A stretch of 64,000 nt of DNA from Anoxybacteroides voinovskiense (GTDB taxonomy: Bacteria; Bacillota; Bacilli; Bacillales; Anoxybacillaceae): contig NZ_JACIDE010000016.1 of assembly GCF_014196205.1 (NCBI RefSeq), positions 1 to 64,000 on the forward strand. Direction: 5' to 3'. Every line of letters begins with the position of its first letter. The first letter of the stretch is position 1. The notes under the pieces are model-generated. The model was not told the DNA's origin. It did not search any database and was given only the letters and a program-made list of their open reading frames with translations. The position numbers were made by a program, and so were the translations under genes. This document shows, one piece after another, positions 1 to 64,000 of the stretch.

Positions 1-178
1 TATAAGTTTTTCTTTCTACCCCTTTGTTGAACAACTTATACACACTATCTTTATCATAATCATATCTACCATTAGGTAGAATATTTACTTTGATTACCCC
101 TTCTTTAACGTATTTTGTTAAAGTAGGTCTTGATAGTTGAAGCAATTCTAATACTTCTTTTGCTTTTATTGGAATCAC
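1..178 (-). CDS. IS607-type serine recombinase (TnpA), N-terminal part
   Basis: Partial gene running off the left edge; only about 59 residues are visible, starting at a GTG (178..176) just after an AAAGGTGG ribosome site. The visible part is a MerR/excisionase-like helix-turn-helix (IPIKAKEVLELLQLSRPTL, then a wing ending PNGRYDYDKDSVYKLF) followed by NKGVERKTY, which is how IS607-family recombinases enter their catalytic domain. These small serine recombinases move IS607 elements and usually sit next to a tnpB gene, which would lie outside the window. The AT-rich DNA at 179-300 is then probably one end of the element. The catalytic serine is not in view, so I cannot tell whether the gene is intact. 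Confidence 0.72.
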   Translation of the reverse strand, partial: MIPIKAKEVLELLQLSRPTLTKYVKEGVIKVNILPNGRYDYDKDSVYKLFNKGVERKTY

Positions 179-316
179 CACCTTTCGCAATATGATGATA
201 ACATATTGCCAGATCAAAAATAACTATTTTTATAAAAATTTTTAATTATTTTTATTTATTTGGTTAATTTTATTATCCATACAAAAATACATTTGTACAC
301 GCAAGGGGGACAGAGG

Positions 317-1645
317 ATGGAAAAAGAAATGCAATTAAAGCGAAATATTGGCTTTTTCGTTTCGACGTCGTTAGTTATCGGGACGGTGATTGGTTCCGGC
401 ATTTTTATGAAACCGGGGGTCGTTTTGTCTGCGACCGGTACTTCCAATTTGGCGCTCTTCGCTTGGGTGATCGGTGGGATTATTACTCTCGCAAGCGGAT
501 TGACGATGGCGGAAGTAAGCGTCAACATTCCAAAGACCGGCGGATTGTACACGTACATTGAAGAAATCTACGGAAAGACATGGGGCTTTTTATGTGGCTG
601 GGTGCAAACGATCGTTTATGGCCCGGCAGTCATTGGTGCATTAGGTCTTTATTTTGGGACGTTGCTTGCGGACTTTTTTCATTTTCCGAAAAATAGCAGC
701 GTCCTCATCGGGATTTTTACGGTGTTGTTGCTTATGGTGTTAAATATTCTCGGCACCCATTTGGGCGGCTTTATTCAAACGGCTTCGACGATTGGAAAAC
801 TTATTCCGATTGCGCTCATTGCGATATTCGGGCTTTTGAAAGGCGATGCGGCGGTGTTTAACGTCGAAAGCGGCAGTGTGCAACATATAAGTATGGGCGC
901 GGCGATTTTAGCGACGCTTTGGGCGTATGATGGTTGGATGAACGTCGGATTTATGGCAGGGGAAATGAAAAATCCGGCGAAAAACCTTCCGCGCGCGATT
1001 ATTTCTGGGCTTTTAGTCGTTATCGTTGCGTATTTATCGGTCAATATCGCCTTGCTTCACGTATTGCCTGCACAAAAAATCGTGGCGCTCGGTCCAAACG
1101 CGGCATCGACGGCGGCGACGATCTTGTTTGGAGAAGTTGGCGGAAAAATTTTAGCCATCGGTATTTTAATCTCGATTTTTGGCTGTTTAAACGGAAAAAT
1201 TCTTACGTTTCCGCGCGTTCCTTTCGCGATGGCGGAACGAGGGCTTCTTCCGGTAGCGAAAATTTTTTCCCGCATTCACCCGACATGGAAGACACCAGTC
1301 GGAGCGACTGTCATGCAAGTAGCGATCGCTTTATTGATGATGGTGTTTTGGAATCCAGATCGCTTGACGGACATGGCAATTTTTGCGGTGCTGTTCTTTT
1401 ACGGATTGTCTTTTTACGCGGTATTTTTGCTTCGCAAACAGCGCCAAGCAGCCGACTTATATAAAGTTCCGTTGTACCCAGTCACACCGATCGTTGCGAT
1501 TGTCGGTACAGCGTACATTATTGTGAGCACGCTCATCAACTCCCCAATCGACACATTGTTCTCAATCGGCATTATGCTCATCGGCATTCCGGTCTATTGG
1601 AAGTTAAAAAGGGAACATAGTCTAGCTAACCAAAAAGCAAGCTAA
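317..1645 (+). CDS. steT: SteT-like serine/threonine exchanger (APC superfamily)
   Basis: Polytopic membrane amino-acid transporter of the APC/LAT type, 442 residues, about 12 membrane segments. The glycine-rich TM1 motif TLVIGT-type (TSLVIGTVIGSGIFMKPG) marks the substrate site of this family, and the next stretches (PKTGGLYTYIEEIYG, FLCGWVQ, GPAVIGALGLYFG) closely resemble Bacillus subtilis SteT, which exchanges serine and threonine. I chose the ATG at 317 because an AAGGGGGA ribosome site lies six bases upstream; an in-frame extension to 260 has no ribosome site. It is a single-gene unit closed by a strong terminator. The name rests on remembered similarity; substrate specificity is inferred. 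Confidence 0.8.
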   Translation: MEKEMQLKRNIGFFVSTSLVIGTVIGSGIFMKPGVVLSATGTSNLALFAWVIGGIITLASGLTMAEVSVNIPKTGGLYTYIEEIYGKTWGFLCGWVQTIVYGPAVIGALGLYFGTLLADFFHFPKNSSVLIGIFTVLLLMVLNILGTHLGGFIQTASTIGKLIPIALIAIFGLLKGDAAVFNVESGSVQHISMGAAILATLWAYDGWMNVGFMAGEMKNPAKNLPRAIISGLLVVIVAYLSVNIALLHVLPAQKIVALGPNAASTAATILFGEVGGKILAIGILISIFGCLNGKILTFPRVPFAMAERGLLPVAKIFSRIHPTWKTPVGATVMQVAIALLMMVFWNPDRLTDMAIFAVLFFYGLSFYAVFLLRKQRQAADLYKVPLYPVTPIVAIVGTAYIIVSTLINSPIDTLFSIGIMLIGIPVYWKLKREHSLANQKAS

Positions 1646-1648
1646 CCG

Positions 1649-1683
1649 AAAAAAGGTTCAGACGGAGAGTCTGAACCTTTTTG
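1649..1683 (+). terminator. Rho-independent terminator after steT
   Basis: A 13-bp perfect stem (AAAAGGTTCAGAC, 1651-1663, with its complement 1669-1681) around a five-base loop, ending in a T run. Confidence 0.9.
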
Positions 1684-1936
1684 TATTAGATGATGAAAAC
1701 CGTTTGTTTCCATCATTTTTGTGGCAAGGAAGGAGGTTGAAGCACCGCAACACAAAGATTAAATCTAGTTGATGGATTTCTCATGAAATATTAAGCAAAT
1801 CGGAATGAATCCTACTTGATACGCGTCATTGGTTAGTGATATACACGAGGATGTAAAGATTATTTTATACGAACGTGTGGCAAAACGAATGGCTGAGTAG
1901 GCTAGTTATTTTTGCCGAAAAAGGAGTGGAGCTCAG

Positions 1937-4900
1937 ATGAAAAAGGACATGCACCGACAAGAAACAGTGCCTCGCTTTATTTTTTATGATGCGAAAGGAA
2001 GGAGGAAGATAATTTTTAAATCCGTTCTTTGCTTGGCAATTATTGTTGCCGCCGTTGTTTTTTACGTTTTCTTTCAGAGTGTTTTTGCGCCGATAAACCT
2101 TCCGTACGCAAAACTATTTCCGAATGCATATAAAAAAATCATATCGATAGACGAAAAACTTAGTTATTTGCAGCTACAGGAAGAGTTGAAAATAGAAAAG
2201 TTTAAGCATTTTCATCATCTGAACCATTGGAAAAAAAGAGGAGATGGCAGTGCGCCTAATGAAGTGTATGGGTTTTATGTAAACTGGGATGAAAATAGCA
2301 CGACTTCGTTAAAAGAGCATATTCGTTCATTAACGGTATTAGTGCCGGAATGGTACCATGTGAACACAGATTTCACGATTGTTAGCGAGATTAAACCTGA
2401 TATTATGGAATTGGCAAAGGAAAATCATGTAAAAATCATGCCGTTAATTAACAATTTTACCCAAAAAGATGCTGGACCAGACGGCACTACTATCGATCGG
2501 TTGTTGCATGCCCCTGTGGATAAACAAAAGCAATTTATTGATGATTTAGAAAAACAAATAGAGGCAAACCAATTCGCAGGTATTAATATTGACTTTGAAT
2601 CCATTCCTAAGAAAGACCGAGAGGCATTCACGAAATTTATGCAAGAGCTTGCTCATGTGTTTCATCAACACCATTTGCTCGTAACACAAGATGTGCCGGC
2701 GGATGATCGTGCCTTTGATTATCGCGCATTATCCAAAGAAGTAGATCGATTAATGGTCATGATGTATGACGAACATTATGCAGGGGGAGAGCCAGGGCCG
2801 ATTGCTTCCGCTGACTGGGTTCAACATACGCTCGATCATTTACCGATCCCTGCAGAAAAGCTCATTGTTTCTCTCGGAAACTATGGGTATGATTGGACGA
2901 CAGGTGCCAAAGCTCCAGCTACGTCCTTAACTTTTTCAGATATTATGGAGATGGCACATGATTCTAATTTAAAAATTAAATGGGATAAACTAAGCGGGAA
3001 CCCGTATGTTCAATATGAAGATGGAGAGGACAAGCATATCGTTTGGTTTTTAGATAGTGTAACTTTCTATAACGGAATGAAAATGGCGTTCGAGAATGGA
3101 ACGAAAGGATTTGCAATCTGGAGATTAGGCTCAGAAGATCCGACGGTGTGGGATCTGTTAAAGGACTGTGGAAAGATACAAAGCCATATCAGCCTGTTGC
3201 ATAAAATTCCTAGCACCGACCGAGTCAACTATTCTGGACAAGGAGAAATTTTAAGAATTACAAACGTCGGCCGAAATGGTTCAAGAGGATTTCAAGTAGA
3301 TAAAGACGGGTACCTTACCGATGAAGTGTATCAGTCTTTTCCATCATCGTACGAAGTTCAACGATACGGACAGCCGAAAGGAAAACAAGTAGTCTTAACG
3401 TTTGATGACGGGCCAGATCCTAAATATACGCCAGAAATTCTCGACATCTTAAAACAATTTGATGTAAAAGCGGACTTTTTTATCGTCGGAGAAAATGCGG
3501 AGGAGTACCCTGATATTATTAAAAGAATGTATAGCGAAGGGCATGAGGTAGGCAATCATACGTTTACGCATCCGAACATTGCCTATACGTCCCCGTTGCG
3601 TACAAAGTTAGAACTAAACACGACCCAGCGGCTTATTCAAGAAATCACTGGCCATTCTACCGTTTTGTTTCGACCACCATATGAAGCGGATGCGGAGCCT
3701 TATTTAGCGAGTGAAATATTACCGATTTTGCGGGCGCAAAAGATGAATTATATTATGGTTGGAGAAAAAGTGGACCCAGAAGACTGGACGCAGCCAGCAA
3801 CAAACGAACTAGTAAAGCGTGTGCTTACGCCTATATATAACGGGGAAGGAAACGTGATTCTTCTTCATGATGCGGGAGGCGATCGTACGCATACGGTAGA
3901 AGCGTTGCCGATGATTATTAAAGATTTGAAAGAGCATGGGTATCGCTTTGTCACCATTTCTGAGCTATTAGGGAAAAAACGTGAGGATGTAATGCCAAGT
4001 GTTTATTCCTATGATGCGTCGTGGCTGCCGTATGACCGAGCGGTTTTTTCGGGAATGGAATATTTTACAAAAATATTAACAACAATTTTTTACGTGACGA
4101 TTGGACTAGGAATTTTCCGTTTCTTATTTTTAATGTACTTTTCGTTTAAGCAAAAAAGAAGGGATACATCTCGTTCTATCACCGATTACCAGCCTTTCGT
4201 AAGTGTTGTCATAGCGGCCTATAATGAAGAAAAGGTCATTGGTAAAGCGATTCGCTCGATTTTGGCCAGTGACTATCCAGAGTTGGAAGTGATTGTTGTA
4301 GATGATGGCTCACGGGACAGTACGGCAAAAGTCGTTCAAGAAATCAGTAATGAGTACCCGAACGTTCGCTTAATCCAGAAAGAAAATGGCGGGAAATCGT
4401 CCGCGGTGAATCGAGGATTCCAAGAAGCGCGCGGGGATATCGTCGTTTCATTAGATGCGGATACGATTCTTGCATCTAATACAATTTCTTTAATGGTTCG
4501 CCATTTTGCAGATCCTCATGTCGCGGCTGTGTCGGGGAATGTGAAAGTAGGAAACCGACGAAATGTATTAACTACATGGCAACATATTGAATATATTACC
4601 GGCTTTAATTTAGAGCGGAGAGCGTTCGATGAGTTGAACTGTATTACAGTTGTGCCAGGCGCCATTGGAGCATGGCGAAAGCAGCTCGTGAAAGAAGCGG
4701 GGTATTTAAGTGAAGACACACTAGCAGAGGACACAGATCTTACTTTAACGCTTTTGCGTCAAGGGTATCGGATTGTTTATGAAGATAAAGCGTATGGCTA
4801 TACCGAATCGCCAGAAGATGTCAAAAGTCTCATTAAACAGCGATACCGCTGGTCATACGGTACGTTACAGTGCTTATGGAAACATCGAAAAGCGCTGTTT

Positions 4901-5275
4901 AATGTAAAGCATAAATCCTTAGGATTTATTGCTTTGCCAAATATGTGGATATTCCAGTTTTTTTCGCAATCCGTTTCCCCGTTTGCCGATATATTAATGG
5001 TGATTGGATTGTTTAGTAGCCATCCGTTAAAAGTGTTAGGATTTTATCTTTTATTCTTTGTCATTGACATGCTTGCATCGCTCTTTGCCTTTTGGTTGGA
5101 AAGAGAAAATCCGAAACCATTGCTTTGGTTAATTGTGCAACGGTTTGCTTATCGCCAGCTAATGACTTACGTTGTTATTAAATCTATACTTTCTGCTATT
5201 CAAGGAATAGAGGTAGGTTGGAACAAACTAAAACGACTCGGCAGTGTCGCGCAATCGCTTGGACAAAACCAATAA
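1937..5275 (+). CDS. Membrane fusion protein: GH18 + NodB deacetylase + GT2 glycosyltransferase
   Basis: An 1112-residue three-enzyme fusion. Residues about 28-48 form a membrane anchor. About 105-400 are a GH18 TIM barrel with the catalytic strand GINIDFE (Asp219, Glu221). About 480-670 are a NodB polysaccharide deacetylase with TFDDGPDP (Asp490-Asp491) and NHTFTH (His541, His545) as metal ligands. A second membrane segment lies near 710-735. About 750-1000 are a GT2 synthase domain with DDGS (Asp789), DAD (840-842), an acceptor-site ED (931-932) and QRYRW (968-972), followed by C-terminal membrane helices. Processive GT2 enzymes with QxxRW make beta-linked polymers; the deacetylase and hydrolase parts would face outside, as in the PgaB/PgaC system. 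I infer synthesis and editing of a partly deacetylated GlcNAc-type polymer. The start has an AAGGAG site ten bases upstream. Domain fusions of this kind exist in other firmicutes; the product is unknown. Confidence 0.85.
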   Translation: MKKDMHRQETVPRFIFYDAKGRRKIIFKSVLCLAIIVAAVVFYVFFQSVFAPINLPYAKLFPNAYKKIISIDEKLSYLQLQEELKIEKFKHFHHLNHWKKRGDGSAPNEVYGFYVNWDENSTTSLKEHIRSLTVLVPEWYHVNTDFTIVSEIKPDIMELAKENHVKIMPLINNFTQKDAGPDGTTIDRLLHAPVDKQKQFIDDLEKQIEANQFAGINIDFESIPKKDREAFTKFMQELAHVFHQHHLLVTQDVPADDRAFDYRALSKEVDRLMVMMYDEHYAGGEPGPIASADWVQHTLDHLPIPAEKLIVSLGNYGYDWTTGAKAPATSLTFSDIMEMAHDSNLKIKWDKLSGNPYVQYEDGEDKHIVWFLDSVTFYNGMKMAFENGTKGFAIWRLGSEDPTVWDLLKDCGKIQSHISLLHKIPSTDRVNYSGQGEILRITNVGRNGSRGFQVDKDGYLTDEVYQSFPSSYEVQRYGQPKGKQVVLTFDDGPDPKYTPEILDILKQFDVKADFFIVGENAEEYPDIIKRMYSEGHEVGNHTFTHPNIAYTSPLRTKLELNTTQRLIQEITGHSTVLFRPPYEADAEPYLASEILPILRAQKMNYIMVGEKVDPEDWTQPATNELVKRVLTPIYNGEGNVILLHDAGGDRTHTVEALPMIIKDLKEHGYRFVTISELLGKKREDVMPSVYSYDASWLPYDRAVFSGMEYFTKILTTIFYVTIGLGIFRFLFLMYFSFKQKRRDTSRSITDYQPFVSVVIAAYNEEKVIGKAIRSILASDYPELEVIVVDDGSRDSTAKVVQEISNEYPNVRLIQKENGGKSSAVNRGFQEARGDIVVSLDADTILASNTISLMVRHFADPHVAAVSGNVKVGNRRNVLTTWQHIEYITGFNLERRAFDELNCITVVPGAIGAWRKQLVKEAGYLSEDTLAEDTDLTLTLLRQGYRIVYEDKAYGYTESPEDVKSLIKQRYRWSYGTLQCLWKHRKALFNVKHKSLGFIALPNMWIFQFFSQSVSPFADILMVIGLFSSHPLKVLGFYLLFFVIDMLASLFAFWLERENPKPLLWLIVQRFAYRQLMTYVVIKSILSAIQGIEVGWNKLKRLGSVAQSLGQNQ

Positions 5276-5301
5276 AAACTAGCTTGGATGGTTCTATTCT
5301 T

Positions 5302-5338
5302 AGCTTTTCTGCCGGAATCGGCAGAAAAGCTTTTGTTT
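5302..5338 (+). terminator. Terminator made from a short form of the 247-bp repeat
   Basis: A 13-bp perfect stem (AGCTTTTCTGCCG, 5302-5314, complement 5319-5331) with a GAAT loop, then TTTGTTT. The stem and its flanks (CTATTCTTAGC before it, TTTAGCCATA after it) match the outer stem and flanks of the dispersed element at 37297-37543, but all inner hairpin arms are absent. The stretch CCAATAAAAAC of that element coincides with the stop codon of the upstream gene. Confidence 0.75.
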
Positions 5339-5484
5339 AGCCATACTAAACGGAAAATGTTAAAGCTCCAAAGTGCACCTATATAACTCTTTAAAAGATT
5401 GTTGCTAGAAAATAATAATAAAGATGCACTTGTATCAATGAATTTCTCCTATCATACTTTGCGGGGAGAGAGGTTTTATTATCC

Positions 5485-5856
5485 TTATTTCGTCTCCACC
5501 GCACCATCCCACTTGCTCATTCCACCGGTCATGTTGTAAATATCGGAAAACCCTTCGTTTGCTAGTATTTCGCTTGCTTGGGCAGAACGGTTGCCTGAGC
5601 GGCAGACGATTAAATACGCTTGGTTTTTATCGAGTTCGCCGAGCCGGTCTTGCAGCTGCTGGAGCGGGAGCAGTTTCGCGTTTGGGATATGCCCAGAAGC
5701 GAACTCTTCTTCGGTGCGAACGTCAATTACTGTCACTTCTTTTTTTTCAATCATTTTTTTTGCTTCTGCTACAGACACGTTCGTATACCCTGTATTTGCA
5801 GAACAGCTAGCGAGCAGTAGTCCTGTGAAAAATAAAAAAACAGTCCACCATTTCAT
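5485..5856 (-). CDS. Rhodanese-domain lipoprotein
   Basis: A 123-residue exported lipoprotein: signal peptide with lipobox LLASC (lipid Cys18), then one rhodanese domain (about 28-120). The active loop is CRSGNRS, with the sulfur-carrying cysteine at Cys85, and the fold motifs VIDVRTEEEF and SGHIPNA are intact. Such single-domain surface rhodaneses carry persulfide sulfur, but the acceptor is unknown. It is transcribed away from the nosDLYF operon and shares a 213-bp intergenic region with it, so a link to copper/sulfur handling is possible but unproven. The ribosome site is AAGGAG a little over ten bases from the ATG. Confidence 0.85.
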   Translation of the reverse strand: MKWWTVFLFFTGLLLASCSANTGYTNVSVAEAKKMIEKKEVTVIDVRTEEEFASGHIPNAKLLPLQQLQDRLGELDKNQAYLIVCRSGNRSAQASEILANEGFSDIYNMTGGMSKWDGAVETK

Positions 5857-5989
5857 GTTTCTTCGGGATCTCCTTCCTGTTGAAATATACCCATATATGT
5901 ATTTTAAACAAGATCATCTTCCGATTCAAGTAGCTCGATAATGTTTCATTTTGCTTCAATTGAGTAGTTTTGCACTTCCTGTTAGTTGG

Positions 5990-6040
5990 TTGTCAAAAAA
6001 TCGACAAAACGCTTTCACAAACTTCACACGATTGTTTGGT
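5990..6040 (+). promoter_or_regulatory. Possible redox/catabolite control region of nosDLYF
   Basis: Three weak signals overlap: an inverted repeat TTGTC (5990-5994) with GACAA (6003-6007); a cre-like box with two mismatches (6004-6017); and two TTCACA half-sites nine bases apart, which on the other strand read like ResD boxes (TTTGTGAA). No clear consensus -35/-10 pair was found. Anaerobic or redox control of nos genes is usual, but this assignment is inference. Confidence 0.3.
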
Positions 6041-6069
6041 ATCGTTAGCACGAGAAGGTGGTGAGGGAG

Positions 6070-7326
6070 ATGAGAACGTTAGGATGGGTGCTGCTTTTCG
6101 CGCTTGTTTTTCCGTTATCGGTACGCGCAGAAGGGGTGCAAGCTACCATTGACAAAACGCCAGCTTATGGAGTAGTAAAGCTTGCTAGTGGCGTATATGA
6201 CGAATCGCTTCGCTTGGCGAAACCGCTTACGTTAGAGGGAGTTGGAAAAGTGACGATACGCTCGTGTCGTTCGCCGGTTGTGACCATCTCTAGCCATCAT
6301 GTTGTGTTGCGGAATGTGACGATCGAGCAGTGCGGCAATGCTAGTGATCGTGCAGCGCTTTATGTCACAGGGCATGATCATACGATGGAACGTGTGCATA
6401 TATTCGCCACCGAGCGTGGCATTCAGCTTGACAAGGCGCGCCGGACAACAATTGTTCATTGTGTCATTCAAGGAAAGAAAAACGGCAACGGCATTGACTT
6501 ATGGGAATCGTCGCAAAACAATATCCAAGACACAACGATTCGTCATGTAAAAGACGGGATTTACATGGAAAATAGCCACGAAAATATACTAAGCGAAAAC
6601 AACATTCGCGATGCGCGCTACGGCATTCACGTGATGTTTTCAAACGGGATTGTATTAAGAAAAAACGTGTCGGAAAAAAATATCGCGGGTGCGATGGTGA
6701 TGGGGACGAAACGGACGACGATTGAACAAAATTTGTTTCGCGAAAATAACCGCAACGTTCATTCCCAAGGGCTTCTTTTGTACGATGCGACAGAAACGGT
6801 GGTGAGAGGAAACGAAATCGTTGCGAATCGTGTCGGCATGTATGTCGAAAACGCCCGTTATAACGAACTGCTAGAAAACGATATTCGCCGCAATTTTATC
6901 GGAATGCAGTGGAATGCGTCAACGAAAAATCGCGTAGCGGACAATTCGTTTGTCGGCAACGTTCACGATGCGCAAGCTATTCATAGCACTAATAATACGA
7001 TCATCCATAACTATTGGGACGCCGCGCTGAAACTCGATGTCACAGGCAAAGGGTTTAGCGCCATCCCGTATCGCGCTGACCCATTTTTCTTAGCGCTTAC
7101 GACCAATGTGCCGGAATACCAGTTATTTTTCCAAGCGCCAAGCATGATTGTTTTGCAAAAACTGTTGCGCAGCCCAGATAAAGAAGTGCTCATCGACCAA
7201 GCACCGCGGATGAAAGAATTTGTCTTAGAGAAAAAACACGCCCAACCGACAAGCCCATTGTATATGATGAGCGTGGCGATGGCAGTAGGAAGTATTAGTT
7301 TATTAATGTTAGGGAGGAAACGATAG
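6070..7326 (+). CDS. nosD: NosD-type copper-maturation protein
   Basis: A 418-residue exported protein: signal peptide (LLFALVFPLSVRAEG) followed by a right-handed parallel beta-helix of NosD/CASH repeats (for example NNIQDTTIRHVKDGIYMENS and NRVGMYVENARYNELLENDI), then a C-terminal membrane segment (MMSVAMAVGSISLLMLG). NosD works outside the membrane with the NosF-NosY ABC transporter to mature the copper centre of nitrous-oxide reductase. I chose ATG 6070 because AAGGTGG lies eight bases upstream; earlier in-frame GTGs overlap that site. The gene leads an operon: its stop shares one base with the start of nosL. No nosZ is visible on either side. Confidence 0.85.
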   Translation: MRTLGWVLLFALVFPLSVRAEGVQATIDKTPAYGVVKLASGVYDESLRLAKPLTLEGVGKVTIRSCRSPVVTISSHHVVLRNVTIEQCGNASDRAALYVTGHDHTMERVHIFATERGIQLDKARRTTIVHCVIQGKKNGNGIDLWESSQNNIQDTTIRHVKDGIYMENSHENILSENNIRDARYGIHVMFSNGIVLRKNVSEKNIAGAMVMGTKRTTIEQNLFRENNRNVHSQGLLLYDATETVVRGNEIVANRVGMYVENARYNELLENDIRRNFIGMQWNASTKNRVADNSFVGNVHDAQAIHSTNNTIIHNYWDAALKLDVTGKGFSAIPYRADPFFLALTTNVPEYQLFFQAPSMIVLQKLLRSPDKEVLIDQAPRMKEFVLEKKHAQPTSPLYMMSVAMAVGSISLLMLGRKR

Positions 7327-7844
7327 TGAAAAGAAAAGCAGTTTTCGCCATTTTAGCAGCCGTTATTTTCGTCATCGCTGGTTGTAGCCAAAAAGCAAAG
7401 CCGGTAGCGATTGATGAAAAAAATGACAAATGCGACACGTGCCATATGGCGGTCGGAAATGACCAATTTGCGACAGAACTCATTTTAGAAAATGGTAAAG
7501 TGCTCAAGTTTGACGACATTGGCTGTATGTATAAATGGATGCACGAACATAAAAAAGAGGCAATCACCGCAACGTTTGTTCGTGATTATAAAACGAGCGA
7601 TTGGATAGAAGCAGACAAGGCAACCTATGTGTATGACAAAAACATTCGCACGCCAATGGCGTACAACGTCATTTCGTTTCAAGACGAAAAAGAGGCGAAG
7701 CAATTTATCGAAAAAAATGGCGGCACGCTTCTTACACATGATCAACTAGCTGACCATACGTGGGAACGAAATAAAGAGATGATGATGAAAATGAAAAGCG
7801 GAAAGATGAAGATGGATGAGCATAGCGACGATATGGGCAACTGA
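7326..7844 (+). CDS. nosL: NosL copper-chaperone lipoprotein
   Basis: A 172-residue lipoprotein with lipobox VIAGC (Cys20) and the NosL copper motif CDTCHM (Cys36, Cys39, His40, Met41). NosL binds Cu(I) and delivers it to the NosDFY complex. The C-terminus is rich in Met, Lys and His (MMMKMKSGKMKMDEHSDDM), a plausible extra copper-binding tail. It starts with GTG at 7326, sharing the G of the nosD stop TAG, with an AGGGAGG site upstream, so translation is probably coupled. Confidence 0.9.
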   Translation: MKRKAVFAILAAVIFVIAGCSQKAKPVAIDEKNDKCDTCHMAVGNDQFATELILENGKVLKFDDIGCMYKWMHEHKKEAITATFVRDYKTSDWIEADKATYVYDKNIRTPMAYNVISFQDEKEAKQFIEKNGGTLLTHDQLADHTWERNKEMMMKMKSGKMKMDEHSDDMGN

Positions 7845-7881
7845 GCGCCAGTTGTCCTTTTTTCTATCGGGAGGGGATATG

Positions 7882-8691
7882 ATGCGAAGTATCGCACGAA
7901 TGGAATGGCGGCTTATGATGCGGCAATATTCCTCGTATTCGTTCGTTATATTATGGACTGTGGTGCTGTCGCTACTGTTTTTCATCGCGCGGAATAATAC
8001 CGATTTTGCTGGTTATACGAACGTGACAGGGACGATTGCGAATATGATGCTATATTTATTGCCGCTGTTTATGTTAATCGCCGGTTCGTTTGCGATTGCT
8101 GGGGAGATGGAGAGTGGACAGTGGCGGCTGTTACGGACGTATCCGCTTCCGCCAGCAACGTATGTAGCCGGAAAATGGCTCGGGCAATGGCTTGGGCAGG
8201 TGATTTTGTTTACGCTTAGTTTTGGCATTAGTTTGGTGCTTAGCTTATGGAGCGGCACGGTGTTGCCGCTGAAATGGGTGGTGGCACTATATAGTTTTTC
8301 GCTATTGTTAATCGCTTTTTTTCTTATGCTCGGCTTGGCGGTTGGCTCGTTCGTTTCGACAAGGTGGCAGGCGTTGACCGTATCGGTTGGCATTTGGTTT
8401 TTATTTATTATGATTTGGCCAACGATGTTAATTGCCGTGCTAAACGTTGTACCATATCCCTTCATTGCCCCGTTATTACAAGGCTTGACGCTTCTTAATC
8501 CAGCGGAAGTATTGCGGGTGGCATTTGTCGTACAGCTAGGTGGTAGCGCTGTTTTCGGGCAAGCGTATGACCATTTGCTTTGGCTATGGCAGAAGCGGTT
8601 CGGTTTAATCTTAATGACGTATGCGGTTATGTATGGATGCATCTTATGGATGATGGCGGCACGGAAGTTAGCGAGGAGGAAAGTGAGATGA
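7882..8691 (+). CDS. nosY: NosY ABC-2 type permease
   Basis: About 269 residues with six predicted membrane segments, of the ABC-2 permease type. The first loop after TM2 carries the GEMESGQWRLLRTYP motif that is typical of NosY and gliding-motility permeases. It should pair with NosF and NosD in the membrane. Two adjacent ATGs (7879, 7882) follow a GGGAGGGG site; I prefer 7882 for spacing. Its stop overlaps the nosF start as ATGA. Confidence 0.82.
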   Translation: MRSIARMEWRLMMRQYSSYSFVILWTVVLSLLFFIARNNTDFAGYTNVTGTIANMMLYLLPLFMLIAGSFAIAGEMESGQWRLLRTYPLPPATYVAGKWLGQWLGQVILFTLSFGISLVLSLWSGTVLPLKWVVALYSFSLLLIAFFLMLGLAVGSFVSTRWQALTVSVGIWFLFIMIWPTMLIAVLNVVPYPFIAPLLQGLTLLNPAEVLRVAFVVQLGGSAVFGQAYDHLLWLWQKRFGLILMTYAVMYGCILWMMAARKLARRKVR

Positions 8692-9392
8692 CAGCGCTTG
8701 ATGTAGCAGGGGTGGCGAAAACATATAAGACGAAATATGCGCTCATGCCGGTGTCGCTTCAAGCAACTAGCGGAGAGTGCGTTGTATTATGCGGAGGAAA
8801 CGGAGCGGGAAAAAGCACGTTGCTTCATATTTTAGCAGGGGTGCTTGCCCCGACGGCTGGTACGGTGGCGCTTCATGGCGTGTCGCTACAAAAAAACCGT
8901 GAAGCATACATTTCGCAAATCGGGTATATGCCAGATGATTTCCACGCGCCACCAATGATGACTGTGCAAGAATTTTTGTCTTTTTATGCGTCTTTACGGT
9001 ACGTGTCTTCAGAAAAAATAGAAAAAACGCTTCATGACATCGGGCTGGAAAAGCAAAAAAAAGAATGGATCAAGCATTTATCGAAAGGGATGCGGCAGCG
9101 CTTATTATTCGGGCAAGCGTTACTAGGAGAGCCGAAACTATTGCTTCTTGATGAGCCGACGAACGGCCTCGATCCGTTTTGGGTCGATCGGTTTGTCGAT
9201 ATTCTGAAAGAGAGGAAGAAAAACGGGACGATTATCGTTTTCTCGACGCATATGATGGACGTAGCGGCGGAAGTAGGCGACCGCGTGCTGTTTATGAAAA
9301 ACGGCGAAATCGTCAAACAAATCGAACCAGCGGACTCTCACCGGAAAGAAGAAACCGTATTACAGCTGTTAAAATTGCACCGGCAGCTATAA
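8688..9392 (+). CDS. nosF: NosF ABC ATPase
   Basis: A 234-residue ABC ATP-binding subunit: Walker A GGNGAGKST, Q-loop in IGYMPDDFHAPP, signature LSKGMRQRL, Walker B LLLLDEPT, H-loop FSTHMMD. It powers NosY and is needed for copper-site maturation by NosD. The ATG at 8688 overlaps the nosY stop (ATGA) with GAGGAGG upstream, so it is coupled to nosY. It ends the operon at a hairpin terminator. Confidence 0.88.
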   Translation: MTALDVAGVAKTYKTKYALMPVSLQATSGECVVLCGGNGAGKSTLLHILAGVLAPTAGTVALHGVSLQKNREAYISQIGYMPDDFHAPPMMTVQEFLSFYASLRYVSSEKIEKTLHDIGLEKQKKEWIKHLSKGMRQRLLFGQALLGEPKLLLLDEPTNGLDPFWVDRFVDILKERKKNGTIIVFSTHMMDVAAEVGDRVLFMKNGEIVKQIEPADSHRKEETVLQLLKLHRQL

Positions 9393-9436
9393 CAAAATTC
9401 CCCACCCAATTTTCGGATGGGGAATCGTTGTTTTTT
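9391..9436 (+). terminator. Terminator after nosF
   Basis: Hairpin AACAAAATTCCCCA paired with TGGGGAATCGTTGTT (one internal mismatch), followed by TTTTTT. Confidence 0.85.
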
Positions 9437-9509
9437 ATATGGAAATGATATGATATAGACAAAGAAGTAAAGTTTCTTTGAAGTATTTTTTTCAAAAGGA
9501 GGGAATACT

Positions 9510-9911
9510 ATGGTACTACAACATGTTGTAGAGGAGCGAGTACCGATGGACAACGTCCCTGATCGCAAGAAAAAATTCGTAAGACGTATATCTGTATCTA
9601 GTAAAAAACAAATTACGATACCAAAGGACTTTTATGATGCGCTAGGCATTGGCGATGAAGTGTTAATCGAGTTGGCCGATAATAAACTCATTATTCGCCC
9701 GATACGTGAAGATCATGTTGATTTTTCCGATCTTATTTTAAAAGATTTAATTAACGAAGGGTATACAGGCGAAGAATTGTACGAATCGTTTAAATATCGT
9801 AAATCTCAACTATCCCATGCGTTAGAAAAGCTGGTTTCCGAGGAAAGACCGAAGGCGAAAACGTATACGTTGGAAACGTTAAAGGAGCTATTCCACGAGG
9901 ATGATGAATAA
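9510..9911 (+). CDS. AbrB/SpoVT-domain antitoxin
   Basis: A 133-residue protein with an N-terminal SpoVT-AbrB swapped-hairpin DNA-binding domain (VRRISVSSKKQITIPKDFYDALGIGDEVLI, about residues 23-65) and a longer acidic C-terminal region (about 70-133) that would neutralise the partner toxin. AAAGGAGGG lies seven bases before the ATG. The stop overlaps the next gene by 11 bases, the usual arrangement of an antitoxin-first toxin-antitoxin pair that regulates itself. Confidence 0.8.
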   Translation: MVLQHVVEERVPMDNVPDRKKKFVRRISVSSKKQITIPKDFYDALGIGDEVLIELADNKLIIRPIREDHVDFSDLILKDLINEGYTGEELYESFKYRKSQLSHALEKLVSEERPKAKTYTLETLKELFHEDDE

Positions 9912-10233
9912 TCGCTTAACTATCCTTCCGAAAGCGGAAAAAGCGATTAAGAAACTAACAAAGCATCATAAAGAATTGCAAGAGAAGTTTTATACCGCTT
10001 TTCAGGAAATTCTTTTCCATCCGTTAGAGGCAGGGAAGAGAAAGACAGGGGACTTAGCGGGAGTGTACGGGTACGATATTTATCATCGAGGGATAAACTA
10101 CGAAATTGCGTATATCATTGAATACGATGAGAATGGCAATGTCATTGTCGTTATTTTAGCCGGAACGCGGGAAAATTTCTATGATGAACGTAAACGTTAT
10201 ATGAGAACGAGCAAAACAAAGCCTCGTAAATAA
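9901..10233 (+). CDS. RelE/ParE-fold toxin
   Basis: A 110-residue basic protein with the RelE/ParE pattern: an N-terminal helical part rich in Lys (PKAEKAIKKLTKHHKELQEKF), then GDLAGVYGYDIYHRGINYEIAYII and a final strand VVILAGTRENFYDE. RelE-fold toxins cleave mRNA or inhibit gyrase; which applies here cannot be told. ATGs at 9901 and 9904 both fit. It overlaps the AbrB-type antitoxin, supporting a toxin-antitoxin pair. Confidence 0.75.
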   Translation: MMNNRLTILPKAEKAIKKLTKHHKELQEKFYTAFQEILFHPLEAGKRKTGDLAGVYGYDIYHRGINYEIAYIIEYDENGNVIVVILAGTRENFYDERKRYMRTSKTKPRK

Positions 10234-10284
10234 ACGCTCTTGCCTAAAAGCGTCTGGAGATTTTGGTTAAGCGGCGTGAAAATG

Positions 10285-10330
10285 AAATCCCCCATCCAAT
10301 TCTTTCGCTAGAGCGGATGGGGGATTTATA
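10285..10330 (+). terminator. Terminator after the toxin gene
   Basis: A 13-bp perfect stem AAATCCCCCATCC (10285-10297) with its complement (10315-10327). It also lies downstream of the small gene on the other strand, so it may act in both directions. Confidence 0.7.
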
Positions 10331-10348
10331 CGTTGACATCCGTTTGGT

Positions 10349-10489
10349 TCATCGTGCGCCTCCTTGCAGCATATGCTCGACTTGCTCGATCGTTAACGTG
10401 CGAATAAACTCAATAAGGTCAATCGCTTGAATGCCAAACTCCTTACATTTTTCTAAATACCGCTGATACGCTTGTGTATACATTTCCAT
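10349..10489 (-). CDS. Small hypothetical protein, 46 residues
   Basis: Short ORF starting MEMYTQAYQRYLEKCKEFG and ending EQVEHMLQGGAR; mostly helical, one cysteine, no membrane segment. AAGGAG lies nine bases upstream of the ATG at 10489, and an 11-bp perfect inverted repeat in the leader (10533-10567) supports a real regulated gene. I do not recognise a family. It is too short to compare further. Confidence 0.55.
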   Translation of the reverse strand: MEMYTQAYQRYLEKCKEFGIQAIDLIEFIRTLTIEQVEHMLQGGAR

Positions 10490-10532
10490 CCTTATCGGCT
10501 CCTTCCATAAAAATGTTGTTATGTGTATTGTA

Positions 10533-10567
10533 ATATAACAGATTATAAAAATCAATATCTGTTATAT
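10533..10567 (-). promoter_or_regulatory. Perfect inverted repeat upstream of the 46-residue gene
   Basis: Arms ATATAACAGAT (10533-10543) and ATCTGTTATAT (10557-10567) separated by 13 bases, about 45-80 bases upstream of the start. It looks like a repressor operator in an AT-rich promoter. No known regulator assigned. Confidence 0.45.
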
Positions 10568-10742
10568 AATTATTTTTATCATTTCGTTTGCTAGTTGTCA
10601 TGTAGGATACAATAAGATTAATAACAAAAATTCGGAAATCACCTACTTTTTGCAGGAGCATGGCGGACAAAAGAACGTACCGCAAAGGGGAAGGGACTAT
10701 GACTTCTTGAACGATTATGATAAAATATAAGCGGTTTCGTTC

Positions 10743-10815
10743 ACATAGGCGATGGGGTTCGCCGCAATTGCCGGAAGGCTGATGACTCCTACCAGTTGAC
10801 ACTGGTGGGGGTTTA
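10743..10815 (+). ncRNA. Fluoride riboswitch (crcB motif) with terminator
   Basis: The sequence carries the conserved blocks of the fluoride aptamer: GGCGATGG (10748-10755), GTTCGCC, and GGCTGATGACTCCTACC (10778-10794), which form the pseudoknotted fold. Immediately after, CTCCTACCAG pairs with CTGGTGGGGG ahead of GTTTATT, a terminator sharing bases with the aptamer, so fluoride binding would allow read-through. It lies about 35 bases upstream of crcB, the family's classic target. Confidence 0.93.
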
Positions 10816-10848
10816 TTCATTTTAAGGAAAATTTAGGAGGGAAAGGAA

Positions 10849-11235
10849 TTGGTTTACGTTGTTGTAGGCATTGCTGGTATGTTAGGGGCACTGCTTCGCT
10901 ATTATGTCGGGGTGTTGTTGCCGACCGCATCGTTTTTTGGCTTTCCGCTTGGGACGTTAGTCGTTAACTTTGTCGGTTCGTTTTTGCTTGGCTGGTTTGC
11001 GACATGGTCGGCGCGTCCATCGTTTCCCCTTTGGCTGAAAACAGGAATTGCGACTGGTTTGATCGGTTCATTTACGACGTTTTCGACGTTTAGCGTCGAT
11101 TTTTTGCAACTTGTGCAACACCATGCGTGGAAAATGGCATTTCTCTATGTTTTTCTTAGTATGTTTGGTGGGTTGCTTTGTTCATGGAGCGGTTTTCGAG
11201 TCGCGAAACAGACGACACGAAAGGAGGCTTTATAA
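10849..11235 (+). CDS. crcB: Fluoride exporter CrcB/Fluc, subunit 1
   Basis: A 128-residue, four-helix membrane protein of the Fluc family with the conserved GALLRYYVG start, GTLVVNFVGSFLLG (second helix) and SFTTFSTFSVDF (phenylalanine/serine fluoride track). It forms a fluoride channel that keeps cytoplasmic fluoride low. It starts at TTG with TAGGAGGG seven bases upstream. It is directly behind a fluoride riboswitch, and its stop overlaps the second crcB by one base (TAATG). Paired crcB genes usually form heterodimers. Confidence 0.92.
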   Translation: MVYVVVGIAGMLGALLRYYVGVLLPTASFFGFPLGTLVVNFVGSFLLGWFATWSARPSFPLWLKTGIATGLIGSFTTFSTFSVDFLQLVQHHAWKMAFLYVFLSMFGGLLCSWSGFRVAKQTTRKEAL

Positions 11236-11588
11236 TGTCTGTACTATTTGTTATTAGCGGTGGTTTCCTCGGGGCGATTTGCCGTTTTGCCGTTAGCCAA
11301 TGGTTTATTCCGCGCGCCAAATCGTTTCCAATCGGCACGTTGCTTGTCAACTGGCTCGGGTCGTTTTTGTTAGGCTTGTTAGTTGGGAGCGCCCCCGCGG
11401 AAAGTTGGCAGCTTTTCCTTGGGACGGGCTTTATGGGGGCGTTTACGACGTTTTCGACGTTTAAATGGGAGAACGTGCAAATGATTGTTCGTGGCGAAAC
11501 GAAAAGCGCTATGATTTATTTAGCGTTGACGTATTGTTTCGGCATATCGTTTGCGTTTGTTGGTTATTGGCTTGGCTCACAAGTTTAA
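11235..11588 (+). CDS. crcB: Fluoride exporter CrcB/Fluc, subunit 2
   Basis: A 117-residue second Fluc subunit with GGFLGAICRFAVS, GTLLVNWLGSFLLG and AFTTFSTFKWEN. ATG 11235 shares a base with the first crcB stop, with AAGGAGG upstream, so the two are translationally coupled and share the riboswitch. The 3' end overlaps the convergent deacetylase gene by 12 bases. Confidence 0.92.
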   Translation: MSVLFVISGGFLGAICRFAVSQWFIPRAKSFPIGTLLVNWLGSFLLGLLVGSAPAESWQLFLGTGFMGAFTTFSTFKWENVQMIVRGETKSAMIYLALTYCFGISFAFVGYWLGSQV

Positions 11589-12287
11589 ATCGCGATAGTC
11601 AGGGTGAAGCTTTAATAGCTCGGAAACGGTGACGAACGTATAGCCTTTTTCTTTTAAAATCGGCAAAATTTCTTTTAACGCTTGAACGGTTTGTTTGCGG
11701 CTTCCGCTTCCGTGGTCGTGAAATAAAATAATTTGCCCTGGTTGAATATGCTGAACGACGCGGCGGACAATTTTTTGCGTCCCGGGGTTTTGCCAGTCGT
11801 ACGTATCTTGCTCTCGCGACCACATGACGACCGTGTATCCTTCGTTTGTTGCGGCCTTCATTACGCGTTGGTTGAAGTAACCGAGCGGCGGACGAAAGAG
11901 CGTTGGGCGTTTTTTCGTTAGTTCGTATAAAATCGTTTCCGTTTTTTTTATTTCGTTCGTAATCGTTTCCGTTGATTTGCCGCGGAAATCGAGATGCTTA
12001 TATGTATGGTTCGCTAGTTCATGTCCTTCTTTTATTTGCCGTTGGATAATGTCAGGATAGTTTTCCGCACGAAAGCCAACGACAAAAAATGTTGCTTTGG
12101 CGCGATGTTCTTTTAAAATGTCTAAAATTTGCGGCGTATATAGGACATCAGGTCCGTCGTCAAACGTAAGCGCGACGACTTTTTTCGTTGTCGGGACGTC
12201 CCAGACGATTTCGTTTATTTTGTTCGTTTCGTTAGCCGAAAAAACGGAGCTAATGACGATGGATAATGATAAAAAGAAAAGCAGCAT
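11577..12287 (-). CDS. Secreted polysaccharide deacetylase (NodB/CE4)
   Basis: A 236-residue exported CE4 deacetylase: signal peptide (LLFFLSLSIVISSVFSA), then LTFDDGPD (Asp43-Asp44), NHTYKH (His94, His98), RPPLGYF and a final HDHGSGSRKQTV motif with the catalytic histidine region. All metal ligands are present. It removes acetyl groups from peptidoglycan or another GlcNAc polymer; length and layout resemble sporulation/cell-wall deacetylases such as PdaB, but the target is not shown. It is divergent from the secreted protein at 12426. Confidence 0.88.
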   Translation of the reverse strand: MLLFFLSLSIVISSVFSANETNKINEIVWDVPTTKKVVALTFDDGPDVLYTPQILDILKEHRAKATFFVVGFRAENYPDIIQRQIKEGHELANHTYKHLDFRGKSTETITNEIKKTETILYELTKKRPTLFRPPLGYFNQRVMKAATNEGYTVVMWSREQDTYDWQNPGTQKIVRRVVQHIQPGQIILFHDHGSGSRKQTVQALKEILPILKEKGYTFVTVSELLKLHPDYRDLNL

Positions 12288-12425
12288 ATATACTATCCTT
12301 TCGTAATGTATTCATGCATAGCATGCCAAAAAATCGGGAACAAAATTCACTGTTTTTCGTTTTTTAGCCGTCAAAAAATAGTATAATGGAGAAAAGCGGT
12401 TTATTTTTTGTAGGGAGAGAATAGT

Positions 12426-13286
12426 GTGAAAAAAGCAGCGGCAGCTATCTGTCTTTTTATTTTTATGGTAGGAGCGGTTCGTTCTGAAGCGGTGTCTCGT
12501 CCTATGATTCAGGCGACATGGCTTTGGAATCCGTGGCTGCTTGTGCAGCAACAAGCCATCGTCCTTGCTTTTCTTGAGCAAAAACAACGAACCGACCTTT
12601 ATTTGCAAGTCGATGAAGAAGTGCCAGCGGACGTGTATCGCGCGTTTATTCGGGACGCGACGGCGAAAGGCATTCACGTCTATGCGTTAGATGGTGCGCC
12701 AAACTGGATAGAACATCCCGAGGAGCTTGCTCGTTTTTTTCGCTTCGTAGCTGATTACAACGGAAGTGTAAGCGAAGAAGAGAAGTTTTCCGGCGTTCAT
12801 TTAGACATCGAACCGTATTTGCATGCTCATTGGACAAAACAGCAACCAACGGCGATTGCGGCATATCAAGCGCTCCTTTTACAGGCGAAAGAGCAAGCAG
12901 CTTCTTTATCGTTGCCATTAGAAGTGGACGTGCCGTTTTGGTATGATGACGTGTTTTATCATAATGCATATGGGCAAGGGCGCTTAGCAGATTGGGTGAT
13001 TGCCCAAACCGACCGTGTGACCGTTATGGCGTATCGCGACACCGCAGCGGCAATTATCGATGTCGTAAAACACGAGATGAACATCGCAAAGCAATACGGG
13101 AAACAAGTCGTCATTGGTGTCGAAACAGCACCGACGACAGAAGGCGACAACGTCTCTTTTTTTGACGAAGGGGAAGCGTATATGACTAAGGAACTTGCGG
13201 CGGTTCAAGCCCACTACCACCGCACCCCTAGCTTCGCCGGCATCGCTGTTCATCATGTAGAAGCGTGGGGGAAGATGAGAAATTGA
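12426..13286 (+). CDS. Secreted protein with a GH18-like DxE strand, unknown function
   Basis: A 286-residue exported protein: signal peptide (AAAAICLFIFMVGAVRSEA) and one globular domain. Alternating strands (DLYLQVDEEV, IHVYALDGAPNW, FSGVHLDIEPYL, LPLEVDVPFWYDD, DRVTVMAYRDT, QVVIGVETAPT) read as a TIM barrel. LDIEPY in the middle is placed like the catalytic DxE of glycosidases. I recognise no named family. GTG 12426 has AGGGAGAG seven bases upstream. Its divergent neighbour is a polysaccharide deacetylase, suggesting a wall-polymer role (inference). Confidence 0.65.
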   Translation: MKKAAAAICLFIFMVGAVRSEAVSRPMIQATWLWNPWLLVQQQAIVLAFLEQKQRTDLYLQVDEEVPADVYRAFIRDATAKGIHVYALDGAPNWIEHPEELARFFRFVADYNGSVSEEEKFSGVHLDIEPYLHAHWTKQQPTAIAAYQALLLQAKEQAASLSLPLEVDVPFWYDDVFYHNAYGQGRLADWVIAQTDRVTVMAYRDTAAAIIDVVKHEMNIAKQYGKQVVIGVETAPTTEGDNVSFFDEGEAYMTKELAAVQAHYHRTPSFAGIAVHHVEAWGKMRN

Positions 13287-13428
13287 AGAGGTTTTCACAC
13301 TTGGCATTGAATATGCGTTTTTGGATATGCTATGCTTTTTATAGTGAGCGTTTCTTTCCCCATCTCGTTTTGTAAGGAAAGAGGTGCTCTTTTTCTGTGA
13401 ATTTACTGTAAAAGCAAGGAGGAAGGGT

Positions 13429-14406
13429 ATGCCCACGATTAAAGATGTGGCGCGATTAGCGGGTGTTACGGTAACGACGGTATCCCGTGTATTAAATAAT
13501 CGCGGATATATTAGCGATGCAACCCGCCAAAAAGTATATCAGGCAATGGAAGAATTAAACTATCAGCCAAATGAAATCGCAAGGTCTTTGCATCGCCGAC
13601 AATCAAAGTTAATAGGGCTCATTATCCCAACCGTATCTCATCCGTTTTTCGGGGAGTTAGCAGGTTTTATTGAATATTATGCTCATTTAATCGGGTATAA
13701 AGTGTTAATTTGTAACTCATTGTTGGATCGAAAAAAAGAAAAAGAGTATATCGAGATGCTCAAAAGCAATCGGGTAGACGGCATTATTATGGGGAGCCAC
13801 ACGCTAGAAGTGGAAGAGTACATGAACGTAAATTATCCAATCGTCACATTTGACCGACGTATTAGCGAAGAAATTCCTTATATTTCTTCCGATAACTACG
13901 GTGGGGGGAAGTTAGCTACCAATTTGCTTATTCAAAAAGGATGCAAAAAAATTGCCCATATAAGCGGGAACTTGCAGCTCCAATTGCTTGCTAATCAACG
14001 CTCACAAGCATTTATCGAATTAAGCAAAGAACATGGGGTTGAATCGGTGATTGTGGAGACAGAATTGAACGTTTTCGACATCACTCAATATGAAACGATG
14101 ATTCGAAATTTGTTAGAAAAACACCCTGATATCGATGGTGTTTTTGCGAGTAGTGATGTCATGGCAGCATATGTTATTCAAATATGTTACTTATTAAATA
14201 AACGAATTCCTGAGCATATTAAAATTGTTGGTTACGATGATATTAAGCTCGCGTCGTTATTTGTCCCACCGCTAACGACTATTCGCCAACCGATTGAAGA
14301 GATGGCAAAATGTGCGGTGGAGTTGATTGTGAAACAAGTAAACGAAGAGCCGTTTGAACGCGAAAATGTCTTTCCAGTGCAGTTGATGGAACGGTTGACG
14401 ACGTGA
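13429..14406 (+). CDS. LacI-family regulator of the sucrose operon
   Basis: A 325-residue LacI/GalR-type regulator: N-terminal HTH (TIKDVARLAGVTVTTVSRVLNN, about 3-25) with the hinge helix, then a periplasmic-binding-like effector domain (LIGLIIPTVSHPFFGELA, GYDDIKLASLFVPPLTTIRQP). AAGGAGGAAG precedes the ATG at 13429. It stands just upstream of an ABC importer and GH32/GH13 enzymes, with two LacI-type operators in between, so it most likely represses them until sucrose or a related sugar binds. The name scrR would fit but is inferred from context. Confidence 0.85.
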   Translation: MPTIKDVARLAGVTVTTVSRVLNNRGYISDATRQKVYQAMEELNYQPNEIARSLHRRQSKLIGLIIPTVSHPFFGELAGFIEYYAHLIGYKVLICNSLLDRKKEKEYIEMLKSNRVDGIIMGSHTLEVEEYMNVNYPIVTFDRRISEEIPYISSDNYGGGKLATNLLIQKGCKKIAHISGNLQLQLLANQRSQAFIELSKEHGVESVIVETELNVFDITQYETMIRNLLEKHPDIDGVFASSDVMAAYVIQICYLLNKRIPEHIKIVGYDDIKLASLFVPPLTTIRQPIEEMAKCAVELIVKQVNEEPFERENVFPVQLMERLTT

Positions 14407-14418
14407 TGATGTAAGGAA

Positions 14419-14455
14419 GGTGTTGAAAGCGATAAACGTTTCAACACCTTTTTTT
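14419..14455 (+). terminator. Terminator after the LacI regulator
   Basis: Ten-base perfect stem GGTGTTGAAA (14419-14428) with TTTCAACACC (14439-14448), then seven T. Confidence 0.92.
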
Positions 14456-14460
14456 GATGA

Positions 14461-14524
14461 TATGTCAATCGTTTAACATTTTTTATGTCAAACGATTGAC
14501 ATATTGAAATCGCTTTAATATAAT
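14461..14524 (+). promoter_or_regulatory. Sucrose operon promoter with two operators and a cre box
   Basis: Consensus sigma-A promoter: TTGACA (14496-14501), 17-bp spacer, TATAAT (14519-14524). Two LacI-type palindromes with central CG, GTCAATCGTTTAAC (14464-14477) and GTCAAACGATTGAC (14487-14500), lie 23 bp apart; the second overlaps the -35. Together they also form a perfect 14-bp inverted repeat (14461-14474 with 14490-14503). TGAAATCGCTTTAA (14505-14518) in the spacer is a cre box with one mismatch, so CcpA repression is likely too. Confidence 0.85.
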
Positions 14525-14567
14525 CACGGTAGAAGTACAAATATTTCTAAAAAGAGGGGGAGCTAAT

Positions 14568-15887
14568 TTGCGAAAACTTAAAATGATGTCCGCTGCAGTA
14601 CTATCTTTATCTTTATTGTTATCAGGTTGTGGGAATTCTACAAAGGAAGGCCAATCATCAGACGGGAAGAAAACGGCTAGCTCCGAAGTGAAAATTACCC
14701 TTCTCAACTCGAAAGGGGAAATTCAAGCACAATTGGAAGAAGCAGCAAAAGAATTTAGCAAAGAAAATCCTGGAACGACATTAGAAGTCATCCCAGCAGC
14801 TGCAGGACAATCCCCGTTTGAGAAAGTTTCCTCTATGTATGCAGCAGGGAACGCTCCAACGATTTCGATGGTAGACCCTGGGGATGTGAAAAAATTCGCC
14901 GATAAGGCGCTTGATTTATCAAACGAAAAATGGGTGAAAGACGCTATTGACGGTAGTTTAGATGATGCGAAGACAGAAGATGGAAAGATTCTTGCCTTCC
15001 CGTTTGCGGTTGAAGGATACGGTTTAATTTATAACAAAGCCGTTCTTGATAAAGCAGTAGGCGGAAATTTCGACCCTGCTTCGATTAAAACGAGAAAAGA
15101 CTTAGCAGAACTAATCAAAAAAATTCAAAAAACAGGAGTAGCTTCCAACTTGCAATCGCCAATGGATTGGTCGTTAGGGGCTCATTATTTAACAATTGGT
15201 TATAGCGTACAATCAAATAAGTTTGAAGAAGTGGAAGCGTTTTTAACAAACCTTAAAGAAGGAAAAGAAGATTTGACGAAAAACGAAAAATTAAACGGGC
15301 TATTAGATACGTTTGATTTATTAAAAGAAAATAACGTTAATAAAAAAGACCCGATGTCAGGAACGTATGAGCAAGGACCAGAGTTGTTAGGAAAAGGGAA
15401 AGTCGGTCTTTGGTTTATGGGGAACTGGGCATGGCCGCAAATTAAAGGGTTTGATACAACAAACGGCAACTACGGTTTCTTGCCAGTGCCAATTAGTGAT
15501 AATCCAGATGACTACGGCAACTCACAAATCTCTGTTGGTGTGACGAAGCGTTTGATCATTGACAAAGAGCAAAACTCTCCTGAACAACAGACGGCAGCGA
15601 AAAAGTTTTTAGAGTGGCTAGTATATAATGAAAAAGGGCAAGACTTTTTAGTCAATAAGGCGAACATCATCCCAGCGTTCAAAAATATTACATTAGAGCC
15701 GCAAGATCCATTAGCAAAATCGATTAAAGCATATATGAACAATAATAAAACGCTTCGATCCATGGTGACACTTCCACCTGACCATTGGTCTCAAGTTGGT
15801 GCGTTTATGCAGCAATATTTAGACAATAAAATCGATCGAAAACAATTGTTGAAACAAATTGAAGGTTACTGGAAATCACAACAATAA
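14568..15887 (+). CDS. ABC sugar importer, solute-binding lipoprotein
   Basis: A 439-residue family-1 carbohydrate-binding lipoprotein with lipobox LLSGC (Cys21). It has the mixed alpha/beta two-lobe pattern typical of maltose/oligosaccharide binders (AFPFAVEGYGLIYNKAVLDK, VGLWFMGNWAWPQIKGF). It starts with TTG after AGAGGGGGAG. It captures the sugar outside and hands it to the two permeases downstream. The operon carries GH32 and GH13 enzymes, so sucrose or short fructo-oligosaccharides are the likely substrates. No ATPase gene is present; a shared MsmX-type ATPase probably serves it. Confidence 0.85.
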   Translation: MRKLKMMSAAVLSLSLLLSGCGNSTKEGQSSDGKKTASSEVKITLLNSKGEIQAQLEEAAKEFSKENPGTTLEVIPAAAGQSPFEKVSSMYAAGNAPTISMVDPGDVKKFADKALDLSNEKWVKDAIDGSLDDAKTEDGKILAFPFAVEGYGLIYNKAVLDKAVGGNFDPASIKTRKDLAELIKKIQKTGVASNLQSPMDWSLGAHYLTIGYSVQSNKFEEVEAFLTNLKEGKEDLTKNEKLNGLLDTFDLLKENNVNKKDPMSGTYEQGPELLGKGKVGLWFMGNWAWPQIKGFDTTNGNYGFLPVPISDNPDDYGNSQISVGVTKRLIIDKEQNSPEQQTAAKKFLEWLVYNEKGQDFLVNKANIIPAFKNITLEPQDPLAKSIKAYMNNNKTLRSMVTLPPDHWSQVGAFMQQYLDNKIDRKQLLKQIEGYWKSQQ

Positions 15888-15902
15888 TAGAGTGTTAGTT
15901 TA

Positions 15903-15939
15903 TGTGGAATAACGTGCTTAGCCGTTATTCCACAACTTT
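15903..15939 (+). terminator. Intercistronic hairpin / partial terminator
   Basis: A 12-bp perfect stem TGTGGAATAACG (15903-15914) with CGTTATTCCACA (15923-15934) followed by only ACTTTT. A leaky terminator or mRNA-stabilising stem here would give more binding protein than permease, as is common in such operons. Confidence 0.6.
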
Positions 15940-15959
15940 TAGCGAGGAGATGACAACGC

Positions 15960-16841
15960 ATGTCCAGCCAAAAATTTTTTGACAGATTAAAAGTTCAGCT
16001 TTTGTTCTCAGGACCGACATTGTTTGCTTTTTTTACTGTCGTTATTTTGCCGTTTTTATATGGGATTTATTTGACGTTCACTAACTGGGACGGGGTTTCA
16101 ACAAGTCACTCGTTTGTCGGAATGAAGAACTATTTAGCGGTGCTAGATGACGCTGCGTTTTGGACATCGTTATATAAAACGATGAAATACGTACTATTAA
16201 CGGTTATTTTGATTAATGTCGTCGGATTCTTTTTAGCATATATGTTGACGACGGAAATTCGCGCCAAAAATTTATTCCGCGCAGGTTTTTTTACTCCTAA
16301 CTTAATCGGCGGAATTATCCTTGGGTTTCTTTGGCAGTTCATTTTCTCGAACGTGCTTGTTTACATCGGCGAACATTTTAAAATCGGCATTTTCTCTTCT
16401 TCATGGTTGGCAGATCCGGACAAAGCGTTTTGGACGCTTGTCATTGTGACAACTTGGCAATATTCTGGCTACATGATGGTCATTTATATAGCGGGATTAA
16501 TGAATATTCCTAAAGAATTGTTAGAAGCAGCAAGCATCGACGGTGCGAACGCATTTGTTCGGCTGCGGAAAATTATTTTACCGCTAATGGTTCCATCGTT
16601 TATTGTTTGCGTGTTTTTATCGCTTCAAAGAGGGTTTATGGTGTACGATTTAAATATTGCGTTAACGAACGGAGGCCCGTACAAGAGCACACAGCTTGTG
16701 TCGATGTATGTGTATCAAAAAGCATTTTTATCACAAAAGTACGGAGCCGGACAAGCAGAGGCGTTTGTTTTGTTTCTCATTGTAGCCATTGTTACACTGA
16801 TTCAAGTGTATGTGAGCAAGAAGCGGGAGGTTGAAGCGTGA
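15960..16841 (+). CDS. ABC sugar permease, MalF-like
   Basis: A 293-residue permease with six membrane helices and the EAA loop ELLEAASIDGANAFVRLRKIILPL that docks the ATPase. It forms the translocation pore with the next gene. GAGGAG precedes the ATG. The stop overlaps the start of the next permease. Confidence 0.88.
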   Translation: MSSQKFFDRLKVQLLFSGPTLFAFFTVVILPFLYGIYLTFTNWDGVSTSHSFVGMKNYLAVLDDAAFWTSLYKTMKYVLLTVILINVVGFFLAYMLTTEIRAKNLFRAGFFTPNLIGGIILGFLWQFIFSNVLVYIGEHFKIGIFSSSWLADPDKAFWTLVIVTTWQYSGYMMVIYIAGLMNIPKELLEAASIDGANAFVRLRKIILPLMVPSFIVCVFLSLQRGFMVYDLNIALTNGGPYKSTQLVSMYVYQKAFLSQKYGAGQAEAFVLFLIVAIVTLIQVYVSKKREVEA

Positions 16842-17668
16842 TGAACGTATCCAAAACCTTAACGAAGTTCGTTCGTTATATTGTTTTAGTCATTTTTTTC
16901 TGTTTATATATTCTCCCCTTTATATTAGTCGTATTGAATTCGTTAAAAGAGCGAACAGAGATTATTTCCAATCCGTTGTCTATGCCTAAATCATTTAATT
17001 TAGCAAACTATTTCAGCGCGATGGAGAAAATGAATTTTGCCCATAGCTTTATGAACTCGCTTATCATTACCGTATTTAGCGTGGCGCTAATTACTATTTT
17101 TTCAGCAATGACTGCTTATGTGTTTGTTCGCGTGCAAAATAAGCTAAATAAGTTTTTGTTTTTCTTAATGGTCGCTTCCATGATCATTCCGTTCCAAGCG
17201 ATTATGATCCCACTTGTGCAAATTTATGGGTCGATAGGGTTTTTAAATAGCAAGTGGGCATTGATTTATATGTATATCGGGTTTGGGGCATCGCTAGCTG
17301 TTTTTATTTATCATGGATTAATTAAGAGCATTCCGTTAGAATTAGAAGAGGCGGCGATGATTGACGGGGCGTCGCGCTTGCAAATCTTTTTTCAAGTAGT
17401 GTTTCCGTTATTAAAGCCAACAACGATGACGATTGTGATTTTAAACGTTCTTTGGATTTGGAACGACTTTTTATTGCCGTCCCTTGTTTTAATTAAGCCG
17501 GAAGAGCGGACGCTGCCGCTGTCTACGTTCTACTTTTTCGGGACATATTCTGTTGATTACGGATTATTAATGGCGGGGTTAGTAGTGACGATTATACCGG
17601 TAATCATCGTTTACTTATTCACACAAAGACACATTATTCAAGGAGTTATGAATGGTTCGATTAAATGA
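16838..17668 (+). CDS. ABC sugar permease, MalG-like
   Basis: A 276-residue permease with six helices and EAA motif ELEEAAMIDGASRLQIFFQV. GTG 16838 and ATG 16841 are both possible starts, overlapping the previous stop; GGGAGG lies 7 or 10 bases upstream. It is the second half of the importer channel. Its 3' end overlaps the GH32 gene by 17 bases. Confidence 0.88.
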   Translation: MMNVSKTLTKFVRYIVLVIFFCLYILPFILVVLNSLKERTEIISNPLSMPKSFNLANYFSAMEKMNFAHSFMNSLIITVFSVALITIFSAMTAYVFVRVQNKLNKFLFFLMVASMIIPFQAIMIPLVQIYGSIGFLNSKWALIYMYIGFGASLAVFIYHGLIKSIPLELEEAAMIDGASRLQIFFQVVFPLLKPTTMTIVILNVLWIWNDFLLPSLVLIKPEERTLPLSTFYFFGTYSVDYGLLMAGLVVTIIPVIIVYLFTQRHIIQGVMNGSIK

Positions 17669-19169
17669 TGTAGAAAGGTTGGTTGCATTGTCTAGACACG
17701 AGGAAATGGTAAAGGAAGCAGAAACACGAGTACAACGAGCAAAAGAAAAAATGGACGGGACATACCGACTAGCATACCATATTATGGCACCGGTACACTG
17801 GATGAACGACCCGAACGGACTGATTCAATGGAACGGGGAGTACCATGTGTTTTATCAGTTTCATCCGGATAGCCCCAAATGGGGACCGATGCATTGGGGG
17901 CATGTGAAAAGTAACGACCTTGTGCATTGGGAGCGTGTACCGATTGCGCTTGCGCCGAGCGAATGGTACGACGAAGGTGGTTGTTTCTCTGGAAGCGCGG
18001 TGAATGATCATGGAATGCTCACACTTATTTACACCGGAAACGTTTGGCTAAATGAAGAACAAACAGAATTAAAGCAATATCAATGCATCGCGACAAGCAA
18101 AGACGGTGTTCATTTTGAAAAGGACAAAGCGAACCCTGTTTTAGCTGAACCGCCGTTTGAGTGCCAAGGCCATATTCGCGACCCGAAAGTGTGGAAACAT
18201 GGCGAGGATTGGTATATGGTACTCGGGACAAGAGAGGGGAATAACGGAAAAGTCGTTTTATACAAGTCGAAAGATCTGCGTCATTGGGAATATGTCAACA
18301 TCCTTGCACAAAGCGATGGTAGTTTAGGATACATGTGGGAGTGTCCAGATGTATTCCACTTGAACGGCAAAGATATCTTGCTATTTTCCCCGCAAGGGAT
18401 CGAGCCGGCCGGCGATCGCTTTCAAAATCTTCATCAAACCGGCTACCTTGTCGGAACGCTCGATTATGAAACGGGAAAACTAGCGCACGGAGCGTTTGAA
18501 GAGCTCGATAAAGGGTTTGATTTTTACGCCGCGCAAACGTTTGAAGATGAAAAAGGACGACGCATTTTGTTCGGCTGGATGGATATGTGGGAGTCACAAA
18601 TGCCGACGCAATCACATGGATGGGCCGGCGCGTTAACGATTCCGCGTCTTTTGGACTTGACGGATGATGAGAAACTGTTGATGAAGCCGGTGCCGGAATT
18701 GCAGTTATTGCGCGAAGAGCATACGAAGCTGGAATCGATCTCAGTAAATGACGGAACGTACACACTTCCAGTTAAGGGCGATCGACTCGAGTTGCTCGTT
18801 CGTTTTTCATTAGCCGATTTTCAAGGGAACGCATTTGGGGTGAAAGTGCGTTGCTCGGGTGATGGAAGCGAAGAAACGATCTTCCGCTATGATACAGGAG
18901 ACTCCATCGTGACGTTTGACCGAAACCGTTCCGGAAAAGGAGAGGGTGGCATTCGTCGAGCTGCATTGGATAAGAAAGAAGACGTCGTCACGTTTCATTT
19001 CTTCATTGACCGTTCTTCTGTTGAACTATTTGTCAACGACGGGCGTCTTGCCATGACTGGAAGAGTTTACCCATCGGAAACGAGCCAAGGAATCGAATTG
19101 TTCACAGAAGGTGGGGACGTGACTGTCCTTTCCGTCGATGCGTGGAAATTGAAAGATATTTGGGGATAG
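17652..19169 (+). CDS. GH32 beta-fructofuranosidase / sucrose(-6-P) hydrolase
   Basis: A 505-residue cytoplasmic GH32 enzyme with no signal peptide. The five-bladed propeller carries WMNDPNG (nucleophile Asp53), HIRDPKVW (transition-state Asp177) and WECPD (acid/base Glu230); a C-terminal beta-sandwich follows from about residue 360 (SVELFVNDG is typical). It splits the fructose end of sucrose or fructo-oligosaccharides. Because uptake is by an ABC importer and no PTS is present, the natural substrate is probably free sucrose rather than sucrose-6-phosphate. AGGAG is seven bases upstream. The N-terminus has an extra helical 35 residues before the catalytic core. Confidence 0.9.
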   Translation: MVRLNDVERLVALSRHEEMVKEAETRVQRAKEKMDGTYRLAYHIMAPVHWMNDPNGLIQWNGEYHVFYQFHPDSPKWGPMHWGHVKSNDLVHWERVPIALAPSEWYDEGGCFSGSAVNDHGMLTLIYTGNVWLNEEQTELKQYQCIATSKDGVHFEKDKANPVLAEPPFECQGHIRDPKVWKHGEDWYMVLGTREGNNGKVVLYKSKDLRHWEYVNILAQSDGSLGYMWECPDVFHLNGKDILLFSPQGIEPAGDRFQNLHQTGYLVGTLDYETGKLAHGAFEELDKGFDFYAAQTFEDEKGRRILFGWMDMWESQMPTQSHGWAGALTIPRLLDLTDDEKLLMKPVPELQLLREEHTKLESISVNDGTYTLPVKGDRLELLVRFSLADFQGNAFGVKVRCSGDGSEETIFRYDTGDSIVTFDRNRSGKGEGGIRRAALDKKEDVVTFHFFIDRSSVELFVNDGRLAMTGRVYPSETSQGIELFTEGGDVTVLSVDAWKLKDIWG

Positions 19170-19198
19170 GAAAGATTTTATCATGTGAGGGGAAAATG

Positions 19199-20890
19199 AT
19201 GAAGAGACAATGGTGGAAAGAAGCCGTTGTGTATCAAATTTATCCGCGCAGTTTTATGGATAGCAACGGTGACGGCATCGGGGATTTGCAAGGCATCATT
19301 TCGAAATTAGACTATTTACAAACGTTAGGAATCGATGTCATCTGGTTGTCACCGGTGTACCAATCGCCGAATGATGATAACGGGTATGACATTAGCGATT
19401 ACCAAAATATTATGAAAGAGTTTGGCACGCTTCGTGATTTTGATGAATTGTTAGAAGAAGCGCATAAGCGCGGGATAAAGATTATGATGGACTTAGTTGT
19501 CAATCATACGTCTGATGAGCATATTTGGTTTATCGAATCAAGAAAATCAAAGGAGAACAATCCGTTTCGCGATTATTATATTTGGCGGCCAGGAAAACCA
19601 AATGGAGAGCCACCGAACAACTGGGGAGCTGCGTTTGGCGGTTCAGCTTGGGAATACGATGAAACGACTGGAGAATATTATCTCCACTTATTTAGCAAAA
19701 AACAGCCGGATTTGAATTGGGAAAACGCGAACGTGCGGAAAGAAATTTACGATATGATGCGTTGGTGGCTCGATAAAGGGGTCGATGGATTCCGCATGGA
19801 TGTCATCAATATGATTTCAAAAGTCGAGGGGCTCCCAGATGGCGAAGTGAAGCCTGGCCATCAATATGGTGACGGTAGTCCGTATTATTTCAACGGGTCA
19901 AAAGTGCATGATTATTTGCAAGAGATGAACCGCGAAGTCCTATCCAAGTACGATATCATTACCGTTGGAGAAATGCCAGGTGTGAACGTGGAAGAAGCGA
20001 AGCTGTACACAGGGGAATCTCGGAATGAATTGCAAATGGTGTTTCATTTTGAACATGTGAGTTTAGGAGACGGATTGTATGGAAAATGGTCTCTAGGAGA
20101 ATGGAAACTGACAGAGTTAAAAAAAATCTTTGCCCATTGGCAGTACGGACTGGCGAAGGATGGTTGGAACAGCCTGTATTGGAGCAACCATGACCAGCCG
20201 CGCGCGGTTTCTCGCTTTGGCGATGATGGCAAGTATCGCGTGCAGTCTGCGAAAATGTTGGCAACATGCTTACATATGCATCAAGGCACTCCATATATTT
20301 ACCAAGGAGAAGAAATTGGCATGACGAACGTCAAATTCCCGAAATTGGACGATTATCGGGACATTGAAACGTTAAATGCTTACAAAGAATTAGTCGGTGG
20401 CGGAAAGATGACGCATGAAGAAATGATGGCCGCGATTTATGAACGAAGCCGAGACAATGCTCGCACACCGGTACAATGGTCAAGCGAACCGAATGCGGGA
20501 TTTACAACGGGCACCCCATGGATTGACGTCAATCCGAATTATACAGACATTAACGTCGAAGCGGCATTAAAGGATCCGAATTCTATTTTTTATTACTATC
20601 AAAAACTCATTCAATTGCGGAAACAACACGATATCATTGTGTACGGCGCATATGATTTAATTGTAGCAGAGGACGAACAAATTTATGCGTTTACTCGCAC
20701 GTTAGGGGAAGAGAAGCTCCTTGTCATATGTAATTTTACAAACGATACGCCTTTATTCGAATTGCCAGCGAATATCACGTATCAAACACATTCTTTACTC
20801 CTTAGCAACTATGACGTAAGCAGTGAGGGCGATATTCGCACAATCACGCTGCGTCCATATGAGGCGAGGGTGTATGTATTGGGGAATTAA
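19199..20890 (+). CDS. GH13 alpha-glucosidase (oligo-1,6-glucosidase type)
   Basis: A 563-residue cytoplasmic GH13_31-type enzyme: start KEAVVYQIYPRSFMDSNGDGIGD, nucleophile Asp201 in FRMDVINM, acid/base Glu258 in VGEMPG, and NHDQPR with the third carboxylate. A calcium-type loop (DSNGDGIGD) is present. It cleaves terminal alpha-glucosides such as isomaltose, sucrose isomers or maltose. ATGs at 19196 and 19199 follow GAGGGG; 19199 gives better spacing. As the last gene of the sucrose operon it probably handles the glucose side of imported sugars. Confidence 0.88.
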   Translation: MKRQWWKEAVVYQIYPRSFMDSNGDGIGDLQGIISKLDYLQTLGIDVIWLSPVYQSPNDDNGYDISDYQNIMKEFGTLRDFDELLEEAHKRGIKIMMDLVVNHTSDEHIWFIESRKSKENNPFRDYYIWRPGKPNGEPPNNWGAAFGGSAWEYDETTGEYYLHLFSKKQPDLNWENANVRKEIYDMMRWWLDKGVDGFRMDVINMISKVEGLPDGEVKPGHQYGDGSPYYFNGSKVHDYLQEMNREVLSKYDIITVGEMPGVNVEEAKLYTGESRNELQMVFHFEHVSLGDGLYGKWSLGEWKLTELKKIFAHWQYGLAKDGWNSLYWSNHDQPRAVSRFGDDGKYRVQSAKMLATCLHMHQGTPYIYQGEEIGMTNVKFPKLDDYRDIETLNAYKELVGGGKMTHEEMMAAIYERSRDNARTPVQWSSEPNAGFTTGTPWIDVNPNYTDINVEAALKDPNSIFYYYQKLIQLRKQHDIIVYGAYDLIVAEDEQIYAFTRTLGEEKLLVICNFTNDTPLFELPANITYQTHSLLLSNYDVSSEGDIRTITLRPYEARVYVLGN

Positions 20891-20908
20891 GTAACATCTG
20901 TGTGTACA

Positions 20909-20946
20909 ATCCAAAAAGAGGCGCTGCAGTGCGGGTCTCTTTTTTA
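20909..20946 (+). terminator. Possible terminator of the sucrose operon
   Basis: AAAAAGAG and CTCTTTTTT bracket a small inner hairpin, ending in T-rich DNA. Imperfect stem. Confidence 0.5.
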
Positions 20947-21000
20947 AAGGTAAGAAAGGGAGTATATATTTTTGATAAATGTGTGTATGTAATTATGTAG

Positions 21001-21147
21001 TATGAGCTTTTTGTTGTATTTGCGTTAATCAAGGTGGCGCGTTCCCCTGAAAAGTATGATATGACAGCCACAGGGAAAGAAGAGATAGAAATGGAAAGCA
21101 AAGAACATGAATCTGAGATGCAAATCGCTAACTCTATGGAAATGTAA
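21001..21147 (+). pseudogene. Remnant of a membrane-protein C-terminus
   Basis: A 48-codon open frame with no start or ribosome site. It begins with a hydrophobic stretch (ELFVVFALIKVARSPEKYD) and ends with a charged tail (GKEEIEMESKEHESEMQ), reading like the last helix and cytoplasmic tail of a transporter. A strong terminator follows at once (21161-21199). I infer it is the 3' end left after deletion of a gene; the family is not identified. Confidence 0.4.
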
Positions 21148-21160
21148 ATTTGCGAAGATT

Positions 21161-21199
21161 CGCGAACAGTGCCTCGCGCTGTTCGCGTTTGTTATTTTT
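21161..21199 (+). terminator. Terminator after the gene remnant
   Basis: Stem CGCGAACAG (21161-21169) with CTGTTCGCG (21179-21187), then TTTGTTATTTTT. Confidence 0.85.
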
Positions 21200-21271
21200 G
21201 GAGAATTTTCCGAGAAATTTGTGCGCATATGTTGTAACATATAAGTGTAAGCACAAATGGAGGGGATTGCT

Positions 21272-21892
21272 ATGTACACACCGAAAGTTTTTCAAGTAGA
21301 TGACGAGGACAAAATCGTACAATTTATTAAAGCAAATAGTTTTGGAATTTTATTTTCGACGGTGGACGGTCAACCGTTTGCGACCCATTTGCCATTTCTG
21401 TTAGAGGAAAATAATCATGCGTTATGGAGTCATATGGCGAAGCAAAATCCTCAGTGGGAGGACTTACACAACAAAGAAGTGCTTGTCGTTTTCCAAGGTC
21501 CGCATGCGTATATTTCACCTACTTGGTATCACGAACCAAATACCGTTCCGACTTGGAATTATGTAGCCGTCCATGTTTACGGAACATTTCAGTTAATCGA
21601 CGACAAAGAAATGATGAAACATCTTCTAGAAAAAACCGTCGATTTTTACGAATCATCGATGCCAACTCCTTGGAAAGTAGAATTTGACGACTTTACCGAA
21701 CATCTAATGGAAGGAACGGTTTGTTTCAAAATCAACATCCAAAAAATTGAAGGAAAATGGAAACTGAGCCAAAACCATTCGATTCAAAGGCAGAAAAACT
21801 TGATCAAAGGGTTGAAAACGGTCGATCACTACCATTCGAAAGAAATCGCAGCGCTTATGGAACAAAATATTTTAGATGGAATGAAAGAGTAG
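21272..21892 (+). CDS. paiB: PaiB-type FMN-binding transcriptional regulator
   Basis: A 206-residue PaiB-family protein with a split-barrel flavin-binding fold (NSFGILFSTVDGQPFATHLPF, YISPTWYHEPNTVPTWNYVAVHVYG). In B. subtilis PaiB affects protease and sporulation genes, usually beside the acetyltransferase gene paiA, which is missing here. GGAGGGG precedes ATG 21272. It is followed 27 bases later by a metal transporter gene. Confidence 0.85.
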   Translation: MYTPKVFQVDDEDKIVQFIKANSFGILFSTVDGQPFATHLPFLLEENNHALWSHMAKQNPQWEDLHNKEVLVVFQGPHAYISPTWYHEPNTVPTWNYVAVHVYGTFQLIDDKEMMKHLLEKTVDFYESSMPTPWKVEFDDFTEHLMEGTVCFKINIQKIEGKWKLSQNHSIQRQKNLIKGLKTVDHYHSKEIAALMEQNILDGMKE

Positions 21893-21919
21893 AGGTTCTA
21901 AAAGGGAGGATAAACATTA

Positions 21920-22543
21920 GTGACCACCGTATGGCCGACATTGCTTTTTGGATTTATTTTAGGGCTCAAACATGCGACAGAACCGGATCATGTCATTGCT
22001 GTATCAACGATTGCCAGCCGCACAAGGAAGCTTTCGCTTTCGTCGCTTGCGGGGATTTTTTGGGGAATTGGCCACACCACCACATTATTTGTCGTCGGAA
22101 TGATCGTCATCGGGCTGGAACAACAAATACCGGAAACCGCAGCGATGTGGCTGGAACTAGCCGTCGGAGTGATGATTGTCGTTTTAGGGATTACGAGTTT
22201 TCGCTCGGCAAATCGCTCTTATAAAAAAGACGTGAGCATGCGTCATTTCCATCTAAAATCGACGATGATTGGCATTGTTCACGGGTTAGCCGGCAGCGCC
22301 GGAATGGTGCTTTTGGCGTTAACGACTGTCGATACACGGTTGCAAGCAGTACTATTTATATTGATATTTGGCGTCGGAACGATTATGGGAATGATGCTGT
22401 TTACGACATTTCTCGGTTTACCATTTATTTGGATGAAACGTAAACAAATAGTTTACCAGTTCACCATCAAAGCCGTTTCGTTGATTAGTATCGTATATGG
22501 TTTATATTACATGTATCGCATAAGTAGTGAAATCATTGTTTAA
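21920..22543 (+). CDS. NiCoT/UreH-like nickel-cobalt transporter
   Basis: A 207-residue membrane protein with six predicted helices. The first helix has LGLKHATEPDHVIAV, the HX4DH metal-selection signature of nickel/cobalt permeases and of UreH-like proteins. HGLAGSAGM in a later helix is also family-typical. GTG 21920 follows GGGAGG. No urease or hydrogenase genes are nearby, so metal and partner enzyme are unknown. Confidence 0.75.
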   Translation: MTTVWPTLLFGFILGLKHATEPDHVIAVSTIASRTRKLSLSSLAGIFWGIGHTTTLFVVGMIVIGLEQQIPETAAMWLELAVGVMIVVLGITSFRSANRSYKKDVSMRHFHLKSTMIGIVHGLAGSAGMVLLALTTVDTRLQAVLFILIFGVGTIMGMMLFTTFLGLPFIWMKRKQIVYQFTIKAVSLISIVYGLYYMYRISSEIIV

Positions 22544-22582
22544 TCGTTTGCAAGGTTCGAAACGACAAGCATTGAGCAAGTT

Positions 22583-22628
22583 CAGCGTGTTGATTCACCA
22601 ATAAAAACCAATTGGAACTAGTTTATTC
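22583..22628 (+). repeat. Left-end fragment of the 247-bp inverted-repeat element
   Basis: CAGCGTGTTGATTCACCA followed by ATAAAAACCA and TTG matches the left terminal repeat and first ~45 bases of the complete copies at 37297 and 45446 (inverted). The rest is absent; 22629-22726 shows nothing recognisable. Confidence 0.6.
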
Positions 22629-22726
22629 ATCATTGATCTAGCACCCAGCGGCAAGGAAATATTTTGGCAAGGGGCGTTTTCATCCTTCCGCGGGTGATGT
22701 ACTTTTTTGGCGTCATAGATGTCGAT

Positions 22727-22933
22727 TTAAACCCTGATGATAAGGTAATCGCCGTTTTTCATTTTTACCACATCTGCCTTCATTGCTTTTGCGATATCTT
22801 GTGTCATCGTTTTTTGTTGTTCCTCATTCTCCGCCCACAACGCTAGCTGGCTCCCACCTAAAATTCGTTCTTTCTTTAAAGTGATAATGGCTAATATTGT
22901 GTAGGTAGGTCGTTCTGATGATTCACGTCCCAT
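22727..22933 (-). CDS. Capping complex subunit for YIEGIA (small partner)
   Basis: A 68-residue soluble protein (MGRESSERPTYTILAIITLK at the start, KNGDYLIIRV at the end) immediately downstream of, and three bases from, the YIEGIA-family gene. This small partner is annotated in Bacillaceae as the capping complex subunit for YIEGIA. GGGAGGG overlaps the previous stop. The molecular role is not established to my knowledge; identity rests on size, position and remembered family naming. Confidence 0.65.
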   Translation of the reverse strand: MGRESSERPTYTILAIITLKKERILGGSQLALWAENEEQQKTMTQDIAKAMKADVVKMKNGDYLIIRV

Positions 22934-22936
22934 CCG

Positions 22937-23848
22937 CTATTCCCTCCCAAATAAGTTTGTATCCATTACGGAATGGCTCTTTTTTACACTCTCGAGAACG
23001 GGTGTTTTTTTTACTGCTTCGATCAGTTTGTTAACATCTTTGATAATCGGGACTAATGTGATAACAATTTTTCCTTTTTCGTACTCTTTTCGTGTAAAGT
23101 GATAACGTTTTACTCCAACCGATCGAGTTGCTTCGAATAAGGCTGCCTGCCTTTGACCATAATGGTCTAAAGCAATTCTAAAATGTTCTTCACGTGGAAT
23201 AATGACAACGGCTAGCCCTTCTTTTTGAAACATATTTGCGGCGTTTTCGGTACCAAGGAGATTGGAAACAAAAATACCGTCGACAAAAAGCTCCGACTCT
23301 CTGACTTCTATTTTTCCTTCTTTAACGTCAGCAATATCACCAAGCACTTTTCCTTTGGAAAAACGCTTTATTACATAAAGGACGATAAGCCCTGTTATTG
23401 TTCCTGACATGATATTGATCGATATGAATTTACTATCGACCAACTGGATTGTTAATGCGGTTGTAAAGGAAACGATTAAGGCAAAGTAATTACGTGCCTC
23501 AAATGTCTTGGCAATCCCGTCGATATAGGCATCACCACGATAAGCAGACTCCGTATTTTCTAAATCCTTCAAACTTTCTTTTTCTGCTTTTCTAACATCT
23601 CGAAACTGTTGTATTGCTAAAGCCAAAAAAGTAACAGCGACAAAATTTTTCGTCATAAGGGCTGGGATAGCGACTGCTCCTAACGAAGCGGCAACAAAAC
23701 CGGTCACTAGATGTATTAAATATCCATTAGGATAAGTGGGATATTGTCTAAAATCTTCTTTAATGGTTAAAGCTCGGGCCATTGTTCCGACAATAGTAGC
23801 TGTCACGATGATGATCAGATGGTCAGTTGAAATAATGTTTTCTTTCAT
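22937..23848 (-). CDS. YIEGIA-family membrane protein
   Basis: A 303-residue protein with about five N-terminal membrane helices (to about residue 165) and a soluble C-terminal domain. It carries the family signature as AYIDGIAKTFEARNY (near residue 105). A related B. subtilis protein (SeaA/YphB) is tied to spore envelope assembly. Start ATG 23848 has AGGTGA upstream. It forms a two-gene unit with the small capping subunit. Function in this organism is inferred only. Confidence 0.72.
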   Translation of the reverse strand: MKENIISTDHLIIIVTATIVGTMARALTIKEDFRQYPTYPNGYLIHLVTGFVAASLGAVAIPALMTKNFVAVTFLALAIQQFRDVRKAEKESLKDLENTESAYRGDAYIDGIAKTFEARNYFALIVSFTTALTIQLVDSKFISINIMSGTITGLIVLYVIKRFSKGKVLGDIADVKEGKIEVRESELFVDGIFVSNLLGTENAANMFQKEGLAVVIIPREEHFRIALDHYGQRQAALFEATRSVGVKRYHFTRKEYEKGKIVITLVPIIKDVNKLIEAVKKTPVLESVKKSHSVMDTNLFGRE

Positions 23849-23986
23849 AATTAGTCACCTGATGAAAAGTTTTTTCTTAATTTGGCTAACTTAGTAAAAA
23901 ATAATTCATTCATTTAATAAAGGACTAACGAACTGCTTGCCCACATATATGTATACAAATAAGAACTTACGGGGAGGGACAATTCA

Positions 23987-24931
23987 TTGTCGATTTTATT
24001 AACGGGGATCATTGTAGCGGCTTTATCTTTGATTGTTATTGTTTTCGTATTTATAAAAAGAAAGAAAATTACATGTATGACTGGCATGATGGTGGCGATG
24101 GCTTTAGGAATGCTAGTCGGACTAACAGGTGGTTTGCAGGTCGGCATTTTGTACAGCGGTAACCTCTTTTTCTCAACCGTTTTAGGAACAGGAATTGGAT
24201 TGTTAGCCGGTTTTTTGGCCGGTTTACCGGTTAGTATCATGGCGATGATGGACGGGGTTTTGTCGGGCATTATGGGTGGGATGATGGGAGCGATGTTAGG
24301 AGAAATGATTTCACCGGAATACCAACATTCAATGATTCGTGTCATGCTCGTCATATTTGTTGGGATGATTTTGATTGTTTTGTACATGCTTCAACAAGAA
24401 ACCGGTTTTAATCGTGTATCTTTTATGAACAAAGTATTTCATAATCCGCTGTTATTAGCAGTCGCCTTTTTGCTGTTTTTCTACACATATAACCGCTTAT
24501 ATCACGAGCTTGATCAAAACAATCATACGTCAATAAGAAACTCCCCTATGAATTACTCTATGACCAATCATAAGTTATCTGTTTCGCCGTTGAATTCGAA
24601 TGCAAAGTTGAGAAAAGTAGTCATTGAAGCAACCGAATTTGCTTACTTCCCCAAGGATTTCAAACTTACTATAGGGCAACCAGTCGCCTTAATTTTTAAA
24701 AATAGCGGTGAAATGGAACATGATATTGAATTCGAAAATATGAAAGCCCCTCTTTTACAACAGAGTGGTCATGGGAATCATTCAAAAAATCAAACCGTTC
24801 ATATTCATTCTTTGCCGGGAAAAACAGCGGAGATGACGTTCATACCAATAAAAAGCGGCGTGTTTCGATTTTATTGTACAGTTCCTGGGCATAAAGAATC
24901 TGGTATGGTTGGATTCGTCGAAGTTTCTTAA
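23987..24931 (+). CDS. Membrane protein with C-terminal cupredoxin domain
   Basis: A 314-residue protein: five to six N-terminal membrane helices (about 5-170; glycine/methionine-rich MDGVLSGIMGGMMGAMLGEM), a linker, then a cupredoxin domain (about 210-314). Type-1 copper ligands are visible: His245 in GEMEHDIE, Cys297 and His302 in YCTVPGHKESGM, and Met307. It therefore probably binds copper outside the membrane, for electron transfer or copper handling. It starts with TTG eight bases after GGGGAGGG. It opens the copper/thiol-redox island. The membrane half is not a family I can name. Confidence 0.78.
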   Translation: MSILLTGIIVAALSLIVIVFVFIKRKKITCMTGMMVAMALGMLVGLTGGLQVGILYSGNLFFSTVLGTGIGLLAGFLAGLPVSIMAMMDGVLSGIMGGMMGAMLGEMISPEYQHSMIRVMLVIFVGMILIVLYMLQQETGFNRVSFMNKVFHNPLLLAVAFLLFFYTYNRLYHELDQNNHTSIRNSPMNYSMTNHKLSVSPLNSNAKLRKVVIEATEFAYFPKDFKLTIGQPVALIFKNSGEMEHDIEFENMKAPLLQQSGHGNHSKNQTVHIHSLPGKTAEMTFIPIKSGVFRFYCTVPGHKESGMVGFVEVS

Positions 24932-24946
24932 AGAAGCGGAATGGAT

Positions 24947-24974
24947 GCCGAGACATTCTCGGCTTTTATTTTAT
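24947..24974 (+). terminator. Terminator after the cupredoxin gene
   Basis: GCCGAG, five-base loop, CTCGGC, then TTTTATTTTAT. Confidence 0.8.
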
Positions 24975-25011
24975 AAGATAGGAAAGTATAAAATTTTACG
25001 ATTAGGTGGAG

Positions 25012-25190
25012 CGTTGTCTAGCTCCAAGCGCCATCGGTGTGATGCGCTCCGCCTCTTCCGGCGGCGACACACTGAGTTCGCTTCTTTGAAATATCCCACG
25101 CAAGCCAAAGCTTTTGCTTTGGCTGAGCCTCCTCGGTGGGGCTTGTGTGATCTTCGCCGATAGGCGGGCGCTTTGCGCTTTTCTTATTTA
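25012..25190 (+). repeat. GTCTAGCTCC-type structured dispersed repeat
   Basis: Begins GTTGTCTAGCTCCAAGCGCC and ends GGCGGGCGCTTTGCGCTTTT; the ends pair (AAGCGCC with GGCGCTT), and an inner hairpin AGCCAAAGC/GCTTTGGCT is present. This resembles a repeat family I remember in Geobacillus and Bacillus genomes. Only one copy is seen here. DNA at 25191-25318 holds nothing recognisable. Confidence 0.55.
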
Positions 25191-25343
25191 ACCGAGAACA
25201 CTCGTGATTTTAATCATGAGATGAATCGGCTTCAGACGAAGCGTGTCTTTTGATACGTCAATTGTCCGACATATGTTGACTTATTAAGCAACAAAGGCGC
25301 TGATATCAATAACTCCCGCGACAAAAATTTGTAGATTTTTATC

Positions 25344-25373
25344 AACACTTTCTCCATACTTTTTCTTTATTCT
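25344..25373 (+). promoter_or_regulatory. Direct-repeat promoter, site 1
   Basis: Repeats AACACTTTCTC (25344) and CATACTTTTTC (25355) 11 bp apart, with -10 TATTCT (25368-25373) starting 13 bp after the second repeat. The surrounding 59 bp nearly duplicates the promoter at 28869-28927. It drives the decayed gene at 25395. Confidence 0.65.
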
Positions 25374-25394
25374 AAAATCACAGTAAGAAAGGGG

Positions 25395-25630
25395 ATGGTA
25401 GAAAAAATTGTAAAAGGGGTCTTTGTTGTTACGTTAGTATTAGGAATAGAAATTGAAGTATTTGCAAATCGTAATGGTGTGGGCGAAGATACTTTCAATT
25501 TCGGTCAGATGCTCCTACGAAGAAAAAACCTAATTTATCTGAAATCAAGCTAGAAATGTATTATCCATGCCTTGGTACAAATGGTGCAGCGCTAAGTAAA
25601 ACGTTGAACACATGGAACCTAAAGGAATAA
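25395..25630 (+). pseudogene. Frameshifted copy of the Met-rich secreted protein
   Basis: From ATG 25395 the frame reads a signal-like start (VEKIVKGVFVVTLVLGIE) and FGQML, then loses register. In another frame the homology continues as KKKPNLSEIKLEMYYPCLGTNG and runs to a stop at 25630. This parallels MLPLMKQMHPNFSEEQLQKMYEQC of the intact gene at 28955. Both have an almost identical promoter region. I judge it a decayed paralogue with at least one frameshift and several substitutions. Confidence 0.65.
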
Positions 25631-25668
25631 CGATGAGCAATGTTTAAATAATTTGAGAGGTGATGATC

Positions 25669-25797
25669 ATGATGGGTGGTATGATGAGTGGTTGGGGGAT
25701 GATGGGCTTTGGAATTCTCGGCTGGTTCCTTAATTTGCTCGTCATTGGATTGGTTGTCTATTTTGCAGTAAAACTCGCATTACGTAATAAAGATTAA
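25669..25797 (+). CDS. Small Met/Gly-rich membrane protein, 42 residues
   Basis: MMGGMMSGWGMMGFGILGWF followed by a single membrane helix (LLVIGLVVYFAVKLAL) and a short basic tail RNKD. GAGAGG is eight bases upstream of ATG 25669. It resembles the N-terminal half of small SHOCT membrane proteins such as the one at 36997 but has no SHOCT helices. Probably cotranscribed from site 1. Function unknown. Confidence 0.55.
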   Translation: MMGGMMSGWGMMGFGILGWFLNLLVIGLVVYFAVKLALRNKD

Positions 25798-25799
25798 CA

Positions 25800-26060
25800 C
25801 AAGATACCGTGAACTACTTGCGACTTAGCGAACGCTTGAAGTGAGAACTTTTCACTATGATGAAAGCGACTTTTCGTTTCTTCTAAGCGTAGCTTCGGGT
25901 CGTTCCAACCATAGACGTCCGGCCATTCGGAGGCTCTTTTGTTTGGATATTTTATCATTCTAGCCGAGAAGCCTCCCACTTCAACCGCAGGTAAGTGGTG
26001 GAGGAGGTCAAGCATGCAAAAAAGCTGTCTGACTGAACGCCAATTCATTCCCCTCTTATC
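25800..26060 (-). mobile_element. Probable noncoding remnant of an IS200/IS605-type element
   Basis: No convincing gene. On the minus strand there are features I associate with tnpB 3' ends: a GAAGTGGGAGGCTTCTCGGC block, a hairpin pairing CCACTTAC with GAAGTGGG-type bases (26000-26030), a GGAACGACCCGAAG block and stem GTGAAAAGTTCTCAC (25843-25857). An 84-codon frame here has no ribosome site and I do not count it as coding. Assignment is by pattern memory only. Confidence 0.3.
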
Positions 26061-26160
26061 GTTTTGTTACGTCCTTCACACGATGGAAGAGGGGATTTTT
26101 CTATGACATTGGAAAACTGATATCCTTTCCATACTTGAAGGTGATAAGGAGGGGAGCGCT

Positions 26161-26664
26161 ATGTTGAATAGGAGAGATTTTCTTAGCAGATCGTTAAAAG
26201 GAGCAGCTGGGTTATTTGCTGTTTCGGTATTGCCTGTAGGGCTAGCTGCCTGTAGTAACGATAAGAAAAGTATCGATACAAGCTCCATGGCCAATCTAGG
26301 TCCTTTAAGCGAGTTAGAAAAGGGGGAGTTTCCGAAAAAGGTGCCGTATAAAGTAAAAATAAAAGATGCATGGACCGAACAGGAAAGGGATGGGTTTGTG
26401 TATATCAATAAAAATAAGGAAGATAACTCTTTGCTAATTATGTCCCCAGTTTGCACCCATCTAGGCTGTACAATAGGAGATGCGGAAGTGAATATGCAGA
26501 AAAAAGGTGTCCGCTTTTTTTGTCCGTGCCACGGCGGGCAATATGATGAATACGGCATCAATGTAGGAGGACCGCCGCCAAGACCGTTAGATATATTTGA
26601 CACTTATATTCAAGATGGCAATGTTTATATTGCTGTACTGAGCCCGAGAAAAAGAGAAAAATAA
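26161..26664 (+). CDS. Rieske [2Fe-2S] lipoprotein with Tat-type signal
   Basis: A 167-residue protein with a twin-arginine start (NRRDFLSRS) and a lipobox-like LAAC (Cys31). The Rieske domain has CTHLGC (Cys98, His100, Cys103) and CPCHGG (Cys121, Cys123, His124); Cys98, His100, Cys121 and His124 should bind the cluster and Cys103-Cys123 form a disulfide. It is a stand-alone electron-transfer protein; no cytochrome b partner is adjacent. AAGGAGGGGAG precedes the ATG. Its partner in this island is unknown. Confidence 0.88.
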   Translation: MLNRRDFLSRSLKGAAGLFAVSVLPVGLAACSNDKKSIDTSSMANLGPLSELEKGEFPKKVPYKVKIKDAWTEQERDGFVYINKNKEDNSLLIMSPVCTHLGCTIGDAEVNMQKKGVRFFCPCHGGQYDEYGINVGGPPPRPLDIFDTYIQDGNVYIAVLSPRKREK

Positions 26665-26752
26665 AAAGACTAAAGGGATGCTGCCACAATAAAAATGAAA
26701 ATCAGAAGAAAATCCCCTTGTTTTTTTCATCATTCCGTAAATAGAAAAGAAG

Positions 26753-26787
26753 AGCAGCAGGCTGAAAAATTCAACCTGCTGCTTTTT
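26753..26787. terminator. Bidirectional terminator
   Basis: Stem AGCAGCAGG (26753-26761) with CCTGCTGCT (26775-26783), T-rich on both sides, between the convergent Rieske and YVTN genes. Confidence 0.85.
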
Positions 26788-26789
26788 AT

Positions 26790-27866
26790 TTATGGCATGA
26801 TGCTGATTCCATTCGGAATTTCACCTACTTGAATCGTTTTGATTACTTTGCTTTGCTCTTTATCAATGACACTCACCGTGTTGTCAAACATATTGGTGAC
26901 GAAAACATATTTTTGATTCGCACTTGTGACAACTCCGTGCGCTCCTTTACCCGTTTCTATTGTGGCAACTACTTGTTTCGTTTTTATGTTTATTTTGCTT
27001 ACAGAATGAGACGGTGCATTTTTCGTCCCTTGATTGGCTACATAAGCAAATGTATCGTCAGGATCCATGTACACTTGGGCTGGTCCTTTTCCGACCGGCA
27101 CTTTTTCCACTTTCCCGCTTGCTAAGTCAACAATGGCGAGGGCATTCTCTGCATTTAACGTTACGGCTAATGTTTTACCGTCCGAAGTAATACCGGTTGT
27201 TACAGGAGTAGACCCTACTTTTATTTTCTTTTCTTCTTTCATCGTTTCTAAATTGAGGATGCTGACGCTATCTTCTCCCATGTTGGCAATATACGCATAA
27301 CGACTATCTTTAGAGATCCGGAAACCATGCGGACCTTTTCCAGTTGGAATTGTTTGTATGACTGAATAGCTCGCCATATCAATGACTGAAACGTTATTGT
27401 CCTCATTATTGGTAACGAGAGCATATTTTCCATTTTCGGTGAAAACGATATGAGCAGGGTGATTCCCTACTTCCACTTTCTTTATTAATTCGTCCGTTTC
27501 TGTATTATAAAACAACGCCATCCCTTTCATATCCATTGATTGATCATTTCCGTGTTGCATTTCCGGAACTAACGTAGCGCCGAGAATTTTTCCGTTAGGA
27601 GAAACTTGGACGTTATGAACCGCACCGTCTACTTTGATTGCTGCGACCACTTGATTCGTTTCTACATCAATTTTTGAAATACTCCCGCCTTCATTAGCAG
27701 TAAAGTAATATTTTTTCGTTTCCTTTCTTTGCTCTTTTTTGGTGGTTGCGGCCTGTTTGTTTTCACCTAAAGCAGTGTTATTTTTTGGAGAATTCGTTCC
27801 GCAACCTCCTAAAACAAACATAACCATCGCCAATAAGGTTAACAACGCAATGATCGTTTTACGCAT
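26790..27866 (-). CDS. YVTN beta-propeller lipoprotein
   Basis: About 358 residues: signal with lipobox VLGGC, a Lys/Gln-rich linker, then repeated blades of the YVTN/YncE type (YALVTNNEDNNVSVIDMAS, YAYIANMGEDSVSILNLET, YVFVTNMFDNTVSVIDKEQ), seven in all as far as I can count. An insertion with HGNDQSMDMKGM in blade two is Met/His-rich. Such propellers are surface binding scaffolds, and some occur with metal or nitrous-oxide systems. GGAGG lies 6-9 bases before a TTG/ATG pair; I use the ATG. Specific function unknown. Confidence 0.8.
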   Translation of the reverse strand: MRKTIIALLTLLAMVMFVLGGCGTNSPKNNTALGENKQAATTKKEQRKETKKYYFTANEGGSISKIDVETNQVVAAIKVDGAVHNVQVSPNGKILGATLVPEMQHGNDQSMDMKGMALFYNTETDELIKKVEVGNHPAHIVFTENGKYALVTNNEDNNVSVIDMASYSVIQTIPTGKGPHGFRISKDSRYAYIANMGEDSVSILNLETMKEEKKIKVGSTPVTTGITSDGKTLAVTLNAENALAIVDLASGKVEKVPVGKGPAQVYMDPDDTFAYVANQGTKNAPSHSVSKINIKTKQVVATIETGKGAHGVVTSANQKYVFVTNMFDNTVSVIDKEQSKVIKTIQVGEIPNGISIMP

Positions 27867-27990
27867 CAAGTATTTCCTCCTTTTGCTTTATTGTGTTTGA
27901 AGACATGATATTAGCAAAAATATTTAGTCGCTGTGACGAATTTCACAACAAAAATAAAATTTCTTAAAATAGTTACAGTTTATTGAAATT

Positions 27991-28020
27991 CATAAATTCT
28001 GCAAATTTATCCTATAAAAT
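27991..28020 (+). promoter_or_regulatory. Direct-repeat promoter, site 2
   Basis: CATAAATTCTG (27991) and CAAATTTATCC (28002) 11 bp apart, -10 TAAAAT (28015-28020) 13 bp after the second repeat start. It points toward the truncated ORF at 28039; the divergent YVTN gene lies on the other side. Confidence 0.62.
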
Positions 28021-28038
28021 AAAAGCATTTTAAATTAT

Positions 28039-28227
28039 TTGTGGAATAAGAAGGGAAAAGTGTTGTGGGAGCGGGTTTCGGGTGTGCAATTTGGTCCTGG
28101 TATAGGGGAGGAGACAAAATTTCCAGGGAATGTTGGTCATCATTCTTCTGATCATCATTCCATCAAGAAATCACAGGAGCAGATTACACAATTACAGGCA
28201 GACAATGAACGCTTTGCGGGCAAATGA
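28039..28227 (+). pseudogene. ORF truncated by a repeat element
   Basis: The frame runs GHHSSDHHSIKKSQEQITQL and then crosses into element sequence at 28202, ending on repeat-derived codons. Another frame starts with a hydrophobic stretch (VVGAGFGCAIWSWYRGG), so an ancestral short membrane protein with a His-rich, coiled-coil tail may have been frameshifted and cut. Parent family not recognised. Confidence 0.35.
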
Positions 28228-28332
28228 TATTTGCCCGCTGGCGTTCTTGTTCGAGGGAAGAGGCAGGAAAGCTTGTGTTCAGTCAAATGATTCTGTGTTT
28301 TTTAGTAAAACAATGGATAATCAACACTCGTG
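28202..28332 (+). repeat. Right half of the 247-bp inverted-repeat element
   Basis: Starts inside the large hairpin arm (ACAATGAACGC) and runs to a complete right terminal repeat (TGGATAATCAACACTCGTG, 28314-28332). The left half is missing, so it is a deletion derivative. Confidence 0.8.
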
Positions 28333-28402
28333 ATATTATTATTAAGTTTTACATACAACTAAGTGGAATAGCATACAAAAATATGTTGGAGAAAGGTAGT
28401 TG

Positions 28403-28792
28403 ATGGAAGTGTTTCATTATACGGTTGAAGTACAAAGGGAAATGGATGAAACGATGGAAATATTGGAGGAGAGTTTAAAAAGAGAAGGATTTGGATTTTT
28501 GTGGAAATTTAACGTCACGGAAAAGCTTCAAGAAAAAGGATTCGATTTTCAACCACCGTTTGTGATTTTGGAAGTATGCAATCCTCAAGAGGCAGCGCGT
28601 GTACTTTCTGAAAATTTATTGGCAGGTTATTTTTTGCCATGCAAAATCGTGGTGTATAAAGAAAATGAAACGACAAAAATTGGGATGCCAAAACCAACGA
28701 TGCTGATCAGTATGATGAATAATGAGCAATTGAAACAATTAGCGGAGGATATTGAAAAAAGATTGATATCCTGTATCGATGAATGCAAATAA
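28403..28792 (+). CDS. DUF302-domain protein
   Basis: A 129-residue soluble protein matching DUF302 (VEREMDETMEILEESLKREGF-like start, then GFDFQPPFVILEVCNPQEAARVL and LPCKIVVYKE). DUF302 proteins are small dimeric alpha/beta proteins of unknown role that often lie near metal and redox genes, as here. AAAGG is six bases from ATG 28403. Two or three cysteines could bind metal (inference). Confidence 0.8.
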   Translation: MEVFHYTVEVQREMDETMEILEESLKREGFGFLWKFNVTEKLQEKGFDFQPPFVILEVCNPQEAARVLSENLLAGYFLPCKIVVYKENETTKIGMPKPTMLISMMNNEQLKQLAEDIEKRLISCIDECK

Positions 28793-28893
28793 ACAGTTGC
28801 TGAAAATATACAAATAGGCTGATACTATGACGTGGCGAGCGGACAGTTTAATGTAAAGAGATAATCGGCGACAAAAATTTGTAACGTTTAATG

Positions 28894-28923
28894 AACACTT
28901 TCTCCATACTTTTTCTTTATTCT
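28894..28923 (+). promoter_or_regulatory. Direct-repeat promoter, site 3
   Basis: AACACTTTCTC (28894) and CATACTTTTTC (28905), -10 TATTCT (28918-28923). It is upstream of the Met-rich secreted protein. Confidence 0.7.
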
Positions 28924-28954
28924 AAAACTAGAAAAGGATGGAGGTGTTGAAAAA

Positions 28955-29212
28955 ATGAAAAAATTTATTTCAGGTTTGCTTGTATTTGTTTCGGCTATTG
29001 GGTTAGCCACAGCTGTTTTTGCAGCAAGTGATAGTAATAGTTGGGGAAAAATGTTGCCGTTAATGAAACAAATGCATCCAAATTTCTCAGAAGAACAATT
29101 ACAAAAAATGTATGAGCAGTGCCGAAATACTAAAAATATGGATCAAATGATGGAACATATGATGAATAATGGCAAAATGAATCAACAGATGAAACAAGGG
29201 TATATGATGTGA
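28955..29212 (+). CDS. Small secreted Met-rich protein
   Basis: An 85-residue exported protein: signal peptide ending AVFAA, then a helical core MLPLMKQMHPNFSEEQLQKM with one cysteine (YEQC), and a Met/Asn/Gln/His tail (MMEHMMNNGKMNQQMKQGYM). The tail suits Cu(I) binding outside the cell. Related short proteins in Bacillus are annotated only loosely. GGATGGAGGTG precedes the ATG. A decayed copy with the same promoter lies at 25395. Confidence 0.75.
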   Translation: MKKFISGLLVFVSAIGLATAVFAASDSNSWGKMLPLMKQMHPNFSEEQLQKMYEQCRNTKNMDQMMEHMMNNGKMNQQMKQGYMM

Positions 29213-29223
29213 AGAGTTATGGA

Positions 29224-29258
29224 AACACTGTAGCCTTAAAACTACAGTGTTTTTTTCG
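29224..29258 (+). terminator. Terminator after the Met-rich protein
   Basis: Stem AACACTGTAG (29224-29233) with CTACAGTGTT (29242-29251), then a T run. Confidence 0.92.
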
Positions 29259-29317
29259 TCTGCCTGTTGTTGTATGCTATTTATAAGTTCATGTGTGTTT
29301 AACGGTTGCATAAAATC

Positions 29318-29347
29318 CATCGATTCTGCAAATTTATGTTGTAAAAT
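29318..29347 (+). promoter_or_regulatory. Direct-repeat promoter, site 4
   Basis: CATCGATTCTG (29318) and CAAATTTATGT (29329), -10 TAAAAT (29342-29347). It drives the GTG start at 29389, which matches a sensor kinase start. Confidence 0.65.
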
Positions 29348-29388
29348 AAAAAGCACTCATAATGGGCTCTCATAAGGAAGGGACAAAC

Positions 29389-31519
29389 GTGCGAAAACTT
29401 TCATTTAGCACAGAACCCGGTTATGTAGCCGCTACGCAAGAAATTGCGGTCAAACCGAATGTGGCATACACATTCAGTGGAAAAATCAAAACCCATTTAA
29501 CGAAAGCCCGTGCGTTCTTTAATGTTGAATTTTTAGATAGCCAAAATCGCCGAATTGCTTGGGTAGACAATCGCTATAGCCAATTGACGGGCACAAGACC
29601 TTGGACGGATCGACAACTGACCTTTAAGACGCCTGCGAATGTGGTGAAAGTGCGCATCTATTTAGAGGTCGAGCATCAATCACCAACCGCATTAGGGGAA
29701 GCATGGTTTGATAATGTTCAATTAGAGGAAGCCCAAGTTTCTTCCAGCTATAATCCAGTGTTAAACAGCAGCTTCGAAGGAAGCGTGACGAATTGGAGCG
29801 GAACGGGCGGAAGCGTCGATCATACGGAATCGTTCGACGGGGCTTACTCTCGCAAAATATCGAGAACCAGCACCACACAATCAGCTAGTGAATATAAGCA
29901 GACGGTGATCGTAGGGCAAGCTTCAAGTGATACGCCGCTTCGTCTGACACTCACAGGTCTTTCCAAAGCGCAGGATGTCAAAGCCAATGGTACCGTGAGT
30001 GCAAGCGATTATTCCATTACCGCGAAAGTGTATTTTGTAGACGGAACGACTCAAACGTATATGGCTGATTTTTCGATCGGCACGCAAGATTGGAACCGTG
30101 CCGCCGTTTCGATTCAACCTTCCAAGCCAATGGATAAAATCGACATATCCGCTGTCTTCCGCGGAAACTATACAGGAACGGTCTGGTTTGACGCCATTCG
30201 CTTGATGGAAGGCAACGTCATAACGAAAAACAAGTATGACGCCAATGGCAACTATGTGGAGGAAGAAACAGATGAAGCCGGGTATGTCACGAAAAAGAAC
30301 TATGATGCCGTAGGAAATCTGTTGAGCGAATACGATGAGAAGGGAAATCAAAAACAGTACAAGTATGACCCATCCAATCGTTTAAAACAACTCCTATTGG
30401 CGAACGGAACGTCTGTCAACTATGATTATGACTTGAACGGTAACATGACTTCTAAAGTCATTCAAACGAGCAGCGGTCCGTCACAAAGATTTACCTATTC
30501 TTATGATAAGACGGGAAAACTTCTGAAAACGGTCGGTCCGCTTAACGATGTGACAACCAATGAATATGATGCGAACGGCAATAAAATTAAAACCGTCTTA
30601 CCGAAAGGAAATACAATTCAATGGATGTACGACGAAACGGAACGGGTCGACACGATTTCTTACAATGGAGTTCCGTATTACGAATTCCGTTACGACAAAA
30701 ACGGAAACGAACTGTCTGTGCAATATGTAAAGGATGGCACGACGAAAACAAGAAAATTTGACTCGGCGAATTCGGGTCATCGAACAGTCCGACCGCGGGG
30801 GATTACAAAAATGGACGTATCCGACCACCTCGGATAAATTGCAACAGTTCCTATTCTCGCACGGATCGTTTAGTCAAACGATTACGTACCAATACAACGC
30901 CTTGGACCAAAATACCATCGTTCAAGACGAAGCGTATACGTATCGCTTTGACTATGACGAGAGAGGACACGTTCGCACGTTTACGACTGGAAACGGAGCG
31001 GGAGCCACCTTCACGTATGATGACCGCGGCTTGGTGAAAAGTCTGTCAGTGGGGACGGCAGATGGAACCGAGTTATTGGCGGAAACGTACCGTTATGACG
31101 AAAACGGCAATCGGACGAAAATCGAGTCCCCGACAGGAGAAGCGATCGTTTACCGTTACGATGCGCTCGATCAACTAGTGGAAGAGCAATGGCCGGATGG
31201 AACGACGATCGCGTATACGTACGATGGATTCGGGAATCGGAAGCAAATCGTGGAAACGAAAGATGGGCAGTCGACGACGACCACAGCTGATTATCATGCG
31301 GCGAATCAATTGGTTCGTTTCGGCGATGAAACGATCACGTACGATGCGAACGGCAACCGGACCGAAGACGGTGAGTACCAATATGAATGGAACGAAGCCG
31401 ACCAGCTTGTCGCTATCCCTCGAAAAGGCGAAAGCACGCCGTTTGTGACGTACCAATACGATGAAGACGGCCGCCACATTCACAAGACCGTGAATGGCGT
31501 CATAAAAATGATCGGATGA
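29389..31519 (+). pseudogene. RHS/YD-repeat fragment fused to a kinase start, frameshifted
   Basis: GTG 29389 begins MRKLSFS, matching the first codons of the kinase at 32500 (MRKLSFK) with a similar ribosome site. It then switches to an RHS/WapA-type sequence: a carbohydrate-binding-like part (NPVLNSSFEGSVTNWSGTGG) and many YD repeats (YDANGNYVEEETDEAG, YRYDENGNRTKIESPTG). Register changes near 30770: the first frame ends at 30837 while homology continues from KFDSAN into RVIEQSDRGGLQKW in another frame to 31519. The C-terminal RHS core end and toxin are missing. It is therefore a chimeric, frameshifted and truncated gene; the frameshift could also be a sequencing error. Confidence 0.8.
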
Positions 31520-31670
31520 AAAAGAGCAAGGAGAGGATATTGTGTGAGGAGAAGGTTCTTAGAAGCAGGGGGAATTGTCAGAATTAAAGCGAATTTTCAT
31601 GTTATCGTACATAGTGAAATGGTATAATATGTTTAATAAGTCCCACCTTAATTGAAAGGAGTGAAAAAGC

Positions 31671-31913
31671 ATGGATTTTGTACGAGTAATAAAACACAGT
31701 AATGATTTGGAAAAATTTATAGACATACCTGAAGGGTTAAAGAATAGGAAAGTAGAGATTATTATCCTTCCTTATACAGATCAAGAAGATATAGAACAAG
31801 GGGAAAAAAAGAGCTTGAGGGGAGCTCTATCAAAGTACAAAAATGAGGTTTTGCAAAATCAAGAAAGCGATGCTTGGTCTAAAAACGTGGTGGATAAATA
31901 TGAAAATCGTTGA
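31671..31913 (+). CDS. Antitoxin of a PIN-domain toxin
   Basis: An 80-residue protein with VRVIKHSNDLEKFIDIPEGLKNRKVEIIILP, the swapped-hairpin pattern of small antitoxins, and an acidic, Lys-rich tail. AAAGGAG lies upstream of the ATG. It overlaps the PIN toxin by 14 bases, so it is most likely the cognate antitoxin and repressor. Confidence 0.72.
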   Translation: MDFVRVIKHSNDLEKFIDIPEGLKNRKVEIIILPYTDQEDIEQGEKKSLRGALSKYKNEVLQNQESDAWSKNVVDKYENR

Positions 31914-32268
31914 TGCAAACATTGTTCTAAGATATTTGCTTAATGATCATGATGATTTGTCAGCGAAAGCCGCAGCGATTATTGAAAATAACAAGGTGTT
32001 ATTGCCAAATGAGGTAGTAGTTGAAGTTGTTTATGTTCTTGAAAAAGTGTACAGAGTAAAAAACGACGAGATATGTGATACTCTTTTAGAACTGTTTAAG
32101 TACGATAATATCGACGTGGATGATATGGAAATATTAGAAGAAGCGCTCATTCTCTTTAAAGAAAGACGGCTAGACTTTGTTGATACTCTTTTATATGCCT
32201 ATAATAAAGTGAAGGGGTACCAGGTATATACGTTCGATAAGAAGCTAAATAAGTTACTTAAGGAATAG
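31900..32268 (+). CDS. PIN-domain toxin (VapC-like)
   Basis: A 122-residue PIN RNase: MKIVDANIVLRYLLNDHDD carries the first acidic residue (Asp5), VVVEVVYVLEK the second, LDFVDTLLYAY the third and VYTFDKKLNKLL the last. These acidic residues bind metal for RNA cleavage. ATG 31900 lies within the end of the antitoxin gene with GGTGG upstream. Confidence 0.82.
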   Translation: MKIVDANIVLRYLLNDHDDLSAKAAAIIENNKVLLPNEVVVEVVYVLEKVYRVKNDEICDTLLELFKYDNIDVDDMEILEEALILFKERRLDFVDTLLYAYNKVKGYQVYTFDKKLNKLLKE

Positions 32269-32314
32269 GCATCATTGGAATGTGGACATTGATTATCACT
32301 ATATAAACTAAACC

Positions 32315-32368
32315 AAAAGAAGTAACCACTTCCCTAAAACTAACGGATGAAGCTGGTTACTTCTTTTT
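32315..32368 (+). terminator. Terminator after the PIN toxin
   Basis: Fourteen-base stem AAAAGAAGTAACCA with TGGTTACTTCTTTT, ending in T. Confidence 0.88.
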
Positions 32369-32437
32369 GCTAATCTTTAATCTGGTTAGATATCGTGCAG
32401 TCCCCTGTCTCAACCTCACAGGCGCATGTCGTCCCTC

Positions 32438-32468
32438 CACATTTTCTCCACATTTTTTCTGCTATAAT
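32438..32468 (+). promoter_or_regulatory. Direct-repeat promoter, site 5 (kinase/regulator operon)
   Basis: CACATTTTCTC (32438) and CACATTTTTTC (32449), almost identical 11-mers, -10 TATAAT (32463-32468) 14 bp after the second repeat start. It lies 32 bp before the kinase start, so the two-component operon probably controls itself. Confidence 0.75.
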
Positions 32469-32499
32469 AAAGAAAAACGCCTGTAAGGAAGGAATCTTT

Positions 32500-33903
32500 G
32501 TGCGAAAACTTTCGTTTAAGTTAGGACTATTATTTTTTGTCTTTGTGCTAGGAATCGAAACGGTGTTATTTGCGTCGTTGTATGTGACGCTTGTGAACGC
32601 GAGAATTAATGAAGAATTTGAGCAGTTGTTGGCAAGAGGGAATAATCATCGGGATGTATTGGAAAAAAGCTATCATCTTTCTACGTTAGAACATGTCGTG
32701 ATGATGGAGTCGGAAGCAGAAACGGATGTCGTCATTACCGATGCGAACGGGAATATTTTATATTTTTCTGATCACATTTTGCCGTTTGCAAAAAAACTCA
32801 TTCCGTCTGTCGATGTTCGCCACATTTCTCATAGCGGGATGGTCGTACAAAACAACTGGAAAAAACAACCGTATATCGCCACCGCCAGCCCGATTCGGAT
32901 GGACGGAGAGATAAAAGGGTATGTGTACATGTTTCAGCGGACAGCTTCCATTCAAAATATGATTTCTAAATTAAAACATCATTTTCTTGTTGTTGGGATT
33001 GTTTCTGTCTTTTTGACGATTATGACGATTTTTTTCTTATCAAGAGTCATTACGATTCCGCTCATTCGGATGAAACAAGCGACCGAAAAATTGAGCAAGG
33101 GGGACTTTTCTGTCCGCCTGCAAGTAAAAGGAGAAGATGAGTTGGCACAGTTAGGAAAAGCGATTCAAACACTTGCGGCCGATTTGGAATATTTGAAAAA
33201 AGAACGAAACGAATTTTTAGCGAGCATTTCACACGAGTTGCGCACACCGCTTACATATGTGAAAGGATATGCCGACATTGCGCGCAGACCGAATATAGCC
33301 GAAGAAGAACGAGCAAAATATTTGTCCATTATTTATGAAGAAGCAGAGCATATGCAAAAATTAGTGAAAGACTTGTTTGAGCTCGCGAAAATGGATCAAC
33401 ATTCGTTTCAAATCAAGAAAGAGCCAACCCCACTGTGCCTTTTTTTGAAAAAAATATACGAGAAAATGTATCCTGCTTTTCAGACGAAAAATATGTCTCT
33501 TGTCTACCGCTGCGAGGAAAACATTGCCGTCCATATCGATCAACAGCGTTTTGAGCAAGTGATGATGAATCTTTTGGACAATGCGTTAAAATATTCTCAT
33601 CAAGGTTCTACCGTTTCCATTGATGTAAGAATGGAGAAAAAGAACGTGATGATCATGATTTCCGACGAAGGAGTCGGCATTCCCGAAAAAGATTTGCCGC
33701 ATATTTTTGAACGATTTTATAGGGTGGATAAATCAAGATCGAGAACAGGCGGAGGGACTGGACTCGGGTTGGCGATTGTGAAAGAAATTGTCGAAGCGCA
33801 CGGTGGTTCGATTTACGCAACGAGCCAATTCGGAAAAGGGACAAACATGATCATTACATTGCCGAGGGGGGATGAAGGTGTACACGATATTACTAGTGGA
33901 TGA
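32500..33903 (+). CDS. Sensor histidine kinase (HAMP type)
   Basis: A 467-residue membrane kinase: TM1 (about 8-30), an extracytoplasmic sensor of about 130 residues (ANGNILYFSDHILPF), TM2 (about 165-187), HAMP, then the dimerisation helix with SISHELRTPLTY (phospho-His245) and the ATPase domain (NLLDNALKYS N-box, DEGVGIPEKD G1, GGGTGLGLAIVKEI G2). It starts at GTG 32500 after AAGGAAGG. It overlaps the regulator gene. By its regulon and neighbours I infer it senses copper or envelope redox stress; no ligand motif proves this. Confidence 0.88.
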   Translation: MRKLSFKLGLLFFVFVLGIETVLFASLYVTLVNARINEEFEQLLARGNNHRDVLEKSYHLSTLEHVVMMESEAETDVVITDANGNILYFSDHILPFAKKLIPSVDVRHISHSGMVVQNNWKKQPYIATASPIRMDGEIKGYVYMFQRTASIQNMISKLKHHFLVVGIVSVFLTIMTIFFLSRVITIPLIRMKQATEKLSKGDFSVRLQVKGEDELAQLGKAIQTLAADLEYLKKERNEFLASISHELRTPLTYVKGYADIARRPNIAEEERAKYLSIIYEEAEHMQKLVKDLFELAKMDQHSFQIKKEPTPLCLFLKKIYEKMYPAFQTKNMSLVYRCEENIAVHIDQQRFEQVMMNLLDNALKYSHQGSTVSIDVRMEKKNVMIMISDEGVGIPEKDLPHIFERFYRVDKSRSRTGGGTGLGLAIVKEIVEAHGGSIYATSQFGKGTNMIITLPRGDEGVHDITSG

Positions 33904-34549
33904 CGAAAAACGAATGTTGGATTTATTAGAGCTGTATCTTACCCCGAATGGATACCGTTGTGTCAAATGCGAGTCAGGAGTAGCGGCGATTCGCTATTTA
34001 GAAAATAATAAAGCAGACCTTGTGTTGCTTGATGTCATGATGCCAGAGATGGACGGATGGGAAACGTGCAAACAAATACGAGAGTTTTCGAATGTCCCAA
34101 TTATTATGGTTACCGCAAGAGATGCAACGACAGATGTTGTTCAAGGACTAAAAATCGGTGCAGATGATTATATTACAAAACCGTTTGACGAATCCGAATT
34201 GCTCGCTCGGATCGAAGCGGTATTGCGCCGTTCGGTCGGAAAACAAACGAAACTGGAGTTTCACGGCTTAGTTTGGGATGAAGCGCAGCATAAAGTCCAA
34301 TATGCAGGGCACGATATTTTTCTCACGCCAAAAGAGTTTGCCATTTTAGGACTTTTTCTCAAACATCCAAACCGAGTATTTAGCCGAGAGCAACTCATCG
34401 TGACATTATGGGGGTATAACGCCAATACAGAAGAACGGACCATCGATTCGCATGTGAAAAATATTCGCGAAAAGCTCCGCCAGGCTGGTTTTCCGATTGA
34501 TCAGTTTCTGCAAACCGTTTGGGGAGTAGGATATAAATGGGAGGCATAA
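33878..34549 (+). CDS. OmpR/PhoB-family response regulator
   Basis: About 223 residues: receiver domain with VDDEKRM, phospho-acceptor Asp52 in LLDVMMPEMDG, Thr in MVTARD and Lys in ITKPFD, then a winged helix (FLTPKEFAILGLFLKHPNRVFSREQL, RTIDSHVKNIREKL). GTG 33878 sits six bases after GAGGGGGG; the in-frame ATG at 33872 touches that site. The gene overlaps the kinase 3' end by 26 bases; the kinase-first order is the less usual one. It is the best candidate to bind the nine direct-repeat promoters of this island, since this family binds 10-11-bp direct repeats near -35. Confidence 0.88.
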   Translation: MYTILLVDDEKRMLDLLELYLTPNGYRCVKCESGVAAIRYLENNKADLVLLDVMMPEMDGWETCKQIREFSNVPIIMVTARDATTDVVQGLKIGADDYITKPFDESELLARIEAVLRRSVGKQTKLEFHGLVWDEAQHKVQYAGHDIFLTPKEFAILGLFLKHPNRVFSREQLIVTLWGYNANTEERTIDSHVKNIREKLRQAGFPIDQFLQTVWGVGYKWEA

Positions 34550-35104
34550 ATGGAACAACAGATGATTGCGTTATTCCGAACATATGAACCATTTGCTTTT
34601 TTAATCAGTATCGCAACGAATGTCATCATTAGTATTTTAGGCGTTGTCCCGAGCGTCTTTCTCACTGCGGCTAACTTGGCGGTATTCGGTTTTTGGAAAG
34701 GCACTTTTGTATCGTTTGTCGGGGAAGCGGTTGGGGCGATTGTTTCTTTCGTTTTATATCGAAAAGGATTTCGCAAACTTTCGGAAACGAAATGGTTTTC
34801 CTATCCGAAAGTCAAACGTTTGCTTGCGGCAGAAGGGGTAGAAGCCTTTTCGCTTATTCTGTCTTTGCGTCTTCTTCCTTTTGTTCCGTCGGGATTTGTG
34901 ACGTTTGTGGCAGCGATCGGGCACACCTCCTTACTGATTTTTATCATTGCCAGCTCCATTGGAAAACTGCCAGCACTTTTGTTAGAGGCATATTCGGTGT
35001 ATCAAGTGATGAATTGGACATGGCAAGGGAAAGTGATATCGACTGTTTTTGCTGTTTTTTTATTTCTATTTACTTGGAAAAAAGTTGTTCAGAACAAGAC
35101 GTAA
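34550..35104 (+). CDS. VTT-domain (TVP38/DedA-like) membrane protein
   Basis: A 184-residue membrane protein with five to six helices. It has the VTT features: GVVPSVFLTAANLAVFG with a re-entrant loop, FVGEAVGAIVSFVLYRKGFR, and LRLLPFVPSGFVTFVAA with Arg and Pro in the family positions. Related proteins act in lipid movement or membrane homeostasis. The ATG follows the regulator stop with no gap, so it is cotranscribed with the two-component genes. Confidence 0.82.
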   Translation: MEQQMIALFRTYEPFAFLISIATNVIISILGVVPSVFLTAANLAVFGFWKGTFVSFVGEAVGAIVSFVLYRKGFRKLSETKWFSYPKVKRLLAAEGVEAFSLILSLRLLPFVPSGFVTFVAAIGHTSLLIFIIASSIGKLPALLLEAYSVYQVMNWTWQGKVISTVFAVFLFLFTWKKVVQNKT

Positions 35105-35161
35105 ACGCCCCATTACATCTTGCATATACAAAATCTACGTTTATACAAAGGAGAATCAATC

Positions 35162-36136
35162 ATGACAAAAATGACGAAAGCGATCATCATGACATCAGCC
35201 ATTTTTCTTCTAAGCGCTTGTTCCTCATCCAACGAAAAAGAGCAAGCCTTTATTACAAGCAAAGAACAAGCAAAATCGAATGTATCTGTTACTAATAATC
35301 CTTTCTTTCAAGAAAAAAAGGAAGGAAAGATCGAACATTTACACGGAATCGGTTACGCCGGTAACCAACATGCGGTTTACTTTGCGACACATGAAGGGTT
35401 ATTCGTTTACCAAAATAACAAATGGTATGAAGCGATTTCTAATAAGCATGATTATATGGGCTTTTCGGCTACAGACGACGGCTTTTATTCATCAGGGCAT
35501 CCGGAAGAAGGTTCATCGTTAGGAAATCCACTTGGTCTCGTGAAAAGTTTTGATAATGGACAAACATTGATGAATTTAGGATTTTATAAAGAATCTGATT
35601 TTCATTATATGACCGTTGGCTATAAAAGCCATACCATTTATGTAGTGAACCAAGAAGAAAATAAAACGCTCGGACAAGGGGTATTTTACAGTAAAGACGA
35701 CGGCAAAACGTGGTCGCCAAGTCAATTGAACGGCCTGCCGCAAACAGCAGCGGGAACGATTGCTGCCCACCCAACGGATGAAAAGATGGTTGGAATTAGT
35801 ACATCGGAAGGAATTTTTGTTTCAAGAGATAATGGGAATACGTTTGAACGGTTCACTCGAAAAATCAATACGACGACGTTTGCGTTCCAAGAAAAATCGA
35901 TTGTATTTGCAGCGGTAGAGAACGATAAGCCGATCCTCATCAAACAATCATTAGACACAAAACAAGAAGAAGTTCTTTCCGTTCCTGCATTGGATAAAAA
36001 AGATCATATTATGTATATCACCTCTAATCCAACAAATGACAACGAAATAGTGATTGCGACGATGAACGGGGATATTTTCATGACAAAAAATAACGGTGAA
36101 AGCTGGACAAAACTAGCATCGAAAGGGAAACTATAA
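35162..36136 (+). CDS. BNR/sortilin-repeat lipoprotein (F510_1955-like)
   Basis: A 324-residue lipoprotein (lipobox LLSAC, Cys20) with a beta-propeller of BNR/Asp-box repeats (SKDDGKTWSPSQL, SRDNGNTFERF, TKNNGESWTKL). I recall such lipoproteins beside copper and thiol-redox genes in Bacillaceae, annotated as glycosylhydrolase-like but without shown activity. AAAGGAG precedes ATG 35162. It is probably the last gene of the kinase operon; a strong terminator follows. Confidence 0.72.
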   Translation: MTKMTKAIIMTSAIFLLSACSSSNEKEQAFITSKEQAKSNVSVTNNPFFQEKKEGKIEHLHGIGYAGNQHAVYFATHEGLFVYQNNKWYEAISNKHDYMGFSATDDGFYSSGHPEEGSSLGNPLGLVKSFDNGQTLMNLGFYKESDFHYMTVGYKSHTIYVVNQEENKTLGQGVFYSKDDGKTWSPSQLNGLPQTAAGTIAAHPTDEKMVGISTSEGIFVSRDNGNTFERFTRKINTTTFAFQEKSIVFAAVENDKPILIKQSLDTKQEEVLSVPALDKKDHIMYITSNPTNDNEIVIATMNGDIFMTKNNGESWTKLASKGKL

Positions 36137-36165
36137 AAAGACATGCGGGTGCATGTCTTTTTGCT
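36137..36165 (+). terminator. Terminator after the BNR lipoprotein
   Basis: AAAAGACATGC, loop GGGT, GCATGTCTTTTT. Confidence 0.92.
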
Positions 36166-36184
36166 TACTGAAAATATATCGCTC

Positions 36185-36214
36185 CACAATTTCTGCAAAA
36201 TTCACTGCTACAAT
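36185..36214 (+). promoter_or_regulatory. Direct-repeat promoter, site 6
   Basis: CACAATTTCTG (36185) and CAAAATTCACT (36196), -10 TACAAT (36209-36214). It is 36 bp upstream of the CcdA-like gene. Confidence 0.65.
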
Positions 36215-36249
36215 ATAAGCATCAGATAAAGAAGAAGGTGAGAAGAAGG

Positions 36250-36978
36250 GTGTATTCGTTCTTGAGTCAAATCAGTAACTTTCTAAGTCAACCGTTTCTC
36301 AATATGGCAAATAGCATGACAGCGATTCCTATTTTGTCAGCCTTTCTTCTTGGCATCGTGGGAGCGATGGCTCCGTGTCAACTCACTGGTAATTTAGGAG
36401 CGATCACATTATACAGTAATCAGTCTTTGCAAAAAGGAATGGCTTGGAAAGAGTTGCTTTTATTTATTTTCGGTAAAATCGTTGCTTTTTCCGGTTTAGG
36501 CTTGATTGTCTGGCTCATGGGGAAAGAGATTCAAAGTACGCTAACATTGTATTTTCCGTGGTTAAGAAAGCTCATTGGTCCCATTCTCATTCTTGTAGGC
36601 TTATATTTGTTAGGGCTTTTTAAAATGTATTGGAACGTTACCTTGTTCAAAGTGCCTGAGAGATGGCGAAAAGGAAAAATCGGTTCGTTTTTCATGGGAT
36701 TTGGCTTTTCATTAGCTTTTTGTCCAACGATGTTTGTGCTGTTTTTTGTCACTCTCATGCCTCTCGTCTATTCAACGTCTTATGGGGTGCTATTACCGAG
36801 CATCTTTGCCGTTGGAACTTCTGTACCTGTTATTTTCTTTATCTTTGTCCTTTGGTACTTAGGATTTAGCGGCACTCTGATGAAAAAAGGAAGGCAGGTA
36901 GGGGGGATTGTTCAAAAAACAGCCGGAATCGTGCTGGTTTCACTTGGTATATTAGATACGATCACTTATTGGTTTTAA
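36250..36978 (+). CDS. CcdA/DsbD-like thiol membrane transporter
   Basis: About 242 residues with six helices and the two-cysteine layout of CcdA/UreH-type proteins: Cys43 in GAMAPCQLTGNLGA (first helix) and Cys158 in LAFCPTMF (fourth helix). Such pairs pass reducing power across the membrane to thioredoxin-like proteins outside; some relatives move metals. GTG 36250 gives better ribosome spacing than the in-frame GTG at 36238. It is followed by a SHOCT protein. Together with the TlpA fusion and CcdA it suggests a thiol-reducing relay. Confidence 0.72.
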   Translation: MYSFLSQISNFLSQPFLNMANSMTAIPILSAFLLGIVGAMAPCQLTGNLGAITLYSNQSLQKGMAWKELLLFIFGKIVAFSGLGLIVWLMGKEIQSTLTLYFPWLRKLIGPILILVGLYLLGLFKMYWNVTLFKVPERWRKGKIGSFFMGFGFSLAFCPTMFVLFFVTLMPLVYSTSYGVLLPSIFAVGTSVPVIFFIFVLWYLGFSGTLMKKGRQVGGIVQKTAGIVLVSLGILDTITYWF

Positions 36979-36996
36979 AGTTAGGAGGGAAACTCA

Positions 36997-37194
36997 ATGA
37001 TGTTTGGCGGTTCTTTCATGATGGTTGGGATCATGTTCTTTTGGGTTGTATTAACCGTTGTTGGCTTTTATCTCTTATATCGTTTTATCAATGATCGTAA
37101 AGAAGAACTCTCTCCGCTGGAAATCTTGAAAATGAGGCTAGCCAAAGGAGAGATTTCTTTAGACGAATTTGAACAGTTATCCAAAAAATTGTAG
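36997..37194 (+). CDS. SHOCT-domain small membrane protein
   Basis: A 65-residue protein: N-terminal membrane helix (MMFGGSFMMVGIMFFWVVLT) and a C-terminal SHOCT motif (LEILKMRLAKGEISLDEFEQL). AGGAGGGAAA is upstream. SHOCT tails are short helical oligomerisation modules common in small bacterial membrane proteins; the role is unknown. It is in an operon with the CcdA-like gene. Confidence 0.85.
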   Translation: MMFGGSFMMVGIMFFWVVLTVVGFYLLYRFINDRKEELSPLEILKMRLAKGEISLDEFEQLSKKL

Positions 37195-37258
37195 TCGTTA
37201 TATTATACAGGAGATGCGATTTACTATTGCTCCCCCCTTTTTTCATTTCATAGATGAA

Positions 37259-37296
37259 GGAAGTTGTTGATTACATTGTCAACAACTTCTTTTTAT
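37259..37296 (+). terminator. Terminator after the SHOCT gene
   Basis: GAAGTTGTTGA (37259-37269) pairs with TCAACAACTTC (37279-37289), then TTTTTAT. The T run is also the target site of the repeat element. Confidence 0.85.
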
Positions 37297-37552
37297 CATG
37301 CGTGTTGATTAACCAATAAAAACAAGTTGACATCACCCTATTCCTAGCTTTTCTGCCGTAGTCGGCTAAGCTAGCTTGCCGACTGGGCATGCTGTACGCA
37401 TGCCCTCCTCGAACAATGAACGCTTTGCGGGCAAATGACATTTGCCCGCCGGCGTTCTTGTTCGAGGGAAGAGGCAGAAAAGCTTGTGTTCAGCCATATG
37501 ATTCTGTGTTTTTTAGTAAAATAGTGGATAATCAACACTCGTGTCTTTTTAT
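37288..37552 (+). mobile_element. Complete 247-bp inverted-repeat element (MITE-like), copy A
   Basis: Terminal inverted repeats CATGCGTGTTGATTAACCA (37297-37315) and TGGATAATCAACACTCGTG (37525-37543) flanked by a 9-bp target duplication TCTTTTTAT (37288-37296, 37544-37552). It has no gene inside. The interior folds as an outer stem (AGCTTTTCTGCC with GGCAGAAAAGCT) enclosing hairpin arms, including a large one centred on GCGGGCAAATG-A-CATTTGCCCGC. It needs a transposase from elsewhere. Confidence 0.88.
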
Positions 37553-37555
37553 CTC

Positions 37556-37585
37556 CATAATAAATTCATATTTTTTCTTTATAAT
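37556..37585 (+). promoter_or_regulatory. Direct-repeat promoter, site 8
   Basis: CATAATAAATT (37556) and CATATTTTTTC (37567), -10 TATAAT (37580-37585). It starts three bases after the target duplication of element A and drives the TlpA fusion. Confidence 0.65.
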
Positions 37586-37619
37586 AAGCCAACTACATAA
37601 AATTTTGGAGGGATGCGTA

Positions 37620-38858
37620 TTGCAATTCGGCAATATTGTAGTTCAAGGCGAAAATCTTTTGCTCGTAAGCGGCTTACTGATTAGTTATGTCATGTTTTAT
37701 TACGGTATTAAGATATTAAAAATAGAACGAAACATCATGGATTTAATTTTGAACAGTTTTATTAACGGTGTACTCATTTGGAAATTTAGTTATGTCGTTT
37801 TACATCCGAATTCAGTTTTACAAAATCCGATGACAATCCTTTATTTTAACGGGGGATATGTTGGCATTAGTATGGCGATTGTTTTTATCACCATCTATAC
37901 TTGGTTATACGTAAAAAAGCAAAATATTCCTGTGGCTTCTTATACGCGGGCAATGGTTCCAGTATATTTTGGCTATTTTAGTACTTTTGCATCGATCCGG
38001 GTAATGGAAAATTCAGAAAATTATTTCATCATTTTGCAAGCAATAGTAGCGATTTGTTTTTTTATAGTAGCATCACGAGTCAAAACTCAAAAAACTTTAT
38101 TGCACCTTCTTATATGGTTCCATCTCATCCAATTCGAACTAGCCTTGTATAAAAAATATTTTGTAAATACAGTAATCATATCAAAAGAAGTGTGGTTGTA
38201 TGGCTCTCTCGTTATCGCTTTTATATGTATTTCATATTGGTTAGAGAGGCGAGAAAGAGAAGTGGTTCTTGAGGAAGGGAATAAAGGACGGAGAAATGCA
38301 ATCAATCAACTCGCTTTAGGTGTGATGATGGCAAGTATTGCTGTAGCTTCTATTTTTAACAATCAACAGGAAGCAGGAAAGATCAAACCAAAGCCGACCG
38401 TGTCTACTTCATTGGATTCGGAAAAAATCGGAACGAATAAAGGAGAAGTTGCCCCGGATTTTGAATTACTTTCAATTACAGGGGATAAAATAAAATTGTT
38501 TGATTTGCGTGGAAAAACGGTGATATTGAATTTTTGGGCTACTTGGTGTCCCCCTTGCAGAGCTGAAATGCCAGAAATGCAAAAGTTCTACGAAAACAAT
38601 AAAAATAACAATGTAGAAATTTTGGCAGTCAACTTAACGAATAGCGAACGAGGTCCTGATGCGGTGAACGATTTTGTGAAAAATAAGGGAGTGACATTTA
38701 AAGTTGTTCTTGATGAGCAAGGGGAAATTGGAAATCTATACGGTGCAATAACGATCCCCACTTCGTATATCATCGATAAAAACGGGGTTATTAGAGATAA
38801 GTATATAGGTCCTATGTCTTATGAAACGATGGATCGCATGATCTCGAATATTCAATAA
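37620..38858 (+). CDS. Polytopic membrane protein fused to a TlpA/ResA thioredoxin
   Basis: A 412-residue fusion. Residues about 1-235 contain seven to eight membrane helices, with a weak Lgt-like look (LYFNGGYVGISMAIVF). A linker and one more helix lead to an extracytoplasmic TlpA/ResA domain (about 275-412): APDFELLSITGDKIKLFDLRG, NFWATWCPPC with Cys310 and Cys313, and the cis-Pro loop AITIPTSYIID. It should reduce disulfides outside the membrane, fed by CcdA. TTG 37620 follows GGAGGG by seven bases; a longer in-frame extension lies inside element A and is not coding. The first module is not identified with confidence. Confidence 0.78.
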   Translation: MQFGNIVVQGENLLLVSGLLISYVMFYYGIKILKIERNIMDLILNSFINGVLIWKFSYVVLHPNSVLQNPMTILYFNGGYVGISMAIVFITIYTWLYVKKQNIPVASYTRAMVPVYFGYFSTFASIRVMENSENYFIILQAIVAICFFIVASRVKTQKTLLHLLIWFHLIQFELALYKKYFVNTVIISKEVWLYGSLVIAFICISYWLERREREVVLEEGNKGRRNAINQLALGVMMASIAVASIFNNQQEAGKIKPKPTVSTSLDSEKIGTNKGEVAPDFELLSITGDKIKLFDLRGKTVILNFWATWCPPCRAEMPEMQKFYENNKNNNVEILAVNLTNSERGPDAVNDFVKNKGVTFKVVLDEQGEIGNLYGAITIPTSYIIDKNGVIRDKYIGPMSYETMDRMISNIQ

Positions 38859-38877
38859 AAATTAAATAACGATCCCT

Positions 38878-38920
38878 CCTGAGTGGATAATAACAAAAAT
38901 TGTTACTATTCACTCAAGGG
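38878..38920. terminator. Bidirectional terminator
   Basis: TGAGTGGATAATAAC pairs with GTTACTATTCACTCA (one mismatch) between the convergent TlpA fusion and ccdA. Confidence 0.7.
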
Positions 38921-38935
38921 GATTTCGGGAGTATA

Positions 38936-39643
38936 TTAAAAACCTGTGAACCCACCAAACAAACCTGTAAAAAAGATAATGATCTTTGTCATCCAATCAA
39001 AAAACAGCATAATTCCCATGATAATCATAAGAACTCCTCCGACTTTGACGATGACAGCGTTGTATCTTTTTATCCAATTCAACTTGCTGATAAAAAATGA
39101 CATGATGAAAAAAGGCACGGCAAACCCTAATACATATGCGAACATGTACAACATGGCTGCACTCGGTTTGGTAGCGGCTAACGCGATCACTGATACAAGA
39201 ATTGGACCTGTGCAGGGAGTCCAGCCCGCTGCGAATCCTATTCCGATTAAAATAGAGCCAAAATAACCGGAAGGCTTGTTGCGGAAAACTAACCGTTTAT
39301 CTTTCATCATAAAGGAAGGTGAAAATACACCTAAAATGACGAGACCAAAAAAGATAATGAACAAGGCGCTAATTTGTCTGATTAAATCTTGGTAATTAAC
39401 GAATAATTTTCCTATTACAGAAGTCCCAAAACCAATAGCGATGAAGATGACGGAAAAACCGAGCAAGAAAAAGAATGTATGGAGTATTGCGCGTTTTTGA
39501 AGCATCCCATTCTCTTTCTTTATTTCATCAACGGATACTCCAGTAATGTAAGATAAAAAAGCTGGATATAGTGGTAAACAACAAGGGGATATAAAAGACA
39601 GCAATCCCGCTCCGAAAGCTAGAAATACATTGATATCGTTCAT
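38936..39643 (-). CDS. ccdA: Cytochrome c biogenesis protein CcdA
   Basis: A 235-residue, six-helix protein with [19 protein letters not shown] in the first helix and [18 protein letters not shown] in the fourth, each carrying the redox cysteine of CcdA/DsbD. It carries electrons from cytoplasmic thioredoxin to extracytoplasmic TlpA/ResA proteins, here most likely the convergent TlpA fusion. The ATG at 39643 has GAGAGGAT upstream and a direct-repeat promoter of the island regulon. Confidence 0.93.
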
Positions 39644-39679
39644 ATTGATCGATCCTCTCTCTTCAATCTTAATAACGAT

Positions 39680-39709
39680 ACTGTAAAATAAAATTGTGAA
39701 TTTTTTGTG
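39680..39709 (-). promoter_or_regulatory. Direct-repeat promoter, site 7
   Basis: On the minus strand CACAAAAAATT (from 39709) and CACAATTTTAT (from 39698), -10 TACAGT (39685-39680), leading to ccdA. Confidence 0.6.
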
Positions 39710-39778
39710 GAAAATGGGATTTTTCCTACTTAGTGTTTATTATGGCTTGTTGGCGAACATGATTGTAAGATGTCCTAG

Positions 39779-39807
39779 TTGCGTTTCATACCCATTACCG
39801 GTATAAT
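39779..39807 (+). promoter_or_regulatory. CsoR-type promoter/operator
   Basis: -35 TTGCGT (39779-39784), 17-bp spacer, -10 TATAAT (39802-39807). Between and overlapping them is ATACCCATTACCGGTAT (39788-39804), a GC-cored inverted repeat like known CsoR operators. It controls csoR-copA-copZ and differs from the direct-repeat promoters around it. Confidence 0.75.
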
Positions 39808-39829
39808 GTAATTGAAGGGGTGATGTTTG

Positions 39830-40141
39830 ATGAACCATTGTGAAGATCAACATATGGATAAAAAAATGGTTCCACGAACGGAACAGGAAATCGAAAGCAT
39901 TATTAAGCGCTTGAAGCGCATTGAAGGACAAGTGCGCGGGGTGCAAAAAATGGTCGAAGACAATCGGTATTGCATCGATATTTTAGTGCAAATCTCTGCA
40001 ATCACGGCCGCGTTAAATAAAGTCGGATTGAGTTTGTTAGAACGCCATGTCAGCCATTGTGTGTCGAAAGCGATCCGCGAAGGAAGCGGAGAAGAATCCA
40101 TTCGTGAGCTAATGGAGGTCATTAATCAATTTTCGAAGTAA
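39830..40141 (+). CDS. csoR: Copper-sensing repressor CsoR
   Basis: A 103-residue all-helical CsoR/RcnR-type repressor: [26 protein letters not shown] and [14 protein letters not shown] supply the Cys-His-Cys Cu(I) site. Cu(I) releases it from DNA and allows copA-copZ expression. ATG 39830 follows an AAGGGGTGATG ribosome region. It lies 14 bases upstream of copA, under a CsoR-type operator. Confidence 0.93.
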
Positions 40142-40155
40142 GGGAGGGGAAATGG

Positions 40156-42543
40156 ATGCGAACGGTGACACTGAAGGTGACCGGCATGACATGTGCCGCC
40201 TGTTCTGCCCGCATTGAAAAAGTGTTGAATAAAATGGACGGTGTAGAAGCAACGGTCAATTTAGCGATGGAAAAAGCGACCGTTCAATACGACCCGAATA
40301 AATATAGCCTTGCCGATATTGAAGCGAAAATTGAAAAGTTAGGGTATGGCGTTGCGACAGAAAAAGTGACGCTCGATATTGAAGGCATGACATGTGCGGC
40401 ATGTGCGACACGGATTGAAAAAGGATTGCATCGGATGGAGGGCGTGACAAGCGCTACGGTGAATTTAGCGACAAACAGTGCGGTGGTCGAATATAAAGAA
40501 GGCGTAACGTCGGTCGAAGACATTTTAGAGAAAATCAAAAAGCTTGGGTACAAAGGGCAAATTCGAAACGAAGAACAAGACGATGCTGGCCGGAAAGAAG
40601 AGCGGCTTAAACAAAAACAACGGCAACTCGCCATTTCCATCATCTTATCGTTGCCGCTACTTTATACGATGGTTGCCCATATGCCGTTTGATATAGGCTT
40701 GCCGATGCCGCATTTGCTGATGAATCCGTGGTTCCAGCTTCTTTTAGCTACACCGGTTCAGTTCTACATCGGCGGTCCTTTCTATGTCGGGGCGTACCGG
40801 GCGTTACGAAATAAGAGCGCGAACATGGACGTCCTAGTGGCGCTTGGAACATCGGCCGCGTACTTTTACAGCTTGTACGAAGCTTTTCGGACACTTGGGA
40901 ATCCTGAATATATGCCAAGATTATATTTTGAAACGAGTGCCGTCTTGATTACGCTTGTGCTTGTCGGAAAATACTTTGAGGCTCTTGCGAAAGGGCGAAC
41001 AACAGAAGCGATTTCAAAGCTACTTAGCCTGCAGGCAAAAGAAGCTACTGTCATTCGTAATGGGGAAGAAATAAAAGTTCCGCTCGAAGAAGTGATGATC
41101 GGGGATACGATTATTGTTAAGCCAGGAGAAAAAATCCCGGTAGACGGTACTGTCATCGCCGGAGCATCTTCCGTAGACGAATCGATGATTACCGGTGAAT
41201 CGATTCCGGTTGATAAGAAGGAAGGCGACTATGTGATCGGGGCAACCATCAATACAAATGGTGTGCTGACCATTCGCGCAGAAAAAGTAGGGAAAGATAC
41301 AGCACTCGCCAATATCATTAAAATCGTCGAAGAGGCGCAAGGTTCGAAAGCTCCGATTCAGCGAATGGCCGATGTCATCTCAGGTATTTTCGTACCGATT
41401 GTTGTAGGAATTGCTATCGTTGCATTCATTATATGGTACTTCTTTGTTGCGCCGGGTGATTTGGCAAAAGCGCTTGAAGTGGCCATCGCCGTTCTCGTCA
41501 TTGCGTGTCCTTGTGCGCTCGGTCTTGCCACGCCGACATCGATTATGGTCGGTACAGGCAAAGGGGCAGAACAAGGGATTCTCTTTAAAGGAGGTGAGTA
41601 CCTAGAGGGAACGCATAAAATCAACGCGGTCTTACTCGATAAAACAGGAACAGTGACAAAAGGAAAACCGGAAGTGACAGATGTGTTACAATTCCAAGAA
41701 AACATGCTTGACTATGCCGTTTCAGCCGAGAGCGCTTCGGAACATCCGTTGGCTCATGCGATTGTCGAATACGGGAAGAAACAAGCGATTTCGATGAAGC
41801 CATTGGAGCACTTCTCCGCCATTACCGGCCACGGAATTGAAGCTGTCATTGACGGAAAAAGCATCCTTATTGGAACGCGAAAATTGATGAAGGAACGCTC
41901 TGTAGCGATTTCTGTGCATGAAGATAAAATGGTAGAGCTTGAAAAACAAGGGAAAACAGTGATGCTCGTTGCCATCGATGGACAGCTTGCCGGCATCATT
42001 GCTGTCGCGGATACAGTAAAAGAAAGCTCCAAAGAAGCGATTCAAACATTAAAACAAATGGGCATCGACGTGTATATGGTAACGGGAGACAACAAACGAA
42101 CAGCCGAAGCAATCGCGAAACAAGTCAGCATTGAACACGTATACTCGGAAGTGCTTCCAGAAGACAAAGCGAACATCGTGGAGGATTTGCAAAAACAAGG
42201 AAAACGAGTCGCGATGGTCGGCGATGGCATTAACGACGCTCCAGCTCTTGCGAAAGCGGATATTGGGATGGCGATTGGCACAGGAGCAGATGTCGCGATC
42301 GAAACGGCCGATGTTACCTTGGTCGGCGGGGATTTAGCGCATATCCCGAAAGCGATTGAGTTAAGCCGCAAAACAATGAAAAACATTCGGCAAAATCTGT
42401 TCTGGGCGTTGTTCTATAATACAGTTGGCATTCCTGTAGCCGCTCTCGGATTATTGGAACCATGGATCGCTGGGGCAGCGATGGCATTTAGCTCTGTATC
42501 CGTTGTGACAAACGCGCTTCGTTTGAAACGCGTGAAAATATAA
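40156..42543 (+). CDS. copA: Copper-exporting P1B-ATPase CopA
   Basis: A 795-residue copper pump. Two N-terminal heavy-metal domains have CAAC motifs (Cys13/16 and Cys80/83). The membrane metal site is CPC (Cys451, Cys453) and the phosphorylated Asp495 is in [13 protein letters not shown] (nucleotide binding), [10 protein letters not shown] and a C-terminal pair of helices complete the family pattern. It exports Cu(I) from the cytoplasm. GGAGGGGAAATG gives a clear start. It is coupled with csoR and copZ. Confidence 0.95.
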
Positions 42544-42561
42544 ACATTTAAGGAGGAATGG

Positions 42562-42768
42562 ATGATGACGATTACATTACAAGTACAAGGAATGACATGC
42601 GGACATTGCAAAGCAGCGGTGACGAACGCCCTTCAAGCATTGGATGGCGTTAGCCGTGTAGAGGTGCATTTGCAAGAAGGTACGGTCGATGTCGAGTATG
42701 ATGAAACAAAGGTTAGCGTAGAAAAAATGAAAGAAGCGATTGAAGAGCAAGGATATGATGTGAAGTAA
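42562..42768 (+). CDS. copZ: Copper chaperone CopZ
   Basis: A 68-residue single HMA domain with GMTCGHCKAAVTNAL; the CxxC cysteines bind Cu(I) for delivery to CopA. Two adjacent ATGs (42562, 42565) follow AGGAGGA. Third gene of the csoR-copA-copZ unit. Confidence 0.95.
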   Translation: MMTITLQVQGMTCGHCKAAVTNALQALDGVSRVEVHLQEGTVDVEYDETKVSVEKMKEAIEEQGYDVK

Positions 42769-42777
42769 GGAGAGAGA

Positions 42778-42812
42778 GGGTGTCCCGAAAAGAATCGGGC
42801 ACCCCTTTTCAA
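42778..42812 (+). terminator. Terminator after copZ
   Basis: GGGTGTCCCGA pairs with TCGGGCACCC, followed by CTTTT. Confidence 0.85.
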
Positions 42813-42883
42813 TAGCGCAAATTTTTTTTCACCGAGATGTTATAATGAAAATAGCAGATACGAAGAAAAAGGTGGTGATTCAT

Positions 42884-43189
42884 TTGTTATCACAACAAGA
42901 CATACTTCGTGAAATGTCAAAAAATTTAGATATATGGAGCAAAAAGTATGGCGTAAAGCGAATCGGGTTATTTGGTTCGTACAGTCGTGGAGAACAAAGG
43001 GAATCGAGTGACATTGATGTGTTAGTAGAATTTATGGATGATGCAGTGACGTTTGATCATTATATGGAGTTGAAACTGAGTTTGGAAGATCATTTTCAAA
43101 AACCGGTAGATTTAGTGATTGTAGATGATATTAAGCCGGCATTAAAGCCAATTATTTTAAGGAGTGCTAAGTATGCAGAGAGAGCCTAG
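42884..43189 (+). CDS. MNT-domain nucleotidyltransferase antitoxin (MntA-like)
   Basis: A 101-residue minimal nucleotidyltransferase: GLFGSYSRGEQRESSDIDVLVEF has the GSX10DXD catalytic motif and VDLVIVDD the third acidic position. In MNT/HEPN pairs this protein AMPylates and silences the HEPN toxin. I chose TTG 42884 because GGTGGTG lies just upstream; ATG 42845 overlaps the likely -10 (TATAAT). It overlaps the HEPN gene by 17 bases. Confidence 0.85.
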   Translation: MLSQQDILREMSKNLDIWSKKYGVKRIGLFGSYSRGEQRESSDIDVLVEFMDDAVTFDHYMELKLSLEDHFQKPVDLVIVDDIKPALKPIILRSAKYAERA

Positions 43190-43517
43190 TGTTTTTTTAC
43201 AAGACATTTTGGTCGCTGCAGAAAAAATTGAGAAGTACACCCAAGGGCTTTCTTATGATGACTTTCTAGATAATGACTTAATATCAGATGCGGTCATTAA
43301 AAACATATTAGTAATCGGAGAAGCAGCAAAAAACATTCCAAACGAAATGAGACAGGCATCCCCACATATCGAATGGAGAAAGATGGCTGGCATGAGGGAT
43401 ATGATGATTCACGGTTATTTCTCTATTAATTACCGAATTGTTTGGGATGTTGTCCAAAATAAAATCCCTAAGCTAAAGCAACATATTAAGCAATTGCTAA
43501 ATGAGAGAGAGATTTAA
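43173..43517 (+). CDS. HEPN-domain RNase toxin (HepT-like)
   Basis: A 114-residue HEPN protein with the helical pattern and GMRDMMIHGYFSINYRIVW, holding the RX4-6H active motif (RDMMIH) and the Tyr next to it that is the AMPylation target in HepT. AAGGAG lies eight bases before ATG 43173. It pairs with the MNT antitoxin. The pair sits between the copper ATPase unit and the multicopper oxidase. Confidence 0.87.
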   Translation: MQREPSVFLQDILVAAEKIEKYTQGLSYDDFLDNDLISDAVIKNILVIGEAAKNIPNEMRQASPHIEWRKMAGMRDMMIHGYFSINYRIVWDVVQNKIPKLKQHIKQLLNEREI

Positions 43518-43556
43518 ACACCCCTCCAACGCTTTTATTTGGAGGGGTGTTTATCG
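43517..43556. terminator. Bidirectional terminator
   Basis: Fourteen-base perfect stem AAACACCCCTCCAA with TTGGAGGGGTGTTT between the convergent hepT-like and oxidase genes. Confidence 0.95.
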
Positions 43557-45095
43557 TTATTCTCCCTTATTCATTGTATCATTCGGATCTGGCGTATAGC
43601 TTGATTTGTAGTCTTTGTATTTTAGTTCGGTGACCATTCCCGCTGAAGCGTGATGCAAGTCGTGGCAATGGAACATCCAATTTCCTGGATTATCTGCTTG
43701 AAATGCGACAACATATTCTTCACCCGGATTTATATTTAACGTATCTTTAATCAATGGAGCGCCTGTGACTGGCTTCCCGTTTTTGCTTAATACTTGGAAG
43801 AAATGTCCGTGTAAATGCATCGGGTGTATATCCATCGGTGAATGGTTCACGAATTTTACTTTGACGAGATCGCCTTTTTTCACGTTGATTGGCGCTGTGT
43901 CAGGATACGTTTTCCCATTAATCGTGAAAATCATCCCATTTTTCCCCATCGCCGTTCCTAAATCCATCGTGTACTCTACATCATATTTTTGGTCTAACGT
44001 AAATGGACCTGTCTCATATTTTCCGTATTTTTCAATATCTACCACAGGGAGATTTTCTTTTGCGTTCGCTTTGTCCGTATTGTTTGCTTGTCCTTCGTAT
44101 TGAATGTTCACTTTCATGCCATCGGTGCCTTTCATATCGCCGTGGCATTCCAGCAGCCATTCACCCGGGTTATTCGCGATAAACTCAATGTCGTAGCGCT
44201 CACCTGGAGCGATATTTAACAATTCGTCTTTGATTGGTTGTGGGCTGTTGATCGGCTGACCATCCGTTGCGACAATTTGAAACTTATGTCCGTGCAAATG
44301 AAGCTTGTGGGACATGTACCCTGCGTTAATTAGGCGAAGCCGTATTTTTTCCCCTTTTTTCACTTTTAAAGGCTCAATGGCTGTTCCGCTTTTTCCGTTA
44401 ATCGTGAAAATATCGTACATATTCATGTTATGTCCCATGCTGTTCATATCCATATTGCCATGATCCATGCCGCTCATATTCATGTTCATATTGCTTTCTG
44501 CGTTCGGATCGCTCATCCATTCGTCTAACACAAGCGTATAGTCTCGATCGACTTTTTCCTCATTTTTCGGTTCAACGATTAATGTACCGTATAATCCTTT
44601 GTCCACTTGCTCGGCGCTTTTTTGATGCGAATGATACCAATACGTTCCAGGTACGGTTGCCGTAAATTCATACGTAAACGTTTCCCCTGGTTTAATGGCG
44701 TTCATCGTAGCGCCTGGAACCCCATCTTGACTATTTGGAACAGGATAGCCGTGCCAATGAATCGCTGTCGGCTCAGGTAATTCGTTTTTAAAAACAATTT
44801 TTACGCGATCCCCTTGTTTTACGCGGATTTGCGCACCGGGTACCGATCCATTATACGTGTATACCGGGAGTTTGACTTGATCGTTAATTTGTAATAATGC
44901 TTCCTTCGCGGTAAGGTGAATCTCTTTCCCAGATAGCGATTCTGTAGCGGTTGCCAAAGGCAAATTCTCTTTATTGGAAGTAGTTTCTTTTTTCTTATGC
45001 ATGTTGGACATATCGTGTCCTTGCATCGTATTGGAGCAAGCTGCACTAATCGCAACCACTCCTGCTAAAACAATTCCTAACCATAATTTCTTCAT
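43557..45095 (-). CDS. Multicopper oxidase (CopA/CueO-like), exported lipoprotein
   Basis: A 512-residue three-cupredoxin oxidase with a signal ending in a lipobox-like SAAC. Copper motifs are complete: HWHG, HSHQ, HPMHLHGHFF and HCHDLHHASAGM (type 1/type 3 ligands with axial Met). A Met/His/Asn-rich insertion (MNMNMSGMDHGNMDMNSMGH) resembles the Cu(I)-binding inserts of CueO. It probably oxidises Cu(I) to less toxic Cu(II) outside the membrane. ATG 45095 follows GGAGGG. Its promoter carries direct-repeat site 9. Confidence 0.92.
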   Translation of the reverse strand: MKKLWLGIVLAGVVAISAACSNTMQGHDMSNMHKKKETTSNKENLPLATATESLSGKEIHLTAKEALLQINDQVKLPVYTYNGSVPGAQIRVKQGDRVKIVFKNELPEPTAIHWHGYPVPNSQDGVPGATMNAIKPGETFTYEFTATVPGTYWYHSHQKSAEQVDKGLYGTLIVEPKNEEKVDRDYTLVLDEWMSDPNAESNMNMNMSGMDHGNMDMNSMGHNMNMYDIFTINGKSGTAIEPLKVKKGEKIRLRLINAGYMSHKLHLHGHKFQIVATDGQPINSPQPIKDELLNIAPGERYDIEFIANNPGEWLLECHGDMKGTDGMKVNIQYEGQANNTDKANAKENLPVVDIEKYGKYETGPFTLDQKYDVEYTMDLGTAMGKNGMIFTINGKTYPDTAPINVKKGDLVKVKFVNHSPMDIHPMHLHGHFFQVLSKNGKPVTGAPLIKDTLNINPGEEYVVAFQADNPGNWMFHCHDLHHASAGMVTELKYKDYKSSYTPDPNDTMNKGE

Positions 45096-45128
45096 CGCTT
45101 TCCCTCCATCCACTTGTATCGTACCATC

Positions 45129-45158
45129 ATTATAAAAAAGAAATGTGCAAAATGTATG
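45129..45158 (-). promoter_or_regulatory. Direct-repeat promoter, site 9 (multicopper oxidase)
   Basis: On the minus strand CATACATTTTG (from 45158) and CACATTTCTTT (from 45147), -10 TATAAT (45134-45129) 13 bp after the second repeat start. DNA at 45159-45436 holds no supported gene; a 71-codon frame there lacks a ribosome site. Confidence 0.68.
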
Positions 45159-45436
45159 GAGAAACGCTAGGCAATCACTCGTTTGTTAGGCGTTCTCTCT
45201 CCGCTATCGCGTCTGTTGTGAAAAGGGCGTTAGCTTTGATTTATTTTTCCAGATATGTTTTACTAAATAATAAGCGTAAGTCGCTTTTTTGGTGGTTGGG
45301 AATACGGTGTACGTGTTCCGGAGCGCTATTCAATGAAAAAATGAAATCGATTCCATAAAAAAGAGAAAAGGGGGGAGGAAAGACATCGATAGCAGCAGAT
45401 TCGTTCTTTGCTTACATACGTGAATGGTTTCAAGGA

Positions 45437-45702
45437 AACTTTTATCACGAGTGTTGATTATCCAATATTTTACTAAAAACACAGAATCATTTGACTGAAC
45501 ACAAGCTTTTCTGCCTCTTCCCTCGAACAAGAACGCCGGCGGGCAAATGTCATTTGCCCGCAAAGCGTTCATTGTTCGAGGAGAGCATGCGTACAGCATG
45601 CCCAGTCGGCAAGCGAACCGCTTGCCGACTACGGCAGAAAAGCTAGGAATAGAGCGATTTCAACTGGTTTTTAATGGTTAATCAACACGCCTGAACTTTT
45701 AT
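45437..45702 (-). mobile_element. Complete 248-bp inverted-repeat element, copy B (inverted)
   Basis: Ends CACGAGTGTTGATTATCCA (45446-45464) and TGGTTAATCAACACGCCTG (45675-45693), flanked by a 9-bp duplication AACTTTTAT (45437-45445, 45694-45702). Interior arms GTCGGCAAGCG/CGCTTGCCGAC, GCATGCGTACAGCATGC and the large GCGGGCAAATG hairpin match copy A in reverse. It lies 20 bases upstream of the MFS gene. Confidence 0.88.
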
Positions 45703-45721
45703 TCTAGAAAGGTGTAGGGAA

Positions 45722-46921
45722 ATGACAAAAGAAGCTCGCTTATATTTGTGGATGATGGCATTTTTTACGTTTGCATTCGGAATGTCTAATACGTTCATCA
45801 ACGTATTTCTTTGGAAGTTGAACTCATCGTACACTTTTTTGGCCAAGTACAGTTTCATTTGGTCTTTTGTCATTTTAGTCAGTTTTCCGCTTTGTGCTTC
45901 TTATGCTCGCAAAAAAACGCCGATGGCGAGTTTGCGTTTGGGCGTTATCTTTTTTATTTTAACTTTCGGTTTCGTATTGTTTTATCAAGAACAAAGTGCA
46001 GCGCATATTTACGAAATCGGCTTTTTGATGGGATTAGGAGCGAGTTTTTTTGCCATTGGAATGCATATGCAATCGTTGGACAGTACGGAAGACAAAGAGA
46101 GAGATCGTTTTCTTTACTTAGGTAATGTATTAAATAGCATTAGTGGAATGATTGCACCGATAGTGGCGGGGTATTTTATCGAACGTTACGCGGGGATGAA
46201 AGGATACTATCTAGTTTTCAGCCTCACTCTTCTTTGGTTTTTAGTAGTTGTGGTAATGTCCTTTAGGCTAAAAGGGAAACAAGTACCGAGGCAATCACAG
46301 TTGATAGAAGTATGGAAAAACCCGTCTCGAGAATGGAAAGGGATGTATTGGGTGACTATGGGATCTGGTGTTGTCGAAGGGACGTATTCAACGTTTCTTG
46401 TGACAATGATGTCTTATTCGATCTTAAAAAGCGAGCTCGCCCTTGGCGGATTTGCTACGTTTGCTGCGGTGATGGGCATGTTTACCTCATTCGTGCTATC
46501 AAGATTGTCTAGACCGGAACGGAGGCTGAATATTTACGCTGTCGGAGCGTTGTTGCTTTGTGGTTCATCGATTTTACTTAGCCTGAAACAAACATTTTCG
46601 ATTCTCGTTGTGTATACGATTCTATCAACAATTGGATTTAATCTTATTACAACAACGTTTAATGCGTGGACGTATGCTTCGATCGAAAAAGATCCAGCCT
46701 ATCAAGAACGGCGTTTAGATTATATTGTTATTCGTGAAATTCCTTTAGGATTGGGGCGGATGATTGGAATTATCTTGTTTTTGGTGCTGCATGCTTATAC
46801 CGATCCGCAAAAAATTTTGGCTATCAGTTTCGCACTCTTTGGCTCTGTTTACCTCCTTTTAGTAGTGCCTTTGAGAAAAATATGGTCGAGAAGCGTCAGC
46901 GACAGACATATAGCTGCATAG
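45722..46921 (+). CDS. MFS transporter
   Basis: A 399-residue protein with about 12 membrane helices and an MFS layout (first half to about residue 190, charged loop KGKQVPRQSQLIEVWKNPSREWKG, then the second half). No drug- or sugar-specific motif is clear. GTAGGGAA is upstream of the ATG, 20 bases from element B, so its promoter may lie within or before that element. Substrate unknown. Confidence 0.75.
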   Translation: MTKEARLYLWMMAFFTFAFGMSNTFINVFLWKLNSSYTFLAKYSFIWSFVILVSFPLCASYARKKTPMASLRLGVIFFILTFGFVLFYQEQSAAHIYEIGFLMGLGASFFAIGMHMQSLDSTEDKERDRFLYLGNVLNSISGMIAPIVAGYFIERYAGMKGYYLVFSLTLLWFLVVVVMSFRLKGKQVPRQSQLIEVWKNPSREWKGMYWVTMGSGVVEGTYSTFLVTMMSYSILKSELALGGFATFAAVMGMFTSFVLSRLSRPERRLNIYAVGALLLCGSSILLSLKQTFSILVVYTILSTIGFNLITTTFNAWTYASIEKDPAYQERRLDYIVIREIPLGLGRMIGIILFLVLHAYTDPQKILAISFALFGSVYLLLVVPLRKIWSRSVSDRHIAA

Positions 46922-46934
46922 CAAGCACTGGACA

Positions 46935-47050
46935 ACTAGCGAGTCTTTTTTTCCGTAGTCAGCAACGCTTAGCTTGTCGGCTGCCCCATGCCTTTTGCGA
47001 ACGAGTTTACCTCTCGTTCGTCTTTTTTTGCAGAAATGTTGTTTAACCAC
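46935..47050 (+). repeat. Degenerate relative of the dispersed element
   Basis: CCGTAGTC, GCTTAGCTTGTCGGCTG and CCATGCC appear in the same order as in the left arm of copy A, and GAACGAG...CTCGTTC plus TTTTTTTGCAGAAA recall the right side. Terminal repeats are missing. It may now serve as terminator of the MFS gene. Confidence 0.45.
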
Positions 47051-47103
47051 CGGGCTATCGCGGCAAACTAAAGGAAAATGTTTGTGAAAGAGGAGATGAA
47101 AAG

Positions 47104-48177
47104 ATGGCAATCGATCTCATTTGCACCATTGGACCAGCGACGAATCGTCGGGACATGATTCAAGCGTTAATGGAGCATGGAATGACGGTTGTAAGACTCA
47201 ATTTATCGCACGGGGAACAGTGTAACCATCAAAAGGTCATCGAAACGGTTCGCTCGTTAAATAAACAATTCGGAAAGAAAGTAAAAATATTAGGGGATTT
47301 GCAAGGACCAAAAATTCGGTTAGGCGACATACAAGGCGGAACGGTCGTATTACAAAAAGGACAACGGTTTACGTTACGGACGACCGACTGCCTCGGGACA
47401 GACAAGGAAGCAGGGGTAGACTATGAGCAAATGACGAAAGACGTCACCATCGGGGCAAAAATTTTATTAAATGACGGAGCGGTAGAATTGGTCGTCAAAC
47501 GAATAGGAGAACAAGAAATCGAAACAGAAGTAATCACCGGTGGACCAATTGGGAGTCGGAAGAGTGTCAATTTGCCAGGAACGAAACTATCATTGCCAGC
47601 TTTGACGAAAAAAGATGAGCGCGATTTGGAATTCTTGTTGCGTGAGGAAGTCGATATGGTCGCGTGTTCATTTGTTCGGGAAGCAGCTCATTTGCATGAA
47701 GCTCGTCGGTTCATCGCTTCCATGGGCAATGCGAAAAAGCCGATAGTTATCGCCAAAATAGAAACGTTAGAAGCGGTGAAAAACTTTCCAGCCATTCGCG
47801 AGGCAGCAGACGGAATCATGGTAGCACGCGGCGATTTAGGAGTCGAACTGCCCTTGGCGTGGGTTCCGCTTTTACAAAAGGCGATGATTTACGAATGCAA
47901 TCGCTCTCATACGTATATCATTACAGCAACACAAATGTTGCAGTCGATGGTGGAGCAAGAAAATCCCACGCGCGCCGAAGTGACTGACATTTTTCAAGCG
48001 GTGCTCGACGGCACGAATGCGGTGATGTTATCGGCAGAAAGCGCCACAGGAAAGCATCCAGTAGAAAGCGTAACCGTATTACAAACGATCAGCGCATTTG
48101 CCGAAAAGCTGAAAAGCGAAGCCCCGTTTGACTTTGAAGACATGATGAAATTAATCGAAGGACGTTTTTTCTCCTAA
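47104..48177 (+). CDS. Short pyruvate-kinase-like protein lacking the C-terminal domain
   Basis: A 357-residue pyruvate kinase homologue containing only the TIM-barrel A domain and inserted B domain: CTIGPATNRRDMI, VVRLNLSHG, DLQGPKIRLGD, IVIAKIET (catalytic Lys), DGIMVARGDLGVE and ATQMLQSM with NPTRAEVTD. The allosteric C domain, and the extra PEP-utilizer tail of Bacillaceae enzymes, are absent. GAGGAG precedes the ATG. All A-domain catalytic motifs seem kept, so activity is possible, but it is probably a second paralogue beside a full-length pyk elsewhere. Confidence 0.85.
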   Translation: MAIDLICTIGPATNRRDMIQALMEHGMTVVRLNLSHGEQCNHQKVIETVRSLNKQFGKKVKILGDLQGPKIRLGDIQGGTVVLQKGQRFTLRTTDCLGTDKEAGVDYEQMTKDVTIGAKILLNDGAVELVVKRIGEQEIETEVITGGPIGSRKSVNLPGTKLSLPALTKKDERDLEFLLREEVDMVACSFVREAAHLHEARRFIASMGNAKKPIVIAKIETLEAVKNFPAIREAADGIMVARGDLGVELPLAWVPLLQKAMIYECNRSHTYIITATQMLQSMVEQENPTRAEVTDIFQAVLDGTNAVMLSAESATGKHPVESVTVLQTISAFAEKLKSEAPFDFEDMMKLIEGRFFS

Positions 48178-48202
48178 CCATGTGTTCGTGGTAGGAGTTT
48201 TT
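48172..48202 (+). terminator. Terminator after the pyruvate-kinase-like gene
   Basis: CTCCTAACCATG pairs with CGTGGTAGGAG (one bulge), then TTTTTATT. The remaining 290 bases before the E2 start show a small GCGCGCCAATCGCGCG-T7 hairpin near 48268-48290 and no gene. Confidence 0.75.
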
Positions 48203-48492
48203 ATTATGGACTAACGTAGACGATATGCTCCATCATAATCAACTGTATTTCACCATAACATTATCTTGCGCGCCAATCGCGCGTTTTTTTGCGAAAAATG
48301 TCTAAAAGATAGAGATTGACGTGGAAGAAAATGCCCATTATGATAAATATATCATTCAGAATATTTCGACTTATTTATTTTGCCGAAAAAAACAACTGCT
48401 TCTACACTGTCCTCACATCTAGAATCGATGACCCACATCTATGAACTTCCATGGCATCATGTTCGATGAAGAAAGAAAAGGAGAAGATACCG

Positions 48493-49746
48493 ATGCGCTA
48501 CGAATTTAAACTGCCGGACGTCGGTGAAGGGCTGCATGAAGCGGAGATTGTTCGATGGTTCGTTCACGAAGGAGAAGAAGTAGCAATCGATCAGCCAATT
48601 GCAGAAATCCAGACCGATAAAGCGACGGTTGAAATTTCCACCCCTGTTGCGGGAAAAGTCGTTGCTCTTGCTGGATCTGAGGGAGAAGTGGTGAGGGTAG
48701 GAGAGCCGCTTATCATCGTCGATATGCAAGAAAAAATGGAAGCGGTTGCACCATATACACCGCAGCAGGCGGCACCGTCTGCGTCGCCTCAGGCAATTGC
48801 AACACTTGCGCCACAACAAGCGATAGAGCAACCTGTCCCTCACCGAAAAAAGCACGTGATTGCGGCGCCGTCCGTTCGAAAGCGGGCACGGGAGATGGGG
48901 ATCCCAATTGAAGAAGTGAAAGGAACAGGCGAAGGAGGAAGGGTCGTCTTTGCCGATTTAGAACGGTATGCAACCGAACGAGCAGCGGCCGCGGTTGCCC
49001 CTGCGCTAGAAACAATAGAGGCGACGGTGCCTCCACTAAAGCAAGCGGAAGAACGCCTTCCGATTCGCGGATTGCGAAAAAAAATTGCAGAGAAAATGGT
49101 CAAATCAGCATACACTGCCCCACATGTCACCGGAATGGATGAAGTCGATGTAACAAAGCTTGTCGACATTCGGACAAGTTTAATGAAGCAGCTAGAAGGC
49201 ACGTCTATAAAGCTTACTTATTTGCCGTTTGTTATTAAAGCAGTCACGCGTGCGTTAAAGGAACACCCGCTGTTTAACGCAACGCTCGATGAAGCGACGA
49301 ACGAAATCGTACTGAAAAAAGAATATCATATCGGAATTGCCACGGCGACGAAAGAGGGGCTTGTCGTTCCAGTTATTCGCCATGCCGACCAAAAATCGAT
49401 TCGCGAGCTTGCGGAAGAACTTGCCAAGTTGACGGAAAAAGCCCATCGCCATACGCTTCGTGTCGATGAATTGCAAGGAAGCACGTTCACGATTACAAGT
49501 ACCGGAGCAAACGGCGGCTGGTTTGCGACGCCGATTATTAACTATCCAGAAGTTGCAATTTTAGGTGTCCATGCGATAAAGCGAAAACCAGTCGTCGTCG
49601 GAGAAGAAATCGTCATTCGGGATATGATGGGCATTTCGCTAACCTTCGACCACCGCGTCATCGACGGGGAGCCAGCGGGACAGTTTATGTCGGCAGTCGC
49701 TAGCGTGTTAGAAAAACCGGAACAACTTTTACTAGATGTCCGATAA
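48493..49746 (+). CDS. 2-oxoacid dehydrogenase E2 (lipoyl acyltransferase)
   Basis: A 417-residue E2: one lipoyl domain (1-76) with Lys43 in QTDKATVEI, a Pro/Ala/Gln-rich linker, a subunit-binding domain (about 122-158, APSVRKRAREMGI, GTGEGGRV), a second linker and the catalytic core ending HRVIDGEPAGQF. It forms the core of a pyruvate or branched-chain 2-oxoacid complex with the E1 genes downstream. ATG 48493 follows AAAGGAGAAG. The E2-before-E1 order and absence of E3 suggest an accessory complex borrowing E3 from elsewhere; substrate unknown. Confidence 0.87.
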   Translation: MRYEFKLPDVGEGLHEAEIVRWFVHEGEEVAIDQPIAEIQTDKATVEISTPVAGKVVALAGSEGEVVRVGEPLIIVDMQEKMEAVAPYTPQQAAPSASPQAIATLAPQQAIEQPVPHRKKHVIAAPSVRKRAREMGIPIEEVKGTGEGGRVVFADLERYATERAAAAVAPALETIEATVPPLKQAEERLPIRGLRKKIAEKMVKSAYTAPHVTGMDEVDVTKLVDIRTSLMKQLEGTSIKLTYLPFVIKAVTRALKEHPLFNATLDEATNEIVLKKEYHIGIATATKEGLVVPVIRHADQKSIRELAEELAKLTEKAHRHTLRVDELQGSTFTITSTGANGGWFATPIINYPEVAILGVHAIKRKPVVVGEEIVIRDMMGISLTFDHRVIDGEPAGQFMSAVASVLEKPEQLLLDVR

Positions 49747-49831
49747 CTTACCAACGGCGGAATGGAGTCGATGTTGCCAACAAGATGTCCGGTAACTTAG
49801 CAAATCATCCAAATTCAAGGGGGAAAGGAAA

Positions 49832-50914
49832 ATGATAGACCAAAACGAGTTGCGCATCGAGATGGTGCAGCTATTGGATGAAAACGGAAACGGGGAGGAA
49901 GAAACGTTACAATCTTTCTCCGACGATCTTCTCCTTACGCTGTATCAGTGGATGCGAAAAGCAAGGGTGATTGATGAACGGCTGTTAAAAATGCAGCGGC
50001 AAGGCCGAATCGGCACATACGCCCCATTTAGTGGACAAGAAGCTGCACAAATCGGAAGCGTATTGGCGTTAGATAAAGAAGATTGGCTTTTCCCAAGCTA
50101 TCGAGAAATTGCGGCATGTTTGGCACATGGAATGCCATTGACGCAAATTTTTCATTACGTGAGAGGACATGTGCTTGGCGGAAAAACACCAGATGGCCTA
50201 AACATTTTCCCGATTCAAATTATTATCGGAGCGCAAACGTTGCATGCGACAGGATGCGCGTGGGCAACGAAATTGAAAGGGGAACGGCATGTGTCCGTCT
50301 GCTATTTTGGAGATGGCGCTACATCGGAAGGCGATTTTCACGAGGCGCTTAATTTTGCCGCTGTCTATCAAGTTCCCGTCATTTTCTTTTGCCAGAACAA
50401 CCACTATGCCATTAGCGTTCCCATCCAAAAACAAACGGCGAGCCGAACGATTGCCCAAAAAGCACTCGCTTACGGAATGAAAGGGGTGCTCGTCGACGGC
50501 AACGATGTGCTTGCCGTGTACAAAACGACGAAAGAAGCTGTTCAGATGGCGCGGGAAGGGAAAGGCCCAGTATTAATCGAAGCGCTAACCTATCGGCTAG
50601 GGCCGCATACGACATCGGATGATCCGACGAAATATCGAAGCGAAGAAGAAGTAGAGCGATGGAAACGAACGAAAGACCCACTTCATCGCCTGCGAAAGCT
50701 ACTAGAAAAACGCAACATTTGGACGGACGCACAAGAAGAAGCATGGGTGGCGCAAGTAAACGATGAAGTGACGAAAGCGTACGAAGAAGCGGCTTCGGTG
50801 GAAGCACCGTCGCTTGCCGACATATTTCGCTATGTATACGACGAACCAAGTCCATTGTTGTATGAGCAGCAGCAGGAAGTGATTCGAAGAAATCGTGTGA
50901 AGGAGGGGAAGTAA
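49832..50914 (+). CDS. 2-oxoacid dehydrogenase E1 alpha subunit
   Basis: A 360-residue thiamine-diphosphate E1 alpha: RQGRIGTYAPFSGQEAAQIG, then the ThDP motif GDGATSEGDFHEALNFA and NNHYAISVPIQKQ, and the phosphorylation-loop-like YRLGPHTTSDDPTKYR. It resembles PdhA/BkdA types. GGGGGAAAGG precedes the ATG. The E2 C-terminal end sequence AGATGTCCG-TAACTTA is repeated in the 85-bp gap before it. It pairs with E1 beta one base downstream. Confidence 0.88.
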   Translation: MIDQNELRIEMVQLLDENGNGEEETLQSFSDDLLLTLYQWMRKARVIDERLLKMQRQGRIGTYAPFSGQEAAQIGSVLALDKEDWLFPSYREIAACLAHGMPLTQIFHYVRGHVLGGKTPDGLNIFPIQIIIGAQTLHATGCAWATKLKGERHVSVCYFGDGATSEGDFHEALNFAAVYQVPVIFFCQNNHYAISVPIQKQTASRTIAQKALAYGMKGVLVDGNDVLAVYKTTKEAVQMAREGKGPVLIEALTYRLGPHTTSDDPTKYRSEEEVERWKRTKDPLHRLRKLLEKRNIWTDAQEEAWVAQVNDEVTKAYEEAASVEAPSLADIFRYVYDEPSPLLYEQQQEVIRRNRVKEGK

Positions 50915-50915
50915 G

Positions 50916-51890
50916 ATGGCGGAAATGACGATGATTCAAGCAATCCATGACGCGATGCGGCAAGAAATGGAGCGAGACGAGCGCGTTATTGTATTAGGAG
51001 AAGACGTCGGGAAAAATGGCGGGGTATTTCGTGCAACCGACGGGCTATTCGAACAGTTTGGCGAAGCGCGCGTTTTTGATACTCCGCTTGCGGAATCGGG
51101 GATTATCGGCACATCGATTGGGCTGGCGGCAAACGGATTTCGTCCGATTGCGGAAATCCAGTTTCTTGGCTTTGTCTATCAGGCGATGGATCAATTGGCG
51201 GCACAAGCGGCGCGCCTTCGGTTTCGTTCAGCAGGAAGATTTACATGTCCGCTTGTCGTCCGCAGTCCATATGGTGGCGGCGTGCGGACTCCTGAGCTTC
51301 ACTCCGATGCACTAGAAGGATTGTTTGCCCATTCACCAGGATTGAAAATTGTCATGCCATCGAACGCCTACGATGCGAAAGGATTGTTCATTTCAGCGAT
51401 CCGCGACGAAGACCCGGTGCTATTTTTAGAACCGATGAAGCTATATCGCGCTTTTCGCATGGAAGTGCCAGAAGAGCCGTACGAAATTCCGCTCGGAAAA
51501 GCGCGCGTGGTGAAAGAAGGAGAAGATGTGACGATCATTTCATGGGGAGCAAGCGTACCGCTTGCGGCAAAAATCGCAGAAGAAATGAAGGGGAAAGTGG
51601 ACATAGAAGTCATTGACCTCCGTTCGTTACAGCCGCTCGATTGGGATACGATTTATTCCTCTGTTTCCAAAACAGGACGCGTAATGATTGTCCATGAGGC
51701 GGTGAAAACAAATGGATTTGGTGCAGAAATTGCAGCGCTCATTGGCGAGCGGGCGTTGTTTTCTCTGTCCGCTCCAATTGTGCGCATAACCGGTTACGAT
51801 ACACCGTATCCAGTGCCGTCGGTAGAAGACGACTGGCTGCCTAACGCAGCGCGCATGATAGAAGGCGTGCAAATGCTCATGCGCTATTAG
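50916..51890 (+). CDS. 2-oxoacid dehydrogenase E1 beta subunit
   Basis: A 324-residue E1 beta: LGEDVGKNGGVFRATDGL, DTPLAESGIIGTSIGLAANG with the catalytic Glu, RSPYGGGVRTPELHSD and a C-terminal transketolase domain (VIDLRSLQPLDWDTI, VHEAVKTNGFGAEIAALI). GAGGGG precedes the ATG just after the E1 alpha stop. Forms the alpha2beta2 E1. Confidence 0.9.
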   Translation: MAEMTMIQAIHDAMRQEMERDERVIVLGEDVGKNGGVFRATDGLFEQFGEARVFDTPLAESGIIGTSIGLAANGFRPIAEIQFLGFVYQAMDQLAAQAARLRFRSAGRFTCPLVVRSPYGGGVRTPELHSDALEGLFAHSPGLKIVMPSNAYDAKGLFISAIRDEDPVLFLEPMKLYRAFRMEVPEEPYEIPLGKARVVKEGEDVTIISWGASVPLAAKIAEEMKGKVDIEVIDLRSLQPLDWDTIYSSVSKTGRVMIVHEAVKTNGFGAEIAALIGERALFSLSAPIVRITGYDTPYPVPSVEDDWLPNAARMIEGVQMLMRY

Positions 51891-51901
51891 GAGGGATAGC
51901 G

Positions 51902-53266
51902 ATGGGAATGTATGAAGACATCGTCGAACGAATTGGCGACCGCGAGCGAGTGACAAGAAACGAAACAGTACTGGAACAGCATAGCAAAGGGTTAGCGTAC
52001 CATGCCCCACGAAAACCGGATGTCGTTGTTTTTCCGAATACGGCGGCGGAAGTAAGTGCGGTGCTGGCGTATGCAAACGAGCGGAACATACCGATCACGC
52101 CGTTTGGCGCCGGCAGCAGCTTAGAAGGGCATATTATTCCTGTCAATGGCGGGATTACGTTAAATATGACAAAAATGAACCGCATTCTCGAGATTCGTCC
52201 AGATGATTTTTTAGCTGTCGTCGAACCTGGGGTGACGCGAATGCAGCTAAATGAAGCGCTTAAAAAGTACGGGCTCTTTTTCCCTGTCGACCCCGGAGCC
52301 GATGCGACCATTGGCGGAATGGCGGCAACGAATGCTAGCGGCACAAATAGCGTAAAATATGGCGTCATGCGCGATCAAGTGCTTGGGCTAGAAGTCGTAC
52401 TCGCTGATGGAACGATCGTGCATACAGGCGGCATGGCGCTGAAATCGTCTGCTGGATATGATTTGACGGGACTATTTGTCGGTTCGGAAGGGACGTTAGG
52501 CGTATTTACACGCCTGATCGTTCGCCTTCAAGGCATTCCAGAAGCAACAAATGCCTTGAAAGCGAGTTTTGTTTCTTTGCCTATGGCTGCACAAACAGCA
52601 GCTGAAATCATGAAAGCAGGGGTGGCGCTCGGAAAAATAGAGCTAGTCGATGAGCAGACAATCGAAGCCGTCAATCGGTACAAACAGACCAATTACTTAG
52701 TGGCGCCGACGTTATTTATCGAACTAAGCGGCAGTGCAACGAGTGTGAAAGAAGGGACGGAAATCGTCCGACAATTGTGTGAAGAGGGACAATGCGTGGC
52801 ATTCCAAATGGAAGACGACTCCATCGCCCGCACGGCGTTATGGGAAGCGCGGCATCATGCGGCGTTCGCCATTCAAGCCGCGTATCCCGGAAAAGCGCTA
52901 TTGTCGACCGATGTTTGCGTGCCTGTTTCGGAACTTGCCGAAGCCATTCGCAACACGCGCCAACTCGTGGAGGAGCACGGGCTAACCGCAGCGATTTTCG
53001 GCCATGTTGGCGACGGGAATTATCATACCGTACTCGCTTTTGATCCGAACGATACAGAAGAAGTAACACGCATCGAAAAAATTCACGAACACATCGTCCG
53101 CTACGCGTTAGCGCGCGGCGGAACATGCACAGGCGAGCACGGAATCGGGATCGGAAAACGCCGCTTTTTGTACGAAGAACATGGCGATTCCGTCATGTTA
53201 ATGAAAGGAATTAAACGACTATTTGACCCGAACGGCATTTTAAATCCGGGGAAAATTTTTATATGA
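51902..53266 (+). CDS. FAD-linked oxidase, GlcD type
   Basis: A 454-residue FAD oxidase of the GlcD/D-lactate dehydrogenase family: PCMH FAD domain (PITPFGAGSSLEGHIIPVNGG, PGADATIGGMAATNASGTNS, GLFVGSEGTLGVFTRL) and C-terminal domain with AIFGHVGDGNYHTVL and EHGIGIGKRRFL. It oxidises glycolate or D-lactate. Twelve bases after E1 beta with AGGAGGG, so cotranscribed; it may supply pyruvate or glyoxylate-type keto acids to the complex (inference). GlcE/GlcF partners are absent. Confidence 0.87.
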   Translation: MGMYEDIVERIGDRERVTRNETVLEQHSKGLAYHAPRKPDVVVFPNTAAEVSAVLAYANERNIPITPFGAGSSLEGHIIPVNGGITLNMTKMNRILEIRPDDFLAVVEPGVTRMQLNEALKKYGLFFPVDPGADATIGGMAATNASGTNSVKYGVMRDQVLGLEVVLADGTIVHTGGMALKSSAGYDLTGLFVGSEGTLGVFTRLIVRLQGIPEATNALKASFVSLPMAAQTAAEIMKAGVALGKIELVDEQTIEAVNRYKQTNYLVAPTLFIELSGSATSVKEGTEIVRQLCEEGQCVAFQMEDDSIARTALWEARHHAAFAIQAAYPGKALLSTDVCVPVSELAEAIRNTRQLVEEHGLTAAIFGHVGDGNYHTVLAFDPNDTEEVTRIEKIHEHIVRYALARGGTCTGEHGIGIGKRRFLYEEHGDSVMLMKGIKRLFDPNGILNPGKIFI

Positions 53267-53269
53267 GGA

Positions 53270-53307
53270 AAGCAAGCTGTGTGGCATTCGTTCACACAGC
53301 TTTTTGC
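53270..53307 (+). terminator. Terminator after the GlcD gene
   Basis: AAGCTGTGTG pairs with CACACAGCTT, then TTTGCTTT. Confidence 0.88.
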
Positions 53308-53332
53308 TTTACGTTTGCCGTTATTAAAAAAA

Positions 53333-53400
53333 TGACAAGAATGTGTCAGACAAAATGATATTTACTTTACATTGAAACGACACTGTAAGCGCTTTAAGAT
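53333..53400 (+). promoter_or_regulatory. Mannitol promoter with MtlR-like operator and cre
   Basis: TGACAAGAATGTGTCA (53333-53348) is an inverted repeat suited to MtlR. -35 TTGAAA (53372-53377), 17-bp spacer, -10 TAAGAT (53395-53400). TGTAAGCGCTTTAA (53384-53397) is a cre box with one mismatch overlapping the -10, so glucose repression by CcpA is likely. The MtlR assignment is by position. Confidence 0.7.
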
Positions 53401-53439
53401 GAAGCTATAGCAAGACCAATTTATGAAGGAGGAACAAAG

Positions 53440-54849
53440 ATGGAAAATCAAACAGGCTTTCGCGTGAAAGTGCAGCGGTTTGGTAGCTATTTAAGCGGCA
53501 TGATCATGCCAAATATCGGTGCATTTATCGCTTGGGGGATTATTACCGCATTATTTATTCCAACAGGATGGACGCCGAACGAGTCGTTTGCGAAACTTGT
53601 CGGGCCGATGATTACGTACTTATTGCCATTATTAATCGGTTATACAGGCGGTAAAATGATTTACGACGTTCGCGGCGGTGTCGTCGGGGCAACGGCGACG
53701 ATGGGGGTTGTTGTCGGGGCTGACGTTCCGATGTTTTTAGGCGCCATGATTATGGGACCGCTTGGCGGGTACTTAATCAAAAAATTTGACGAACTCATTC
53801 ATGGAAAAGTAAAACAAGGGTTTGAAATGTTAGTCAACAACTTCTCTGCCGGAATTCTCGGTGGGTTGTTAACGCTTATTGCGTTTAAAGGAGTCGGACC
53901 TGTCGTATTAGGATTAAACAAAACGCTAGCCGCTGGCGTCGAAGCGATTGTGAACATGAAATTGTTACCGCTTGCGAACCTTTTCATCGAGCCAGCGAAA
54001 GTACTCTTTTTAAATAACGCCATCAACCATGGAATTTTAAGCCCGCTCGGCGTAGAGCAAGCAGCAAAAGCAGGAAAATCGATTTTATTCTTATTGGAAA
54101 CAAACCCAGGCCCAGGGCTTGGTATTTTGTTGGCATACTGGTTATTTGGCAAAGGAATGGCGAAACAATCGGCACCTGGTGCAATCATTATCCATTTCCT
54201 TGGTGGAATTCATGAAATTTACTTTCCGTACATTTTAATGAGACCGATTTTAATTTTAGCAGCAATGGCTGGCGGCGTGAGCGGCGTGTTCACTTTCACA
54301 ATTTTCAACGCAGGGCTTGTCGCCGTTCCATCGCCAGGTAGTATTTTCGCCCTTCTTGCGATGACACCGCGTGGCAACTACTTAGGAGTATTAGCAGGTG
54401 TGCTTGTCGCAGCAACGGTATCGTTCCTTGTCGCTTCATTCTTCTTAAAAACATCTAAGCAAAATGAAGGCGAAGAAGATTTAAGCAAAGCAGCAGAGCA
54501 AATGCAGCAATTAAAAGGAAAGAAAAGCGATGCTGCAACAATGCTAAAAACAAACGCTACGCCATCAAACGTGAAAAAAATTGTGTTCGCATGCGATGCC
54601 GGCATGGGTTCTAGCGCAATGGGTGCGTCGATCATGCGCAACAAGGTGCAAAAAGCAGGACTAGACATCGAAGTCATCAACACAGCAATTAACCAACTTC
54701 CGGCGGACGCCGACGTTGTCATTACGCAGCAAACGTTAACCGCACGCGCAAAAGAAAAATTGCCGAACGCTTATCACGTATCGGTCGACAACTTCTTAAG
54801 CAGTCCAAAATATGACGAACTTGTCCAAATGCTAAAAGAAGGAAAATAA
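53440..54849 (+). CDS. mtlA: PTS mannitol transporter EIICB
   Basis: A 469-residue mannitol-specific EIIC (membrane, about 1-340: GGHGIHEIYFPYILMRP-type region FLGGIHEIYFPYILMRP and NNAINHGILSPLG) joined to a cytoplasmic EIIB domain (about 375-469) with phospho-Cys385 in ACDAGMGSSAMGAS. It imports mannitol as mannitol-1-phosphate; EIIA is the separate MtlF. AAGGAGGAAC precedes the ATG. The first gene of the mannitol locus. Confidence 0.95.
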   Translation: MENQTGFRVKVQRFGSYLSGMIMPNIGAFIAWGIITALFIPTGWTPNESFAKLVGPMITYLLPLLIGYTGGKMIYDVRGGVVGATATMGVVVGADVPMFLGAMIMGPLGGYLIKKFDELIHGKVKQGFEMLVNNFSAGILGGLLTLIAFKGVGPVVLGLNKTLAAGVEAIVNMKLLPLANLFIEPAKVLFLNNAINHGILSPLGVEQAAKAGKSILFLLETNPGPGLGILLAYWLFGKGMAKQSAPGAIIIHFLGGIHEIYFPYILMRPILILAAMAGGVSGVFTFTIFNAGLVAVPSPGSIFALLAMTPRGNYLGVLAGVLVAATVSFLVASFFLKTSKQNEGEEDLSKAAEQMQQLKGKKSDAATMLKTNATPSNVKKIVFACDAGMGSSAMGASIMRNKVQKAGLDIEVINTAINQLPADADVVITQQTLTARAKEKLPNAYHVSVDNFLSSPKYDELVQMLKEGK

Positions 54850-54855
54850 TAAACC

Positions 54856-54889
54856 ACCAAAAGGTAAGTACGCGTACTTACCTTTTGGT
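54856..54889 (+). terminator. Strong hairpin between mtlA and mtlR
   Basis: Fifteen-base perfect stem ACCAAAAGGTAAGTA with TACTTACCTTTTGGT around CGCG, but a poor T run (CTATTT). It probably reduces or shapes expression of mtlR-mtlF-mtlD relative to mtlA. The 145-base stretch to mtlR is otherwise unremarkable. Confidence 0.75.
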
Positions 54890-55034
54890 CTATTTAAAAA
54901 ATGTCAACAATCAACCGGACGAAACAATGCTTTCTATTGGTTGTGATTGTTCGGTAAGCGTTTTACAATTGAAAGTGAAAGGTGCAGATGATGTTCAATT
55001 TTGTCAACAAATCGTTGCTAAGGAGGTGAACGGT

Positions 55035-57110
55035 GTGTATATATCGGCAAGGGAACGGAAAATATTAGACGTTTTATTGTCGCATGAGAAAGGAATTACG
55101 ATCGGGGAAATCGCCGCTATGCTTGATGTGAGCGAACGGACGATTCACCGCGATTTAAAAGGGCTTGAGCGCCTTTTAGAAGACTACGAACTAGCGCTAG
55201 TGAAAAAAGCAGGGGTCGGCATTCAAATTAGCGGTGAAGCAGAGAAAAAGCGCGAGCTGCAAATTCGCCTTTTTCACTTATCGCATCCAGAGTATACGCC
55301 AGAAGAGCGCCAAACGATGATTTTAATTGCGTTATTAGAAGCGGTAGAGCCAGTCAAATTGTTATCGCTAGCCAATGATTTAAACGTAACCGTCGCCACC
55401 ATCAGCAACGATTTGGACAAAATTCAAGAAGAACTGGAAAAACAAGGCCTTTCGCTCATTCGCAAACGAGGCTATGGCGTAGAAATTGCCGGGTCAGAAG
55501 CAGCGAAGCGGAAAATGATGAGCGAATTGTTGTTCCGCCATTTTGATGAATCGCAATTTCTTTCGTTTATGAAAGAATCGATTCAAAAAAAATCGGCCGA
55601 TACAATCAACACCGTGACAGAAAAACTGCTTGGGCTAGTTGATAAGAAAAAGCTGTTTGTCATCGAAGCACAAATGGAACAAATGAAGGCCGAACTTCCG
55701 TTTACGATCGCGGACAGTTCGTATATCGCGCTCGTCATTCATCTGGCGCTAGCGATTGAGCGCATTATGCAAGGAGAGCCAATTAACTTTGAGGCGCAAT
55801 ATTTAGAAACGATTCAAACGACAAAAGAATACAAAACAGCAGAAAAAATCGCACAGTCATTAGAAGCAGCGTTTTCGGTTTCGATTCCAAAAGAAGAAAT
55901 CGGCTATATTACGATGCATTTAATGGGTGCAAAGATGCGCGACCGCCAAGGATATATGCTAGAGGAAGCAAGTCTAGAAATCGGCATGAAAACGCAGGAA
56001 TTGATTCGATATGTCAGCGATAAACTGCATGTCGATTTAACGGATGATTATCCACTGTACGAAGATTTAGTCGTCCATTTAAAGCCGGCGCTCTATCGCA
56101 TTCAACATAATATGGGCATTTCGAATCCGCTGCTTGACAAAATTACAAAAGACTATTCCGAATTATTTCACATCGTCGAGGAAGCGATGAACGATGTCTT
56201 TTCGGAAGTCGTTATTCCAAAAGAAGAAATTGGGTATGTCGTTCTTCATTTTGCCTCGGCATTATTGCGTGGGAAGAAAGGATTGCACGCGCTCGTTATT
56301 TGTTCTAGCGGGTTAGGAACAGCAAAAATCTTAGCAACACGGCTGAAAAAAGAAATACCAGATATTTCGCAAATTGAGCAAAAATCGTTTTTTGACTTGC
56401 GGTACATTGAGCCTAGCCACTATGATTTAATCGTATCGACTGTGCCGATTTCGTTAGAAGAGCCGTATTTTCTCGTCAGCCCGATGCTGCAAGACGACGA
56501 AGTAGTGGCAATTCGCCGATTTATTAAAGACAAAAAAGCGAAAGTGCGACCAGTAGAGTCGAGCGCTGCTGGAAATATGATTCAAAAAATGAATGCCATT
56601 CAAGTCGTGAGCGAAACGATTGTACAGTTACTAAAGGAATTAACGGTTCAACCGCTAACTACCGATTCTGTCCACGACGCGCTTGTCGAGGCGTGCCAAC
56701 AGCTACAGAAGAAAGGAACGATTCGAGACGCCAAATCGGTCGTGAATGAATTGTTACGAAGAGAACAAGCGGGAGGATTAGGGATTCCAGAAACAACGTT
56801 AGCGTTGTACCATGCGCGAAGCCCGGATGTGTTGCGTCCTACGTTTACGGTCTATCCGCTTTCTCACCCGCAGACCGTCATGGGCATGGATCAACAGCCG
56901 ATGAAGATGGAGCGCATGTTGTTGTTATTGGCGCCAAGTGAAGCGCCAGAAGCGATGCTTTCTGTGCTCAGCCATTTAAGCTCGCTCATTATTAAAGACG
57001 AGGAAAGCATTTCATTATTTGCACACGGAACGGAAGCACAGCTTCATGCTTTCTTAAGCCGGCAGTTTGAAGCATTTTTTTACCATTTTATTCAACTAGG
57101 GAGTGAATAA
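55035..57110 (+). CDS. mtlR: Mannitol operon activator MtlR (PRD regulator)
   Basis: A 691-residue PTS-controlled activator: DeoR-type HTH (about 5-60, SARERKILDVLL, SERTIHRDLKGL), a second HTH (TVATISNDLDKI), two PRD domains with regulatory histidines (IGYITMHLMGA, VVLHFASALLRG), an EIIB-like domain (VICSSGLGTAKILATRLK) and a C-terminal EIIA-like domain. Phosphorylation by the PTS sets its activity. GTG 55035 follows AAGGAGGTG and gives the usual VYISARERK start; an in-frame extension to 54885 has no ribosome site. Confidence 0.92.
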   Translation: MYISARERKILDVLLSHEKGITIGEIAAMLDVSERTIHRDLKGLERLLEDYELALVKKAGVGIQISGEAEKKRELQIRLFHLSHPEYTPEERQTMILIALLEAVEPVKLLSLANDLNVTVATISNDLDKIQEELEKQGLSLIRKRGYGVEIAGSEAAKRKMMSELLFRHFDESQFLSFMKESIQKKSADTINTVTEKLLGLVDKKKLFVIEAQMEQMKAELPFTIADSSYIALVIHLALAIERIMQGEPINFEAQYLETIQTTKEYKTAEKIAQSLEAAFSVSIPKEEIGYITMHLMGAKMRDRQGYMLEEASLEIGMKTQELIRYVSDKLHVDLTDDYPLYEDLVVHLKPALYRIQHNMGISNPLLDKITKDYSELFHIVEEAMNDVFSEVVIPKEEIGYVVLHFASALLRGKKGLHALVICSSGLGTAKILATRLKKEIPDISQIEQKSFFDLRYIEPSHYDLIVSTVPISLEEPYFLVSPMLQDDEVVAIRRFIKDKKAKVRPVESSAAGNMIQKMNAIQVVSETIVQLLKELTVQPLTTDSVHDALVEACQQLQKKGTIRDAKSVVNELLRREQAGGLGIPETTLALYHARSPDVLRPTFTVYPLSHPQTVMGMDQQPMKMERMLLLLAPSEAPEAMLSVLSHLSSLIIKDEESISLFAHGTEAQLHAFLSRQFEAFFYHFIQLGSE

Positions 57111-57112
57111 CT

Positions 57113-57544
57113 GTGTCAGTGTTAACAAAAGAAAACATCGTACTAGGTGCTGAAATAGGGAACAAAGAAGAAGCGATTCGCTTAGCAGGGAAAGTGTTAG
57201 TCGAACAGGGCTATGTGGATGACGTGTATATCGACAAAATGTTTGAACGAGAAGCGTTAACATCGACATACATGGGAAATTTTATCGCGATTCCGCACGG
57301 AACAGAAGAAGCGAAGGCGCTTGTGAAAAAAGCAGGGCTTTCGTTTATCCAAGTGCCAAACGGCGTTGATTTTGGCGCAGGGAATATCGTGAAAATATTG
57401 ATTGGTATTGCCGGAAAAGATAACGAGCATTTAGAAATTTTATCAAAAATCGCGCTCGTTTGTTCCGAAGCAGAAAATGTGGAAAAAATGATTCAAGCGA
57501 CAACGAAAGAAGAAATTCTCGAACTGTTAAACGAGGTGAACTAA
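57113..57544 (+). CDS. mtlF: PTS mannitol EIIA
   Basis: A 143-residue EIIA-Mtl with phospho-His62 in [12 protein letters not shown]. It passes phosphate from HPr to the EIIB part of MtlA. GTG 57113 follows GGGAGTG, two bases after the mtlR stop, so it is translated with it. Confidence 0.95.
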
Positions 57545-57545
57545 T

Positions 57546-58697
57546 ATGTTAGCCGTTCATTTTGGTGCAGGGAATATCGGCAGAGGATTTATTGGGAGCT
57601 TGCTTTCACAATCAGGCTATGAAGTCGTGTTTGTCGATGTGAATGACGAATTAGTGCAACGTCTACAAGAACGTCAAGAATACCGTGTCGTTATTGCTGG
57701 CGAATTGCGCGAAGAACAGATTATTCGCGGCGTTTCCGCCCTCCATAGCCAAAAGCAGTACGAAGAAGTCGTTTCCCGTATTGCCGAAGCGGATTTAGTC
57801 ACTACCGCCGTTGGTCCGAACGTATTGCCGCACATTGCGAAAGTAATCGCCGACGGGTTGCGGAAACGATTGGCTACGCCAGAAAAACGAGTGAATGTCA
57901 TTGCGTGTGAAAATATGATTGGCGGAAGCAGCTTTTTAAAGAAACATGTGATGGACTATTTGTCCGCAGAAGAACAAGGAGCGCTTGCGACGTTTTGCGG
58001 CTTTCCGAATAGCGCCGTTGACCGCATTGTGCCAAACCAAAAAAATGACGATCCATTAATGGTTATCGTCGAACCGTTTTTTGAATGGGTGATTGAAACG
58101 AACGAAATGATTGGAGAGATTCCAACAATTGTCGGTGCGCATTTTGTCGAAGAATTACAACCTTACATTGAACGGAAACTGTTCACCGTCAATACAGGCC
58201 ATGCCCTTGCGGCGTATTTAGGGTATGCGAAAAAATACGCGACGATTAACGAAGCGATGGAAGATGATTCCGTACGTGCCGACGTCACGAAGGCGCTTCA
58301 TGAATCAGGTCGTGTGCTTATCGAAAAATATGGGTGGAGCGCCGAAGAACACGGGGCATATATCGAAAAAATTGCTCAACGGTTCACAAATCCAGCCATT
58401 ACCGATGAAGTGACACGAGTAGCCCGTTCGCCAATTCGTAAACTCGGCGCGAACGATCGGTTAGTCGGCCCAGCAACCCAATACTACCATTTGTTTGGCG
58501 AAATTCCATTCGGGCTCGTAAAAGGAATTGCCGCGCTTTTACAGTTTGACTACAAAGAAGACGCAGAAGCAGTCGAGTTGCAAACGACCATTCGCGAACA
58601 CGGCATCGAACGAGCATTATTGCAATACGCCCAACTGCAAGCAGATCATCCGCTTACGCGTGCTATTAAAGAACAAATGGATATGTGGAAGAAATAA
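57546..58697 (+). CDS. mtlD: Mannitol-1-phosphate 5-dehydrogenase
   Basis: A 383-residue NAD-dependent dehydrogenase with Rossmann motif [12 protein letters not shown] and the family motifs [16 protein letters not shown] and [17 protein letters not shown] (catalytic Lys). It converts mannitol-1-phosphate to fructose-6-phosphate. The ATG lies two bases after mtlF with GAGGTG upstream. Last gene of the locus. Confidence 0.95.
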
Positions 58698-58700
58698 ACG

Positions 58701-58725
58701 AACCCCGATAAAACGGGGTTTTTTT
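58701..58725 (+). terminator. Terminator after mtlD
   Basis: AACCCCG with CGGGGTT around ATAAAA, then TTTTT. Confidence 0.92.
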
Positions 58726-58856
58726 ATCAGAGGAAAATTTCAGGGATATATGATGCGTAACGAAATAATGCGGACAAGAAAAATCGGAACTCGATGGGGA
58801 GATATATTTTTGGTAAAATAAAGAACGACAAGGTTGTTACTGAATGGAGGAGAAAA

Positions 58857-59276
58857 ATGGGATGGATTGAGAAGTTACAAGCAAAGGGCGTTATTGTGAA
58901 GAAAATTGGCAAGATGGGAGAACAATTGCGTGCTCAATGGGAAAGGGCATTTGCTGATCACATCTCCCAACAAGAAAAAGCTTCTATTTATTTTGATCAG
59001 TTTCTCTGGCATGTGTTTAGCTACAAAATGCTTCCTTGCTTAGAAGAAAGGGAAGCTGTGGAAATATTTAATCGCGAGCAGAAAGAGGAATGCCTTATTT
59101 TTTATCAAAACGACGATCGGGTATATCATCTGATGAATGCACAATGTTTGCGTGCGGAAGATTTACAAGATGAGCACGATTTATACGTTATCGACCCAAC
59201 GTTTACATGGACATATGTGCAAACGCACGAATGGTTTTGCGGACCGTATTTTTATCGAAAAGGGCAAAGGAGTTAA
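58857..59276 (+). CDS. DUF4275-like small protein
   Basis: A 139-residue soluble protein: WIEKLQAKGVIVKKIGKMGE, then SQQEKASIYFDQFLWHVFSY, and a C-terminal FTWTYVQTHEWFCGPYF. This matches my memory of DUF4275, a Bacillaceae family of unknown function. GGAGGAG is five bases before ATG 58857. It stands alone between the mannitol and tricarboxylate loci; no role can be assigned. Confidence 0.65.
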   Translation: MGWIEKLQAKGVIVKKIGKMGEQLRAQWERAFADHISQQEKASIYFDQFLWHVFSYKMLPCLEEREAVEIFNREQKEECLIFYQNDDRVYHLMNAQCLRAEDLQDEHDLYVIDPTFTWTYVQTHEWFCGPYFYRKGQRS

Positions 59277-59334
59277 GGAGGACCAGTTTCGTGCCTGTGC
59301 ATTGCGATCCGAAAATTGTCGAAGTTTCATAGAA

Positions 59335-59366
59335 ACAGAGAGCCGTACGTGGCTCTCTGTTTTTTG
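59335..59366 (+). terminator. Terminator after the DUF4275 gene
   Basis: ACAGAGAGCC with GGCTCTCTGT, then TTTTTT. Confidence 0.93.
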
Positions 59367-59483
59367 CATTGTAAGATTAATAGAGAAACTTTGTCACTCC
59401 CTTCCGGCAAAGGGATTTTTTTGTGCACAAAATGAACAAAATTATTTTTATTTTCAAAAACTTATTTTTCTGAAAAATGTTGC

Positions 59484-59515
59484 TATAATTACTTTCGAAT
59501 ATGTAAACGTTATCA
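59484..59515 (+). promoter_or_regulatory. tctC promoter region with a perfect cre box
   Basis: TATAAT (59484-59489) with a weak -35, then TGTAAACGTTATCA (59502-59515), a full match to TGWAANCGNTNWCA, lying just downstream of the expected start point where CcpA would block transcription. Confidence 0.78.
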
Positions 59516-59532
59516 AACGAAGGGGGAAGAAA

Positions 59533-60570
59533 ATGGTGAGAAAATGGGTCAGTTGGTTGGTTATAGGGTTGGTTGTACTAATTCTTAGCGCATGTGGAAG
59601 CAGCTCCACAACAAAAGAAGCGAATACGACAACGAAGACATCTGAAAAACGGTCGGATTATCCGACAAAACCGATTGTGTTTGTCGCACCTTCAGGGGCT
59701 GGAGGGGGATGGGATTTAACTGCACGCGCGATTACGAAAGTATTGAGCGAAACGAATTTAGTGAAGCAAACGATGACAGTGGAGAATAAGCCGGGTGGCG
59801 GCGGAGCAGTGTTTATGGCCGAGTATGCCACTCAAGATACAAAAAATGATTATAAGCTATTTGTAAATTCTCCGCCGATCATCATTAACAACTTAAAAGC
59901 AGAAGGAAATAGCCCATTTGGTTATAAAGATACTACCCCGCTTGCCCAATTAACGAAAGATTTTGGCGCGATCGTTGTCAAAGCGGATTCCAAATTCCAG
60001 TCATTAGCTCAGTTGCTTGATGAAATTAAAAAAGATCCAAAGTCTATCACAATCGCTGGCGGATCGGCACCAGGTTCAATGGACCATTTAGTGGCGATTC
60101 TTCCGATTTATAAATCAGGGATTGATCCGAAAGATGTCAAATACGTTTCATACGATGGAGGTGGCGAAGCGATTGCGGCTCTACTTGGTGGAAACGCAGA
60201 CGTTATTGCGACAGATGCTTCCTCGGTTGGTGAGTATGTGAAAGCAGGAAAAGTGAAAGTGCTTGCTGTTTCATCGTCTGAACGACTTAGCGGAGACTTG
60301 AAAGACGTTCCGACGATGAAAGAACTTGGTATTGATGCAGAGTTTACGATTTGGCGAGGGGTGTTTGGCCCGAAAGAAATGTCTGCAGATGCGAAGAAGT
60401 TTTGGGAAGAAACGTTCCAAAAACTAGTAGAGAGTGATCAGTGGAAACAAGAACTAGAGAAGCAAGGATGGCAGTCAGACTACAAAAATGCAGAGGAATT
60501 TACGAAATTTTTACAAGAACAAGAAACATTGATTAGCGATATGTTGAAGTCGCTTGGCATGCATAAATAA
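59533..60570 (+). CDS. tctC: Tripartite tricarboxylate transporter, binding protein TctC
   Basis: A 345-residue lipoprotein (lipobox LSACG) of the TctC/Bug family: YPTKPIVFVAPSGAGGGWDLTAR, ENKPGGGGAVFMAEYA and YVSYDGGGEAIAALLGGNADV. These proteins bind citrate or other carboxylates outside for the TctA-TctB membrane unit. AGGGGGAAG precedes ATG 59533. A hairpin follows, which would favour excess binding protein. Substrate not shown. Confidence 0.88.
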   Translation: MVRKWVSWLVIGLVVLILSACGSSSTTKEANTTTKTSEKRSDYPTKPIVFVAPSGAGGGWDLTARAITKVLSETNLVKQTMTVENKPGGGGAVFMAEYATQDTKNDYKLFVNSPPIIINNLKAEGNSPFGYKDTTPLAQLTKDFGAIVVKADSKFQSLAQLLDEIKKDPKSITIAGGSAPGSMDHLVAILPIYKSGIDPKDVKYVSYDGGGEAIAALLGGNADVIATDASSVGEYVKAGKVKVLAVSSSERLSGDLKDVPTMKELGIDAEFTIWRGVFGPKEMSADAKKFWEETFQKLVESDQWKQELEKQGWQSDYKNAEEFTKFLQEQETLISDMLKSLGMHK

Positions 60571-60577
60571 ATGGACG

Positions 60578-60601
60578 GGGGGAGAATTCTCTCCCCCTTT
60601 T
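60578..60601 (+). terminator. Hairpin between tctC and tctB
   Basis: GGGGGAGA with TCTCCCCC around ATTC, then TTTT; a likely partial terminator inside the operon. Confidence 0.75.
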
Positions 60602-60625
60602 CCCAACCGAAAGGAAGGTGTAACG

Positions 60626-61081
60626 ATGAACAAAACGTTTGACCGTATTGCGACTTTAACGTTTTTAGCAATAGGAGTACTGTTTATGATAGAGAGTTTA
60701 CGAATTTCAAAGAGTGCTTATGGCAGTGTAGTCGGTCCAAACGTATTTCCATTTTTGCTAGGGCTTATTCTTGTATTGCTTAGCGTTAAGTTGCTATTCG
60801 AAACGATGCGGTATCCGTCGACTCACGGGGAAAAACAACGGTTGCAATATAAAAAATTTTGGACTATATTCATCTCCGCCATTTTTTACACTATATTACT
60901 TGAACCAATCGGATACGTAATCACCACTTTTCTTTTCCTTGTCATCGGATTTCAGACGATGGAAAAAGGTTCGATCTGGAAATCAATCATTATTGCCGCC
61001 TGTTTTTCGTTAGGAGTGTATGGACTATACGTTAAGATGCTACAAGGTACGTTGCCAAGTTGGCCGATTTGGTTGAGGTAA
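60626..61081 (+). CDS. tctB: Tripartite tricarboxylate transporter, TctB
   Basis: A 151-residue membrane protein with four helices (ATLTFLAIGVLFMIESLRI at the start; GVYGLYVKMLQGTLPSWPIW at the end, typical of TctB). It is the small membrane subunit. AAGGAAGG precedes ATG 60626. It is 12 bases upstream of tctA. Confidence 0.87.
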   Translation: MNKTFDRIATLTFLAIGVLFMIESLRISKSAYGSVVGPNVFPFLLGLILVLLSVKLLFETMRYPSTHGEKQRLQYKKFWTIFISAIFYTILLEPIGYVITTFLFLVIGFQTMEKGSIWKSIIIAACFSLGVYGLYVKMLQGTLPSWPIWLR

Positions 61082-61093
61082 GGAGGAACGAGC

Positions 61094-62611
61094 GTGACAT
61101 TTCTTCTTGATGGTTTTCAAACGGCGTTGCAGTTGCATAATTTATTTTTTGCCTTTCTTGGCGTACTGATTGGAACGGCTGTTGGTGTTTTGCCAGGAAT
61201 AGGTCCGATGAGCGGGGTGGCACTGTTAATTCCTGTTACAGCCTCCATGACATCAGGGTTTGAACCAGCACAGGCTGCAACAAGTTCCATTATTTTACTT
61301 GCTGGTGTATATTATGGGGCTATGTATGGGGGTTCGACGACTTCTATTTTGCTGAACACACCTGGGGAATCGTCGTCGGTTGTTACGGCGCTTGATGGAT
61401 ACCAAATGGCAAAACAAGGAAGGGCAGGCTCCGCATTAGCCATTGCAGCGATTGGCTCGTTTGCAGCTGGAATTGTTTCGTTAATTGCGCTTGTGTTGCT
61501 AGCGGAACCTCTTTCGAACGTAGCGCTAAAGTTCGGACCGGCAGAATATTTTTCGTTAATGATTCTTGGGCTGGCAGCAGTCAGCGGACTTGCTGGAAAT
61601 TCGATGACGAAAGCTTGGATGATGACGGTTTTTGGATTATTACTTTCAACGATTGGACTTGATAGTGTATCAGGGGTAGCACGGTTTACGTATAATATTT
61701 CGTTTCTTTATGGAGGATTGGAATTTTTAACAGTTGCGGTTGGGCTTTTCGCGCTTGGAGAAGTGTTTAAAGCCATTCTCCATAAGGAGCAAAATAATGA
61801 CGGCATTGCAAAAATTGGGAGGATTATTCCGTCGAAAGAAGAATTAAAAGAAAGTGCTGGTCCGATTGCTCGCGGTTCACTGCTTGGCTTTTTAGTCGGG
61901 ATATTGCCGGGGGCTGGAGCTACGTTAGCCTCGTTTTTTTCTTACATGTTGGAAAAGAAAATAAGTAAACATCCTGAGAAATTTGGAAAAGGGACAATCG
62001 CTGGCGTTGCTGCACCAGAATCTGCGAATAATGCTGCTTCCGGCGGAGCGATGATTCCTCTTCTAACGCTAGGAATTCCAGGTTCAGGAACGACAGCGAT
62101 TCTAATGGGAGCATTAATGATGTATAACGTTCAACCCGGTCCGCTACTTTTTGATGAACATCCAGATGTGGCCTGGGGCTTAATTGCGAGTATGTTTATC
62201 GGAAACGTGATGCTTCTCATTTTAAATATGCCGCTTGTCAAAATATTTGCTAAAATTATTGAAACACCGCCTAAATATTTATTGCCACTTATTATTGCTA
62301 TTTCTATTTTCGGTGTGTATGCCGTCCAAGTGACAACGTTTGATATTTTTCTATTACTCGGTTTTGGAGTATTAGGATATTTGCTTGCTGCACATGATTT
62401 TCCGCTTGCACCGCTCGTATTAGGGCTTGTATTAGGGCCAATGATTGAAAATAATATGAGAAGAGCACTTACAGCATCGAACGGTGATTTTTTTGTATTT
62501 ATTGAAAAACCGATTTCATTTGTTCTGCTAATTGCGGCAATTTTATGGATTGCTATCCCGTTTTTGATGAAATTAAAAGGAAAATCGGTCATTGTAAACG
62601 AAGATATGTAA
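61094..62611 (+). CDS. tctA: Tripartite tricarboxylate transporter, TctA
   Basis: A 505-residue membrane protein with about 12 helices and the TctA motifs GTAVGVLPGIGPMSGVALLIP, YGGSTTSILLNTPGE, and a second copy GFLVGILPGAGATLASFFSY with GIPGSGTTAIL. It is the translocating subunit, driven by ion gradients. It starts with GTG after AAGGAGG. Confidence 0.92.
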   Translation: MTFLLDGFQTALQLHNLFFAFLGVLIGTAVGVLPGIGPMSGVALLIPVTASMTSGFEPAQAATSSIILLAGVYYGAMYGGSTTSILLNTPGESSSVVTALDGYQMAKQGRAGSALAIAAIGSFAAGIVSLIALVLLAEPLSNVALKFGPAEYFSLMILGLAAVSGLAGNSMTKAWMMTVFGLLLSTIGLDSVSGVARFTYNISFLYGGLEFLTVAVGLFALGEVFKAILHKEQNNDGIAKIGRIIPSKEELKESAGPIARGSLLGFLVGILPGAGATLASFFSYMLEKKISKHPEKFGKGTIAGVAAPESANNAASGGAMIPLLTLGIPGSGTTAILMGALMMYNVQPGPLLFDEHPDVAWGLIASMFIGNVMLLILNMPLVKIFAKIIETPPKYLLPLIIAISIFGVYAVQVTTFDIFLLLGFGVLGYLLAAHDFPLAPLVLGLVLGPMIENNMRRALTASNGDFFVFIEKPISFVLLIAAILWIAIPFLMKLKGKSVIVNEDM

Positions 62612-62617
62612 AAAACG

Positions 62618-62657
62618 AAAGACTTACTGCGTTCGGCAGTCGGTCTTTCTCTTTTTT
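62618..62657 (+). terminator. Terminator after tctA
   Basis: GAAAGACTTACTGC with GGCAGTCGGTCTTTC (small mismatches), then TCTTTTTT. Confidence 0.85.
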
Positions 62658-62672
62658 CTAAAGGGTGGTACG

Positions 62673-64000
62673 ATGAAACTACAAACGAAGCTTATTATTA
62701 TTATTGGTTCATTAATTATTGTCGTCATTGTATTTTTATCACTGCTTTTTCAGCACATGCTAGCCTCCACTTTAAAAGAACAGATTGGGTTGCGGGCATT
62801 AAATGTAGCAGAGAGCGTAGCAACGGTTCCGTTAGTGAGAGACGCTTTTCAGCAACAAGAGCCTCATAAACAAATTCAGCCGTTTGCTGAGATGATTCGT
62901 CAGAAAACAGGCGCGGAGTATGTCGTGGTCGGAAATAAAGAAGGAATTCGTTATTCTCATCCAGTGGAAGAGAGAATCGGGAAAAAAATGGTTGGTGGGG
63001 ATAACGAAGCGGTTCTTCAGGGGAAATCGATTATTTCAGAAGCGGTTGGTTCACTTGGACCAGCCATTCGCGGGAAAGCGCCGATTTTTGATGACAATGG
63101 CCAAGTGATTGGGATTGTTTCGGTCGGGTTTATGCTCGAAGATATACAAAAAATCGTTTGGGCGTATACGGAGAAAATTCTCCTTTTTTCGATTATTGCG
63201 CTATTGCTTGGGGTGATTGGTTCTGTACTTATTGCTCGAATGGTAAAACAATCGATCCACGGATTAGAACCGAAAGAAATCGGACTTCTTTACCAAGAAA
63301 AACAAGCGATATTAGAAGCAATTCGTGAAGGGCTTATTTCGGTTAATCAAGATGGAATTGTGACGATGGTTAATAAGACGGCAATGTCGATACTAGGATG
63401 CGAAACAGAGCAACATGTCTTAGGAAAGTATATTTTGCACATTATTCCTCATTCACGGCTGCTAGATGTGATGAAAACAGGAAGAGCAGAGTACGATGTG
63501 GAAATGGAAATAGGAGAACAAACGGTGATTGCTAATCGTATTCCCATTGTCGACAAAAATGGCTCTGTCATCGGGGCTGTATCGACGTTTCGCAATAAAT
63601 CCGAACTTTACCGATTAGCAAAAGAATTGTCTCAAGTAAAAAGCTACGCTGAAGCACTTCGGGCGCAAACACACGAGTTTTCTAATAAACTTTATGTTAT
63701 TTCCGGATTAATTCAGCTAGAATCTTATGAAGAAGCGCTAGAACTCATTACAAAAGAAACAAACGTCCAACAAGATATTGTCCGTTTTGTCATGAAAGAA
63801 ATTCCCGATCCTGTGATTGGGGGATTGTTAATCGGAAAATTTAACAAAGCAAGCGAGCTAAAAATTACGTTTGATATTGATCGGCAAAGTAGTTTTCGCG
63901 ACATTTCCAATATTGACCGTGACCACCTTGTCACAATTATCGGCAATATTATTGATAATGCGATGGAGGCAGTATTAGAAAACGGTCGGGAAGAAAAGCG
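62673..64000 (+). CDS. CitA/DcuS-family sensor kinase, cut by the window end
   Basis: About 442 residues are visible. TM1 (7-29), an extracytoplasmic PAS-like sensor (about 30-170, EGIRYSHPVEERIGK, GKAPIFDDNGQVIGIVSVG), TM2, a cytoplasmic PAS (EGLISVNQDGIVTMVNKTA), then AQTHEFSNKLYVISGLIQL with phospho-His334 and the start of the ATPase domain (NIIDNAMEAV). This is the citrate/C4-dicarboxylate sensor class. AAAGGGTGG precedes ATG 62673. Next to tctCBA it most likely senses the same carboxylate, with a response regulator just beyond the edge. Confidence 0.9.
   Translation, partial: MKLQTKLIIIIGSLIIVVIVFLSLLFQHMLASTLKEQIGLRALNVAESVATVPLVRDAFQQQEPHKQIQPFAEMIRQKTGAEYVVVGNKEGIRYSHPVEERIGKKMVGGDNEAVLQGKSIISEAVGSLGPAIRGKAPIFDDNGQVIGIVSVGFMLEDIQKIVWAYTEKILLFSIIALLLGVIGSVLIARMVKQSIHGLEPKEIGLLYQEKQAILEAIREGLISVNQDGIVTMVNKTAMSILGCETEQHVLGKYILHIIPHSRLLDVMKTGRAEYDVEMEIGEQTVIANRIPIVDKNGSVIGAVSTFRNKSELYRLAKELSQVKSYAEALRAQTHEFSNKLYVISGLIQLESYEEALELITKETNVQQDIVRFVMKEIPDPVIGGLLIGKFNKASELKITFDIDRQSSFRDISNIDRDHLVTIIGNIIDNAMEAVLENGREEK

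Follow-up and report, generated by a model that had tools for sequence, protein, structure and literature searches.

A single gene encodes GH18, CE4, and GT2 domains

We analyzed a 64,000-nucleotide stretch of the Anoxybacteroides voinovskiense genome (contig NZ_JACIDE010000016.1; here, the window) and a protein encoded near its start, designated P0001. The P0001 gene is one uninterrupted open reading frame (ORF) at 1937-5275 on the plus strand, with an ATG start and a TAA stop, and it encodes 1112 amino acids. A preliminary description had placed GH18, NodB, and GT2 domains in one polypeptide here, and the intact ORF and its Pfam matches bear this out. From the N terminus, the protein comprises a short box and a helix, GH18, CE4 (NodB), a second helix, GT2, and C-terminal helices. 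A. voinovskiense is a heat-loving bacterium, and P0001 is a long membrane protein. The features are as follows.

1920-1929, plus strand: putative ribosome-binding (Shine-Dalgarno-like) site AAAGGAGTGG, read by eye, 7 bases 5′ of the ATG
1937-5275, plus strand: gene for the GH18-CE4-GT2 protein P0001 (ORF, Pfam domains, homologues)
1976-2008, plus strand: N-terminal juxtamembrane box FIFYDAKGRRK, residues 14-24
2012-2086, plus strand: first transmembrane helix from hydropathy, residues about 22-56 (the coordinates given correspond to about residues 26-50)
2264-3130, plus strand: GH18 domain (Pfam), residues 110-398, predicted to lie outside the cell
2579-2599, plus strand: GH18 catalytic motif GINIDFE (D219, E221)
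3371-3982, plus strand: CE4/NodB deacetylase domain, residues 479-682, predicted to lie outside, with motifs MT1-MT5 intact
4070-4147, plus strand: second transmembrane helix from hydropathy, residues 712-737
4193-4861, plus strand: GT2 synthase domain, residues 753-975, predicted to be cytosolic
4958-5104, plus strand: C-terminal membrane helices from hydropathy, residues about 1008-1056
5302-5331, plus strand: terminator-like hairpin of 13 pairs with a T run

The hairpin is strong and is the longest of the terminator-like sites in the region, of which we found 8 against 4.1 expected from shuffles. On the 5′ side lies a gene for an amino-acid permease (Pfam, 199.9 bits); on the 3′ side, a rhodanese-like lipoprotein gene on the minus strand is followed by a nosD/nosL/permease/ATPase-like set, as read from the ORFs. 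By this reading of the flanking genes, no Pga/Ica component (pgaA/pgaD, icaD/icaC/icaR) lies beside P0001 and no icaC-like or regulatory gene adjoins it, in agreement with the earlier statement that the next genes encode none of these parts. Given the Shine-Dalgarno-like site, the hairpin, and these flanks, the gene appears to form its own transcription unit.

Catalytic residues and predicted topology

The catalytic residues previously noted in all three domains can each be read in P0001. GH18 matched PF00704 over residues 110-398 with 93.8 bits (cut-off, 29.6) and has D219, E221, Y277, D278, and W395. CE4 matched Polysacc_deac_1 (PF01522) over residues 479-583 with 123 bits (cut-off, 23.1) and has D490, D491, H541, H545, R579, D616, and H644. 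GT2 (Pfam, 144.7 bits, residues 753-975) has DDG at 789-791, DAD at 840-842, ED at 931-932, and QRYRW at 968-972; a weak Pfam match to Chitin_synth_2 (34.2 bits) was also detected. The solved GH18 structures nearest P0001 are spore-lytic enzymes, with entries named YaaH, YdhD, a probable chitinase, and a cortical-lytic enzyme; the nearest solved CE4s are named chitin or peptidoglycan deacetylases. As these names point to chitin- or peptidoglycan-like beta-1,4 substrates, the product might be chitosan-like.

In processive GT2 synthases, a membrane channel region follows the GT2 domain. The simplest topology predicted for P0001 has a cytosolic N terminus, GH18 and CE4 outside, GT2 inside, and a channel region in the membrane after GT2. 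An AlphaFold2 model built from four aligned sequences had a mean pLDDT of 36.5 and gave no structural support.

Conservation and distribution of the architecture

Homologues of P0001 were found at 40-96% identity. Against Geobacillus icigianus, dN/dS was 0.116 for GH18, 0.073 for CE4, and 0.048 for GT2, and against genome G001 it was 0.091, 0.023, and 0.052, respectively; these low values indicate that all three domains are under purifying selection in the P0001 lineage and, together with the conservation among homologues, place P0001 far beyond chance. The key GT2 residues (DG, DxD, ED, QRxRW) were kept in 45 of 45 aligned rows, and the Asp pair of CE4 and its metal/active-site His were kept throughout this alignment except at loci L048 and L049 and in L119, which has GT2 only. 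Of the three domains, GH18 was conserved least.

Genome matches were counted at E values of 1e-80 or better in samples that overlap. Full or near-full matches were present in 3 of 7 genomes of the genus, and matches occurred in 5 of the 41 genomes sampled from the family, in 24 of 397 from the order (one, G957, in the GT2 part only), in 16 of 398 from the class, and in 2 of 398 from the phylum, where P0001's own genome accounts for one. One match of the order sample was split in two pieces on a single contig (G854), and in the class sample one was split over two frames (G057) and one was without the N-terminal part (G294). A related-locus search of genome contigs gave three loci. Among plasmid records, tblastn yielded 38 matches, of which 22 covered at least 80% of P0001; these came from the alphaproteobacteria Sphingobium, Sphingomonas, Novosphingobium, Sulfitobacter, and Limimaricola and from Prevotella nigrescens and Deinococcus. 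A fusion unique to the A. voinovskiense genome is thus ruled out by homologues in both the genome samples and the plasmid records. In Streptomyces and Kocuria plasmid records only the CE4-GT2 part matched P0001 by tblastn, and the Kocuria gene is annotated as a "bifunctional polysaccharide deacetylase/glycosyltransferase family 2 protein." In rhizobial plasmids, CE4 paired weakly with nodB and GT2 with nodC, at 28-30% identity and in the same order (tblastn). Some relatives have an N-terminal extension; of four scanned, one matched DUF2062 above the Pfam cut-off (L051, 46.9 bits), L043 and L038 matched it weakly, and L048 did not match.

This distribution bears on a cell wall or spore role, in which P0001 would make or edit a peptidoglycan-like or cortex-associated polymer. 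A peptidoglycan role was weighed in 2015 by the authors who studied the Streptomyces MatAB proteins (PMC4391728, in the part cited here). The P0001 GH18 comes closest to spore enzymes of the YaaH/SleL type, its CE4 comes closest to PdaB-like models, and a PdaB-like gene lies in the window at 11577-12287. However, the architecture also occurs in the non-spore-formers Sphingobium, Sulfitobacter, Prevotella, and Deinococcus, and a processive GT2 synthase is not known to take part in cortex synthesis. We regard such a role as very improbable.

Loss of the GH18 glutamate and neighboring hydrolases

We compared the GH18 Glu column among 41 rows, from which a duplicate G. icigianus locus (L037) was left out. 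Glu was present in 27 rows. It was absent from 13, among which L058 and L119 contain no GH18 at all, and L047, whose gene is broken in the assembly, was not counted for Glu. A stand-alone glycoside hydrolase lay within two ORFs on either side in 7 of the 13 Glu-less rows versus 1 of the 27 Glu-bearing rows (Fisher P = 0.0006, uncorrected for kinship). The neighbors of the Glu-less rows were GH18 proteins at L048, L049, L110, L111, and L112, a GH8 protein at L117, and, at L058, a GH18-like annotated chitinase whose Pfam score (22.0 bits) is below the cut-off of 29.6. The sole Glu-bearing exception, L116, has a GH16 neighbor, and its fused GH18 carries D219N and has lost the Tyr and Trp positions. 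No hydrolase neighbor was seen at L044, L046, L118, L119, L056, and L059, the last two having a DUF3131 gene that we counted as a nonhydrolase. Among neighbors of Glu-bearing members, 30 scanned singly, mostly the immediate ones, included no glycoside hydrolase, and phmmer found no GH18 in all 105, a search in which other glycoside hydrolase families were possibly missed among those not scanned singly.

The idea came from L048, L049, and L058, and the later sample L104-L121 taken alone gave 4 of 6 rows with no Glu or no GH18 versus 1 of 12. In a 43-row tree, from which L049 was left out, L110-L112 and L116-L119 formed one clade (support, 94/95). Collapsing lineages by eye left 4 of 8 versus 0 of 10 lineages (Fisher P = 0.023), and merging that clade further left about 3 of 6 versus 0 of 10 (P of about 0.04, by hand arithmetic).

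This pattern suggests that the pathway benefits from cutting, which either the fused GH18 or a neighboring gene can supply. Alternatively, GH18 might be a sugar-binding or chain-guiding module and not a hydrolase: its catalytic Glu is lost in 11 of 38 GH18-readable rows, in several lineages, with GT2 untouched, and its lower conservation would fit such a role. Nonetheless, D219, E221, Y277, D278, and W395 are kept in the P0001 lineage at a dN/dS of 0.09-0.12, and stand-alone hydrolases lie beside dead fused GH18s, and we consider a noncatalytic module improbable. The neighbor pattern also suggests that the intact GH18 of P0001 is a working hydrolase. At L048 and L049 the CE4 is dead too (TFSDGP, metal His absent), which makes full acetylation of the product likely at these loci.

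A conserved N-terminal box and its possible link to MatA

A conserved F-x-D-x-x-G-R-R box, FIFYDAKGRRK in P0001, precedes the first helix. We scored it with a nine-position matrix derived from 12 members, taking the higher of two scores, one from inside the ORF and one from the sequence immediately 5′ of it in any of the frames. Over the 41 rows, scores ranged from 4.6 to 29.3 and exceeded 11 in 35; in the six weakest (L114 and L115, 4.6; Prevotella L054, 6.9; L113, 8.3; L116, 9.8; L117, 10.6) the pattern was still legible by eye. The top scores in a background of 395 ORFs were 26.0, attributed to a duplicate family row (L037_08) with an identical 9-mer, and then 15.8 and 12.3. A looser pattern had no match in the 18,909 residues making up the bodies of the first 24 proteins, and no box was found before the first helix in E. 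coli PgaC (8.8, at residue 270), PgaB, NodC, or NodB.

The box occurs in four layouts: fused before GH18, as in P0001; fused before CE4 without GH18, in Kocuria (27.8); fused to GT2 alone, without GH18 and CE4, in the 458-residue L119 (17.8); and in a separate 263-residue ORF whose end lies a few bases 5′ of the CE4-GT2 gene in Streptomyces (22.1). This last ORF, which was outside the training set, had no Pfam match. By its position and a single hydrophobic stretch after the box it is a putative MatA-like protein, and because it comes from two near-identical Streptomyces plasmid records it counts as one instance. The cited passages of PMC5972031 and PMC4391728 describe MatA as a membrane protein that has no known domains and is coupled to matB, and the former reports that in S. 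lividans losing matA or matB abolishes poly-N-acetylglucosamine (PNAG). Since matA is needed for PNAG, the synthase probably requires the box and first helix. It is quite possible, if somewhat doubtful, that MatA is the detached N-terminal segment, that the box and helix form an obligatory activating GT2 subunit equivalent to IcaD/PgaD, and that a hydrolase is needed in cis or in trans. The possible link between the box and MatA and the cis-or-trans hydrolase pattern are new here.

Relation of the CE4 and GT2 domains to Pga and Nod proteins

Among named NCBIfam models, the P0001 GT2 best matched the PgaC/IcaA model TIGR03937, at 205.7 bits (below the cut-off of 422.3), and it reached 93.5 bits against the NodC model TIGR04242 (cut-off, 550). 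In a GT2 tree, from which a Sphingomonas bisphenolicum GT2 fragment (L072) was left out, the GH18-CE4-GT2 rows grouped with Streptomyces CE4-GT2 and a GT2-only Deinococcus row (84/91 support). Kocuria lay outside this group on an open fork, E. coli and Acinetobacter PgaC were on a long branch of their own, and NodC was distant; support for the backbone was weak.

The deacetylase of PgaB is a circularly permuted CE4. In the E. coli protein the active-site His55 comes before Asp114/115 (residues named in the part of PMC7112194 cited here), whereas P0001 has the canonical order, D490/D491 ... H644. The cited part of PMC7112194 also describes pgaB clades of Gram-negative bacteria that have a GT fused at the N terminus and lack pgaA/pgaD, and additional Gram-positive icaB clades. 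We rejected P0001 as a fused PgaBC in view of the canonical CE4 order, GH18 preceding CE4, a GT2 score under the cut-off, and the separate position of PgaC in the tree.

Proposed function of P0001

We consider it likely that P0001 is a self-contained synthase-dependent exopolysaccharide enzyme with a PNAG-like product. The cytosolic GT2 would polymerize a UDP-amino sugar; the most likely substrate is UDP-GlcNAc and the most likely product a beta-linked poly-GlcNAc, with a beta-1,6 linkage favored over beta-1,4, and the chain would be threaded through the protein's own membrane helices. Outside, the tethered CE4 could strip acetyl groups from the emerging chain and GH18 could cut it, setting its length or releasing it, with the MatA-like N-terminal box and first helix completing the synthase as its membrane partner. 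We infer the sugar, its linkage, the order of events, and the role of the box; the domains, residues, their order, the hydropathy-based topology, and conservation are read from the sequence.

A PNAG-like product is favored by PgaC/IcaA being the best GT2 model and by analogy with MatB, whose layout gives PNAG; against it, the GT2 score is under half of the PgaC/IcaA cut-off and PgaC sits on its long separate branch. The beta-1,4-type names of the nearest solved CE4s and GH18s and the lack of an adjoining icaC-like or regulatory gene also count against it. The product might instead be a beta-1,4-linked GlcNAc polymer (chitin, chitosan, or chito-oligosaccharide), made by a NodC-NodB-like chain with a length-setting chitinase. 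The chitinase-type fold of GH18, the placing of CE4 in the chitin/peptidoglycan deacetylase group, the tblastn pairing with nodB-nodC in the same order in Rhizobium plasmids, and the weak Chitin_synth_2 match would all fit. The NodC model nevertheless scores far lower than PgaC/IcaA (93.5 versus 205.7 bits), and in the cited part of PMC5972031 MatB has the same mosaic, yet its mutant retains calcofluor staining and the polymer is dispersin sensitive. A beta-1,4 product seems unlikely to us.

If the PNAG-like proposal is true, one gene would do what normally takes a polymer machine of four or five proteins, and P0001 would be a compact model for the coupling of synthesis, de-N-acetylation, and cutting. 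It would also be attractive as a heat-stable source of poly-GlcNAc that is partly deacetylated. The series of fusions and losses seen in nature would make the roles of the MatA-like box and the hydrolase testable, and the spread across phyla suggests that poly-GlcNAc-type matrices may exceed what pga/ica searches reveal.

Comparison with known systems

In a search of open-licence PMC, the architecture string GH18-CE4-GT2 was found in one paper only, PMC3413522 (2012), where it is a table row for an Acetivibrio cellulolyticus protein (ZP_09465738) among non-cellulosomal enzymes. According to that table entry, this protein has the same three modules in the same order as P0001, and the passage in question gives no function. 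We found no experimental study of any GH18-CE4-GT2 protein in open-licence PMC, and the cited passages of PMC6171300 and PMC13390465 contain nothing on one. The architecture is already known from databases, apparently without experimental description.

Like P0001, PgaABCD of E. coli and IcaADBC of Staphylococcus bring synthase, deacetylase, and hydrolase (PgaB) activities to one polymer; unlike P0001, they are separate proteins, and in PgaB the CE4 precedes the hydrolase. The preliminary idea of synthesis, deacetylation, and cutting in a single chain stands as far as the three domains, the membrane-spanning chain, and a hydrolase that seems to matter are concerned, but its PgaBC-type reading is not supported; it did not mention MatB. 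The rhizobial NodB-NodC pair shares with P0001 the encoded order of CE4 and then GT2 but consists of separate proteins, with no hydrolase and no box.

The nearest experimentally studied relative of P0001 is Streptomyces MatB/MatA (SCO2962/SCO2963; SLI_3306/3306a). In the cited passages of PMC5972031, MatB is an extracellular CE4 linked by a helix to an intracellular GT2, its GT2 is closest to PgaC and its CE4 to chitin/peptidoglycan deacetylases, and dispersin B removes the S. lividans polymer, to which the PNAG antibody F598 binds. P0001 likewise has CE4 and GT2 joined in one chain via a transmembrane helix, as judged by Pfam and hydropathy, and the box of P0001 is also present in the MatA-like ORF that neighbors the CE4-GT2 gene of Streptomyces. 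Unlike MatB, P0001 has an extra GH18 and the box fused at its N terminus, and matAB, according to the cited parts of the matAB papers, adjoins an IcaC-like gene, whereas the P0001 gene does not. MatB is a better comparison for P0001 than PgaBC.

Fusion gene and nos-like block

The gene encoding the GH18-CE4-GT2 fusion protein lies close to a nos-like block both in the window and in the second copy of the Geobacillus icigianus locus (L037), on opposite sides:
window 6058-9392, nosD/nosL/permease/ATPase-like set, shortly after the fusion gene
L037 3946-7417, nosD/nosL/permease/ATPase-like set, shortly before the fusion gene

At the corresponding site in genomes G001 and G005, only a remnant of the ATPase gene was found (L036 12094-12219; L080 13807-14004), and G005 also lacks the fusion gene. 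Across relatives, it is as if the block and the fusion gene varied together. The window also carries the following elements, of which the gene pair, read from ORFs, is probably a toxin-antitoxin module:
window 9510-10233, pair of AbrB-like and RelE-like genes
window 10739-10798, fluoride riboswitch (54.3 bits)
window 10849-11588, two crcB-like genes, preceded by the riboswitch

Neighbors and integrity of homologues

On plasmids of Sphingobium and Sphingomonas, the fusion gene has a gene of the VirJ/AcvB type, an MprF-like one, and a two-component system nearby, which suggests that it shares an envelope-charge program with these neighbors. Roseobacter-group relatives whose GH18 is dead (without the catalytic Glu) have a DUF3131 gene immediately downstream, and DUF3131 might be an unrecognized hydrolase of the fusion-protein pathway. 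A two-component system also lies next to the gene for a ∼447-aa protein that adjoins the fusion gene in all four f27 genomes (loci L039-L042); the copies scanned gave no Pfam match.
L057 8007-16802 and L053 6780-16553, fusion gene with VirJ/AcvB-type, MprF-like, and two-component genes
L056 11027-13603 and L059 10970-13513, DUF3131 gene
L039 10592-11935, gene for the ∼447-aa protein (equivalents in L040-L042)

Four homologues (L046, L047, L050, and L073) are interrupted by frame breaks or annotated as two genes, through either true decay or assembly error. In Sulfitobacter OXR-159, the two CDS correspond to deacetylase and glycosyltransferase.
L050 6688-10345, split homologue (genome G057)

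Deacetylase- and IcaC-like neighbors

One PIG-L type GlcNAc de-N-acetylase was counted in the neighbor scan; judged from N-terminal sequence, it is probably the gene near the GT2-only relative L119, set in a polysaccharide-like cluster, where it may possibly stand in for CE4. A complete pgaABCD operon occurs on a 232-kb contig (L078) named 'Acinetobacter phage MD-2021a', which looks like a mislabeled bacterial chromosome. The acyltransferase-3 family accounted for 2 of the 50 scanned neighbors, and both matches appear, again by their N termini, to be IcaC-like genes adjoining the fusion gene in two relatives.
L119 4633-5313, candidate PIG-L type GlcNAc de-N-acetylase gene
L110 9810-10844 and L111 9720-10853, putative acyltransferase-3 (IcaC-like) gene

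Follow-up and report, generated by a model that had tools for sequence, protein, structure and literature searches.

Which regulator controls the multicopper oxidase (MCO) gene that lies next to a csoR-copA-copZ unit in Anoxybacteroides voinovskiense, a heat-loving relative of Bacillus? Accounts of how Bacillaceae respond to copper usually name CsoR-CopZA and YcnK. The locus was analyzed within the first 64,000 nt of contig NZ_JACIDE010000016.1 (assembly GCF_014196205.1, genome of 3.23 Mb), here called the window. Sequence comparisons indicate that the MCO gene very probably belongs to the regulon of an envelope copper two-component system of the LcoRS type, separate from the CsoR circuit. The oxidase gene and the CsoR unit are located as follows.

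43557–45095, minus strand: MCO, a predicted lipoprotein with three Pfam Cu-oxidase domains
39788–39804, plus strand: CsoR-type operator ATACCCATTACCGGTAT, which overlaps the –10 element of csoR and is conserved before csoR in relatives
39830–40141, plus strand: csoR (Pfam Trns_repr_metal); the Cys, His and Cys ligands of its product are spaced as in copper CsoRs
40156–42543, plus strand: copA, copper P-type ATPase (open reading frame with two GMTCAAC metal-binding motifs)
42562–42768, plus strand: copZ, copper chaperone (open reading frame with a GMTCGHC motif)

Read from its ATG, the MCO has 512 residues. The reading frame with a GTG start begins 18 bp further upstream and encodes 518 residues, which is longer than needed. 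The lipobox ISAAC and the Met/His-rich insert MNMNMSGMDHGNMDMNSM can be read from the sequence. The region between copZ and the MCO gene (42845–43517) is occupied by a nucleotidyltransferase/HepT-like (MNT-HEPN) pair of the toxin-antitoxin type.

The spacing of the metal ligands in CsoR (Cys-x24-His-x3-Cys, from the sequence) is the same as that of C41, H66 and C70, the ligands of Staphylococcus aureus CsoR (PMC6191537). The operator at 39788–39804 is the sole exact match to ATACC-N7-GGTAT in the window and the sole match in the genome at up to two mismatches. No such operator was found upstream of the MCO gene, either in the window search or in the genome search with up to two mismatches.

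The MCO promoter carries the direct repeat CATACATTTTG-CACATTTC, which ends in TATAAT; the layout on the minus strand is CATACATTTTG, CACATTTCTTTTT and TATAAT. The two units are 11 bp apart and the second one begins 13 bp before the perfect TATAAT, about 34 bp from the ATG. This site is the best of nine similar sites, all of them within 25.3–45.2 kb. By-eye alignment of the promoters of the neighborhood gave a common architecture: a unit like CAYAWWTTNTB is repeated after exactly 11 bp and followed by a TANANT –10 element. The second unit begins 13 bp before the –10 element; in the promoter of the kinase operon this distance is 14 bp. All nine sites are listed below with the evidence for each.

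25344–25373, plus strand: direct-repeat promoter before a disrupted gene, a 92% copy of the promoter region at 28.9 kb (matrix, pattern)
27991–28020, plus strand: direct-repeat site with no clear downstream gene (matrix, pattern)
28894–28923, plus strand: direct-repeat promoter of a gene for a Met-rich small secreted protein, 28955–29212 (matrix, pattern)
29318–29347, plus strand: direct-repeat site followed by a truncated kinase start (sequence, matrix)
32438–32468, plus strand: direct-repeat promoter of the kinase-regulator operon, with 14 bp instead of 13 bp from repeat to –10 (sequence, matrix match)
36185–36214, plus strand: direct-repeat promoter of a DsbD_2-family gene, 36238–36978 (matrix, pattern)
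37556–37585, plus strand: direct-repeat promoter of a TlpA/ResA-like gene, 37620–38858 (matrix, pattern)
39680–39709, minus strand: direct-repeat promoter of a CcdA-like gene, 38936–39643 (matrix, pattern)
45129–45158, minus strand: MCO promoter, 11-bp direct repeat and TATAAT, site 9 of the original prediction (leave-one-out score, conservation in the family)

Several of these sites lie in duplicated or rearranged DNA. The promoter stretches 25318–25377 and 28868–28927 are 92% identical; the copy at 28.9 kb precedes the intact Met-rich secreted protein and the one at 25.3 kb an apparently frame-disrupted version of it. The perfect site at 27991–28020 is identical in four relatives (G001, G002, G009 and G013), where the surrounding 131 bp are 90–93% conserved. 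The stretch 29318–29390 has a kinase promoter followed by the start of a second kinase copy (its first few codons, GTGCGAAAACTTTCATTTAG), which continues into an RHS-like open reading frame (29362–30837). Judged by its sequence, the sensor operon was duplicated here and the copy is truncated. The 30 bp of the site at 29318–29347 also precede the kinase in L180 and L182 without a single difference, and several relatives have two kinase copies. Three near-identical, inverted-repeat-like intergenic elements (GCGGGCAAATGACATTTGCCCGC, TTGTTCGAGGGAAGAGGCAGAAAAGCTTGTGTTCAG) are found in the cluster at 28190–28335, 37300–37545 and 45445–45690, possibly a small non-autonomous mobile element.

Under a weight matrix built without it, the MCO site scores 27.8 bits, which is equalled only by its sister sites; the best non-site in the 64 kb reaches about 15 bits with the full matrix. 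A degenerate pattern of the repeat has eight matches in the window, while 0.09 are expected from shuffled sequence. In the whole genome (3.23 Mb) it has 12 matches, eight of which are in the cluster, and the reversed pattern used as a control has five. As the pattern was read off the window sites themselves, the independent evidence consists of the leave-one-out score and of the relatives described below. The best –35-like hexamer of the MCO promoter, CATACA, matches at three of six positions and is located within the repeat. The repeat covers the –35 region, and the promoters of this set have no good –35 element.

A perfect –10 element in an AT-rich region might also belong to an unregulated sigma-A promoter in which phased AT-rich tracts mimic a repeat by chance. 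The shuffle test (0.09 expected, eight observed), the lack of a good –35 element and the occurrence of the repeat at the same place in distant families all speak against such a coincidence, which has a close to negligible probability and was rejected on the basis of the leave-one-out score and the shuffle test. Thus, the original prediction that the MCO promoter combines a direct repeat with a consensus TATAAT and has no CsoR operator is borne out.

The system that most likely acts on these repeats is encoded within the same cluster.

32500–33903, plus strand: sensor histidine kinase of the LcoS type (HAMP, HisKA and HATPase_c domains)
33872–34549, plus strand: OmpR/PhoB-family response regulator of the LcoR type (Response_reg and Trans_reg_C domains)

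The kinase is 42% identical to LcoS over 455 residues (E value 5e-131), the external sensor domain included, and the regulator is 56% identical to LcoR over 220 residues. With general family models, the pair scores as generic WalK/PhoB-like, and the NCBI cut-offs of the heavy-metal CusRS/CopRS models TIGR01386 and TIGR01387 are missed (206 versus 292.55 bits and 160.5 versus 279.2 bits). The regulator consists of a receiver and a winged-helix domain (Pfam) as in the OmpR/PhoB family, and the 11-bp spacing of the repeat is preferred in distant loci.

The external domain of the kinase is predicted to be a sensor of the PDC type (pLDDT 92). Foldseek places WalK and CitA-type sensors nearest, and CusS (5ku5) is among the matches at a lower rank. 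Across 63 kinases, residues H50, H65, M69 and E70 do not vary. In the predicted structure, the first helix bears H50 close to its end and the second bears H65 and M69, one turn apart; H50, H65 and M69 may form a Cu(I) site.

The same two-component system could control the MCO in response to a different signal, either thiol or redox stress of the envelope or another soft metal such as silver. The thiol-disulfide proteins of the regulon (DsbD_2, CcdA and TlpA) and the general PDC type of the modeled external fold would agree with this. However, copper resistance is reported for the homologous LcoRS, copper islands and Met/His-rich targets are found repeatedly in different families, and the external domain has the invariant His and Met residues. 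A signal other than copper is hence rather unlikely.

Conservation of the repeat was inspected in 41 genomes of the family. Allowing one mismatch, the pattern has about 147 matches versus one for the control. The 36 genomes with the kinase have about 4.0 sites each, compared with 0.6 in the five genomes without it. These five also have no full MCO, and one site in this set (G029) adjoins a broken MCO gene and copZ. Within the family, 30 full-length MCO orthologues were inspected and none lacks the repeat, which was found from upstream regions in 28 of them and by the pattern search in two (L047, L070; G012:C152, G011:C4). The MCO gene is linked with copper-resistance genes in the window cluster and in 40 relatives.

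The kinase and the MCO also co-occur across 348 genomes of the order (70/85/22/171, odds ratio 6.4, p ~1e-12) and often adjoin. The islands share MCO, kinase, regulator, BNR (F510_1955), DsbD_2, CcdA and TlpA genes and often csoR-copA-copZ. With the matrix from the window, 18 of 30 MCO upstream regions from loci of other families pass at the 11-bp spacing, as against 4–11 at other spacings. About one third of the distant loci have an MCO gene without a site of its own, and in some of them the MCO gene is downstream of another gene.

A reciprocal comparison of promoters was carried out in 80 named loci from Anoxybacillus to Salinicoccus and Macrococcoides for those genes whose upstream region could be read. 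The repeat was scored as present at 15 bits or more; the chance per upstream region is about 0.015, which is an upper bound because true sites are included. It precedes the MCO in 15 of 19 cases, TlpA in 5 of 5, BNR in 20 of 32, DsbD_2 in 18 of 34 and CcdA in 7 of 14, and csoR in none of the 13 upstream regions read. The CsoR-type operator shows the reverse distribution: it is present before 10 of 13 csoR genes, and none was found in the 19 MCO upstream regions. The csoR-copA-copZ unit is thus preceded by a CsoR-type operator as predicted in the window, and so are most csoR genes of the relatives. In the window, the intergenic region between csoR and ccdA contains a repeat facing ccdA and the operator facing csoR. 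Therefore, both types of control stand back to back in this region.

Precedent for control by CsoR comes from S. aureus, in which mco is CsoR-controlled through the upstream copB promoter (PMC6191537). This mobile copB-mco operon resembles the locus described here in being a Bacillales copper operon with an MCO and differs from it by its CsoR control. Since CsoR operators differ between species, CsoR might act on the A. voinovskiense MCO indirectly or by way of an operator unlike ATACC-N7-GGTAT. Yet the MCO gene has its own promoter and is convergent with copZ and csoR-copA, and the operator is confined to csoR in the reciprocal comparison; control by CsoR is accordingly very improbable.

A further possibility is that the repeats are bound by a different OmpR-family regulator, such as PhoP, ResD or WalR, in place of the neighboring system. 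Direct repeats with an 11-bp period are general for this family, and 9 of 20 MCO promoters still have the repeat in genomes without an LcoS-type sensor. A strict dependence of the repeat on this sensor is thus unsupported. On the other hand, eight of the 12 pattern matches in the 3.2-Mb genome are in the copper cluster, the number of sites tracks the presence of the kinase, and the kinase operon has a site of its own. Furthermore, in most of the repeat-positive loci without the sensor, a regulator that has diverged further lies close to the MCO, so that the repeat is not strictly tied to an LcoS-type kinase. A different OmpR-family regulator is therefore very improbable, and control by the neighboring LcoRS-type pair is preferred. 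The recognition helices of motif-positive regulators end in REK or RDK and those of most motif-negative ones in RTK or RLK; this difference is only suggestive, because G109a breaks the rule. In one GTDB family (f14: L275, L280, L282, L286, L287, L289 and L292), the repeat is found before the MCO (e.g. CACAGTTTCCCCACATTTATACGCTACACT) and no LcoS-type kinase is present, possibly because the sensor was exchanged while the regulator site was conserved.

Among described systems, LcoRS comes closest in kind, within the wider class of PhoB-type copper regulators. LcoRS-LcoABC is encoded on the Lactococcus lactis plasmids pNZ712 and pND306. The set on pNZ712 was named lcoRSABC, lcoRS is stated to regulate lcoABC, and a strain bearing pNZ712 grows at up to 4 mM CuSO4 (PMC5152845). 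Both proteins are homologous to the window pair over their full length, LcoS has the same external His/His/Met/Glu residues, and in pNZ712, too, an MCO is linked to the kinase-regulator pair. The top matrix match in the lco region of pNZ712, CACAAGTTCTGCAAATTCGTTAGATATAAT, scores 20.6 bits versus 12.4 for the next one. It has the 11/13 spacing of the window sites and is located upstream of the lgt-DUF2933-CHAP-MCO genes as a putative target site. Unlike in the window, the order is regulator-kinase, the MCO follows the lgt, DUF2933 and CHAP genes, a single matching site is seen, and neither a CsoR unit nor a Dsb/TlpA cluster adjoins. Between the MCOs of pNZ712 and the window, identity is only 31%. 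Full lgt genes occupy places in the lactococcal and enterococcal copper islands comparable to that of the TlpA/ResA-like gene (37620–38858), and the N-terminal region of its product is weakly similar to prolipoprotein diacylglyceryl transferase.

In Corynebacterium glutamicum, CopRS likewise provides copper two-component control beside a cytosolic csoR/ctpV unit. CopR binds the direct repeat TGAAGATTT-N2-TGAAGATTT, which also has an 11-bp period (PMC3140484). The half-site is a different one and occurs at one site in the genome; the likeness is drawn from the description of that system. The sensor loop of CopS is much shorter and has no CinS/CusS histidines (PMC3140484). For the tcrYAZB/cueO island of Enterococcus, cusRS was predicted in 2015 to regulate cueO (PMC4511184). 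There, too, an MCO adjoins a two-component pair and the MCO region has repeat-like matches, but the kinase aligns with the window kinase in the catalytic core only (31%) and the cytosolic circuit is the CopY-type TcrY instead of CsoR.

Escherichia coli shows a comparable split between an envelope two-component system (CusRS) and a cytosolic sensor (CueR), and the CusS domain is among the fold matches. The E. coli oxidase CueO, however, is under CueR, which is the opposite of the arrangement in the window. Together, the reciprocal promoters of MCO and csoR in relatives and the LcoRS homology of the neighboring pair give good support to the original prediction of two copper circuits side by side. 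Its claim that such a split has no described counterpart in Bacillaceae stands, as no copper two-component system of this family was found in the literature searched (with thin coverage of subscription journals), but it does not extend to Gram-positive bacteria at large. As LcoRS and Corynebacterium CopRS are Gram-positive precedents, the novelty lies only in the occurrence within Bacillaceae and in how broad the regulon is.

From these comparisons, we infer that copper is the signal of the kinase, that the regulator binds the repeats and activates, that copper is liganded by the external residues and that the MCO is independent of CsoR. The PDC-like external domain of the kinase (32500–33903) would sense excess extracytoplasmic copper, for which His50, His65 and Met69 are the probable ligands, and the kinase would phosphorylate the PhoB-type regulator (33872–34549). 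A regulator dimer would then bind the two 11-bp half-sites, which would stand in for the –35 element of promoters whose –10 is good and whose –35 is poor. Activation by a dimer is proposed because the repeat covers the –35 region of promoters without a good –35 element. In the PhoB family, the regulator dimer at pho boxes activates and recruits RNA polymerase. The bound regulator would recruit the polymerase in the same way and switch on the oxidase, the thiol-disulfide enzymes, the Met-rich secreted protein and its own operon. CsoR would separately repress only csoR-copA-copZ and be released when cytosolic Cu(I) binds.

What the locus offers is a second circuit that is specific and testable: its defined target site can be looked for in any genome, its external sensor has candidate copper ligands, and its target genes tie copper stress at the surface to disulfide repair. 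In addition, it connects uncharacterized chromosomal islands in numerous genera with a plasmid system of Lactococcus whose function in copper resistance has been described. The balance tips slightly in favor of an envelope copper regulon throughout the Bacillales, with an LcoRS-type system and one 11-bp repeat, that operates alongside the CsoR circuit and never shares promoters with it. If so, this regulon would bring the oxidation of copper and its Met-rich binding together with thiol-disulfide repair, and spore-formers and related bacteria would rely on it as their main response to extracytoplasmic copper. It would have been overlooked because work on Bacillus subtilis centers on CsoR and YcnK. 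Plasmid pBM69 of Bacillus methanolicus MGA3 (L269) carries an island from kinase to MCO with repeat promoters and without csoR-copA, which suggests that the regulon is able to move as a unit.
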